This document shows, piece after piece, positions 1-42,182 of a stretch of 42,182 nucleotides of DNA. The first letter of the stretch is position 1. Every line of letters starts with the position of its first letter. The stretch is taken from NCBI GenBank assembly GCA_016845345.1, contig JAERSV010000013.1, positions 1-42,182 on the forward strand. Reading direction: 5' to 3'. The DNA comes from Methanobacteriota archaeon (GTDB lineage: Archaea > Thermoplasmatota > Poseidoniia > Poseidoniales > Thalassarchaeaceae). The notes beneath the pieces are model-generated. The model was given only the letters and a program-made list of their open reading frames with translations. It had not been told where the DNA came from and did no database searches. The position numbers and the translations under genes were made by a program.

Positions 1-3000
1 CCAAATTCGCCTTCCATCACTTCTCCGGATTGGTTGATGATTTCAGGAAGCCCATACTCAATTTCAACAGTAAATTCTTCAACCCCACTCAAACCATCAA
101 TATCCCGCGCAATAATTTGCAGGGTTGCATCTCCGGCGGTAAAACTGTTATCTGCTATTATGATGAATCCCCAATGATAGTCTGCAGAATCAGGGAATTG
201 ACAATCATCCCAATCCCATTTACTCGATTGCATCGGTTTGATGTTACCCGTTTGCGCGAGGTTGACTGTAGCCCCTTCAATCAGACGGTTAGGGTCAATC
301 ATTACCCAGCCTCTTACTTCATCTCCTCGCGTCAGTGGTGGGTCGTCCCCTTCACAGAATCCAATGTCATAAACCAGTGGTGGTTGGAGATGTATTGTCC
401 AATTCATTACAACAATTTGACTTTCCCCATTTGGCGCAATGTCGGTGATTTCTAATGTTGTGATTAGTTCACCGAATACTAAACCCGCTTCTGGTGGAGC
501 CAGAGTGATTGAGGAGTTTTGACGCATCATTTTCGCGGCTGTAATTTCTCCATGTTGAGTATATTCTTCATGGCCAGGCCATTCAATTTTGATGTTATAG
601 GCATAGTCTGAAAGTAGGTCATCAGAATCAGATAAGGAAATTACTATTCTCTCACCAGTACCTCTTGCAAGAGTGCGCAAGTCACCATTGAAATCAACAA
701 GCGTGAGGTTTGCATTGAATTTTTCATCATGAACAGAAACCAATCGAGTTGTGAACAGGTTTCCAATCGAATCGTAAAGATAAACTGTGACGTCACTTGT
801 TTCACTACCCCAATCCAAACGCCAAGTTGCTTGGTAGCAAAAGACGTCTGAAAATTCACTTTCAGTTGGCTCAACCCCGCTTACATTCCCGCTATCAGTG
901 ATAATCATCGGTAACTCAGTCAAGGGGTCGTGGTCAGCATCAACAACACATGATTTGAGTATAATGTCTGTGTCTCGAGACACAGTTTTCGGAGCGGTGA
1001 ACGGTGATAGCGTTGTGACTCCATTCCATTCATCTGCATCGACTCCAGCAATATGTACTCCGTACCAATTGTGTTGAGCATTGGTTACCACCATTGCATT
1101 ATCAAGTTCAAAAAGAGTGTATTGGAATTGCTCATCTCTAACCTCAGCAACAAGGTCAAGAGCACCCAATTCAATATTAGTTGGGACAGTCAAACCACTA
1201 TACCAAGAGATGTAATCAACACTTGTTGAATTGATGAAAGTCCAATTATCACCACTACCGTTGAGGCGCCATCCAAGTCGACTTTGCACTACCCCAAAAT
1301 CATCACTGACTGTGGTTGTACAACCAACAGTATCACCCCTGCTAACAGTCCATGATGAGCATATCAGGTCATCGATATGTGGTGGTTCGTTAACTTGAAT
1401 ATTGAGAATGCCTAGGTTGTTATCAACCACGCGCTCAGGATTTTTCCAGTCGCTAGCAATGTAGCGAATGACATACTCATTGAAGCCAATTCGAGATGGA
1501 GTTAAATTTACTGAAACAATCCTTCGCGAGCCAATTTCATTGCCACCAGGTATCTGAAGCGTGACATTTGCAAGAATTGAATTTCCATTTCTGTCACGCA
1601 CTTCTAAGGTACCATTTGCTGGACCAGGTGCAAGATTTTGCAAAAGCACATCAATACTACCATTGACATCAGCAGTCAATCTCCCGTCTGCTCGTACAGC
1701 CTCAATTTCAATATCGTGAAGAATATCAGAATAAGGTGCCATCTTAGGGTCACCTACTACAGTACCCATCCATGAAATTAAAGGATTAGCGGCATAATTT
1801 ACCTCTGCGAAATTGTAACCATAAGCATAGTATGGTAGCAGTACACTTGGATAACCAACTGCTGAAAGATAAGGCTCATACACATAGCCCTTCACTCCTG
1901 ACACACCATCCTCTAAGAGATCGACCACCAAACTTTGTCCGTACGTGGCCCCCCACGAGAAAGTCCGACCACCAGTGCTCACAGCGGTCTCAGCAATACT
2001 ACCATCTACCCATTCAAAATGAGGGCGAATTGCTCGCAAATTCATGGTGTCAAAGTAGACAGAGCCATTTCTACTGCCAGTGTCAATTAATGCTACCATT
2101 TTGACCTTGAATGATGAAGCGTTTGCAGGCGGTCTAAATCGCATAGTTTTCGAATTCCATGAGGTTGCTAAATTCTGAGTTGAACTCGTATTTGTGTCAA
2201 GCAGTGTACCATTATCATCAAAGGAGTCTACCTCAATTCGATAATTTCCAGCAAGCCAACCATCTTTCATGCCATATCCATATACTATCCATGCATGACC
2301 TTTCAGATCATCACTGAAATCATAATCCTGTTCTACAGATGTTTCCCCTGTACCTGCACTGCTATAGTCATAACAAGTTAAAGCAGCAGCTGCATTGACT
2401 TCCGCTACCTCGGAATCTTGAAGTGTTCTATTCCAAACTTTCAAGTCATCAATTAAACCTTCATAGTGGGTATTTCCACCTCTGTTAACACCTACTTTGT
2501 AAAGTTCAATGCTATCAATACTGCCGTTTGGTACAACATTCGTTTGCACCAATTTACCATTGAGATACTGTTTCAATGTATTGCTTTCGTAGGTGACTGC
2601 TAGATGGGTCCAAACTCCAGCTTCTATGGCCCCAAATGAATATGAGGTATTGTGATAAACTTCCCAATCACCAGAATTTGACCCACTCGTCATAATTTGG
2701 AAGGAGTCGGAGTCGCCTGCGACGTCATTCACTGCGAAGGCAGATGAATAACGGTCTTGGCTTACATTATCGGTTTTAGTCCACAATGAGACGGAAAAGT
2801 TCCCAGCCCAATCATTGACATCAATTTTAGCATAATCATCAACGCCATCAAATTGGTAGCAATTTCCAAACAGGCATTGTTGCCACCCTACACCATTATT
2901 GCTGTTAAATAGAGTTAGGTTTGCATTTCCAACAGAATCTGTGATACTGGTTCCAGAGCCATCATCAAAGGTCCAGTGGTGTACTAAATCAGTTGTCACA

Positions 3001-4595
3001 GAATCAGCAAGTCCTCTTGTGAAGGCAGAGGATGGAACGACCTGTTTACTTTGATTTGGACCTTGCCATGAAAGGATAAGTCCTGCATGACTAGTATGCT
3101 CGAAGAACTCAGTGCGCAGTGTATGAGCCCCTGAGGAAAGCCATACTGTACTGGAGATTTCTCTCATGCCGTGAACTCCAACATTACTGACAACTTCGTT
3201 ATCATCAATCCATAATTTGGAACCATCATCACTGTTGAGATAGAATGTCCAGTTCCCACTCTCTGGGATTGTGATGATACCACTATGACGGGCAGACCAA
3301 TAATCACTGAACTGACTACTGTCAAGTCCAGCCCATGTGCCTGTGGTTACCGTATTGTTGATATTTGCCTCAGAACGCCAATAATCAGGACTTCTACCCG
3401 ATAAATCTGGCATCAGACTAGAATTATACGTCACTCCATTATTGTCAAAATATTCTGCTAGAAGTCCCGGTGTTGCGCTGGCCTCAGTAACTGAGCAGGT
3501 CTGGGAGGTTAATGCCCCTTCAAGCGCGCCATTTCCATTTCTTTTTACCGCGGATTGCCTAGCCCAAGTAAAACCCTCATCACTCATCAGAGGAGGGTTT
3601 GTGAAATCCCAATATCTAGCACCTGTACTCCATCCACTGTTAGCGGTATCGAAGCCGGAATTTGGCAGCCAATTTGAATTCCACGAGCCATCATTAGATC
3701 CCCAAGAAGCGTACAGCATTACATTTGATTGATTCGTCACAAAAGTGGAATTTTGATTGAAGTGGACCGGAATTTCCATGGTTCTATTTAATGTTGAATT
3801 TGCCGCGTAAAGCAAATCATTCCACCACTTATACCCCGAGCCATTGCGATTTGTGGCGAGATCTAACACACCCTGCCCTCTTTGTCCAAACGAATTATTT
3901 GCTTTGTCAATTAGTCCAAGTGCAGTTTCTACTGTATATCCCGTCAATCTCGTGACTAAATAGAAGCCTTCTTCTTGCCGTGAAAATTCCTTCATTTCTT
4001 CTCCAGAACCAGGCCCATAGCTGTGCGATGACCACCAATTTTGGTGTATTGTTGAGTTGAATGCCCCGTTAATCAAACCAATTTCAGAATCGAAAGCGGC
4101 TCGACCATTTCCTGGCCCATTGATTCTCAAAGGGATTCCCTTAGTCGTCACGAGGTAATTCAATTCTGTAGTCAGATTTCGGTCACTAATCATTTCTCGC
4201 AATGGGTCTGCAAAGTAAATGTCAAATGAATTTGGGTCAATGGTCTCAGCAGTAGGTGTGCTATCATTATCAAAGAGGAAAATATGGTTTGGGCTAATGT
4301 TACGAGCCGCAACAAAAGCAAATCCAATGGTTTTACTTGCCTCACTTTTGTTGTTAATCAGAACGCCTACATCTGAGTAGTCAATATAATTTAAAAAAGT
4401 GAATGTTTCTGGGATTGCAACATCTCTGAAAGGGGTTTCATTCCAAATATCACTACTGAACATTTTTCTTTCTTCTGTCTCTAATACCGTAGGTTGGTTG
4501 CTAAAATTAGCCCATGGCATGGTCACTAGAAGTAAAACCAAAGCGAGGCTAAAGCGTGCGCTCGACACAACTGTTGTTAATTTCTTCTTGCTCAA
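1..4595 (-). CDS. Giant secreted TIGR03790-like protein with PA14 and LamG inserts (C-terminus beyond window)
   Basis: One uninterrupted frame of 1,531 codons, still open at base 1. I start it at TTG 4595: this gives an N-terminus MSKKKLTTVV followed by a hydrophobic stretch (signal peptide), and a TATA box at 4618-4626 would place the transcript start almost at this codon, so the mRNA is probably leaderless. Residues about 50-330 carry YLVTTKGIPLRI (147-158) and FYLVTRLTGYT (near 211); residues about 880-960 carry GYVYEPYLSAVGYP and WMGTVVGDP. These resemble the two ends of the uncharacterised TIGR03790 family. Between them lie a PA14-like domain (about 379-522, GLLAEYFDN) and a LamG/concanavalin-like domain (about 537-718, LVHHWTFDDG). 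Ig/CARDB-like beta repeats follow. Role inferred: cell-surface glycan binding or degradation; no catalytic residues assigned. Family match from memory, moderately sure. Confidence 0.8.
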   Translation of the reverse strand, partial: MSKKKLTTVVSSARFSLALVLLLVTMPWANFSNQPTVLETEERKMFSSDIWNETPFRDVAIPETFTFLNYIDYSDVGVLINNKSEASKTIGFAFVAARNISPNHIFLFDNDSTPTAETIDPNSFDIYFADPLREMISDRNLTTELNYLVTTKGIPLRINGPGNGRAAFDSEIGLINGAFNSTIHQNWWSSHSYGPGSGEEMKEFSRQEEGFYLVTRLTGYTVETALGLIDKANNSFGQRGQGVLDLATNRNGSGYKWWNDLLYAANSTLNRTMEIPVHFNQNSTFVTNQSNVMLYASWGSNDGSWNSNWLPNSGFDTANSGWSTGARYWDFTNPPLMSDEGFTWARQSAVKRNGNGALEGALTSQTCSVTEASATPGLLAEYFDNNGVTYNSSLMPDLSGRSPDYWRSEANINNTVTTGTWAGLDSSQFSDYWSARHSGIITIPESGNWTFYLNSDDGSKLWIDDNEVVSNVGVHGMREISSTVWLSSGAHTLRTEFFEHTSHAGLILSWQGPNQSKQVVPSSAFTRGLADSVTTDLVHHWTFDDGSGTSITDSVGNANLTLFNSNNGVGWQQCLFGNCYQFDGVDDYAKIDVNDWAGNFSVSLWTKTDNVSQDRYSSAFAVNDVAGDSDSFQIMTSGSNSGDWEVYHNTSYSFGAIEAGVWTHLAVTYESNTLKQYLNGKLVQTNVVPNGSIDSIELYKVGVNRGGNTHYEGLIDDLKVWNRTLQDSEVAEVNAAAALTCYDYSSAGTGETSVEQDYDFSDDLKGHAWIVYGYGMKDGWLAGNYRIEVDSFDDNGTLLDTNTSSTQNLATSWNSKTMRFRPPANASSFKVKMVALIDTGSRNGSVYFDTMNLRAIRPHFEWVDGSIAETAVSTGGRTFSWGATYGQSLVVDLLEDGVSGVKGYVYEPYLSAVGYPSVLLPYYAYGYNFAEVNYAANPLISWMGTVVGDPKMAPYSDILHDIEIEAVRADGRLTADVNGSIDVLLQNLAPGPANGTLEVRDRNGNSILANVTLQIPGGNEIGSRRIVSVNLTPSRIGFNEYVIRYIASDWKNPERVVDNNLGILNIQVNEPPHIDDLICSSWTVSRGDTVGCTTTVSDDFGVVQSRLGWRLNGSGDNWTFINSTSVDYISWYSGLTVPTNIELGALDLVAEVRDEQFQYTLFELDNAMVVTNAQHNWYGVHIAGVDADEWNGVTTLSPFTAPKTVSRDTDIILKSCVVDADHDPLTELPMIITDSGNVSGVEPTESEFSDVFCYQATWRLDWGSETSDVTVYLYDSIGNLFTTRLVSVHDEKFNANLTLVDFNGDLRTLARGTGERIVISLSDSDDLLSDYAYNIKIEWPGHEEYTQHGEITAAKMMRQNSSITLAPPEAGLVFGELITTLEITDIAPNGESQIVVMNWTIHLQPPLVYDIGFCEGDDPPLTRGDEVRGWVMIDPNRLIEGATVNLAQTGNIKPMQSSKWDWDDCQFPDSADYHWGFIIIADNSFTAGDATLQIIARDIDGLSGVEEFTVEIEYGLPEIINQSGEVMEGEF

Positions 4596-4614
4596 TACAT
4601 TATCGCATTCGTGT

Positions 4615-4629
4615 CAGTATTTTATACTG
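4615..4629. promoter_or_regulatory. Palindromic divergent promoter (TATA)
   Basis: CAGTA-TTTTA-TACTG is a perfect 5-bp inverted repeat with a 5-base centre. Read on the minus strand it contains TATAAAATA (4626-4618), which fits an archaeal TATA box for the giant surface protein starting at 4595. Read on the plus strand it gives a weaker TATA (TTTATACT) usable by the macro-domain gene. Confidence 0.55.
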
Positions 4630-4695
4630 AAAAATGTCGTAATTTAAGCCTATTCAACGAGGGGTATATTGCCGACGGCCTCACCTGCTCCAAAC

Positions 4696-5322
4696 ATGGC
4701 AGATGTTTTCATGGCGCGACAGTGCAAGAATGGCTTGGTAAAAGTCATTATTGGCGACATTTCCAAGATTGAAGCAGATGTTATGGTTACCACTGCGAAT
4801 AACCGTCTTGCAGGTAGAGAAGGGGTTGATGCAGCAATCCACAAACAGGCGGGCCAAGAACTACGTGCGGCCTGCGATGCTATTGCTGTTGAACGCAGAA
4901 AAGAAAACATGCAACCTTGTCCAGTAGGGACATCTGTAATTACCGAACCTTATGGCTTATCAGCCAAGAAATTAATTCACGTTGTTGGCCCAGATTGTCG
5001 TAGGCCAACTCAAGATGAATCAAGACGTAGCCTCATCAAGAAGGCGTATGAAACATTGTTTCAACAACTCTCAAACGTCAAAGATAGAGAAATTGTCGCA
5101 ACACCACCCCTTAGTATGGATGTGTTCGCATACCCACACCGTGAGGGGGCGAGAATGACAATGGAGATTGTATTGGGTTGGATGGACACATCCGAGGATA
5201 TCGGAATAAAGGAGTTTTGGATAGTAACTCAACAAATGAACTGGGTGAACAACCTAAGAACAGTTTACCGAGAGTCTGAGGACCAATTCCCTGGAAAAGA
5301 CATCACCCGTGAATATCGTTAA
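4696..5322 (+). CDS. Macro-domain protein (ADP-ribose binding)
   Basis: 208 aa from ATG 4696; an upstream TTG (4669) and an in-frame ATG (4711) are alternatives. The macro-domain core is clear: VIIGDISKIEADVMVTTAN at the start, the GVDAAIHKQAG loop, CPVGTSVITEP, HVVGPD, and a second phosphate-binding loop AYPHREGARM. Members bind ADP-ribose and many hydrolyse ADP-ribosyl esters or O-acetyl-ADP-ribose. The usual GGGGVD of the first loop is AGREGVD here, so the diphosphate loop is altered and activity is uncertain. Cytoplasmic. It is divergent from the giant surface gene and converges with the flavoprotein gene, whose stop is 18 bases away, so it is probably monocistronic. Confidence 0.85.
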   Translation: MADVFMARQCKNGLVKVIIGDISKIEADVMVTTANNRLAGREGVDAAIHKQAGQELRAACDAIAVERRKENMQPCPVGTSVITEPYGLSAKKLIHVVGPDCRRPTQDESRRSLIKKAYETLFQQLSNVKDREIVATPPLSMDVFAYPHREGARMTMEIVLGWMDTSEDIGIKEFWIVTQQMNWVNNLRTVYRESEDQFPGKDITREYR

Positions 5323-5340
5323 TCACGATGCACTGGTTGC

Positions 5341-6582
5341 TCATTCCTCTTCGGAGAAAGATTCCGTTCCCCCACCTTTTCGAGAAAGTTTCCACTCTTT
5401 CTCAACGGCGAGGGCCTCCTCACTTGGCTCCCAAACATCCCGCTTCAGGGCTTTTCGATAGGGTAGTCGATGAATAATTCGGCCATCTGAGACATCGACT
5501 TTTTTCAGCATCCATTTTGCCGCGAGGTGGTATACCAGCCCTCTGAAAATGTCGGGTCGGAAGAGCCGACCAATGAACGGTAATCCATCCTGTTTCTTCT
5601 TCTGATTCTTCATCCAAGAAAGGGAGATTCGTTTGAAGGCGCGATCTCCAACTCGATTCATTAGCCAGCGATTAGATACTGAGGTTTTTACTGTCGGAAG
5701 AAGTCGTTTTCTGACTTCATCATCATAATTGCATTCACCAAGAATATCCTTTGCTGCGAATACACCACTCGTGATAGCACATCGCATCCCAAAACCCCAC
5801 ATGAAGTCCTGAAGCCCTCCGGCTTCACCTACGTAGTGGCGTCCATCAACAGTGTAATTTCGGTTAATTGTGAAATCACCTTTTCCACCAACTCGTTTAA
5901 TCGGTTTTCTGTCAAGTTCTGGATAATGCTTGTCATACCAAGCGATGGTTTCATTGAGATATCTTCCACTTTTCTGCTGTTTTCTCCAGAGACAGGTGCA
6001 AATTAGCCCGATTCCGTCGATGACAATCAGGTAGGCGTAAGCGCCCGGGGCTAATTTGTCATTGAAGTGGAACGACACATGGTCTGGGTGTGATGTTTCA
6101 AATATTTCACCATAGGCAAGTGCTGAGGTATCCTTCGGACCGGCGGCTACAATGTGGCAATCTTCCGGTTTTACTCTTGATTTGTAGTGAAGATTTGCTC
6201 CTGCCGCAACCGCTTGACGCTTCAAGCCCTGGTCAATTGTATGAGGTGCTGTACCTCTCTCAATCACACGAAATGCAACTGTTGGGCTCCATGCCTGAGT
6301 GATGACATCGTCAGGATGGATGACATCAACTTGATGAAATGCTGTAGTCTTAAATTCATCAGGATTAATACCCCATTCTCTCATTTCGTCCATGAAATCA
6401 TGGTCGCTTGTCCAATTTTCAATCCCTTGAAAATCACCATCAAATCTAGCCCCCGAATCATTGCGAATATCATGTACATGCACTTCGCGTCCCGCTTTAG
6501 CTAAAATTATGGCAGCAGATAGCCCTGAGAGTCCAGCACCCATGATTTGAATGGGTTCATCCGTACCAGCCACCGTAACCAT
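5341..6582 (-). CDS. FAD-dependent oxidoreductase, geranylgeranyl-reductase-like
   Basis: 413 aa from ATG 6582 (a TTG at 6606 would add 8 residues). The N-terminus has a Rossmann dinucleotide motif IMGAGLSGLSAA and a following acidic strand end (VHVHDIR). The C-terminal half has GEAGGLQDFMWGFGMRCA followed by ITSGVFAA, the FAD-contact motif of the PHBH/geranylgeranyl reductase group. Archaeal GGRs saturate the isoprenoid chains of ether lipids; this protein is a divergent relative and could instead act on another polyprenoid or quinone-like substrate. No transmembrane segment is obvious. A lysine/arginine-rich region (KNQKKKQ and nearby) may touch membrane. It stands alone on the minus strand between two plus-strand genes. 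Confidence 0.75.
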   Translation of the reverse strand: MVTVAGTDEPIQIMGAGLSGLSAAIILAKAGREVHVHDIRNDSGARFDGDFQGIENWTSDHDFMDEMREWGINPDEFKTTAFHQVDVIHPDDVITQAWSPTVAFRVIERGTAPHTIDQGLKRQAVAAGANLHYKSRVKPEDCHIVAAGPKDTSALAYGEIFETSHPDHVSFHFNDKLAPGAYAYLIVIDGIGLICTCLWRKQQKSGRYLNETIAWYDKHYPELDRKPIKRVGGKGDFTINRNYTVDGRHYVGEAGGLQDFMWGFGMRCAITSGVFAAKDILGECNYDDEVRKRLLPTVKTSVSNRWLMNRVGDRAFKRISLSWMKNQKKKQDGLPFIGRLFRPDIFRGLVYHLAAKWMLKKVDVSDGRIIHRLPYRKALKRDVWEPSEEALAVEKEWKLSRKGGGTESFSEEE

Positions 6583-6663
6583 CAATTTCGTCGGGAGGCC
6601 ATTCAATCATGAAACATTCGCCATCGGCGGTTTAATGCAGGGGTGCTTTTTCAGATACATCAA

Positions 6664-7095
6664 ATGACAGCAAATGAGAGAGTAATCGTGGTTGCCGCGG
6701 CAGAATCTCTTGATTCAACTGCCATCAGAGAAAAACTTCACACAGAGGGTTGTGGAAGTATTGTTTCATTTCTCGGCATTACTAGAGGAGTGGATGATGG
6801 GGTGGAAATAAAAAGATTAGAATTTGATGCTTGGGAAGAAAAATTACCTCAAGTTCTCTCAACCCTTGGTCATGAAGCACTCTCTAAGTTTGGTGTTTCT
6901 TCAGTTTCAATGGCGCATAGGACTGGGAGTGTTGGGCCAAGTGAGCCAATTGTGGCGATCCATGTAGCGAGTCCACACAGGGCAGAGGGTTTCGAGGCCT
7001 GTAGTTGGTTAATAGATGAACTGAAATCTCAAGCCCCCCTGTGGAAAAAAGAAGTTAGGGCTGATGGAACGATTTGGAAAGGTGGTTTAGGATGA
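6664..7095 (+). CDS. moaE: Molybdopterin synthase catalytic subunit MoaE
   Basis: 143 aa from ATG 6664; a GTG at 6643 would add 7 residues. MoaE joins sulfur carried by MoaD to precursor Z (cPMP) to make molybdopterin. Conserved parts are visible: AHRTGSVGPSEP, the VASPHRAEGFEA segment with H105-R106, and K121, K128/K129 within LKSQAPLWKKE, which correspond to the catalytic His-Arg and Lys residues of the E. coli enzyme. Length is normal. The stop codon overlaps the start of moaC, so the two are translationally coupled. No moaD, moaA or moeA is seen in this window, so the sulfur carrier must be encoded elsewhere. Confidence 0.95.
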   Translation: MTANERVIVVAAAESLDSTAIREKLHTEGCGSIVSFLGITRGVDDGVEIKRLEFDAWEEKLPQVLSTLGHEALSKFGVSSVSMAHRTGSVGPSEPIVAIHVASPHRAEGFEACSWLIDELKSQAPLWKKEVRADGTIWKGGLG

Positions 7096-7541
7096 AGGAT
7101 GGAATAGATGGTATAGTTCCAATAGGGCATAAACCAATCGTTGAGAGAAGCGCAGTTGCCACAGGATTACTGCGTTTATCCTCAGATTCAGCCGATGCGA
7201 TTCGGAATGGCTTGATTGCAAAAGGGGATGTGTTAGAAGCATCCACTGTTGCTGCAATTCAAGCAGTAAAAGATACACCAAGAATCATCCCTCATTGTCA
7301 TGTAATTCCAATTGAAGGTTGTAATGTATCTTGGGCTTGGGAAGGGGATTCCCTTCGCTGTACATTGTCGGTTTCAGCACATTGGAAAACCGGTGTTGAG
7401 ATGGAAGCGATTGTAGGCGTTTCAGCAGGTCTTCTTTGCGCGTGGGATATGGTGAAATCCTTAGAAAAGGACGACCAAGGCCAATATCCGGAAACTCAAA
7501 TAGAATCTATCCAAGTTCTTGAGAAGAACAAAGGTTCGTGA
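7092..7541 (+). CDS. moaC: Cyclic pyranopterin monophosphate synthase MoaC
   Basis: 149 aa. ATG 7092 overlaps the moaE stop (ATGA) and has AGGTG at 7080-7084 as ribosome binding site. MoaC converts 3',8-cyclo-H2-GTP to cPMP, the step before MoaE. Visible signatures: KPIVERSAVATG, KGDVLEASTVAAIQAVK, IPHCHVIPIEG with H68/H70, and the catalytic WKTGVEMEA segment (K99) followed by DMVK (D119, K123). Slightly shorter at the N-terminus than bacterial MoaC but complete in the core. Cytoplasmic. The pair moaE-moaC implies the cell makes a molybdenum or tungsten cofactor. Confidence 0.95.
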   Translation: MKDGIDGIVPIGHKPIVERSAVATGLLRLSSDSADAIRNGLIAKGDVLEASTVAAIQAVKDTPRIIPHCHVIPIEGCNVSWAWEGDSLRCTLSVSAHWKTGVEMEAIVGVSAGLLCAWDMVKSLEKDDQGQYPETQIESIQVLEKNKGS

Positions 7542-7577
7542 CCGCCACATTGAGAACCGATACGCCCTCCGGCAACC

Positions 7578-8531
7578 ATGGCGAAGACTAGTGATTTGAC
7601 ATCTCACTTTGTGAAAGCGACTGAAGCAGCAGCAATAGCGGCAGCAAAATGGCGTGGTCATGGTGATGGTAAATTGGCTGATGGTGCCGCTGTGGAAGCA
7701 ATGCGCGGTGTATTTGACTCAGTCCCATTTGATGGCCGAGTGGCTATTGGTGAGGGCGAGAGAGATGATGCACCAATGTTGTGGATTGGTGAGCCACTTG
7801 GTTCAATGCAGGGTGAGGCTGGAGCCTTACAGATTGATATTGCAGTTGACCCACTAGAGTGTACTAATCATGTCGCTAAGGATTTGCCCAATGCGATAGC
7901 AGTTCTTGCCGCTGCTCCGCGTGGTTCTCTTCTACACGCACCGGATTGTTACATGGACAAACTCGCGGGGTCCGCCCGAGTAGCAGGTGAAATTTCACTT
8001 GAGGCAGATGTTGCATACAATGTAGAAGCCGCTGCTGCTGCTCTTGACAAAGAAATCACAGACCTAAAAATTGTTGTAATGGACCGAGACCGTCACATCA
8101 GCTTGATTAAGGAATTGCGTGAGTTTGGTGTCTCGGTCCCACTCATTGGTGATGGTGATGTTGCAGCGGCGCTTGACGCCGCAAATCCAGAGAGTGAAAT
8201 CGATCTTTTGATGGGTATTGGCGCCGCACCTGAAGGTGTGATAACAGCAACAGCATTGAGAGGATTAGGTGGACATTTCGAAGGTCGCCTTGTCACCACC
8301 AATGAAGACCATGAGCGGAGAGCAAAGGAGATGTTAGGTGATGACGTTTATCGACTATGGGGTAGGGACGATTTGTGTTCAAGTTCAGATGCGTTATTTG
8401 TTGCCAGCGGAGTCTGCCACGGTTATCTCCCCGGAGTGGAAGAACTTGGTGACCGAGTGGCAGTACACTCAGAAGTAATTGATGTTGCCAGTGGAGTAAG
8501 ACGATTCATCAGTGCCGAGTATCCACAATAA
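7578..8531 (+). CDS. glpX: Class II fructose-1,6-bisphosphatase (GlpX)
   Basis: 317 aa from ATG 7578. Hydrolyses fructose-1,6-bisphosphate in gluconeogenesis. GlpX hallmarks: IGEGERDDAPMLWIGE (metal-binding acidic residues), IDIAVDPLECT (91-96), APDCYMDKLA, MDRDRHISLI, IGDGDVAAAL and GIGAAPEGVITATALRGLGG. The usual DPIEGT metal/catalytic motif reads DPLECT here: Asp91, Glu94 and Thr96 are kept, but the invariant glycine is Cys95. The gene follows moaC by 36 bases and may be co-transcribed, though the functions are unrelated. Together with the class I aldolase at 8.9 kb it forms a small local set of central-carbon genes. Bacterial-type enzyme rather than the archaeal bifunctional FBP aldolase/phosphatase, suggesting ancient transfer (inference). 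Confidence 0.93.
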   Translation: MAKTSDLTSHFVKATEAAAIAAAKWRGHGDGKLADGAAVEAMRGVFDSVPFDGRVAIGEGERDDAPMLWIGEPLGSMQGEAGALQIDIAVDPLECTNHVAKDLPNAIAVLAAAPRGSLLHAPDCYMDKLAGSARVAGEISLEADVAYNVEAAAAALDKEITDLKIVVMDRDRHISLIKELREFGVSVPLIGDGDVAAALDAANPESEIDLLMGIGAAPEGVITATALRGLGGHFEGRLVTTNEDHERRAKEMLGDDVYRLWGRDDLCSSSDALFVASGVCHGYLPGVEELGDRVAVHSEVIDVASGVRRFISAEYPQ

Positions 8532-8535
8532 TGTT

Positions 8536-8721
8536 CTAAAAACAGTCTTTTGGTGGACACTGCTTATCTGCGTAACTACAAAATACGCAGCAGTCTCCTT
8601 CTTTTGGTTTCAATGTCACTTCACAATTAATACACTGATGGAAAAAAATGCAACAATTAGTCGGCATCTCAATTGTTTCAACATGATTGCATTCTGGGCA
8701 GGTTAAGTTACTCTCCGTCAT
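8536..8721 (-). CDS. GDCCVxC-motif small zinc-ribbon protein
   Basis: 61 aa from ATG 8721; AGGTTGATG just upstream may serve as ribosome binding site. It contains CPEC, then a CINC pair, and ends with GDCCVFCSYADKQCPP, the signature of the GDCCVxC small-protein family (some members have selenocysteine in this motif). Ten cysteines in 61 residues suggest one or two zinc or iron-sulfur sites. Function unknown; in bacteria relatives are often near metal or redox genes, a recollection I cannot check here. Convergent with glpX (4 bases between stops) and divergent from the aldolase. A plus-strand reading frame across the same bases is a shadow. Confidence 0.85.
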   Translation of the reverse strand: MTESNLTCPECNHVETIEMPTNCCIFFHQCINCEVTLKPKEGDCCVFCSYADKQCPPKDCF

Positions 8722-8741
8722 TTCATCAACCTTTATTCAAT

Positions 8742-8782
8742 CCCGAAAATGTTGTGATATTAATTCCTTACCAATTTTCGGG
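8742..8782. repeat. 9-bp inverted repeat in divergent intergenic region
   Basis: CCCGAAAAT (8742-8750) is matched exactly by ATTTTCGGG (8774-8782), with 23 bases between. It lies between the GDCCVxC gene and the aldolase gene, so it could be an operator or a stem in either leader. No function is shown by sequence alone. Confidence 0.5.
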
Positions 8783-8887
8783 TGACAGTTTAATTAATTT
8801 TAAATGAAAATGCGGTAAACATCTCCTATTGGCTTTGAGCGATGACTTGAAAATACCAAGCCGACTCGTGTCACTTAAGTGGTGCTA

Positions 8888-9898
8888 ATGGACACTATTA
8901 TGCTTGAAGAAAATGCCAATAAATTGGTTGCCCCCGGCCGAGGGATTCTAGCGGCGGATGAAAGTACGGGGACAATGAGTAGCCGACTTCAGGGAGTTGG
9001 GGTTGACCCCTCTGAAGAAGCACGCCGGTCCTACCGTGCGAACTTGTTTGCCACACCTGGTTGCGAATCAGCGGTTAGCGGAGTAATCCTATTTGATGAG
9101 ACTATTAAGCAGTTGATGGATGATGGAACCCCGATTCCTGATTTCATGATTGGGCAAGATATTCTTCCAGGAATCAAAGTTGATACCGGCGCCCACCCTC
9201 TAGCAAATCATGATGGTGAAAAAATCACTGAAGGATTAGATGGTTTGAGAGCTCGCTGTATTGAATATTTCAATTTAGGTGCCCGCTTTGCGAAGTGGCG
9301 TGCTGTCATTACAATTGCTGATGGGATTCCTTCACAAGCTTGCATCAGTGCGAATGCACACGCTTTAGCGCGCTATTCAGCAATATGTCAAGAGCAGGGA
9401 TTAGTCCCAATTATTGAGCCAGAAGTTCTGATGAGTGGGGATCACGATGCCGCTCGTTGTTACTCGGTCACTGCCGAAATTCTCACTGCAACCTTCGCCG
9501 CGTGCGAAGATCAAGGAGTACACATTCCCGGTGCATTGCTGAAACCAAATATGATAATTGCTGGGACGGATTGTACTGAACAAATATCGAGAGAAGAGGT
9601 GGCTAGATTAACCCTCAAGTGTCTACATGAGAATGTCCCTCAAGATTTACCTGGTATCGTATTCCTTTCAGGCGGGCAATCCGATGAGGATGCTACCGCT
9701 CACCTAAATTTGATGAATTCAATAGATGAAAATCCACCCTGGCAACTCTCGTATTCCTACGGTAGGGCCCTACAGGCAGCAGCACTACAATCTTGGGCTA
9801 GTGGAACACCTGAAGATAGTCAAAATGCATTTTCACATCGTGCTAAGATGAATAGCCTCGCACGTTCAGGTGATTGGGACAACACTCTTGAAAATTGA
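8888..9898 (+). CDS. Fructose-bisphosphate aldolase, glycolytic class I
   Basis: 336 aa from ATG 8888 (GTG 8879 is an alternative). This is the eukaryote/bacterial 'glycolytic' class I family, not the archaeal DhnA type. Diagnostic stretches: LVAPGRGILAADESTGTM, SYRANLF, GARFAKWRAV (K136, R138), PIIEPEV (E177, E179), and the Schiff-base lysine K219 in GALLKPNM; near the C-terminus FLSGGQSDEDA and SYSYGRALQ. It cleaves fructose-1,6-bisphosphate to DHAP and glyceraldehyde-3-phosphate, or the reverse for gluconeogenesis with GlpX upstream. The typical C-terminal tyrosine of animal enzymes is absent, as in bacterial members. Its 5' leader holds an inverted repeat and an AT-rich stretch (TTTAAATG near 8800) that could be the promoter. 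Confidence 0.95.
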   Translation: MDTIMLEENANKLVAPGRGILAADESTGTMSSRLQGVGVDPSEEARRSYRANLFATPGCESAVSGVILFDETIKQLMDDGTPIPDFMIGQDILPGIKVDTGAHPLANHDGEKITEGLDGLRARCIEYFNLGARFAKWRAVITIADGIPSQACISANAHALARYSAICQEQGLVPIIEPEVLMSGDHDAARCYSVTAEILTATFAACEDQGVHIPGALLKPNMIIAGTDCTEQISREEVARLTLKCLHENVPQDLPGIVFLSGGQSDEDATAHLNLMNSIDENPPWQLSYSYGRALQAAALQSWASGTPEDSQNAFSHRAKMNSLARSGDWDNTLEN

Positions 9899-9935
9899 TG
9901 AGTGAAACCACTCTAATTTCACAAGATTACCTTTA

Positions 9936-9984
9936 CTTTAGTAACTTGCAAGCCGATTTGCTTTAGTAACTTGCAAGCCAATCT
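9936..9984. repeat. Two-copy tandem repeat, 25-bp unit
   Basis: CTTTAGTAACTTGCAAGCC occurs at 9936-9954 and again, identical, at 9961-9979; the six bases after each copy are nearly the same. It lies just past the aldolase stop and 35 bases before the convergent winged-helix gene's stop. Likely a local slippage duplication. Confidence 0.8.
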
Positions 9985-10018
9985 AACCATTGCCGAATTT
10001 GATTGCTAATTATCTGCC

Positions 10019-10321
10019 TCAGAATGCAGAGTCATCGCGGTCTAGGAGAAATGGCTGGCCAGGACTCCATTCTGGGTGCTTGTCTTTTACCCAGTCTACG
10101 ATTGCCCACTCGCAGATATCATAGCCGCCGGAGAGAACCCCACTTCTCTTGATGTATCCTACCTTCACTATGTCTTTATCTTTCGAGAGAACATTGCCCA
10201 GTTGTTGGCTTGTTGTGCCATGTCGCATTGTGGTATTGATGTGCTCAAGAATTTCGGCAGTATTGCGTGGCCTCTCAGCAAGGAATGCCTTAATTTTCTG
10301 TCTGATTCTAACCGTCTTCAT
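10019..10321 (-). CDS. Small winged-helix-like protein
   Basis: 100 aa from ATG 10321. Upstream of the start (on the minus strand) there is a GGAGG about 17 bases away and an AGGTGA closer, which supports translation on this strand rather than the overlapping plus-strand frames. The sequence has a basic first helix (KTVRIRQKIKAFLAERP), a helix pair NTAEILEHI and TTSQQLGNVLSKDK with helix-turn-helix character, then a wing-like segment (IVKVGYIKRSG) and an acidic, Trp-rich tail (WAIVDWVKDKHPEWSPG). Probably a DNA-binding regulator; target unknown. It is monocistronic, converging with the aldolase gene. The next plus-strand gene also begins with a winged-helix domain, 291 bases away. Confidence 0.7.
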   Translation of the reverse strand: MKTVRIRQKIKAFLAERPRNTAEILEHINTTMRHGTTSQQLGNVLSKDKDIVKVGYIKRSGVLSGGYDICEWAIVDWVKDKHPEWSPGQPFLLDRDDSAF

Positions 10322-10612
10322 TTATTTTCACCTTTTCCTCCAAGTCATTTAACGGATGTCCACAGGGCCACTTTACACCGTCTGACCTGAGCGAATACTG
10401 TCACTGATATAACCATTGCCACAGATGAAGCATTGTTGTTACAGATAGTGACATACAAAATGCATAGATAGAGAATAAAATAATCGGTGAGTTAGTAAAA
10501 CCGAACATTCTCCAGTGGAAATATGTAATGAATGGTAACTAAAGAAATAATTGAAGTACTATCAACAACTCCCAAATAACAAGGCCCATGTTGAGGTGTC
10601 GGAGAGGTTGCC

Positions 10613-13258
10613 ATGGTCAAGAGTGGTGATTCTGTGACTTATTCTCGAATTCGTGGTAGTTACCGACGGAGGTTATTGGATCATCTTTCCGATGGCCCCT
10701 CAACCGTAACTGGTTCGAGTAAGGCAGTCGGATTACGTTTGCCGCATGCCTCTGCAGAATTGAAGAGAATGAGGGAAGAGGGCCTTATTCAGTCAGATTC
10801 TGGGCCGGGACAAAGGGGTGCTAAACAACACCTTACTGCAGCAGGTTGGCAGGTTTTCATTGGCGATGAATTGGCTAGATTAGCAGATAGTCAGGTTGAT
10901 TCAATTCCAGAACATGCAGTTGGAAAGTTGCTTGCAAAAGATGGTCCCCAACTATTACTTGCTTACACAAAATCTCTCTCTAGTCCGCTAATTCCATTGC
11001 CTTGGAGTGGAGATTTTAGCCATCCGGACCAAACCGCAATCTCTAGTGGAATCCAAGGGGTGAAGGATGGGTATGTTTGGGCAGTTGCACGTGAAGCAGA
11101 GGTAAGATGGTACGATTTAGAATCACTACAGCAGGTTTCCTCACCCGCAGAGGATCAATCGACATCATCATTATCAGATTGGGTAGAACCATCTCCAGTA
11201 ATTGGGTTAGTTCGGGCCCGATTATTAGACCCACGTCAATCCCTTAAATTAGCAATTGGGAGTTGGTTTGGTGAACCACCAATAGAGGGTTGGCCAGATC
11301 TTCCCCTGCCAATGGGTGAATCAGAATCCTGGACCCTCGGGACAGCCCATGAACGGGTTTCGCCACTTCAGTCACAATGTCCTATTTGTGCAATATTACC
11401 AGATAGACTATCCACAACAACTCTACTTTCGGCGGCATCAAACGGCGCTTTAGTGATTGCAGAAGCATCCCTCTTAGGGCGTCAAGGTGATGCATTACCA
11501 CTTTCAATCCTTGAATCATGGATACATCGCGCCCATCCTAGGCTAACAGAAACAGAACGCCGTAATCGATTACAGGGCTTGACTCAAGCAATTCGTAAAG
11601 GTCGCCGCAAACGGAGTGGTAACATTAGAGTTGAAGAATCAACTTGGAGGCGATTTCAATCAGATTGGTCAGGTCATCAATGGAGTGAGAAAACCGAAGT
11701 TGAGAATACCATCTTTGATGTTCAAGGGTTATCATCCACGGCTTGGCTTTCTCTCATAGATTGGTCTTTGTCACGACAAGAAAAAACTCCTGTGGTTTTG
11801 CAATACCCACCCGGTCAACATGACTCCGCACAATTACACTCTGTTTTCCAAGATTCGAGAACTAGATTAGCAATTCTCTCTCAAGAACCCGAAGAATCAT
11901 TGGCATACCCAACACTCAGGCCAGACCCAATTCGGCCACTATCTTGGTATCTATTGAAATTGGCTGGGGATGTTGAATTACCCTGTAAGGTAACACATCG
12001 CCCACCACCTAGTTTTACCTCTCCACCCCCACTTTGGATTCCACCAAATTCAGCCTCAAACTTAGAGGAGGTCGTCTCAGCTGCGAAACTTGCGGCTGGT
12101 GGGTCCGCACCACCTAATGCATCTGAAGATTCATCCGAAGAAATGAGATTGTTTGCGGCATCACTCAGATATCCAGAAGGCGATGTTGATTGGGCTGATA
12201 GAATAGAATCCGTTGATCCATTAGCAGCATGGATCGCGTGTCCAAATGAAAATCGGTGGCCATTGTGGCGCCGACAAGGCATTAGGTTGGGTGCTGACTG
12301 GATTTCATTGTTAGATGTAGAAAAAGTACCCATAGAATTTTTAGCAGAAGTTGCGGGAACCGCACCTTATGATTGGCAAGAGTCAGCACACAATCATCTG
12401 GTTCAAAGAATCCGCAATGAGGATGACTTAGCATTGAGATTGAGAACTCTGATTGATTCTCACAACTTCAGTGATTCAGCATCGTCTTGGTTAACCTCAA
12501 CCTTACTTTCACAGGTTGCTTGGTTGCCATCAGAACTCGCTGCTGATTTGGCTCGGTGGGCCCCGAATAGTATTTCCAAATCATTCCCATCAAATATAAT
12601 TCCAGCTTTAACCGGATTATCTTGGCTATCTTCTCAGGGGGAATTAGATGATAGTTGGGTAGCCCAAATTGAGGATTCACAAAGGTCATCACCGATTATC
12701 AATGGCTGGACATCGTTGATATCAACAGCGAGGGATAGTAGAACTCCAACGATTGAAGAAATCAAAGAAATCACAACCCTCCCTCTTGACTGGTGGGCTC
12801 CTTTTTCACCATTATTGTTCAGTATCATAACTGAAGGAGGGGAAGGGCGTGAGGTTCTCCTTACGGAACGCATCCCATGGGCGTCAGCTCTTTTCCGTCC
12901 TATTGGTGAGACACACAATATACCCGGAATTGGAATAGTTGAACATCCCGGTTGCCCTGCTGACCTCGTCTCTCGTTTAGAGCGGATTCTACAGGGAGTA
13001 GATGTTGATGAAGAGTTAATTGGATTTGCTGAATTGACCGACATTCTCAATGCATTGAAGTCAATTCTTATTGGTACTAAGCCGGTAATTGGACAAATCC
13101 ATCCAATGGTAGGGTGGTTGTTACAGCCCAGAGACAGATGGCCAGCCTTCACCGCTACTGAAATTATCAGCGGGGACTCAGAAGTTGCCGCTAGATTAGC
13201 GGCGGGTAAAAGTGGTTATCACGATGGCCTTAGAGAGTCATCTCAGAGGCGTTTATGA
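10613..13258 (+). CDS. Large protein with N-terminal winged helix, function unknown
   Basis: 881 aa from ATG 10613, with GGAGAGG at 10601-10607 as ribosome binding site. Residues about 10-80 look like a MarR/ArsR-type winged helix: RIRGSYRRRLLDHLSDGPST, then RLPHASAELKRMREEGLI (recognition helix) and a LTAAGWQVF wing end. The remaining 800 residues match no family I recognise; they are rich in tryptophan and proline, with one CPIC pair near residue 260 and acidic helical stretches in the C-terminal third. No transmembrane segments. The 291-base gap upstream is AT-rich and holds a possible TATA (ATAAAATAA near 10474). May be a lineage-specific regulator or a scaffold; I do not assign a role. 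The gene immediately precedes the structured RNA. Confidence 0.75.
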   Translation: MVKSGDSVTYSRIRGSYRRRLLDHLSDGPSTVTGSSKAVGLRLPHASAELKRMREEGLIQSDSGPGQRGAKQHLTAAGWQVFIGDELARLADSQVDSIPEHAVGKLLAKDGPQLLLAYTKSLSSPLIPLPWSGDFSHPDQTAISSGIQGVKDGYVWAVAREAEVRWYDLESLQQVSSPAEDQSTSSLSDWVEPSPVIGLVRARLLDPRQSLKLAIGSWFGEPPIEGWPDLPLPMGESESWTLGTAHERVSPLQSQCPICAILPDRLSTTTLLSAASNGALVIAEASLLGRQGDALPLSILESWIHRAHPRLTETERRNRLQGLTQAIRKGRRKRSGNIRVEESTWRRFQSDWSGHQWSEKTEVENTIFDVQGLSSTAWLSLIDWSLSRQEKTPVVLQYPPGQHDSAQLHSVFQDSRTRLAILSQEPEESLAYPTLRPDPIRPLSWYLLKLAGDVELPCKVTHRPPPSFTSPPPLWIPPNSASNLEEVVSAAKLAAGGSAPPNASEDSSEEMRLFAASLRYPEGDVDWADRIESVDPLAAWIACPNENRWPLWRRQGIRLGADWISLLDVEKVPIEFLAEVAGTAPYDWQESAHNHLVQRIRNEDDLALRLRTLIDSHNFSDSASSWLTSTLLSQVAWLPSELAADLARWAPNSISKSFPSNIIPALTGLSWLSSQGELDDSWVAQIEDSQRSSPIINGWTSLISTARDSRTPTIEEIKEITTLPLDWWAPFSPLLFSIITEGGEGREVLLTERIPWASALFRPIGETHNIPGIGIVEHPGCPADLVSRLERILQGVDVDEELIGFAELTDILNALKSILIGTKPVIGQIHPMVGWLLQPRDRWPAFTATEIISGDSEVAARLAAGKSGYHDGLRESSQRRL

Positions 13259-13309
13259 CCATTTTTCGCCGATAAGAGGATTCAAAAGGGGTGGTTTTAC
13301 CCAAAAGTT

Positions 13310-13579
13310 TGCCCCGGCTGCAACACCACACGGACCTTGGCCTTCGCCGGCGAGGAATGAACTGTGGTACCAAGTACGGGGTATCGCCGCCTTCGAAGGC
13401 CGTGGTGACCCTTCGGGGAATGAACCTCGGTGCAAAATGGCGGCAGGGCGAGAAGGTCTCCATACGACTGCTGTGCGCGGAATGACTAATGGAACCACCC
13501 ACTCGTCCGACAGACGCCCCGGGGTGGGTCAGAACCTCCGAGCCAAAAGCGATGAGGCGGTTCGTTACTCCTCGGGGCA
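13310..13579 (+). ncRNA. rnpB: Structured GC-rich RNA, RNase P RNA-like
   Basis: A conspicuously GC-rich block in an AT-leaning neighbourhood with no convincing protein. Its ends pair: TGCCCCG (13310-13316) with CGGGGCA (13573-13579). Internal stems include CCC-TTCG-GGG (13409-13418), GCCTTCGAAGGC (13389-13400), GAGA-AGG-TCTC (13450-13460) enclosed by CGGCAG/CTGCTG (13441/13468), ACCACA/TGTGGT, and ACCCAC (13497) with GTGGGT (13524). Short blocks occur in the order seen in bacterial RNase P RNA: GAGGAA (13352), GTGCAAA (13430), GAATGACT (13480) and CAGAACC (13530). The P4 pairing and a clean GGCUUA are not evident, so the identity is tentative; a lineage-specific RNA or an SRP RNA is the alternative. 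A T-run follows, supporting the plus strand. Confidence 0.55.
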
Positions 13580-13594
13580 CACATTTCTGCTCTC

Positions 13595-13600
13595 TTTTTT
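13595..13600 (+). terminator. Oligo-T terminator after the structured RNA
   Basis: Six consecutive T (inside TCTCTTTTTT) begin 16 bases after the closing stem of the RNA. Archaeal RNA polymerase terminates at T-runs, so this fits the RNA's 3' end and lies before the next coding start. Confidence 0.5.
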
Positions 13601-13639
13601 CCGTAGGATTGATTGAGGTTCAACCTCTCAGATGATTTA

Positions 13640-14656
13640 ATGGGACGGCACTCACTGTGTTTATTAGGCGGTACATTTGACCGATTCCATGCAGGTCATC
13701 ACCACCTTATCTTTACTTGTTTACAACAATCTGATAAGATTCAAATCTGGCTGACAAGCGATACTATGGCCAGACTCAAAACCCCGATTGTTTTAGATTG
13801 GGAAACCCGTAAACAAGATATTTTGGATTGGGTCATTTCTGAGGAGGTTAAAGATAGGGTATCTATTCATCTATTGGAAAATGAAGTGGGGCCAGCCCCA
13901 ACTAGTTTAGAGGCTGATGCAATAGGATGCACCTCAGAGACTAAACCTGCATGCGAAGACATCAACGATTCAAGAAAATTAGCAGGCTTAGATTCGTTGA
14001 ATATTATTGTGGCAGAACATGTTGTAGGCTTGGATGGAAAAATTATTTCTTCAAGCAGAATTAGAGATGGTGAAATTGATCGAAACGGCCAACCTTGGCT
14101 TGGTGAGGCAGAGATGTATCTCGACCAGAGGATGCCAGAAATTTTAGATGATGAATTAAAACAGCCATTTGGAACACTTCACGAAGGACCAGAGTCGAGA
14201 CCTGAAGTAGCGATGCGAAGAGCGATTGAATCAATTTCAGATTTATCACCGAAATTAATTGCAGTCGGAGATGTGACTGTACAAACATTAGTCGATTTGG
14301 GAGAAATCCCGGATATATCGTTTATTGATGGGATGACAAAACGTGAGGTTTGGGCGGAAGCAGAAAATCTTGACAGAGAATTATTCCCCCACCTATCAAC
14401 TTGTAAAAATCCCCCGGGCCTCATCACTGCTGACCTGAAATTAGCCACAAAAGTCGCCCTTTTGAATAGCCGCCCCACACTTGTTGTGGTACAAGGAGAA
14501 GAGGACTTAGCGCCCATTATTGTGCACTTACTCGCTCCAATCGGTTGTGCAGTACTATATGGTCAGCCAGGAAAGGGGGTAGTCGTCAGAATCACTAGTC
14601 AAGAAACGAAGGAGAATTGTCGCAGGATACTAGATGTTTTCACCAAGGAGCTGTGA
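13640..14656 (+). CDS. Fused pantetheine-phosphate adenylyltransferase and GTP-dependent dephospho-CoA kinase
   Basis: 338 aa from ATG 13640 (TTG 13613 would add 9 residues). N-terminal half: archaeal CoaD-type nucleotidyltransferase with GGTFDRFHAGH (10-20, the HxGH motif) and ISSSRIR near 137. C-terminal half, from about residue 180: DUF359-type kinase with IAVGDVTVQTLVDLG (from about 206), FIDGMTKRE, NPPGLIT, QGEEDLAP and GQPGKGVV. The two domains catalyse consecutive last steps of CoA synthesis: 4'-phosphopantetheine plus ATP to dephospho-CoA, then phosphorylation, by GTP in the characterised archaeal kinases. Cytoplasmic. The insertion between domains is short, so the fusion is probably genuine and would allow substrate hand-over. 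It sits directly behind the structured RNA and 2 bases before the glycosyltransferase start. Confidence 0.92.
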   Translation: MGRHSLCLLGGTFDRFHAGHHHLIFTCLQQSDKIQIWLTSDTMARLKTPIVLDWETRKQDILDWVISEEVKDRVSIHLLENEVGPAPTSLEADAIGCTSETKPACEDINDSRKLAGLDSLNIIVAEHVVGLDGKIISSSRIRDGEIDRNGQPWLGEAEMYLDQRMPEILDDELKQPFGTLHEGPESRPEVAMRRAIESISDLSPKLIAVGDVTVQTLVDLGEIPDISFIDGMTKREVWAEAENLDRELFPHLSTCKNPPGLITADLKLATKVALLNSRPTLVVVQGEEDLAPIIVHLLAPIGCAVLYGQPGKGVVVRITSQETKENCRRILDVFTKEL

Positions 14657-14658
14657 GT

Positions 14659-15600
14659 GTGTCTACTCCACTGATTAGCATCACAGTTTGCGTTCGCAAT
14701 GGGGTTCAGTGGATTGATGACTGCATGTCTGCCTTAACTGCTCAAACATATAGGCCATTGGAAATTATTGCTGTGGACGATGGGTCAAAAGATGGAAGCA
14801 CAGAGTTACTCCAAAAATGGCAAACCTCAGATGGTATACCTATCCAAGTCATTTCTCAAGAACCGTTAGGACTTTCTGCGGGAAGAAACAACGCACTAAA
14901 CATTGCAAGAGGTGAATGGGTAGCGATAACCGACATTGATTGCCGACCAAGACCTAATTGGATTGAGAGGATGTTTGCGTCAAGTGAAGGAATGGATGCT
15001 GTAACTGGCAGAGTCATCTTTGAACAAGGCAGAACTTCAGTCAGTAGATTACGCTCACGTACTATTGCATGGAAATATTCATCACGCTCAGAGATGGCTA
15101 CTTTGGCCAATGGCCCATGTTCAATGTTTAGGAGAGAGAATCTCATTTCACTAGGCGGCTTTGACCCGTCTTGGTATCATGCAGAGGACATGGAAGTTTC
15201 AATGAAAATCAAACAATCAGGGGGAGATATTCGATATGAGCCCGAAGCAGTGGTTGACCATGTAGCAGAGAGTCATCTCAAGGTATTTCTTCAAAAGCGC
15301 CGAAGGGATGCCCGAGCCCATACAAGAATAATGAGGAAATACCGCGGTGCAAAACACGATTTCTCAAAAGATGGAATGCTCATTGCATTCCTTTTAATTC
15401 CATATGTGGTATTGTCAATCACAATTTCAAGATTTCTTGAACCAGAAATCTCATTGGCTTTAATTCTCGGCTCTGCTCTTATTTTTCGGAACCATCTGTT
15501 ATGGAGTATGGCACTTTGGCTGGGGACATTTGAAGGATGCTTAGATGCAGTATTTGCAAGAAATGGGCATGATCGCATTTTCACAAAATCCAAAAAATGA
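14659..15600 (+). CDS. Family 2 glycosyltransferase with C-terminal membrane anchor
   Basis: 313 aa. I start at GTG 14659 because AAGGAG lies at 14645-14650, eight bases ahead; the frame opens further upstream inside the CoA gene. GT-A fold signatures: ISITVCVRNG, LEIIAVDDGSKDGSTELL, GLSAGRNNALNIARGEW, the DIDCRP metal-binding DxD-type motif, and FDPSWYHAEDMEVSMKI with the ED acceptor-side base. From about residue 250 there are two hydrophobic helices (LIAFLLIPYVVLSI; ISLALILGSALIF) placing the catalytic domain at the cytoplasmic face of the membrane. It likely transfers sugar from an NDP-sugar to a lipid or glycan; substrate unknown. Ends a plus-strand pair with the CoA fusion gene. Confidence 0.88.
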   Translation: MSTPLISITVCVRNGVQWIDDCMSALTAQTYRPLEIIAVDDGSKDGSTELLQKWQTSDGIPIQVISQEPLGLSAGRNNALNIARGEWVAITDIDCRPRPNWIERMFASSEGMDAVTGRVIFEQGRTSVSRLRSRTIAWKYSSRSEMATLANGPCSMFRRENLISLGGFDPSWYHAEDMEVSMKIKQSGGDIRYEPEAVVDHVAESHLKVFLQKRRRDARAHTRIMRKYRGAKHDFSKDGMLIAFLLIPYVVLSITISRFLEPEISLALILGSALIFRNHLLWSMALWLGTFEGCLDAVFARNGHDRIFTKSKK

Positions 15601-15632
15601 ATCGTTGGGTAAAAGGGTCTGACCAAGCAGGT

Positions 15633-16223
15633 TCAAGATTCAGATAGTAAACTATCACTATCATCCACCAATGCCAAGAAGCGTAGTCCAAAGCCAAAGG
15701 CAAGAAGTGGGGCTGTTACTGCATAAACACCGATGTCAGTCCAAGCCCAGTGAACTATTGACCAATAGGCGTAAAATCCGAATCCTAGTAGTAAGCACCA
15801 AGCGGCGGCAGTCATCGTCATTCCCCCTTCTTCACTTCCTGAAACTAGGCTTGTCCAAACAGGGTGGAAGAAAACTCCCTTAATCCAAACTTGGAAACCA
15901 CCCTCTACTTTTTGGTGAATTCCCCAAGCACCCCAAGCAATACCGATAACTGCGATTGCTAGGAAAACGGTATCAGACCAGGGCCGATAAATCATCTCTG
16001 AGTACGGTTCATCCCAAAGGTAACCCATTGTTAGGTATCCTGCCCAGACAATCTTTCGCTCACCCGCAACAACCGCTCCGAACACCACATTGACAATCCC
16101 AAGGATTAGTCCCCATACACCTAGTCCAAAGACTAGAGATGAAAACGCCTTGCCAGGAGCCTTAACCCAATTTACAATCATGTTGACAGACTCATTCCCA
16201 CTGTCGCCACTATCGTCGCTCAT
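15633..16223 (-). CDS. Small multi-pass membrane protein, unknown
   Basis: 196 aa from ATG 16223 (MSDDSGDSGNES...); the frame opens at 16256 but the acidic N-terminus argues for the shorter form. Four or five hydrophobic helices are visible: LVFGLGVWGLILGIVNVVFG, a WAGYLTMGYLW segment, VFLAIAVIGIAWGAWGI, MTMTAAAWCLLLGFGFYAYW, and YAVTAPLLAFGFGLRFLAL. Both termini are acidic and probably cytoplasmic or surface-exposed. No catalytic motif is recognised. It shares the minus strand with orc1/cdc6 behind it, 65 bases apart, so the two may be co-transcribed. Confidence 0.7.
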   Translation of the reverse strand: MSDDSGDSGNESVNMIVNWVKAPGKAFSSLVFGLGVWGLILGIVNVVFGAVVAGERKIVWAGYLTMGYLWDEPYSEMIYRPWSDTVFLAIAVIGIAWGAWGIHQKVEGGFQVWIKGVFFHPVWTSLVSGSEEGGMTMTAAAWCLLLGFGFYAYWSIVHWAWTDIGVYAVTAPLLAFGFGLRFLALVDDSDSLLSES

Positions 16224-16288
16224 CAAGGCGGCCGACCAGCGCCCCTCTCTTAACAATTCTTAGCGAAGAATTACTGAAATATTGTTGC

Positions 16289-17608
16289 TCAGAGCCTTGC
16301 TTGGAGGCGGTATGTGCTATTTATCACAGGTTTCATGGCTTCATCAGACTCACTCATGATTGTTATGGCGTTGATGTTTCGAGGTATACAAGAATTGATT
16401 CGATTACTCCTGCCATAGCGTCCAAGACTGGTTGTCTTGGCGGTAACTAATCCAAGGCTGTCTAGGTTTTTAATCACATTTCCAATGGAGCGTGAAACCA
16501 GTGGAGATACCGATGCGTTAGCGCAAGTCATTTGGTAAACTGAGAATACTTCACCTGTTGAAACGTTTGTCAAACCGTTACTCTCATTGAGAAGGATACT
16601 GTAAAGTACCAACTTCTGATGGAAGGGTAGACTAGAAATCACAGGAGTCATTTGGTCAAATTGTAATTGGTTTTGTGCTAAACGAACATGTTCTGTTGAA
16701 ACCAATCCATCTTCCATTACCTCAGCTTTGTGAATAGCAACTCGGAGTAAATCCAATGCACGGCGTGCATCTCCGTGTTCTTGTGCTGCCAAGGCAGAGC
16801 AGAGTTTGATGACCCCGTTTTCAAGTACTCCTTCACGCACACCCGCGAGCGCGCGTTGGGATAGAATGTCTCCAATTTGGCTTGCGTCATAAGGTGGGAA
16901 TGCCAAATCCTCTGAGCCAAGCCGGGAGGCAATTCTCGCATCCAGCATCTCAGTGAATTGTAGGTCGTTTGTAATTCCTATTACACAACACTTAGAATTC
17001 CTCAATTCATAATTTAGACTAGTAAGTGGATAGAGAATGTCATCGCCGTGGCGCTTTACAAGGTGGTCAATTTCGTCCAATACAAAGATGTGAACCCCAC
17101 CTTGTGATTCCATATTTTCTCTAAGTCGTTGAAGAACTTTATCGGTTGGCCATCCGGTGAATGGAACGAGACTTTCATTGTCGGGGGCCAAATCATTTGC
17201 TAACTTTGCGAGTACACGATACTTGGTGTCAATTGAGCAACAGTTGACTTCGACGGCATGGATTTTGCGGCCGATTTCTTTTCCTCGATCCAATAATTGT
17301 TTGCAGACATAACGGGTGACAGCGGTTTTCCCTAAACCCGGTTGGCCATACAAAATCATATTGGAAGGCATCTGTCCATGAAGAGCCTCAACTAAATTAT
17401 GAACCAAAGTTTTGACTTCATTTTCCCTATGTGGTAGGTTATCTGGTGTGAAGCCATGGTGAAGTACATCGCGGTTCTTAAATAGGCTATCATTACCGAG
17501 TAAGTGGTTGAAAATATTTTCGCCCATTTTATAACACTGACTCCATTCCGCTTCATTCTCTCCGTCTTTGTGATGTGAGTGGTGGTCTCGACTGTTACGG
17601 AGATTCAT
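16289..17608 (-). CDS. orc1/cdc6: Orc1/Cdc6 replication initiator
   Basis: 439 aa from ATG 17608. AAA+ ATPase that binds origins and helps load the MCM helicase. Walker A YGQPGLGKT (87-95), Walker B VLDEID (176-181), sensor 1 VIGITND, arginine-finger region DARIASRLG, sensor 2 GDARRALDLLR, and a C-terminal winged-helix domain (LVLYSILLNESNGLTNVS to GLVTAKTTSLGRYGR). The N-terminal motif FTPDNLPHRENEV is also typical. No Shine-Dalgarno sequence precedes the start. The first 30 residues are His/charge-rich and not conserved in the family, so a later start such as Met28 is possible. The 399-base AT-rich gap upstream is a natural candidate for a replication origin. Confidence 0.95.
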   Translation of the reverse strand: MNLRNSRDHHSHHKDGENEAEWSQCYKMGENIFNHLLGNDSLFKNRDVLHHGFTPDNLPHRENEVKTLVHNLVEALHGQMPSNMILYGQPGLGKTAVTRYVCKQLLDRGKEIGRKIHAVEVNCCSIDTKYRVLAKLANDLAPDNESLVPFTGWPTDKVLQRLRENMESQGGVHIFVLDEIDHLVKRHGDDILYPLTSLNYELRNSKCCVIGITNDLQFTEMLDARIASRLGSEDLAFPPYDASQIGDILSQRALAGVREGVLENGVIKLCSALAAQEHGDARRALDLLRVAIHKAEVMEDGLVSTEHVRLAQNQLQFDQMTPVISSLPFHQKLVLYSILLNESNGLTNVSTGEVFSVYQMTCANASVSPLVSRSIGNVIKNLDSLGLVTAKTTSLGRYGRSNRINSCIPRNINAITIMSESDEAMKPVINSTYRLQARL

Positions 17609-18007
17609 GAGGAGGCGTGTCGGCCTAATAAGGCTACTTACGCAATCGCGAAGGTGGGCTTATTTTTTCGCGTTGGTGAAATAGAATTATAGTATATTAA
17701 GTCCCAATTGAATCAGCGAAAAAAATAACTATTTCAAAGCCCATGTATCGTGTTTTGGAACTTTTGTCACCGAGTCGTATGAGTCGCGCCCTCCCTGAAT
17801 GCGTAAATGGAATGGTTCAGAATTGAGAATCAAAAGAAGTGAATTTTTCAAGTGATATTTTGTAACATTTTTTCGTAAGTAAAGTGTTTAATTCAAAATT
17901 GACAGTTGATAATTTATTGAACTCAATCAAATTTGCTTCGATATTGCCAACGCCACAAATCGATGTTAATTAAATTATTATTATCATATCATTCAAGAAA
18001 AAATAAT
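17609..18007. other. AT-rich gap upstream of orc1/cdc6 (candidate origin or promoter region)
   Basis: No convincing gene. The stretch is strongly AT-rich from about 17660 to 18007, with long A and T runs (GAAAAAAATAA near 17719, TTTTTTCG near 17870, TTAATTAAATTATTATTATC near 17967). A direct repeat GAGTCG-TAT-GAGTCG is at about 17773. I looked for canonical ORB-type motifs on both strands and found none I would defend. It contains the promoter of orc1 (TATA-like TACTATAATT near 17690 on the minus strand) and the 3' end of the MBL gene's transcript. Position next to orc1 makes an origin plausible; that is inference only. Confidence 0.4.
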
Positions 18008-18784
18008 TCAATTGGATTTTGTAATAATTCCACCTATTTCACAATTAAAAACGTCTCCATCATGTACTTGGATAACATTTTCTGGTAAACCCGATATTGG
18101 TTCATCTTTTGTTGTATAAAGATGAGTTGCTAGGAAAATTGTTGAGGGATTATTATGTGCTAGTTCAGATAAACTGGATGGCTTGAAGTGAAAATCAGTT
18201 GGGACTCCGTCGGGAACTCCAACTTCAATTATCACAATGTCAGCGTCCCCTGTTCTCTTTGCAATTTCTTCACAGGGGCCAGAATCCCCACAGTGGATTA
18301 TTGTGAATCCCGAAGTGTGTTGTAATTCGTAACCATGTGGTTCTGTTGCGGGTTCGTGGTTCACTGGAAACCTCTCAAACACCCAATCTGGGGCTCCGGT
18401 CACCTGTCCTTTTTTCGAATCGTAGAACCTCACGCGATTTTCGAGTACATCATTCAAAGAACCAGGGAATGCAATTTCCGAGAGTTCCTTCAACTTCCTT
18501 TCTCCACCCTCGTGTAGGTGAATATTTAGAGTGTTATTTCCAGCACGGTCTGATATGTACTTGCGTTCAAGAATAAAAAATGGAAATCCAAAGATATGGT
18601 CACCGTGCCAGTGGGTGAATAGTATTGTGTTGATATCACAAGGGCTCAGCCCTGCTTGGCTTAATTGGGGTAAAATTGTTGGCGGAGTATCAATGAGGAT
18701 TTTCTCATCGAGCAAGACGAGTGAATGCATTCTTCCGTCAGGACAAAAGGCATTTCCGCTACCTAGGAATTTGACTTCAACCAT
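18008..18784 (-). CDS. MBL-fold metallohydrolase, RNase Z-like
   Basis: 258 aa. Start chosen at ATG 18784 (MVEVKFLGSGNAF), the usual beginning of this fold; the frame extends to 18841 but the extra residues look unrelated. Metal ligands are clear: THWHGDH, then PVNHEP, IIHCGDSG (bridging Asp) and a late ATHLY histidine. The overall pattern is closest to RNase Z and its relatives, which trim tRNA 3' ends, but at 258 aa there is no clear flexible exosite arm, so another hydrolase of the ElaC/arylsulfatase-like group is possible. It is divergently transcribed from the FAD/NADPH reductase gene, sharing a 154-base intergenic region. Confidence 0.8.
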   Translation of the reverse strand: MVEVKFLGSGNAFCPDGRMHSLVLLDEKILIDTPPTILPQLSQAGLSPCDINTILFTHWHGDHIFGFPFFILERKYISDRAGNNTLNIHLHEGGERKLKELSEIAFPGSLNDVLENRVRFYDSKKGQVTGAPDWVFERFPVNHEPATEPHGYELQHTSGFTIIHCGDSGPCEEIAKRTGDADIVIIEVGVPDGVPTDFHFKPSSLSELAHNNPSTIFLATHLYTTKDEPISGLPENVIQVHDGDVFNCEIGGIITKSN

Positions 18785-18938
18785 GCTCCGCTCGGACCGT
18801 CGGAGTGTGCATGAGTGCTTTAGTTGCGCGTCGTAATACAATTATTCAAAACTACACTCCTTTCCATTCGCTTGATAAACGGCAGTCTTGACGGATAGCC
18901 ATCCCGCCGTAGGCGGAGTGACATCAGGAGATGGCGCA

Positions 18939-20222
18939 ATGAGCGAATACAGCAGTAAAAATCCTTACCTCGGAGAAATGGTTGAGAAGAGAGTAATTAC
19001 TCATCCAGACTCAACAAAAGAAACCCGCCACATTGTTTTCGACCTCGGTGATTCTGGTTTGGAGTATAAAGTAGGAGATGCCCTTGGGGTTATTCCAGAA
19101 AATCCTGCAGAATTAGTTTCGGATTTACTAGGTCTTCTCAATTTCACAGGTGAAGAGGTCGTAGAGACTCACTTAGGCGAGACAAGTGTAGGAGAGGCAT
19201 TAGCCAGCCACTATGAGATTCACCGACTTTGCAAAAAGTTCATCCAAGGTCTTGAAATGAAGTTTTCATCCACAAGTCCGAAAATATCAGTCAGGTTAGT
19301 TGGGCGCAGTAGAGCATCAACAAATGGTGATACTAATAGTGTTCAATGGGATTGGTCTGGAGAAGAACAAGATTTCCCAGAAGGTTTCACTCCTGTAGGC
19401 GCGATGAGTGACCCATCACTGATGTTGTGGGAGTCTCTGGTAAATGATCCAGATGCCATGGAGGATTATCTATGGAGCCGCGACTATATCGACTTGTTAG
19501 GGGATATGCCAAACCTTTCTTTCACACCTCAAGAGTTTGTGTCTAACTTAGACCGGTTAAAACCACGGCTGTACTCAATCGCTTCTTCTCTTGATGCCCA
19601 CCCCGGTCAAGTTGAATTGACAGTTGCAATTGTTAGGTATAATCATCATGGCAGGGACCGTGGTGGATTATGCACTGTTTACATGGCCGACTCTGCTCCT
19701 CTAAATGAAAAAACAATTCCAATGTTTATGTCACCAACTCGCAGTTTCGTATTACCTCAAGATGGTGATACAGATATTATCATGGTTGGGCCAGGTACTG
19801 GTATTGCCCCATTCCGAGCATTTCTAGAACAAAGGAAATTCGACAAAGCCAAAGGGCGAAATTGGTTATTCTTTGGTGACCGAACTTCAACCCATGAATA
19901 TCTGTATGGTGAAGAATTGAATGACTGGTTAGACGATGGACACTTAACTCGCCTTGACCTTGCATGGTCACGAATGGCAGAGATTCCCAAAACCTATGTA
20001 CAGAATTTAATGGCGGAAAATGGCGAAGAGATTTGGTCATGGATTGATGGTGGAGCATACTTCTATGTTTGTGGTGACAAATTCCGGATGGCAAAAGACG
20101 TTCACAAAACTCTCATCAATATTTGTGAGGAACATGGTAATATGAGTGCTGAGGATGCAAAGGAATTCGTGGAACAGCGGATGATGAAGCAGGAGAAGCG
20201 CTACCTCAGAGATGTCTACTAA
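18939..20222 (+). CDS. CysJ-like FAD/NADPH reductase lacking the flavodoxin domain
   Basis: 427 aa from ATG 18939, chosen because AGGAG is at 18926-18930. Modules of the sulfite-reductase flavoprotein/cytochrome P450 reductase family: an FAD-binding beta-barrel with helical insert (KVGDALGVIPEN; RLYSIASS near 210; GGLCTVYMAD), then the NADPH-binding domain (MVGPGTGIAPFRAFLEQR near 283; WLFFGDRTSTHEYLYGEE; FYVCGDKFRMAKDVHKTL) and a C-terminal aromatic tail ending in RYLRDVY, as in CysJ. The N-terminal FMN flavodoxin domain is absent: the family's usual length is about 600. It must therefore pass electrons to a separate flavodoxin, ferredoxin or hemoprotein. No sulfite reductase hemoprotein gene is adjacent. 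A small CCGCC-GTA-GGCGG hairpin lies in the leader (18904-18916). Confidence 0.88.
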   Translation: MSEYSSKNPYLGEMVEKRVITHPDSTKETRHIVFDLGDSGLEYKVGDALGVIPENPAELVSDLLGLLNFTGEEVVETHLGETSVGEALASHYEIHRLCKKFIQGLEMKFSSTSPKISVRLVGRSRASTNGDTNSVQWDWSGEEQDFPEGFTPVGAMSDPSLMLWESLVNDPDAMEDYLWSRDYIDLLGDMPNLSFTPQEFVSNLDRLKPRLYSIASSLDAHPGQVELTVAIVRYNHHGRDRGGLCTVYMADSAPLNEKTIPMFMSPTRSFVLPQDGDTDIIMVGPGTGIAPFRAFLEQRKFDKAKGRNWLFFGDRTSTHEYLYGEELNDWLDDGHLTRLDLAWSRMAEIPKTYVQNLMAENGEEIWSWIDGGAYFYVCGDKFRMAKDVHKTLINICEEHGNMSAEDAKEFVEQRMMKQEKRYLRDVY

Positions 20223-20275
20223 TTAGATATCTAGGAATAGTCATTCTATTGAACCGGGTCCTCTCGTGGCGTTTT

Positions 20276-21610
20276 ATGTTTGAGAGAGTGCTCATTGCGA
20301 ACCGCGGTGAAATCGCCCTCAGAATTTCAAGGGCCCTACGTAGTTTGGGTTGCGAAGTTGCAATCATTCATGGACGGGAAGACCGACTTTCTTTGCCTGT
20401 GCGATTCTCTGATATTGCAATCCCAAATTATTCAACCAATCCTTTAGATGCCTACCTTGATTATGAAAAGGTGATTGAAGCCGCAAAGCAGATTGGGGCA
20501 CAAGCAATTCATCCAGGTTATGGGTTCTTGGCTGAGAATGCAGATTTTGTTCGCCGTTGTGAAGAAGAAGGAATAACATTCATTGGACCTTCATCGGATG
20601 TAATTTCATTGCTTGGTGATAAGATAGAGGCCCGAAGGGCAATGGAAGAGGCTGGTCTTCCTGTTGCCAAAGGCAGTAGTGAACCGGTTGCGAGTGCCTC
20701 AGAAGCGGCAACAATTGCAACTGAAATAGGCTACCCAGTCATCATCAAGGCTGCTGCTGGCGGTGGTGGAATTGGAATGCAGATAGTTCATCAAGAAAGT
20801 GAGTTTGATTCTGCGTTAAACCTCTGCCAATCACGAGCACGTTCAGCTTTTGGGGACGAGCGTGTATTTATTGAGAAATACATTGAAGGGGCGCAACACA
20901 TTGAATTCCAAGTTCTTGCTGATGGAAAAAATGCCATTCATTTCGGTGAACGTTTTTGTTCCATCCAACGCCGACATCAGAAACTACTCGAAGAAGGTCC
21001 GTGGCTTTCTCCTGAAGTACGTGAGGAAATAGGGGCCCGCGTTTGTGCCGGTGCGGAAGCAGTCGGTTACAAGGGATTAGCAACCTTTGAGTTCTTACGC
21101 GATTCAAGTGGCGAGTTCTATTTTTTGGAAGTGAATCCTAGAGTGCAAGTAGAGCACACTGTAACTGAAATGATTACTGGCCATGATTTAGTGAGCCTTG
21201 GTATTCGTATTGCTGCTGGCGAATCTTTGCCTATTACACAAGATGAAATTGAGATTTCAGGGCATGCTATCCAATGCCGAATTAATGCGGAGGACCCGGT
21301 GAATTTTGTTCCCTCTCCCGGGCGACTTTGGGATTGTCATTTCCCTGCCGGTTTTGGGGTGAGGGTTGACACGCACGCGCATGTGGGTTACGAGATGCCT
21401 GGGTGTTTCGATTCCCTCCTTGCCAAGATGATTGTGTGGGCACCGAATAGAGAAGATGCAATCGCTGGGATGAAGACTGCTCTGAGTGAAACAGTATTGG
21501 TAGGTGTTGAAACAGTCATTCCATTACATAGGGTTATTTTGGATGAGCCAGATTATTTGGCTCGAGATATTACGATTCAGTATATTGAAGAACATCCAAA
21601 TCTATTGTGA
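20276..21610 (+). CDS. accC: Biotin carboxylase subunit of acyl-CoA carboxylase
   Basis: 444 aa from ATG 20276 (MFERVLIANRGEIALRI); the frame opens 27 bases earlier. Biotin carboxylase signatures in order: ANRGEIALRI, AIHPGYGFLAENADF, the ATP-grasp glycine loop AAAGGGGIGM near 160, HIEFQVLADG, CSIQRRHQKLLEEGP, FLEVNPRVQVEHTVTEM (catalytic Glu/Arg region) and CRINAEDP. It carboxylates the biotin of a carrier protein using ATP and bicarbonate, feeding acetyl- or propionyl-CoA carboxylation. There is no BCCP domain fused (the protein ends at the BC C-terminal domain) and no carboxyltransferase gene nearby, so partners lie elsewhere. If the complex makes malonyl-CoA it could feed the synthase at the right end of this window (inference). 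Confidence 0.93.
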   Translation: MFERVLIANRGEIALRISRALRSLGCEVAIIHGREDRLSLPVRFSDIAIPNYSTNPLDAYLDYEKVIEAAKQIGAQAIHPGYGFLAENADFVRRCEEEGITFIGPSSDVISLLGDKIEARRAMEEAGLPVAKGSSEPVASASEAATIATEIGYPVIIKAAAGGGGIGMQIVHQESEFDSALNLCQSRARSAFGDERVFIEKYIEGAQHIEFQVLADGKNAIHFGERFCSIQRRHQKLLEEGPWLSPEVREEIGARVCAGAEAVGYKGLATFEFLRDSSGEFYFLEVNPRVQVEHTVTEMITGHDLVSLGIRIAAGESLPITQDEIEISGHAIQCRINAEDPVNFVPSPGRLWDCHFPAGFGVRVDTHAHVGYEMPGCFDSLLAKMIVWAPNREDAIAGMKTALSETVLVGVETVIPLHRVILDEPDYLARDITIQYIEEHPNLL

Positions 21611-21629
21611 ATTCACGGCGGAATTCTAA

Positions 21630-23429
21630 TTATCCAAGACGTTGCATACCAGCAAACCTGGGTGCTGGTTCATTACTAGCAACCATGCCATTGAAATTTT
21701 GAGGTGCGTTTAACTTCTTAGATTCCATCCCTGAAAGGGTGAAGCCCTCGCTTTTGCTACTACTTGAGATTCCACGTAATGTTCGGTTCGCAAGGTCATC
21801 CGCTATCGCACCGCCCCCATTAGTTGTCAACAAACGCAATCGTGCCTGAACGTCCGATTGCGAATCTTGGTCAGCGCGTAGGCGAAGAATTTGAGTGGAA
21901 TTAAGTTGGGTATCTTCGTAGTCATCATTTTGATTTCCATCATCATCACCGTAAACGTCCTTGTAACCATCACCCGCACCAATTATTTTGCGTGTGATAT
22001 TCTTTCCACCTGTTTCCATTCTTTTCAGTCCAGGTTTGACCCATTCTCTGATTGCTTTGAGTGCACCACGACTACGGCTGTAAGAACGACTCACCCTTAT
22101 TCGTGAATCACGTGAATATTGTTTTTGCATGCGGCTCAAAGCAGGGTACGATTCTAATGGATGAGGTGTGTTAAGTTGATCGAATGACCTCTGGAGTTGT
22201 TCAGGTAATGGAGGCTGTTCTTCAGTTGTTTTAACTGCTGCAGATGCAACCAACCCGGGGTTTGTCGGAAGGTCTGAGCGTAATGCAACTCGGGTTGGTT
22301 CGGGTAAATTTGGACCAGCCGCCTCACTCAACATTGTGTATGATGAAACCCTCGAGTCAGGCGACCTTTTCCAACTCGGTTGAGTTACTGCTGGCAATTG
22401 TGAAGGTGTTGAAGGAATTTCATTCTGAGGAGAGGGGTTTGGGGAATACTCACTAGCACTTTCCAGTTCGTCAAACATATCGAATAATCCACCAGAATCA
22501 AAGTTAGCCTCACTTGCTTCTAAGGCCGCCGCATGTGCTCTATTCAATGGAGCGCTCGGGGAATTGTCATCGACAGGGACGGTAGTTACACTAGATGAAC
22601 TTGGTTGGTTTGAATAATCGGGTAATTGGAATGGAGTATCATAACCTGAGGCGGTGACTGTTCTCTGCTCTCTTTGTTCAGCCAATGCCTTTGTCGATCG
22701 TTCCATCATACTGGTCTGTCCCGATTCCTTCTCCGAGTACCAATCAGGTTCACCTCTTCCCCAAACTTTCTCATATGCCGAACTATCTGTTAGTTGAGTG
22801 GGGTTCGAGGTTTTACTCACAATCTCCGAGGGAATGGTGTTTGAATTTTTGTGACGGTGTAATTTCGCAAGGGCTTGCCCAAGGGATTCATCAGCGCCAA
22901 CTAACTGTAATTCAGCCTCGGCAATAGCAACTGAACCAGCCTCATGGCGGATATCTTCAATATCACCAATGAGGCCTAACTCTGGTTGTTGTAATTCTTC
23001 CAATCCTATTACAGCATCTTCCAAAGTGTAACCATCTGACATGCGGTCAAGAATAGTGTATAGTCGATGTAACAAATGGTCGCGGCCGTGTAGTAGATGA
23101 CGGTCACCCTGTTTTGTATCAATACAAAGAGCAGGCCTTCTTCCCAATAACCAAGCGAGGATTGAAATTGCGCCTAGAATAAAAGAGTAATATTGCACCA
23201 CTCCAGTAAAAATTCTGAAACTTGAAAGAATTGCGAGCACACCAAACAATGTAACTAGTGGTGGGGTGAATGCAACGTGGTGGTGGCGAATACGAGTTAT
23301 TGTATCCAAATCAATTCTCATGCCTTTACGGTCACTACGCTCCAATAGCAAATTTTCATTGGTCAAAACGGCAGTGATTTGGCCATCAACACCAGCCATC
23401 TTCAAAGGACCGAATTTTTCGTTCTCCAA
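21630..23429 (-). CDS. Membrane protein with PH-like N-terminus and long low-complexity tail
   Basis: 599 aa from TTG 23429; AGGTG lies almost adjacent (23435-23431), so ATG 23399 is an alternative. Residues 10-50 (VLTNENLLLERSDRKGMRIDL, then DTITRIRHH) followed by a two-helix hairpin (VTLFGVLAILSSFRIF; YYSFILGAISILAWLL) and ALCIDTKQGDRHLLHGRDH resemble bacterial-type PH domains that carry an embedded membrane hairpin. The remaining 400 or more residues are Ser/Pro/Glu/Gln-rich and look disordered, with a basic patch (SRIRVSRSYSRSRGALKAI) and a conserved-looking C-terminal end. No enzyme motif. Possibly a lipid-associated scaffold; function unknown. Genes at 23.6-25.1 kb on the same strand may share its transcript. 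Confidence 0.65.
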   Translation of the reverse strand: MENEKFGPLKMAGVDGQITAVLTNENLLLERSDRKGMRIDLDTITRIRHHHVAFTPPLVTLFGVLAILSSFRIFTGVVQYYSFILGAISILAWLLGRRPALCIDTKQGDRHLLHGRDHLLHRLYTILDRMSDGYTLEDAVIGLEELQQPELGLIGDIEDIRHEAGSVAIAEAELQLVGADESLGQALAKLHRHKNSNTIPSEIVSKTSNPTQLTDSSAYEKVWGRGEPDWYSEKESGQTSMMERSTKALAEQREQRTVTASGYDTPFQLPDYSNQPSSSSVTTVPVDDNSPSAPLNRAHAAALEASEANFDSGGLFDMFDELESASEYSPNPSPQNEIPSTPSQLPAVTQPSWKRSPDSRVSSYTMLSEAAGPNLPEPTRVALRSDLPTNPGLVASAAVKTTEEQPPLPEQLQRSFDQLNTPHPLESYPALSRMQKQYSRDSRIRVSRSYSRSRGALKAIREWVKPGLKRMETGGKNITRKIIGAGDGYKDVYGDDDGNQNDDYEDTQLNSTQILRLRADQDSQSDVQARLRLLTTNGGGAIADDLANRTLRGISSSSKSEGFTLSGMESKKLNAPQNFNGMVASNEPAPRFAGMQRLG

Positions 23430-23611
23430 TCACCTGCCCCCTTCTACTCTGTCCATCGTTTAGGGCTTAGCCCTGGTGCGCATCCCGGAACTAGCAGGAT
23501 AGCGGTCTGCTTATACATATTACCCAAGAGAAGAGGTCGTTTAGGCCGGTCTGCTGGGTGGTTCTTCAAGTGCGGTAAAAATCACTTCACTGGATGAGGC
23601 ATGGTAAATGC

Positions 23612-24616
23612 TTATTCTAAGGGGATTAGATTTGTGCTGTAACCTAGGAGCCTCATTTTTGCATCCAGTTGATTAATCAGTACTCTTGGTGGGGAAACTG
23701 GTCGTAAGAACAGTGGTTGGTCCCACCTTACCTCTAACTCATTTCCTTCAATTGATTCAACTCGTCCCACAATAAATTGCAAATCAACCGCAGCATGAAT
23801 TACATCTCCTACCGCAATTTCTTTCTGTTGGAATGGTGCTCTGATTAATTCAATTCGACTCTTCATATGTTTAATCATGGACTTGCTGTAACTACCATCA
23901 TCGTCAGGATGAACAAGGATGCTTCCTCGTTCAAGCGCGGCTTCGCGTAAATCCCGCATTGCAACACCCACTCTGTCGCCAGCTCTCGCGGTATCAACAT
24001 CATCATCCATAACTTGTAATGAGCGAGTCACACCTGATTCGGCAGTGGGTAGGGCTAACAATTGGTCATGCTTGTTTACAGATCCAGATTGCACATAACC
24101 GATTGCTACCAAGCCAACGCCTTTGACGTTGAAATATTGGTCAACAGGAATCACTAGGCGTTGTTCTGAATTGTCTGCTAACTTCTCCAATTCGGCAAAG
24201 AGAAGTGTACGCATTTGGTGCTCGTCAAGGGGATTTTCATGTAAGGTCCAAGAAGATAATCCCGCCTGTTGTTGAATCATTTTGACTTGTTCTGGGTCAA
24301 CCCATTCACCATCAGCAGGACGAATGATGATGTGTCCATTTTCTATACCTGAACAACCAAACGCCACAAGAATTTCTCCAAGTGAGGCATCGACTTTAGA
24401 AATTTCAACTACCCCTGCTCTTGCAACATTGAGAATGCTTAGCAATGGCCGGAGTTTTTCTGGGTGGCGCAGTGGCCTTAGAAGTGAGAGAACCTTTACT
24501 TCATCATCTTCAAGCATCTTGAATACATAACTTTCAATGTCTCTTGTGTCATTGAGTTTTGCGATGCTTTTGGCGAATTCCTGAGAGCCGACGAAAGCAA
24601 CATTCAACACCCTCAT
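23612..24616 (-). CDS. SelB/EF-1A-like protein with degenerate G domain
   Basis: 334 aa from ATG 24616. The C-terminal two thirds have the EF-Tu domain 2/3 beta-barrel pattern: FNVKGVGLVAIGYVQSGSV, HDQLLALPTAESGVTRSLQV, DTARAGDRVGVAMRDL, and a final barrel with FLRPVSPPRVLINQL. The N-terminal third keeps the outline of a GTPase fold (RVLNVAFVGSQEFAKSIAKL) but the P-loop GxxxxGK[S/T], DxxG and NKxD motifs are all missing. It therefore probably does not hydrolyse GTP. Relatives of translation factor SelB/EF-1A without an active G domain occur in archaea; their role is unclear (translation, tRNA or ribosome binding inferred). It lies 38 bases downstream of the thioesterase gene on the same strand. 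Confidence 0.75.
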   Translation of the reverse strand: MRVLNVAFVGSQEFAKSIAKLNDTRDIESYVFKMLEDDEVKVLSLLRPLRHPEKLRPLLSILNVARAGVVEISKVDASLGEILVAFGCSGIENGHIIIRPADGEWVDPEQVKMIQQQAGLSSWTLHENPLDEHQMRTLLFAELEKLADNSEQRLVIPVDQYFNVKGVGLVAIGYVQSGSVNKHDQLLALPTAESGVTRSLQVMDDDVDTARAGDRVGVAMRDLREAALERGSILVHPDDDGSYSKSMIKHMKSRIELIRAPFQQKEIAVGDVIHAAVDLQFIVGRVESIEGNELEVRWDQPLFLRPVSPPRVLINQLDAKMRLLGYSTNLIPLE

Positions 24617-24654
24617 GGTGGTGGCGGACAACCCATCTGAATTGAACCCGTCGC

Positions 24655-25116
24655 TCAGTCAGATGCTTTCATTGCAGCACGTGCAGTCTCTGCTGCTTTC
24701 CACAGTTTCTTTTCTTCATCGCTTTCTGGGATGAACTGTGGTATAGGAATTGGCCTCATTTGATTATCAATTGCAACCATGAAGAAAAAGCCAGTGCAGA
24801 TCTCCTCAGATTCCCAAACACTACGATCTAGTCGCCTAGCAATAACATGGCAACCCGCGGTATGGGTTGAAGTAAAAACGACCTGTGCAGTAACCTCAAT
24901 CAAATCTCCTTGGAAGGCAGGTCGTTTGAATTTGAGGGAATCAATGCTGACTGTGACAAATTCACGGTGGGCAAATTTACTAGAGACAATCCCAGCAGCA
25001 GTATCCATAATTGATAACAACCGCCCACCGAAGAGAGTGTTGTAGGCATTTGTATCTCCAGGGAAAACTTCCTGAATTAGTACTACGGGTTCAGTCGAGA
25101 ACGGCTCATTCGGCAT
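24655..25116 (-). CDS. Acyl-CoA thioesterase, hotdog fold
   Basis: 153 aa from ATG 25116, with AGGTT nine bases upstream. The segment NAYNTLFGGRLLSIMDTAAGIV matches the YciA/BACH-type hotdog thioesterase motif (N..G..fGG.ll..mD), with the Asp of the active site in IMDTAA. FVTVSIDSLKFKRPAFQGDLIEV is the family's central strand segment. It hydrolyses acyl-CoA to free acid and CoA in the cytoplasm. The acidic C-terminal tail (PESDEEKKLWK) is typical. It may release or recycle acyl groups, which is interesting given the acyl-CoA dehydrogenase and fatty-acid-synthase-like genes in this window. Confidence 0.9.
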   Translation of the reverse strand: MPNEPFSTEPVVLIQEVFPGDTNAYNTLFGGRLLSIMDTAAGIVSSKFAHREFVTVSIDSLKFKRPAFQGDLIEVTAQVVFTSTHTAGCHVIARRLDRSVWESEEICTGFFFMVAIDNQMRPIPIPQFIPESDEEKKLWKAAETARAAMKASD

Positions 25117-25229
25117 TGTAATCGTAACCTTGGCCGTTGCTCATCCCTCATCAATCCTTGTTCATCCTACGCTCAAAGTATGGAGGTTGTAAGAGAAGTG
25201 CTCATTCGTGAGAGGCTTCTCGGCCCCTC

Positions 25230-25910
25230 ATGGAAGGTGGGGGTGACAAGGTGGCTGTAGCCTTAGTATCGGGCGGTATTGATTCACCTGTTGCAGTTGC
25301 CCGAATGCTGAAGTCAGGCTGGACAATTTTCCCAATGCATTGTTCACAAGAACCAATCACAGGTCGAGAAGCAGAAGAGAAAACTCTTGGCACACTTTCA
25401 CTCCTGTCAAATCCGCATGGACCATTAGCGGAGAATAGTGGGGAAATTAGTGATAAACTAACAGTCATCCCAGTTGGTGAAACACTATCGATGTTCACAG
25501 AGCCTAAATCTCATCGGGATTATTTCGTTCATATGAAGAGATTGTTCAACGTGCTTGGTTGCATGGTTGCTGATGAAGTCGGGGCAACCCACCTGTTAAC
25601 GGGGGAAAATCTAGGACAGGTATCAAGCCAAACTTTAGGGAACCTTGGTGCGGTTGAAAAATCCTCAAACAGACCAATTCTTAGACCACTTTTAGGATTG
25701 GATAAACAAGAAATAATTGATGAAGCGAGAACTTTGGGTACTTTTGATGTTAGTAAAGGCCCTGAACTATGCGATATTTTAGGGCCAAAACATCCCACAA
25801 CAGTGGCCAATATAGTCAGACTTGAAGAGAATGAGGATAATCTCGGCGGGTTAACAAAATTGGCGGAAAAATGCTATTCTCAACGACGCGAGGAGTCAAT
25901 TTTGCAGTAA
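25230..25910 (+). CDS. Minimal ThiI-like PP-loop sulfurtransferase/ATPase
   Basis: 226 aa from ATG 25230. It has the PP-loop SGGIDSPV (14-21) used to adenylate tRNA uridine, and the ThiI-specific GENLGQVSSQTLGNL (125-139), DILGPKHPTT (182-191) with an adjacent Cys181. ThiI makes 4-thiouridine at tRNA position 8. Compared with the usual ThiI the N-terminal ferredoxin-like and THUMP RNA-binding domains are absent, and there is no rhodanese domain. So it could act on tRNA through a separate THUMP partner, or on another substrate. Cys111 and Cys181 are candidate catalytic residues. It is divergently oriented from the thioesterase gene. Confidence 0.85.
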   Translation: MEGGGDKVAVALVSGGIDSPVAVARMLKSGWTIFPMHCSQEPITGREAEEKTLGTLSLLSNPHGPLAENSGEISDKLTVIPVGETLSMFTEPKSHRDYFVHMKRLFNVLGCMVADEVGATHLLTGENLGQVSSQTLGNLGAVEKSSNRPILRPLLGLDKQEIIDEARTLGTFDVSKGPELCDILGPKHPTTVANIVRLEENEDNLGGLTKLAEKCYSQRREESILQ

Positions 25911-25966
25911 CTTCGCCACAGTCATTGGCCCATTGAGATTAAATGTGACTCGGCACTCGCTTTCAT

Positions 25967-25983
25967 GAACCGCATAGCGGTTC
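25967..25983 (+). promoter_or_regulatory. Perfect hairpin in the leader of the large surface-protein gene
   Basis: GAACCGC-ATA-GCGGTTC is a 7-bp perfect stem with a 3-base loop, ending two bases before the GGAGTG ribosome binding site (25985-25990) of the gene starting at 25997. A TATA-like GATTAAAT (25937-25944) would place the transcript start at about 25967, i.e. the mRNA would begin with this hairpin. It may stabilise the mRNA or modulate initiation. Confidence 0.55.
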
Positions 25984-25996
25984 CGGAGTGATAGAC

Positions 25997-28900
25997 ATGA
26001 ATGACAAGAATAAGAAGGCAACCAGTTACCTCATCCTTGGGTTGATGATTCTCTCAACCACAGCAGCAGCAGCATCGGTCACAACATTTTCAGATGGTAG
26101 TGCAAGCGTTGAGGTTGAACTGAGAGAACCTGGAAACTATATGGACAGTTTGGCTGGGGCAATTTCACTGCCTGAAGGAGAAACTATTACCTCTGCTAGC
26201 GTCAATGTTTCGACTGGTTTTGCAATGCATGATGATTTCACAACATACGACCAATCCCTCATGCCACCAGGTGGTGGGGGAATTTGGGACGCTCGCTACA
26301 ATAGTGGACTTACCACATACAGCGATGCTAATTGCCATTCTCAGAACCCAATTGATTGTTCTTTCACATCTACTGATACGACCTTATCTCTCACTAGCAA
26401 GGGGTTCAACGCTGACTTCGAAACCGGCGGCCAAGGTATGAGTCCTCAACAACCAGTCGACATATTCAATTGGGAAAGGAAGACACAAGGAATGATGAAT
26501 ATTCCAGCATCCGGTTGTCCAACTGGAGACTATTGCTGGGGTACTAATTTTGACGACCCTGATTATACCGATGATGCGCCAGATGCCAGTTACGAATACA
26601 CAATGGATACCCCAGCAATTTGGGTTTATCCAACTAAAGGGGCAGCAACTTTCAATTCCTATCATAGCCTCTACAATCGTGCAGCTAGTGGAAGCAACAT
26701 CTATTACGAAGATTGTGCATATGTTGCAGTTCAAAATTCATCAGATGCAGTTGGATGGTCTCCGTGGGAATTCATTGACATTGACATAGGTGCTACATCT
26801 GGGTTACAACAAGGTACTGAAGGATTATTTCAAAGAGGGACTGGAGTCAATAAAGTTCAATCTTCTTGCAACGGAAAAGGCTCACTCGCGGTTCCATCTG
26901 ATGCTTGGGTCTTGGCTGGAATGAGTACTTGGGCAAACAATCAAAATGGTTGGGCAAATGTTGCTCTTGACCTTTCAGCACATGAAGGAAAATATGTCAA
27001 ACTAAAGTTCGTTATGGAGAAAAACCCAATGTTGGGTACACCAATAAATAACACAATGCCGGGATGGTATATCGATTCTCTGAGAATTGGGGACGCTTTA
27101 CCTCAATCAGGAAACGTAGTGATGAAATCATTCGCTCCACGGTCAATCCCTAATCCTGGATTCCCGAATGGATATGGGATACTTGATGTTGAAGTTGCTA
27201 CCGCTGGACCGGGATCATTTACTGTTGATATTTTAGATTCTTCAAATGGCCAAACAGTTGTTGATAAATATGGCAAATCAATGAGTGGTTTAGAAGGAGA
27301 ATTGATTGAACTTTGGGATATTGATAGCGATCAATACGGATTAATTGACCTTCGATTCAACTACAATTCTGGTGCAAATCGAATGAATGGTCCGATAATG
27401 CACAGTTTCACATTAGGAACCAAAATTGGTTCAGGACTCAACTCAACCAATGGGATATTCTATGACATGGGTTATTTGGATAATGGAGAATGGACTACAG
27501 ATTCTTCTGGCGGGATGATTGTATATATGCCAAGGATGAACGATACCAGTTGGTCTCCCATGCTTGAGAAAAATCGTTTCAAAGCACCTATAATGGCTGT
27601 TAAACCGATGGTGGATGATTCTTGTGGAAGTGCGAATCGCAACCTTATTTTAATGACTAATAGTAACCAGTCAGGACAATTTAGCCCTGTAAATCATCAA
27701 TGGATTACATTCGCCTCTCCTTCTACATCAGTTGCCTTTGGGGCACAATATTCAGATGCGTGCACGGTTTATTCAATTTGGTTGGAGGTAAGGTTTGCGC
27801 ACACAATGTCGAATGTCCAATTAGATGTTGCTGGTGATGGCGATATTGAATGGGGCATGGTTGAGAGTGCTTTTGGCTCATTTGGGCGCCAACAAATGTT
27901 TAGGACACAGATGGTGAACGGTGTCAATTATGGCGCAGACAACACCACTTTGTCAATGAACATCAATGGGGAAGCAGAAGGTGCTGTGTTCTTCTTGCCG
28001 AAGGGCGCAGTTGTCAGTCACGCTGAATTAGCGTGGGATAATTCTGCAATTGGCAATGCTTCAATTGAATTATTGGCAGGCCCTTCATCTCAGAATCTTG
28101 GATACACTCAGGATCAAGAGAGGAGAACTCCTGATGCCTATGCTGAATTATCCGAGTTTTATAATCAAGTACAGAATTTGTTAGAGGACCCAAATGTACC
28201 AGTAGGGCACGTTGATGCTTATGGAAATGAATGGGTTCAATTCCGTTTCAAATTTTCAAATCCAACAGCACAGGCTGCTACAACTATCAATTTGAAAGAT
28301 TTGGATATCTTTTACTCATGGAGTAAGGCGCTTTCTGACGACAACGGAATTGCTCGTGAATTGAATCAAGGAGTTGCTCTTGGCCAGTCAATGGGTGGTC
28401 AAGTAGTGGTGCCAATGAAGTTCTCTTCTGACGATGGTGGTGGGGTTGTACTAGACAATCTCCTAATTACCACAGAGAATGGTTATGATTCTACAATAAA
28501 TATGAGTGATGAAATCACTGGATTTTATGCTTCTGGTGAGGTTTATGAAGTGATTACAACACATTCAGTTGGTGTAGGTACAGGTGCAACAGTCGCTGGA
28601 GCGAGCCTTCAATTCGAATCAGAAAGTGGTTTAGCAGAACTTCGTTGGGCTGCAAGTAATGGTTCATTCTGGTCAGAGAGTGGCTCAGAATTAGTTTCGG
28701 TCATGGTGGCTTTGTCAAGTTCAACAGACACTGTAGATGGAAAGCAGATAACATGGCGTTTCAAAATAAATTCAGCTTGGGAAGATTCAGACTCTGCAAG
28801 ACTGTTTGCCACATTAATTACTGATTCAGGATTTGAAGGACTACCAGCGGCAATAATGTTTGATTTATTGGTTGGTAACGCCGTTGAGAATGATGCGTCT

Positions 28901-31840
28901 ATTACTTCACTGACAGTTTTCAACCAAGCAGATGCTGAGCAAACAGATTTAGAAAATATTCACAGCAATAATGAATTGACCTTGGTTGGAACGGTGCGAT
29001 TTGAGGATTTAGGAGTAGCTCCTGATCCAGCATCTTACACACTTGTATTTGAATTACAGAATGACTCAAATCTCAGTCAATGGAATGAAATTGACAGACT
29101 GCCTGGAATCTTGGGTGGTAACTTTTCATGGCAACCTGCCATTCCAGCACTTTCAGCAGGTAATGACACCTACCGGCTACGCATGGATAATTACACTGGT
29201 GGCGATACGAATTGCCCACCCACCTCGCTTTCTCCTGACTTAGAGTGTGGAATACCAATGACGGTCTACATTGACCAGTATTCGCCATATCTGATTAATA
29301 TCAGTGTAATGGGGTTACAGGACTGGAGAGATCTCGCGGATGATACATGGATACCACCTCAGGCAAACCAAAAGTTCCGAGTTGTTGTTAGGGATATTCC
29401 TGAAACTCCTCCATCATTCGTTCTGAATTTCTGGGTCGAAGCACAACATGACACTAACAATAACAGGATTCCAGAGTTGAGTGAATATCAGTCAGTTCCT
29501 CTAAATGCAGATTCAACTGATGTGAATGGAAATACAACTTACTTCGTCTCAAATCCAGCATGCCAACCGACTAATGATTGCATAGATGACCGTCAAACCG
29601 GTTTGACGGTCCCTAATGGAGAACCAGCCCCTCGAACTAGTTTATTCGTTTCTGGCACTGATATTTCAGGTAACCCAGTTGATGGAGGGGATGCTGGTTT
29701 CATATCAGATTTGATTACCTATATCGGAAAGCAATCTCGACCACCTGGAGTTTACTCATTCCATGTTAGCGATGCTGGTGGAAACCCATTGACAGAGTTT
29801 AACAAATCAGTATATGCTGGAAATGTTTACCATTTGTTGGTCGAGGGTAATGACGATAATGGTTGGAGAGATGTAGATTATGTTAAGGTCGACCTTAATC
29901 CAGCAATCAGTGATGACCTGATAGTTTACTTCTCACCTCGGAATGGAACTTCTTGGAGTGACAGCACTTCAGCAGATATGTTGACTTTTGATGATGATGG
30001 AATCGGCCCTCGAATCACTCGATTAGATGGGACCGCACTTATTGACCCCTTTGAGACAGAATTCCTTGTTGACATTCCAATACGTATGCGTTGGGGAGTA
30101 GTTAATCTGCAGGGCGTGATAACTCCTGAAGTTTTCATGAAGGATTTGGACCCACAAAATGGTGAAAGTAAACTCTCAAGCAGTCGCTACATCCAATTGT
30201 TGGCATATTCTTCTGGCTTGAAGTTTGACAGTGAATCTCTGACTGTTGATGACACCTCTGGTTTCATCACAAACTCAGTTGGTTCTCAAGATGGTGGATT
30301 TGTTCGCCCTGGTGACCTTTTGCAACTACACGGAGAGTATTATTTCAAGGCAGCACTTGAGTCAGGAATTGATGTTCAACCTGAAATTCCAATGACAATT
30401 GAATTGACTCGCACCCCAGTATATCCCGGAGGAGAATCTGATAAACCTAACAGTGGATATGTGGCAGCAGCTACAGAAGTTTTCTACTATAGTTTTGAAA
30501 ATGGAACATTTGATTTAGTCATACCAGCAGCACTTTCAACTAACGAATATCGATATGTGTTCCGAGTATGTGACTCGACGGACGTAAACAATCCCGATTG
30601 TGAGAACACCTTGCCAGCAGGCGCTAACGATTTTTCAATGACTAATGACAAAACTTTCTATGTGAAAGTTGACAATGAGGCGCCCACAGTACCATTTGGT
30701 TCATGGAAACTAACATCTGGTTCTGATAGTGAAGAGTTTGATGGCATCTTGCCTTCTTCAACGATTCATTGCGTGAACATTAATTTCCCAATTCAAGAGA
30801 GACAGAAATTAGTAGCAAATTCAATGCAAATCAACTGGATGTACTATGAGCACGATTTGAATTGGAGCCAGTATCGTTCAACCTTCCCAGATGCTTGGCA
30901 GACTGCAGATCTTCAGTTGGATTTGTCAGCATCACCAAACCGTGCAATTGGGAACTGTGTTGATTTGTGGCCCGGCCATGAATTGCCATCAGACCTTGAA
31001 GGGGTTGATTTGAGATTCTGGGTTACAGGAACTGATTCAGCAGGTAATGGAATTACTCTTGGAGGTCAATTTGGCTCTGCGGTTGAAGGCGGTGAATTTG
31101 CGTTGACCTACAAAGAAGCAGAGTTTGTAATCAACAAAATTATTGTTTCACCCGGTCAACCTGAAGCAGGTCAGCCATTCGAATTACTCGTTGATGTAAC
31201 AAATGTTGGTACTGATTCTGGTGAATTAGATTTACAAATCTTTACAGTAATTGAGGGTCGCCAACAAAGCAACTTCAACTACTCATGTGGTACTACCTTT
31301 GACCCTGCAATGAACAGCATTTGTAGAGTACAAGTTGACGCATTCCCTCTACCAGTTTCATCTGTTATGTTCAAATTACATGATTCATCTGGAAATGAAT
31401 TAGGTGAGTCACCCTCATTCCACATTCGTGAAGCAGGTAGTTCGGCAGATGCTGAAACGAACTGGGCACTTTATGGTGGCATTGTTGCTGTAATTGTAGT
31501 TCTTATCGCCCTTGTTGTTGGAATTATGATGTATGTGGGAAGAGAAGAAGAAGAGGATGGCGATTTCTTCGTAGAGGACGAGGATTACTTACCTCCAGGT
31601 GAAGCAGTAACTCCAATGTCAAGAGGGCCACCTCGTGCTGATACCGGCGGTGATGCAGAGTATGCTACTCAAAGCAGTGGCCCACCAGGATATGGCGGCG
31701 GACCTGCTGCTGGCGGCGATTCAAAGATGGACCGAGCAAAGCGTCTATTCCCATTCTGGGATGAGGCAACGATTCAGGGGTACTTTGACCAAGGATGGTC
31801 ATTACAACAACTCCAGGATTGGGTACGAGAAAACAAGTGA
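25997..31840 (+). CDS. Giant secreted protein with C-terminal membrane anchor
   Basis: 1,947 aa from ATG 25997 (GTG 25988 alternative; GGAGTG upstream fits the ATG better). An N-terminal hydrophobic segment (YLILGLMILSTTAAAASV) acts as signal peptide. The body is made of beta-rich repeats with many Asn/Ser/Thr/Gly/Asp residues and N-glycosylation-type sequons; Cys residues appear in spaced pairs. Residues about 1730-1800 (VDVTNVGTDSGELDLQIF) look like a CARDB-type domain. A single transmembrane helix (WALYGGIVAVIVVLIALVVG, about 1824-1846) is followed by an acidic, proline/glycine-rich cytoplasmic tail ending in a small helical domain (MDRAKRLFPFWDEAT, FDQGWSLQQLQDWV). Role inferred: surface adhesion or polymer capture. 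It leads the gene run continuing to 35.4 kb. Confidence 0.85.
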   Translation: MNDKNKKATSYLILGLMILSTTAAAASVTTFSDGSASVEVELREPGNYMDSLAGAISLPEGETITSASVNVSTGFAMHDDFTTYDQSLMPPGGGGIWDARYNSGLTTYSDANCHSQNPIDCSFTSTDTTLSLTSKGFNADFETGGQGMSPQQPVDIFNWERKTQGMMNIPASGCPTGDYCWGTNFDDPDYTDDAPDASYEYTMDTPAIWVYPTKGAATFNSYHSLYNRAASGSNIYYEDCAYVAVQNSSDAVGWSPWEFIDIDIGATSGLQQGTEGLFQRGTGVNKVQSSCNGKGSLAVPSDAWVLAGMSTWANNQNGWANVALDLSAHEGKYVKLKFVMEKNPMLGTPINNTMPGWYIDSLRIGDALPQSGNVVMKSFAPRSIPNPGFPNGYGILDVEVATAGPGSFTVDILDSSNGQTVVDKYGKSMSGLEGELIELWDIDSDQYGLIDLRFNYNSGANRMNGPIMHSFTLGTKIGSGLNSTNGIFYDMGYLDNGEWTTDSSGGMIVYMPRMNDTSWSPMLEKNRFKAPIMAVKPMVDDSCGSANRNLILMTNSNQSGQFSPVNHQWITFASPSTSVAFGAQYSDACTVYSIWLEVRFAHTMSNVQLDVAGDGDIEWGMVESAFGSFGRQQMFRTQMVNGVNYGADNTTLSMNINGEAEGAVFFLPKGAVVSHAELAWDNSAIGNASIELLAGPSSQNLGYTQDQERRTPDAYAELSEFYNQVQNLLEDPNVPVGHVDAYGNEWVQFRFKFSNPTAQAATTINLKDLDIFYSWSKALSDDNGIARELNQGVALGQSMGGQVVVPMKFSSDDGGGVVLDNLLITTENGYDSTINMSDEITGFYASGEVYEVITTHSVGVGTGATVAGASLQFESESGLAELRWAASNGSFWSESGSELVSVMVALSSSTDTVDGKQITWRFKINSAWEDSDSARLFATLITDSGFEGLPAAIMFDLLVGNAVENDASITSLTVFNQADAEQTDLENIHSNNELTLVGTVRFEDLGVAPDPASYTLVFELQNDSNLSQWNEIDRLPGILGGNFSWQPAIPALSAGNDTYRLRMDNYTGGDTNCPPTSLSPDLECGIPMTVYIDQYSPYLINISVMGLQDWRDLADDTWIPPQANQKFRVVVRDIPETPPSFVLNFWVEAQHDTNNNRIPELSEYQSVPLNADSTDVNGNTTYFVSNPACQPTNDCIDDRQTGLTVPNGEPAPRTSLFVSGTDISGNPVDGGDAGFISDLITYIGKQSRPPGVYSFHVSDAGGNPLTEFNKSVYAGNVYHLLVEGNDDNGWRDVDYVKVDLNPAISDDLIVYFSPRNGTSWSDSTSADMLTFDDDGIGPRITRLDGTALIDPFETEFLVDIPIRMRWGVVNLQGVITPEVFMKDLDPQNGESKLSSSRYIQLLAYSSGLKFDSESLTVDDTSGFITNSVGSQDGGFVRPGDLLQLHGEYYFKAALESGIDVQPEIPMTIELTRTPVYPGGESDKPNSGYVAAATEVFYYSFENGTFDLVIPAALSTNEYRYVFRVCDSTDVNNPDCENTLPAGANDFSMTNDKTFYVKVDNEAPTVPFGSWKLTSGSDSEEFDGILPSSTIHCVNINFPIQERQKLVANSMQINWMYYEHDLNWSQYRSTFPDAWQTADLQLDLSASPNRAIGNCVDLWPGHELPSDLEGVDLRFWVTGTDSAGNGITLGGQFGSAVEGGEFALTYKEAEFVINKIIVSPGQPEAGQPFELLVDVTNVGTDSGELDLQIFTVIEGRQQSNFNYSCGTTFDPAMNSICRVQVDAFPLPVSSVMFKLHDSSGNELGESPSFHIREAGSSADAETNWALYGGIVAVIVVLIALVVGIMMYVGREEEEDGDFFVEDEDYLPPGEAVTPMSRGPPRADTGGDAEYATQSSGPPGYGGGPAAGGDSKMDRAKRLFPFWDEATIQGYFDQGWSLQQLQDWVRENK

Positions 31841-31859
31841 TATATCGTCAATTAAATGA

Positions 31860-31864
31860 GGGTG
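31860..31864 (+). promoter_or_regulatory. Ribosome binding site fixing a TTG start
   Basis: GGGTG with exactly five bases to TTG 31870. The same spacing of (A/G)GGTG to start is seen before four further genes downstream, which is why I prefer TTG 31870 to the overlapping GTG 31837 for the dehydrogenase. Confidence 0.5.
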
Positions 31865-31869
31865 AAAGC

Positions 31870-33075
31870 TTGGACTACAAGACTCTTGACATCGCCAATC
31901 CAACTGAAGAACACGCTATGCTAAGAGAAATGGTCCGCGACTGGGTCAGTTCAGAAGTTGAGCCACAGGCACTTGAGTTTGACCGAGATGAGGTGTTCAA
32001 TCTCCAATTATTACGTGATATGGGTGAACTAGGGCTACTGGGAATTACCGCTCCAGAGGAGTTTGGTGGGGCTGGAATGGACGCCTTAGCCGCGACAATT
32101 GTTCACGAGGAATTATCCTATAGTGACCCTGGGTTTGCTTTGGCATATCTTGCCCACAGTATGCTGTTTGTCAACAATCTTTCACGAAATGGAAATTCTA
32201 CTCAGAAGCAAGAGATACTTCCTAAAGTTTGCAGTGGTGAATGGATAGGAGCCATGGCAATGTCTGAACCAGATGTTGGTACAGATGTGATGTCAATGGG
32301 CACTACTGCTCAGCAAAGAGATGATGGAAATTGGGTAATCAACGGCCGTAAAATGTGGATTACTAACGGCTGTATTGATGAAGATGGCACACCATGTGAT
32401 GTTGTTTGGACTTATGCGAAAACAGGAGTAAAAGAAAACGGTAGAGCTGAGATTTCAACCTTCATTGTATTCGCAGATTCTCCCGGATTTTCAGTTGGGC
32501 AAAAGATTGTTGATAAAACTGGAATGCGAGGTTCCAACACTGCTGAATTAGTCTATGATGACTGTGTGGTTGGTCCTGATAGTCTCGTTGGGGAATGTGG
32601 TGAATCAATGATTCACATGATGAGAAATCTGGAATTAGAGCGGCTCACTCTAGCGGGGATGAGTCTAGGAATTGCTCGCCGCTGTGTCAAAGAAATGAAT
32701 CGATATGCTACCGAGAGAGAAGCATTTGGGCGGCCGATTAGAGATTTTGGTCAGATACAACGATACATTGGGCAATCATTTGCAGAATGGCGTGGAATGG
32801 AGGCATACCTCTACAATGTGGCTAGGCAAATGGATGTTGAAAAGAGTGGTAATCGTTTGGATTCAGATGGTATCAAGTTGGTCTCAACAACCCTAGCGAA
32901 GGATATTGCTGACCGTGCTATGCAGGTTATGGGAGGTTACGGTTATGTTGGGGAATATGTTGTTGAGAGATTATGGCGTGACGCAAAACTGCTTGAAATC
33001 GGTGGTGGGACTTTAGAGAGCCACCAGAAAAACATCACCAAAGATTTAGCTAAAGATTCATCAATTTTAGGTTGA
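31870..33075 (+). CDS. Acyl-CoA dehydrogenase, isovaleryl-CoA-dehydrogenase type
   Basis: 401 aa from TTG 31870; GTG 31837 overlapping the preceding stop is an alternative. FAD flavoprotein introducing an alpha,beta double bond into acyl-CoA. Signatures: TAPEEFGGAGMD, AMAMSEPDVGTDVMSM, NGRKMWITNG, TGMRGSNTAEL and QVMGGYGYVGEYVVERLWRD. In most family members the catalytic base is Glu in a late [IV]YEGT motif; here that segment reads EIGGGT, and a Glu is found instead in NLELERLTLAG (E257), the arrangement known for isovaleryl-CoA dehydrogenase. This points to leucine/branched-chain acyl-CoA oxidation. It sits in a tight run with the surface gene ahead and an unknown, a TBP-like and a TatD-like gene behind. 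Confidence 0.92.
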   Translation: MDYKTLDIANPTEEHAMLREMVRDWVSSEVEPQALEFDRDEVFNLQLLRDMGELGLLGITAPEEFGGAGMDALAATIVHEELSYSDPGFALAYLAHSMLFVNNLSRNGNSTQKQEILPKVCSGEWIGAMAMSEPDVGTDVMSMGTTAQQRDDGNWVINGRKMWITNGCIDEDGTPCDVVWTYAKTGVKENGRAEISTFIVFADSPGFSVGQKIVDKTGMRGSNTAELVYDDCVVGPDSLVGECGESMIHMMRNLELERLTLAGMSLGIARRCVKEMNRYATEREAFGRPIRDFGQIQRYIGQSFAEWRGMEAYLYNVARQMDVEKSGNRLDSDGIKLVSTTLAKDIADRAMQVMGGYGYVGEYVVERLWRDAKLLEIGGGTLESHQKNITKDLAKDSSILG

Positions 33076-33079
33076 GGTG
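33075..33079 (+). promoter_or_regulatory. Ribosome binding site fixing a TTG start
   Basis: AGGTG (in GAGGTG) with five bases to TTG 33085. It overlaps the stop of the acyl-CoA dehydrogenase gene, suggesting coupled translation. Confidence 0.6.
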
Positions 33080-33084
33080 TTCTC

Positions 33085-33867
33085 TTGTCTTGGCCTTGGA
33101 AACCGGTGGATTGGAAAGACCCCGAAGGGGGTGTGATCAGATTTTTCCCTTACATCCCCACTATTGTTTTACCGCGCAAACTCCGTCCCCGGGATGATTG
33201 GGATGGGCTTGCATTTTTACTTCATCCAGAAGAGCGAGAATCTTGGGAGGATGAAGAGAAGATGGAGAAGTCAGGAAAGGGCTCTTCAACAATGTTAGCA
33301 ATTCATGGTGGTGGGGATTTAGCGAGGATGTTGATGCGGATGCAGTTGTTAGAAGATATCAACGGACCGAAATTCCCTGACCCTGAGCCACGGCGTTTAC
33401 TGAAGTTAGCAGATAGAGACAAAACTCCAACTTATTTCATTGAGCCTGGAGTTGAAGATGAGGACTGGCTTGCATATTTGGAAGAATCCGCGGACGAGGC
33501 GGCGAAATTATCACGTATGTTTTTGCAATTATTTGCTCGACGCCGTTTTGCTAAAACATGGAAGCGCACTCAACCAGAGGTTAGCGAGCCACCAATATCA
33601 GAGGGTTCTGAAACACTTGCAATAGCCGCAGGATTAGCAGCAACTTGGTGGCGAGTTTCAGAATCATTTTCAACAAAAGAATTGCAAGAGAACAGGAATC
33701 TCAGATTTGCTAGCAGATTACGCGGAGCACTTGCAAACCTTTCATCAATCAAAGAAGAACCGGTTTTAATCGTTCCAATTTATCAAGATTGGATGAAAGA
33801 CATACTCGCAACGCTCAAGACTAACGCAGAAGTGGAAGATGTTGAAGCAGACAGGTTGGAGGTGTGA
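33085..33867 (+). CDS. Conserved-looking protein of unknown function
   Basis: 260 aa from TTG 33085, supported by AGGTG five bases ahead. I do not recognise a family. The N-terminus is Trp/Pro-rich and near-hydrophobic (MSWPWKPVDW, VIRFFPYIPTIVLPRKLRP); the middle is acidic (ESWEDEEKMEK) and helical; around residues 135-165 there is a basic Arg/Lys patch (LFARRRFAKTWKRT) and the C-terminus is acidic. No signal peptide or clear transmembrane helix. Its stop (33865-33867) lies two bases from the start of the TBP-like gene, so these two are almost certainly co-translated and may work together. Confidence 0.7.
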   Translation: MSWPWKPVDWKDPEGGVIRFFPYIPTIVLPRKLRPRDDWDGLAFLLHPEERESWEDEEKMEKSGKGSSTMLAIHGGGDLARMLMRMQLLEDINGPKFPDPEPRRLLKLADRDKTPTYFIEPGVEDEDWLAYLEESADEAAKLSRMFLQLFARRRFAKTWKRTQPEVSEPPISEGSETLAIAAGLAATWWRVSESFSTKELQENRNLRFASRLRGALANLSSIKEEPVLIVPIYQDWMKDILATLKTNAEVEDVEADRLEV

Positions 33868-33869
33868 AA

Positions 33870-34487
33870 ATGGGTCGTCGAAGTGCAGTCAAAGTCAGGG
33901 TAGAGAATCAGTTGGTTAGGTTCACTGCTCCACAACCATTTGAGGCAGAAGAGGTCATCAGTTCTCTAGGCGGCAAGAAGAGTGGGAAGTATGTGATACT
34001 AGCTCTCAAAAATCCGCGAGCCACTCTCCTCGTTGATGATGAGGGAAGGTTGGTAGTCCATGGCACCAACCATTCAGAAGTCGCTTGGGCGGCCGCTCGT
34101 GAAATGTTACTCAGATTGGGGAGGCCAGATGAAGGGATTACCACAGAGAAAGGACCTCTCGTAGTTTCGTTCGATTATGGGCAACCACTTAGGACAGACC
34201 AAGTTTCAGATTACTATCCTGCTTTCGAAACCGATGGGCGTCTTGAGTGCATTCGTATTAGTGATGAATTACATGATATGGATTTACTATTCTTTTCAAA
34301 CGGACTTGGAATTGCCCTTGGCGCTAGGCACAAAAATTTAGTTGAGATGGCCGCCACACATTGGGGTACTAGATTTGATGCTGAGAATCTATTTGTGGAA
34401 GTATTGGTGAAATCTAATGGTTCAGACGAAGAAACTGACCCTGAGCCGCAAGAACCCGCACTTGAAGTAGAAGAAGATGATTCGTGA
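33870..34487 (+). CDS. Divergent TBP-fold (TATA-binding-protein-like) protein
   Basis: 205 aa from ATG 33870, with GGAGGTG at 33858-33864 five bases ahead. Two imperfect TBP-like repeats are visible. Repeat 1 (about 8-84) has FEAEEVISSL, then ALKNPRATLLVDDEGRLV with VHGTNHSEVAWAA, which lines up with the TBP pattern 'RlknPkaaLiFsSGKvvcTGaks.e'. Repeat 2 (about 97-170) has the weaker DMDLLFFSNGLGIALGARHK. In TBP four intercalating phenylalanines bend DNA; the repeat 1 ones (FPG and LIF) are replaced (GKY, LLV), while repeat 2 keeps FF at 141-142. An acidic tail (DPEPQEPALEVEEDD) follows. It may be a transcription-related TBP paralog or a TBP-fold protein with another ligand. The similarity is from pattern reading, not a search. 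Confidence 0.6.
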   Translation: MGRRSAVKVRVENQLVRFTAPQPFEAEEVISSLGGKKSGKYVILALKNPRATLLVDDEGRLVVHGTNHSEVAWAAAREMLLRLGRPDEGITTEKGPLVVSFDYGQPLRTDQVSDYYPAFETDGRLECIRISDELHDMDLLFFSNGLGIALGARHKNLVEMAATHWGTRFDAENLFVEVLVKSNGSDEETDPEPQEPALEVEEDDS

Positions 34488-34496
34488 GGCTTCACA

Positions 34497-35378
34497 ATGA
34501 CTCTTGTTGATGGGCAATGGAACGGCCCAATTTTAGACAATCATTTCCACTTAGATAGAGTTGGGCGTTACCTCGATGCGGCGGCTGATTTTCAGCGGGT
34601 TGGTGGAACTGATTTAGTATTGGTTCACAAGCCGGATTTTGACAATCTCCCGAATTCTGTTGAAGAAATCAGACAGGCGTATGAGAATACCGTGGCGATG
34701 GCCAAACAAGTTCGATTAGAATGTGATTTGAGAGTTAGAGTTGTACTCGGTCCACACCCTGCCGCATGGGTTCATCAGTGCGCCTCCTTAGGTGTTGAAG
34801 AATCAAATGACTTACACCTTCAAGCAGTTGAATTAGCAATCGAATTTTGTGAAGAAAATTTAGCAGTTGGGGTGGGCGAAATAGGGCGCCCTCATTGGGA
34901 TGTTGGCGATGAAGTCTTTAATCGGGCAGATGAGGTTTTGATTGAAATGCTTTCAATGTGTAAAAAGGCAAATGTCCCCGTACAACTTCACCTTGACGCA
35001 AATGGCGAAAAAACCAACCGTGAAATTGCTAAGATTTGTGACCATGTGGGATTCCCGCGATTTGGTGCAATTCACCATCATGCCGAAGCAAATATCAGTA
35101 AAAAATTCACACATGGGTTGACATCGTCAGTAGTAGTTGGGCGGGATTCAATCAAAGATATTTCTGATTCTATCTGGCAAAATGAAGGTGGTTTCTTAAT
35201 GGAAACCGATTACATGGATGACCCACGAAGACCTGGTGCAGTACTAGGTCCAAAGACCGTACCTCGTAGAACTCAAACTCTTGCAACTTCTCTAATTGGG
35301 AGAGGATTGGATGCAGAAGCGGTTTTGAGAGCTGTTCATATCGATCTACCAGAAGCGTTGTACGGCGAATATGAGTGA
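34497..35378 (+). CDS. TatD-related metal-dependent hydrolase
   Basis: 293 aa from ATG 34497. TIM-barrel amidohydrolase pattern of the TatD group: DNHFHLD (14-20, HxH metal ligands), GVGEIGRPHWDVG (bridging Glu), VPVQLHLD (His), AIHHHAEANIS (His) and METDYMDDPRRPG (Asp). TatD enzymes are Mg-dependent DNases or 3'-5' exonucleases, but this branch is an archaeal variant whose substrate is unknown. Cytoplasmic. It ends the run started at 26 kb; a strong hairpin follows at 35461-35475. Confidence 0.85.
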   Translation: MTLVDGQWNGPILDNHFHLDRVGRYLDAAADFQRVGGTDLVLVHKPDFDNLPNSVEEIRQAYENTVAMAKQVRLECDLRVRVVLGPHPAAWVHQCASLGVEESNDLHLQAVELAIEFCEENLAVGVGEIGRPHWDVGDEVFNRADEVLIEMLSMCKKANVPVQLHLDANGEKTNREIAKICDHVGFPRFGAIHHHAEANISKKFTHGLTSSVVVGRDSIKDISDSIWQNEGGFLMETDYMDDPRRPGAVLGPKTVPRRTQTLATSLIGRGLDAEAVLRAVHIDLPEALYGEYE

Positions 35379-35460
35379 AGACGCACTAGCACAACTTGAT
35401 TAAATTTGAAGATGTTTTTGTAAAATCTCTAATTTCTCACGAATTCAATAACAGTTCTAA

Positions 35461-35475
35461 CCGACCTACGGTCGG
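35461..35475 (+). terminator. Hairpin after the TatD-like gene (possible terminator)
   Basis: CCGACC-TAC-GGTCGG, a perfect 6-bp stem with 3-base loop, followed by AATTTTGATATTT. It lies 83 bases past the TatD stop and 47 bases before the next TATA element, so it could end the upstream transcript or be a regulatory site for the fabI promoter. Confidence 0.45.
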
Positions 35476-35521
35476 AATTTTGATATTTGTAGCCAAATGA
35501 GGGTGTATGGGGCGCATTTTT

Positions 35522-35537
35522 GGGATAAATACATCCC
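35522..35537 (+). promoter_or_regulatory. TATA box flanked by inverted repeat, fabI/synthase promoter
   Basis: GGGAT-AAATAC-ATCCC: a TATA-like ATAAATAC sits inside a perfect 5-bp inverted repeat. The TATA centre predicts transcription from about 35554, giving a roughly 75-base leader to the fabI start at 35629. The inverted repeat over the TATA would suit a repressor that blocks TBP. Inference from position only. Confidence 0.5.
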
Positions 35538-35618
35538 TTTGTGAATGACGCTCTTGGCTCACAGAGTGGGCAAAGGTCTTGAAGGCGTCTTCGCCGGCGA
35601 ACCGATGTTGGTAGGAAC

Positions 35619-35623
35619 AGGTG
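35619..35623 (+). promoter_or_regulatory. Ribosome binding site fixing the fabI start
   Basis: AGGTG followed by five bases and ATG 35629. Together with the predicted transcript start near 35554 it rules against the upstream ATG 35545, which would lie ahead of the transcript. Confidence 0.6.
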
Positions 35624-35628
35624 CTTTT

Positions 35629-36420
35629 ATGTTGGAACTAAAGGGAAAAACTGCACTAGTATTCGGTGTGGCTAGCGAAGAAAGCATTGCCTGGGCAATT
35701 TGCGAGCAATTATCTGCTGCTGGATGCAAGTTAATTCTTGGTTTTCAGAAGAGATTTATGAGCCGCGTCTTTCAATTGAAAGAGAAGTTAGACAATATTG
35801 AAGCATTTTATCCAATTGATGTTGAAACAAATGAATTAACAGCCGAATTTTTCACAGAATGGCAAAATGCAAATCCTGGTGCAAAAGCAGACATTGTCAT
35901 TCATGCCATTGGATTTGCTCCGCGCCCATGTTTTGACCGCCCTGTGTTATTCGTAGAAAATGACCCGATGAACACGGCCATGACAATCAGTGCTCATTCA
36001 TTACAAAGAGTGATGCGTTACGCCTTGCCACATCTTGCTCCTAACTCTTCGACGATTACACTAACCTACGCGGCCTCTACTAGGTGGGTCCCAAACTATG
36101 GTGTGATGAGTATAGCAAAAGCAGCATTAGAGGCTTGGACACGCGAACTTGCAAACCATGTAGGCCCCGATGGTCATCGGATTAATGCAATTTCATCGGG
36201 CCCAATCAAAACCTTGGCGGCAGGAGGAATTCCTGGATTTGACGATATTCTTGAGCATGTGGAGAGAAACTCGCCATTACGCAGAAATGTAACACAGGAA
36301 GATGTTGCTGGATGTGCAACTTGGTTAGCCTCGCCATTATCTTCAGGCGTCACAGGACAAATTATTCATGTTGATGCAGGATATTCTAGCATTATGGTAC
36401 CAGACAGTATCTCAGATTGA
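35629..36420 (+). CDS. fabI: Enoyl-ACP reductase FabI
   Basis: 263 aa from ATG 35629, close to the 262 aa of E. coli FabI; a longer reading from 35545 would add 28 unsupported residues. SDR fold with FabI-specific features: cofactor loop FGVASEESIAWAI (12-24), the IHAIGFAP strand, catalytic Tyr147, Tyr157 and Lys164 within LTYAASTRWVPNYG and VMSIAKAALEAW (E. coli Y146, Y156, K163), and INAISSGPIKTLAAGGIPGF. It reduces the enoyl thioester double bond at the end of each fatty-acid elongation round using NADH or NADPH. It is followed nine bases later by a multidomain synthase that has no visible enoyl reductase, so FabI probably serves that synthase in trans. No beta-ketoacyl reductase or dehydratase is seen beside it. 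Confidence 0.93.
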   Translation: MLELKGKTALVFGVASEESIAWAICEQLSAAGCKLILGFQKRFMSRVFQLKEKLDNIEAFYPIDVETNELTAEFFTEWQNANPGAKADIVIHAIGFAPRPCFDRPVLFVENDPMNTAMTISAHSLQRVMRYALPHLAPNSSTITLTYAASTRWVPNYGVMSIAKAALEAWTRELANHVGPDGHRINAISSGPIKTLAAGGIPGFDDILEHVERNSPLRRNVTQEDVAGCATWLASPLSSGVTGQIIHVDAGYSSIMVPDSISD

Positions 36421-36429
36421 GGTGGTAAT

Positions 36430-39400
36430 ATGACTGAACAACTTGACGAAGTTCCCCAACAACCCTTCGCCCCGATTGCGATTGTTGGTCAGGCTGCTCT
36501 TTTACCGGACGCACCGGATATTGATGCGTTTTGGAATAATGTGTTGAACGCCAAAGTAGCAATTCGTGAAGTACCCCCTGATAGGTGGAATCCAGATGAT
36601 TTTTGGATTGAAGGTGAGCCTGGTAATGCAACAGAAGGAAAAACGTACTCAAAGATAGGGGCCTTTGTAGAAGATTTTGAGTTTAATTGGAGGCGTTGGA
36701 AACAACCGCCGGGAACACTTTCCCAAATTGATGATACCCAATTGTGGGCTGTTGAGGTTTCAGCAGCAGCGTTGGAGGATGCTGGTTACATAGGTGAAAA
36801 CAGTCGTTTTGAACTTCCAAACGCTCGTTGCGGTGTGATTTTCGCTAATGCTTTGGGCGGTGAAAACCGTGTTCAGTCGAGTAAACGAGTTTACGCAGAC
36901 CAAATCACAAGGAAGGCGGTTGAGGCTGGAATGCCGGCAACTAGCAGTGAACAATTCAAAGATGCAATCACTGAGGGCACACCTCGTATTGATGAAGATA
37001 CCATGGCAGGGGAACTAGCCAATGTTGTCGCTGGTCGAGTTGCCAATTTACTTGACTTACAAGGACCAAATTTCAGTGCTGACGCTGCTTGTGCCTCTAC
37101 TTTTGCGGCATTAGTATCCGCCTGTCAGATGCTTCAAACAGGCCAAACCGATCTGATGCTATGTGGGGCAAGTGACCGGACTATGGATCCTGGCACATAT
37201 GCTAAATTCAGCGCAATTGGTGCACTCTCACCACTTCACTCCCGGCCATTTGATGTGCGGGCAAATGGGTTTGTAATGGGAGAAGGAGCCGGTTGTGTTG
37301 TCCTCAAGCGATTAGAGGATGCAATGGCAGATGGCGATACAATATACAGCGTCATTCGAGGAATTGGTTCCTCAAGCGATGGTAGAGGAAAAGGAATCAC
37401 TGCGCCATCAACTAGAGGGCAAAAGCAGGCAGTAATGCGAGCCTATCAGCAGGCCGGATATTCGCCGTCCTCAGTAGAATTGATTGAGGCTCATGGTACT
37501 AGCACTAAGGTTGGAGACGCGACAGAATTGTCAACTCTTGCTGGAGTATTTGCAGACCATGGTGCTGGCGATGTTGTTGCAGTTGGTTCAGTGAAAAGTC
37601 AGATTGGCCATCTAAAAGCGGCTGCTGGAATGGCTGGATTGTTGAAAGCAAGTTTAGCACTTCATCATAGAACTTTACCGCCTTCAGCAGGGTTTGAACA
37701 ACCAAATACCTCCGTAAACTGGAATGAAATCCCATTTTTCGTCCCGACAATATCCTCTGATTGGCCAATTCCTCAATCTAAATCACCTAGACGAGCAGGT
37801 GTTTCGTCGTTTGGTTTTGGCGGGACAAATTTCCATTGTACTATTGAGCAATACGACCCAGAGCATCACAAAAATCTCATTGATAGGTTTGCAGGTCATT
37901 CGTCTTCTAGAGCACAAACTCCAACAGCTCCAAGTGTTCTTGATTCAACCGCAACTCCCTCATTGAGCCACAAAGAATTACTTGAAATTGAAGGAGGCGT
38001 ATTGCTTCTTAATGCTGATGATATTGATTCTTTAGCAGTAGAAATTGAAAGAGTAAAATCAATTCTCTTCTCATCATCAAATTCCAACTTTGATACTGAC
38101 CCGGCAGGTCGTAGACTCTCAGCAGTACTTTCGGATTTATCCACTGGTTTCGTAGCCAAAGGTATTCGTTGCGGCATTGTCGCCACTAATTGGGGGCAAT
38201 TAGCCAAGAGAATGGATTTGCTGAGTGAGAATCTCTCAGATCCATCAAAATGGGAATTCCTAGCAAAACAAATGGTTTTCATCACCGAAGAGGAAGCATT
38301 ACCTCCCAATGCAAAATTGGTACAGATGTATCCGGGTCAAGGCAGTCAATATGTTGGCATGACTCTAGATCTCTCGAAGAGGTTTGAGGTGATTGGTGAG
38401 ACATGGACTGAAGCGGATTCAACCATGTCCGAAATTCTTTCAGGTGAGAAACTTTCTAAGTTTGTTCTGCGTGATAATCTTACTGAACAGCAATCCAAAG
38501 ATGCTGAGGATAAGTTGAAACAAACAGAATTCACTCAGCCAGCAATGCTGACAGCAGATTTAGCAATTTACAGGTTGCTAAGTGAGCACGGTATCAATCC
38601 CGACATGGTTGCTGGTCATAGTTTGGGCGAATACGCTGCCTTGATGGTATCAGGGATAATGAAATTCCACGACGCACTACGTGCTGCGGCTGCTCGCGGA
38701 ACTGAAATGGGCAATGTGGAAGTAAAGGACAAGGGATTGATGGCAAGTGTCACCGCACCACTTGAGAAAATACAGGAAGTCATAGATTCAGTTGATGGTT
38801 ACATAATTGCTGCGAATAAAAATTCTCCGATGATGGCTGTCATCGCAGGTGAAACCGAATCAATGAAGGATGCAATTAGTCGATTTGGTGAATTGAATAT
38901 TCCATGCGTTACTCTACAGACAAGTCACGCATTCCATTCACGAATTGTTGCACCTGCTAACGAGCCACTCCATCGATTCCTAGAAGGGTTAGATTTGTCT
39001 TTACCATCAATCCCAATCACCGCTAACTATGATGGAAAATTCTATCCTAATAGTCTGAAAGAAGGTGAAACTGTTCACGATGCAATCCTGAATCAATTAG
39101 CACCACAGATGTCATCTGCAGTAGAGTGGACTCAACAAATTGAAGAAATGTACAGCCAAGGTGGCCGCTTATTCCTTGAAGTCGGGCCAAAACGTGCTTT
39201 GGCTCTCTTTGCCGAGCAAATTCTTGAAGGGCAATCAAAGATTGTTGCCAATACAAATCACCCAAAGGTTGGGGGAGTAGCATCATTCCTGTCTTCTCTT
39301 GCTGTATGTGCTCTGTCAGGGCGATTACCATCGATGCATTCAGGCGACTCAAAGCGCCTCACCGAAGGGTTCAGGGCTGGTCCGTTGGAAGTGTGGAGGC

Positions 39401-42182
39401 AAAATGGAATTGTTGACGATGTTCAAATCAATAGTGCTGAGATGGAGGAATTACGAGTTCGCTCTAGGCCGCTTCCATCAGGTTCCTCAAATGGGGAAAT
39501 GCCAGCAACATCTCAGATGATTCAATCACCAGCAATTCCGACTGATGGTAACCACCATGTTGTACAACAAGTTGTTGACAAGGAGGGTTACCTTGCAAGC
39601 CGTATTTCAGATATCACTGGTTATCCGGCTCGTCTCATCAAAGGTGAACTTCATCTTTCAGCCCTTGGAATTTCTGATGAATCATTAACTGAACTACTAG
39701 CAAGTATAGCCTCAGAGGCAACTGTTTCTGGTCCGGCTGACACTAGCCAATTAACAACATTAGTTGCCCTGAACGAATGGGTGATATCTCCCCCTAGTGG
39801 ATTTACTGTTTCTCAAAAAGTGAAAGGAACAGGTTCTGTAGTGGTCTCTTCTGACCCACATGCTGAGCGTAGAATCAATCCCTATGTTGTGACCGGAGTA
39901 AGCCTTGGTCTCCCGGGAATGGATGAAATATTTGAGCCGGACGCATTAGAGAGAATCATTGCTGGCGAGAATTTCATAAGCGAATTACCTGATGATGTTA
40001 AGCAGCGTTTACTCGATAAAAACATGGTTCGAATTGTCAAACACCCAGATGGCAGAGCAGAATTCGTACCTTGCGATTCCTTTGCAACCATACCCCAATT
40101 AGCAGGAGTTGGGGGTTACTTTGATTTGGCTGAACAGTATGGAATCGACCCTAAAATAGTGGCGGCAATGGATGCTTCTACCACCCTTTCATTTGCCGCT
40201 GGATTAGAGGCCCTCAAAGATGCAGCACTTCCACTTCTACCCGTCGAACAGGTGAGTAGTGCGGGTAAGAGACTAGTAAGAGGGTGGAATCTCCCGAACT
40301 CAATTCGTGAAAGAACTGGGGTTGTGTTCGCCTCAGTATTTCCTGGGGTTGCCATGGCTATGCGGCACGCTCTAAACAATGGGGCTGATGAGAATGGTAC
40401 CTTCGATAGAAAATTCTTACTTCAAGTTCTAACAATGGGTCACGCACAATTTGCTCAGTGGATAGGTGCTCGTGGTCCAAATTTGGCTATTAACAACGCA
40501 TGTGCGTCCACTCCAGCCGCATTTGCAGTCGCCGAGGATTGGTTAGACACGGGTCGATGTGACAGAGTTATTGTAATCAGCGGTGATGATTCTACAGGCG
40601 ATGATTTGATGGAATGGATTGGCGCAGGATTCGCTGCTGCAGGTGCTCATTCGATGGGCAATGTAGTCGAAGAAGTAGCGCTACCATTCGATGCAAGGCG
40701 TAACGGCATGTTGCTCGGCATGGGTGGTGCTGCCTTCGTAATTGAGAAATCATCCCATGCAGATGATAGAGGAGTGGTTCCTTATGCTGAATTATTGGGT
40801 GGTCACATAGGTAATTCAGCCTTCCATCCAACTAGACTAGATGTGACGCACGTTGCCTCAACTTTCGATGAGTTTGTGACCGATATGGAAAACCGATGGG
40901 GAATAGATAGGCACGAGATTGCACCTAAAACGACATTCATGTCACATGAACCCTTCACTCCGCCAAGAGGTGGTTCAGCAGCCGCTGAGATTGAATCACT
41001 TAGAGGCGCTTTCAAGGAGTCTGCTGACAGTTTAATCATCACTAATACAAAGGGATTCACAGGCCATCCAATGGGTGTTGGCGTTGAAGATGCCACCGGC
41101 TTGTATGGGTTAGCATCAGGCAGATTACCGCCGATTGCTAACTTCCAACAACCCGACCCTGCATTAGGAAATCTCCGACTTTCAGAAGGCGGTGAATATG
41201 ATGTTGAGTTCATGCTCCGCCATGCCGCAGGATTCGGCAGTCAAATTGCGCTGACAATGTTCAAACGAATTGCTCGAACTCTCAATCGCGTTGATCGAGA
41301 AAGTGTTGTGAATTGGGCAATACGTCAAGCGGGTGACGATGTTGAATTGCGATTATTGGAGCGGAAATTAGTTGCATATATTTCCCCGGATGATTCATTG
41401 ATAGGTGGTGTTGAAGGTATGGAATGGCAGGTTACCAAGCAAGATGCAAAGCCTGAATCATCAATCGCTGAGCCGGTAACTCAGGAACCAAGCTCGCCAC
41501 AACCAATTGTAAAACAAAAAGAAGAAGTCAAAACGCTCACCGAAGAGCCGACAGTTGAGGTTCAAGAAACTGAAACAGTTTCTGAATCAAAGGCTGGAAC
41601 CCACACAGAAGGTCTAGAACAGCAAGTAGTGGAAACGGTTGCAAAGCACACTGGTTACCCTACTGATTTCATTGAATTAGACCAAGACTTAGAAGGCGAA
41701 TTAGGAATTGACACTGTTAAGCAGGCGGAAATAATGGCTGATTTAAGAGAGACATTTTCCTTACCTGTTGATGATTCATTTCAGTTACGTGAACACCCAA
41801 CCCTAAATCACATGATTAGTTATATTGTTAGTATGGGTGGAGAAGAGGATGAACAACAAAACCCCCAAGAGGAGCAAGCCGTGCAGAGCATTACTGTGGA
41901 AAAAGAGTTGGTGCAAGACAGTTCTCCAAGTTTAGTTGAAGGCAGTTCTCCCAGTTTAGAGAATAACGATATTGATGTTGAGTCCGGTGTACTCTCAATC
42001 GTTGTAAAGCACACAGGCTATCCCGAAGACTTCCTTGAGTTGGACCAAGATTTAGAAGGTGAGTTGGGAATTGATACGGTAAAACAAGCCGAAATTATGG
42101 CTGAATGCCGTGAAAACTTTTCCTTGCCTGTAGATGAATCATTCCAATTGCGTGACTACCCAACCCTTGCACATATGATATC
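36430..42182 (+). CDS. Type I multidomain synthase, KS-AT-degenerate ACP-KS-ACP-ACP (C-terminus beyond window)
   Basis: At least 1,917 codons, open at the right edge; ATG 36430 with AGGTG five bases ahead. Domains: KS1 (about 12-480) with Cys221 in DAACAST, His355 in EAHGTST, His394 in KSQIGH; AT (about 625-920) with PGQGSQYVG, Ser731 in GHSLGEY and His836 in SHAFHS, a malonyl-CoA-type signature; a degenerate ACP-like segment (about 1054-1100, ITGYPARLI, LGISDES); KS2 (about 1149-1640) with Cys1358 in NACASTP, His1506 in SHEPFT (HGTGT altered) and His1546 in KGFTGH; an acidic linker; ACP1 (about 1728-1803) and ACP2 (about 1850 onward) with LGIDTVKQAEIM, Thr1762 and Thr1883. No KR, DH or ER is visible before the edge. 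It resembles PUFA/secondary-lipid synthases (PfaA-like, tandem ACPs). Product unknown. Confidence 0.9.
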   Translation, partial: MTEQLDEVPQQPFAPIAIVGQAALLPDAPDIDAFWNNVLNAKVAIREVPPDRWNPDDFWIEGEPGNATEGKTYSKIGAFVEDFEFNWRRWKQPPGTLSQIDDTQLWAVEVSAAALEDAGYIGENSRFELPNARCGVIFANALGGENRVQSSKRVYADQITRKAVEAGMPATSSEQFKDAITEGTPRIDEDTMAGELANVVAGRVANLLDLQGPNFSADAACASTFAALVSACQMLQTGQTDLMLCGASDRTMDPGTYAKFSAIGALSPLHSRPFDVRANGFVMGEGAGCVVLKRLEDAMADGDTIYSVIRGIGSSSDGRGKGITAPSTRGQKQAVMRAYQQAGYSPSSVELIEAHGTSTKVGDATELSTLAGVFADHGAGDVVAVGSVKSQIGHLKAAAGMAGLLKASLALHHRTLPPSAGFEQPNTSVNWNEIPFFVPTISSDWPIPQSKSPRRAGVSSFGFGGTNFHCTIEQYDPEHHKNLIDRFAGHSSSRAQTPTAPSVLDSTATPSLSHKELLEIEGGVLLLNADDIDSLAVEIERVKSILFSSSNSNFDTDPAGRRLSAVLSDLSTGFVAKGIRCGIVATNWGQLAKRMDLLSENLSDPSKWEFLAKQMVFITEEEALPPNAKLVQMYPGQGSQYVGMTLDLSKRFEVIGETWTEADSTMSEILSGEKLSKFVLRDNLTEQQSKDAEDKLKQTEFTQPAMLTADLAIYRLLSEHGINPDMVAGHSLGEYAALMVSGIMKFHDALRAAAARGTEMGNVEVKDKGLMASVTAPLEKIQEVIDSVDGYIIAANKNSPMMAVIAGETESMKDAISRFGELNIPCVTLQTSHAFHSRIVAPANEPLHRFLEGLDLSLPSIPITANYDGKFYPNSLKEGETVHDAILNQLAPQMSSAVEWTQQIEEMYSQGGRLFLEVGPKRALALFAEQILEGQSKIVANTNHPKVGGVASFLSSLAVCALSGRLPSMHSGDSKRLTEGFRAGPLEVWRQNGIVDDVQINSAEMEELRVRSRPLPSGSSNGEMPATSQMIQSPAIPTDGNHHVVQQVVDKEGYLASRISDITGYPARLIKGELHLSALGISDESLTELLASIASEATVSGPADTSQLTTLVALNEWVISPPSGFTVSQKVKGTGSVVVSSDPHAERRINPYVVTGVSLGLPGMDEIFEPDALERIIAGENFISELPDDVKQRLLDKNMVRIVKHPDGRAEFVPCDSFATIPQLAGVGGYFDLAEQYGIDPKIVAAMDASTTLSFAAGLEALKDAALPLLPVEQVSSAGKRLVRGWNLPNSIRERTGVVFASVFPGVAMAMRHALNNGADENGTFDRKFLLQVLTMGHAQFAQWIGARGPNLAINNACASTPAAFAVAEDWLDTGRCDRVIVISGDDSTGDDLMEWIGAGFAAAGAHSMGNVVEEVALPFDARRNGMLLGMGGAAFVIEKSSHADDRGVVPYAELLGGHIGNSAFHPTRLDVTHVASTFDEFVTDMENRWGIDRHEIAPKTTFMSHEPFTPPRGGSAAAEIESLRGAFKESADSLIITNTKGFTGHPMGVGVEDATGLYGLASGRLPPIANFQQPDPALGNLRLSEGGEYDVEFMLRHAAGFGSQIALTMFKRIARTLNRVDRESVVNWAIRQAGDDVELRLLERKLVAYISPDDSLIGGVEGMEWQVTKQDAKPESSIAEPVTQEPSSPQPIVKQKEEVKTLTEEPTVEVQETETVSESKAGTHTEGLEQQVVETVAKHTGYPTDFIELDQDLEGELGIDTVKQAEIMADLRETFSLPVDDSFQLREHPTLNHMISYIVSMGGEEDEQQNPQEEQAVQSITVEKELVQDSSPSLVEGSSPSLENNDIDVESGVLSIVVKHTGYPEDFLELDQDLEGELGIDTVKQAEIMAECRENFSLPVDESFQLRDYPTLAHMI

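What the first reader, a model, noticed from the sequence alone, without database searches (positions are those of the whole stretch)
35522..42182. FabI plus a large type I acyl/polyketide synthase in an archaeal-looking genome
A complete FabI (full Tyr-Tyr-Lys set) is followed, nine bases later, by a KS-AT-KS-tandem ACP synthase with malonyl-type AT. Archaea make isoprenoid ether lipids and usually lack FabI and type I FAS/PKS lines. The pair suggests a dedicated acyl-chain, PUFA-like or secondary-lipid pathway, with FabI acting as the enoyl reductase in trans. The rest of the cluster lies to the right of the window.
Basis: partly seen in the sequence, partly recalled or inferred. Interest (0 to 1): 0.85.

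Follow-up and report, generated by a model that had tools for sequence, protein, structure and literature searches.

The report
Archaeal fatty-acid synthase with threonine carriers
A group of archaea carries what looks like a complete, bacterial-style fatty-acid-making machine, and its acyl carrier domains, like those of many relatives in bacteria and other archaea, have a threonine where other carrier proteins have the serine that holds the growing chain.

Summary
Confirmed. FabI (35545-36420) and, nine bases on, KS-AT-KS'-ACP-ACP (36430 to the contig end). Orthologues in related genomes show the whole protein (2705-3056 aa): KS-AT-KS'-(ACP)2-4-KR-DH, followed by a 4'-phosphopantetheinyl transferase (PPTase). 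The end of this copy, with its PPTase, lies on contig C63 of the same genome. Synthase, FabI and PPTase have nearly the same presence pattern over 59 related genomes; all three are absent from the 17 genomes of six genera. It is no chimera: the pair recurs in relatives, and the synthase tree gives this order one clade, split like its two families. I read the operon as an ACP-dependent fatty-acid synthase using FabI in trans. No PfaC-like partner was found, so PUFA synthesis is not supported.

The surprise is in the carrier domains. The residue that should hold phosphopantetheine, serine in known ACPs, is threonine in 246 of 260 scored domains of this family, across archaea (this order, other Thermoplasmatota, Heimdallarchaeota) and six bacterial phyla. 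In the 59 genomes Pfam finds no other carrier protein and at most one PPTase. I infer that threonine carries the phosphopantetheine; this is untested. I found no paper describing either point, in a library that lacks preprints and most subscription journals.

The parts
35545..36420 (+). FabI, NAD(P)H-dependent enoyl-ACP reductase (SDR), proposed trans-acting enoyl reductase; start possibly at Met29 (35629)
   Evidence: PF13561 224 bits; best PDB match 1ulu, enoyl-ACP reductase, E 1e-54; Y..Y(x6)K motif in 23 of 23 orthologues
36430..42180 (+). type I fatty-acid synthase-like megasynthase, cut by the contig end at residue 1917 of about 2830
   Evidence: the end of the gene is on C63
36472..37872 (+). 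KS1, elongating ketosynthase; Cys, His, Lys, His all conserved
   Evidence: PF00109/PF02801; catalytic columns 23 of 23 in orthologues; coordinates
38326..39321 (+). AT, malonyl-type acyltransferase (GHSLGE 38614-38631, HAFH within 38923-38940)
   Evidence: PF00698; Ser and His 23 of 23; coordinates
39559..39717 (+). degenerate ACP-like stretch without a conserved Ser/Thr (my reading of the sequence)
   Evidence: corresponding stretches of some relatives are unscorable or off-motif
39877..41271 (+). KS', second ketosynthase of a distinct family (motifs ACAST, SHExxTPxRGGS, NTKGFTGH); FabF-like fold
   Evidence: model pLDDT 91, best fold matches FabF
41620..41826 (+). ACP1; attachment-site threonine codon 41713-41715
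   Evidence: PF00550 39.5 bits; position; model pLDDT 92, helix begins at this Thr; fold matches ACPs
41989..42177 (+). ACP2; attachment-site threonine codon 42076-42078
   Evidence: PF00550 28.3 bits; position

Best explanation
The locus encodes a self-contained ACP-dependent fatty-acid synthase of an archaeon: FabI, a KS-AT-KS'-ACPn-KR-DH megasynthase and a PPTase. The PPTase charges the ACP domains with phosphopantetheine; AT loads malonyl units from malonyl-CoA; KS1 (perhaps with KS' for priming or a chain-length step) condenses; KR and DH reduce and dehydrate; FabI reduces the enoyl group in trans, giving a saturated acyl chain. Domain make-up, conserved catalytic residues, gene linkage and joint presence are shown. 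Saturated product, release to a PlsC-like acyltransferase or thioesterase, and the role of KS' are inferred. In most members the phosphopantetheine would sit on threonine, installed by the linked PPTase (inferred).
For: Domains KS, AT, KS', ACP, KR and DH in two full orthologues by Pfam and a PPTase-like ORF next to 23 of 23; KS1, AT, KS', KR and DH catalytic residues in 23 of 23 order members; FabI directly upstream in 23 of 23. Presence over 59 genomes: synthase 40; FabI 37 of those 40 and 0 of 19 others; PF01648 PPTase 36 of 40 and 1 of 19 (the one is a 53%-complete genome of the same genus). All 84 PF00550 matches in the 59 genomes lie on synthase frames or their fragments (held). A complete Heimdallarchaeum genome has a FabK-like reductase (NMO), KS-AT-KS'-ACP3-KR-DH and PPTase on one 3515-aa chain: the same set fused. 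FabI also lies beside the synthase in two genomes of another family of the phylum, one of whose records is titled Proteobacteria.
Against: No biochemistry. No release domain found. PlsY absent in 59 of 59 genomes, so the acyl acceptor is unclear; PlsC-like PF01553 genes occur in 59 of 59, also where the synthase is absent. E. coli ACP S36T is reported as not modified (PMC3340395, passages), which speaks against easy use of threonine. The synthase of the window's own genome is broken by a contig gap of about 2 kb, so its KR is unseen.
Confidence: 0.8

Rival explanations
1. It is a PUFA (Pfa-type) or other secondary-lipid synthase whose product is unsaturated or specialised.
For: Best NCBIfam model is PfaA (860.5 bits); tandem ACPs, linked PPTase.
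Against: No PfaC found: one PF02801 domain in each of 38 genomes, in KS1. Below the PfaA cut-off. FabI, not a PfaD-type reductase, is linked. PfaD was not searched for in these genomes.
Confidence: 0.12
2. Type I polyketide synthase for a secondary metabolite, with partial reduction.
For: PKS-type KS, AT, KR, DH.
Against: One synthase gene found in 23 of 23 sampled genomes of the sister family, with FabI upstream in every locus read. The few neighbours that I annotated show no tailoring enzymes, but most neighbours were not annotated.
Confidence: 0.06
3. The threonine ACP domains are not phosphopantetheinylated; they are relics or docking modules, and the synthase works on CoA thioesters.
For: E. 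coli ACP S36T is not functional. Archaeal fatty-acid synthesis without ACP is reported (PMC11486757 passages).
Against: One to six ACP motifs kept per complete protein, normal ACP fold in the model; PPTase fused or adjacent in 24 of 37 complete loci outside the order, and a PPTase-like ORF adjacent in 23 of 23 order loci; natural Ser/Thr exchange at this site in one clade and inside single proteins.
Confidence: 0.2
4. Bacterial contamination or chimeric contig.
For: Family is widespread in bacteria.
Against: Even composition; orthologous locus with similar ORF order and sizes in many genomes, one on a single 2.06-Mb contig; one clade with full support, split f1/f2.
Confidence: 0.01

Closest known systems
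PfaA of bacterial PUFA synthases (TIGR02813)
   Same: KS-AT-tandem ACP-KR order, DH-like end (domain order of PfaA partly recalled), linked PPTase
   Different: extra KS' between AT and ACPs; threonine in the ACP motif (DTVKQ, where PfaA has DSIKR by recall); no PfaC found; FabI instead of PfaD; score below the curated cut-off
Animal-type FAS I and iterative type I PKS
   Same: KS, AT, DH, KR, ACP on one chain
   Different: second KS, several ACPs, DH at the C-terminus, ER in trans, no thioesterase found
Sulfolobus ACP-independent fatty-acid synthase complex (Schmerling 2024 preprint, not read; described in PMC11486757, passages)
   Same: de novo fatty-acid synthesis in an archaeon
   Different: that one is ACP-independent and made of separate gene products; this one is ACP-based and multidomain
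Bacterial FabI (PDB 1ulu)
   Same: sequence family and Tyr-Tyr-Lys set
   Different: lies next to a type I synthase; no type II ketosynthase or free ACP was found in these genomes
Canonical acyl carrier proteins (PF00550)
   Same: fold and motif position
   Different: attachment-site Ser replaced by Thr in 246 of 260 scored domains

Membership tests
PfaA (PUFA synthase, TIGR02813) | whole-protein score over the curated cut-off 1010.1 | tested here: not met
   860.5 and 787.7 bits for two full orthologues; 969.1 for Heimdallarchaeum, 781.7 for Nonomuraea
PfaA (PUFA synthase, TIGR02813) | partner PfaC with KS-CLF | tested here: not met
   one PF02801 match in each of 38 genomes, all KS1; KS' escapes this model, so a divergent partner is not wholly excluded
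PfaA (PUFA synthase, TIGR02813) | KS-AT-ACPn-KR order with linked PPTase | tested here: met
   with KS' inserted
Type I fatty-acid synthase | KS, AT, ACP, KR, DH on one chain | tested here: met
   orthologues; catalytic residues; in the window's own copy the KR lies in the gap
Type I fatty-acid synthase | ER and thioesterase on the chain | tested here: not met
   neither found by Pfam; FabI is a separate gene; Heimdall version has a fused NMO/FabK-type ER
Type I fatty-acid synthase | makes fatty acids | not testable with these tools
   needs biochemistry or lipidomics
FabI | SDR family match with Y..Y(x6)K | tested here: met
   NCBI equivalog cut-offs not reached
Acyl carrier protein (PF00550) | profile over cut-off and ACP fold | tested here: met
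Acyl carrier protein (PF00550) | serine as phosphopantetheine attachment residue | tested here: not met
   Thr in both window ACPs; 246 Thr, 13 Ser, 1 Val of 260 scored, 7 unscorable
Sfp-type PPTase | PF01648 over cut-off next to the synthase | tested here: met
   L038, L040, L059; L044 of the serine clade has no Pfam match but aligns with the motifs
Sfp-type PPTase | transfers phosphopantetheine to threonine | not testable with these tools
   needs assay

The most novel reading that the evidence does not exclude
A large, unnamed family of type I fatty-acid synthases in archaea and bacteria uses carrier domains whose 4'-phosphopantetheine is attached to threonine by a linked or fused PPTase, and it gives several archaeal lineages ACP-dependent fatty-acid synthesis.
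Probability: 0.68. Interest if true: 0.9.

Novelty: new variant of a known kind. Interest (0 to 1): 0.82.

Why it matters
Archaea are held to make isoprenoid lipids, and most are said to lack ACP, ACP synthase and malonyl transacylase (PMC3533463, passages). MGII archaea lack the enzyme for the archaeal glycerol backbone, and all genera but one have G3P dehydrogenase (PMC6461757, passages); [quoted passage not shown] A complete, inherited acyl-chain synthase in this group, and one in Heimdallarchaeota, makes the mixed-membrane question of the 'lipid divide' directly testable: clone three genes and look for acyl chains. The threonine site, if charged, would overturn the rule that carrier proteins are primed on serine, and offers PPTase-carrier pairs that might be orthogonal to serine systems.

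Tried and rejected
Chimera: rejected. PUFA synthase: judged unlikely for lack of PfaC and by score. Order-only invention: rejected, relatives in bacteria and other archaea. Serine elsewhere as the site: the degenerate ACP-like stretch shows no conserved hydroxyl residue in the few sequences that I read by eye. Acyl fate: PlsY absent; PlsC-like genes do not track the synthase, so no conclusion. A first FabI motif pattern matched 0 of 23 because I had written its spacing wrongly; corrected, 23 of 23. A first set of catalytic patterns missed many members; alignment columns settled it for the 23 order members, not for the bacterial ones. The N-terminal region of the other Thermoplasmatota versions has no Pfam match and was not modelled.

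The regex count (172 Thr, 2 Ser in 80 loci) favours the family motif; the profile count replaces it. That profile was built from the same family, so it too may miss very odd ACPs, and 11 of its 110 ORFs gave no ACP (one of the other Thermoplasmatota, ten bacterial; several of these frames are cut by contig ends, not checked one by one). Six of the 80 loci repeat contigs fetched before and were dropped and from the PPTase count. In that count the 37 loci are those with a complete ORF of at least 2300 aa and either 1.3 kb downstream or a PPTase hit; the rest were dropped. In 7 of the 37 no PPTase was seen and in 6 it lay some 4-6 kb off. In one search many of the 30 control loci gave no alignment and so no count.

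Paper searches listed no paper that I recognised as describing this synthase in archaea or threonine phosphopantetheinylation; the library has no preprints and few subscription papers, so Villanueva 2017, Iverson 2012 and Schmerling 2024 were not read. I recall, without a call, a 1989 study of spinach ACP with Ser38 changed to Thr that may bear on this; the identifier that I tried is not held.
Full report
WHAT IS THERE. The window is the whole of contig C13 of a 2.08-Mb, 86%-complete genome, and the contig ends inside the synthase. FabI lies at 35545-36420 and the synthase begins nine bases later. Pfam finds KS, AT, a second KS and two PP-binding domains. The rest of the gene is not on this contig, but contig C63 begins with the end of the DH domain (90% identical to the nearest full orthologue) and then a PPTase gene at C63:771-1493, PF01648 38.8 bits. 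By comparison with that orthologue roughly 2 kb, with the KR, is unassembled.

WHOLE SYNTHASE. Twenty loci from relatives were fetched and three more of the order later; all were chosen because they hold a long synthase. Each of these 23 holds one frame of 2705-3056 aa. Pfam on two of them (L038, L044): KS-AT-KS'-ACP-ACP-KR-DH. Over the 23 an alignment shows the KS1 Cys/His/Lys/His, AT Ser/His, KS' Cys/His/Lys/His, KR Lys/Ser/Tyr/Asn and DH His/Glu/Gln columns unchanged in 23 of 23 (the residue roles are from general knowledge of these families). FabI is directly upstream in 23 of 23 (spacing -56 to 13 bases as called) and a PPTase-like ORF directly downstream in 23 of 23 (spacing -110 to 29). 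Pfam was run on three of those ORFs and matched two; the third, L044 of the serine clade, is below threshold yet aligns with the PPTase motifs.

DISTRIBUTION. In 59 genomes of the genus, family and order, synthase matches occur in 40, among them 23 of 23 genomes of the sister family f2 and genera g1, g2, g3, g7 and g10 of the window's family; genera g4, g5, g6, g8, g9 and g11 (17 genomes) have none. FabI: 37 of 40 synthase-bearing and 0 of 19 others. PF01648: 36 of 40 and 1 of 19, never more than one per genome; of the four misses (G017, G019, G027, G050) only G017 was looked at, and it has the PPTase-like ORF in place (L044). In several fragmented assemblies the PPTase match lies on another contig than the synthase, so adjacency rests on the 23 loci. 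PF02801 occurs exactly once in each of 38 genomes, all synthase-bearing, and never in the 17. The 84 PF00550 matches fall on synthase frames or fragments of them (held). The four archaeal control genomes lack PF01648 and PF02801, though Methanosarcina has PF00550. In 292 genomes of the phylum, 67 have a KS' match at E up to 1e-60, 14 of them outside the order, in six other families. That the order is Poseidoniales (MGII) is my inference; no call names it.

BEYOND THE ORDER. By title they are Heimdallarchaeota, Thermoplasmatota, Spirochaetota, Myxococcota, Chloroflexota, Acidobacteriota, Actinomycetota, Elusimicrobiota and a few others. A complete Heimdallarchaeum endolithica chromosome (CP084167) has a 3515-aa protein with an N-terminal NMO domain that matches FabK (TIGR03151 101 bits, under its cut-off), then KS-AT-KS'-ACP3-KR-DH and a C-terminal PPTase. 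Two other Thermoplasmatota versions (L091, L098) carry the PPTase at the C-terminus too. In Nonomuraea the same synthase is followed by a one-chain carboxylase. Of 37 complete loci outside the order, the PPTase is fused in 4, adjacent in 20, elsewhere in 6 and unseen in 7. In the KS' tree (110 rows, quick method) the order forms one clade (100*), split into f1 and f2; its place beside bacterial rows is only moderately supported (88). So the gene has been inherited within the order, and its ultimate origin is open.

THE THREONINE. Canonical carrier proteins bear phosphopantetheine on the serine of a DSL/DSI motif (general knowledge). Here the motif is LG[IV]DTVKQ. A profile count over 110 synthase ORFs (99 with at least one ACP) gave 246 Thr, 13 Ser, 1 Val and 7 unscorable: bacteria 143 Thr and no Ser; other Thermoplasmatota 36 and 1; Heimdallarchaeota 12 and 3; the order 55 and 9 (and the Val). 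Eight of the nine order serines are the ACPs of four genomes of genera g7 and g10, one clade within f1; with threonine in the rest of the order and in most relatives, the change there seems to have run Thr to Ser (my reading of the tree). The ninth, one Heimdall serine (L133) and the Val are in off-motif stretches. The Heimdallarchaeum protein reads Ser, Thr, Ser and L091 Ser, Thr, Thr, Thr: both residues occur within single proteins. A second, fragmentary synthase in the genome of L156 (L201, not among the 110) reads Ser. Carrier proteins of other genes in the same bacterial genomes read Ser: 7 of 7 that aligned, and 8 of 8 NRPS-type motifs in eight further loci. The ACP model (pLDDT 92) starts a helix at the threonine, where ACPs have the serine at the start of helix II (general knowledge), and its nearest folds are ACPs.

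REASONING. In the Thr-bearing genomes of this order Pfam finds no other carrier protein, and the single PPTase is linked to the synthase and absent from the genera that lack the synthase. The simplest reading is that this PPTase primes the threonine. Against it stands E. coli ACP S36T, which is reported not to be modified; but that concerns E. coli's own enzyme, not the linked one. This step is inference.

FUNCTION. The enzyme set equals one elongation cycle with full reduction if FabI serves it. Malonyl-CoA could come from an acyl-CoA carboxylase; a biotin carboxylase gene lies at 20249-21610. Release and acceptor are unknown: no thioesterase domain found, no PlsY in 59 genomes, PlsC-like genes in all 59. 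KS' has a FabF-like fold and its Cys/His/Lys/His residues, so it is probably active, not a chain-length factor; priming or a chain-length-specific step is a guess.

NOVELTY. Three MGII genome papers were searched for terms only: none mentions polyketide or FabI, and the fatty-acid passages shown concern degradation or use as substrate. PMC7852524 cites bacterial-like fatty-acid genes in MGII from Villanueva 2017, which I could not read, so part of the archaeal story may be in print. I rate it a new variant of the PfaA/type I FAS kind; the threonine carrier would be the new element.

Noticed in passing
window 13613-14656 (+): One ORF joins a cytidylyltransferase-like domain (PPAT-like by recall) to DUF359 (recalled as GTP-dependent dephospho-CoA kinase): perhaps the last two CoA steps fused in one protein.
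   Followed up: partly
window 31795-33075 (+), 24655-25116 (-), 20249-21610 (+): Acyl-CoA dehydrogenase, 4HBT thioesterase and biotin carboxylase genes in the same window; no link to the synthase was tested.
   Followed up: partly
L044, L045, L046, L105 downstream ORFs: PPTases of the serine-ACP clade read EA[IV]SKA where threonine-ACP relatives in the order read E[AS][IV]QK; one clade only, so a lead and no more.
   Followed up: no
L095:1561-2379 (+) and L097:14439-16961 (-): In family f15 of the phylum a FabI gene also sits just upstream of the synthase.
   Followed up: partly
L144, L154, L182 (synthase residues 542-567): Some Anaerolineae synthases have an extra DTVKQ motif upstream of the usual ACP tandem, about residue 550.
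   Followed up: no
59 genomes: PF01553 acyltransferases: often three in synthase-bearing genomes, one or two in the 17 genomes of the genera without it; not clean (genus g10 has two).
   Followed up: no
G097:C23 / JAJPHT010000039.1: A contig of a genome placed in the window's phylum by the genome search matches in length a record titled 'Proteobacteria bacterium': a likely misnamed MAG or a mixed bin.
   Followed up: no
L176 (CP070713, Myxococcales): The synthase frame stops at 1570 aa and its two DTVKQ ACPs lie in a separate 1073-aa frame: split gene or sequence error.
   Followed up: no
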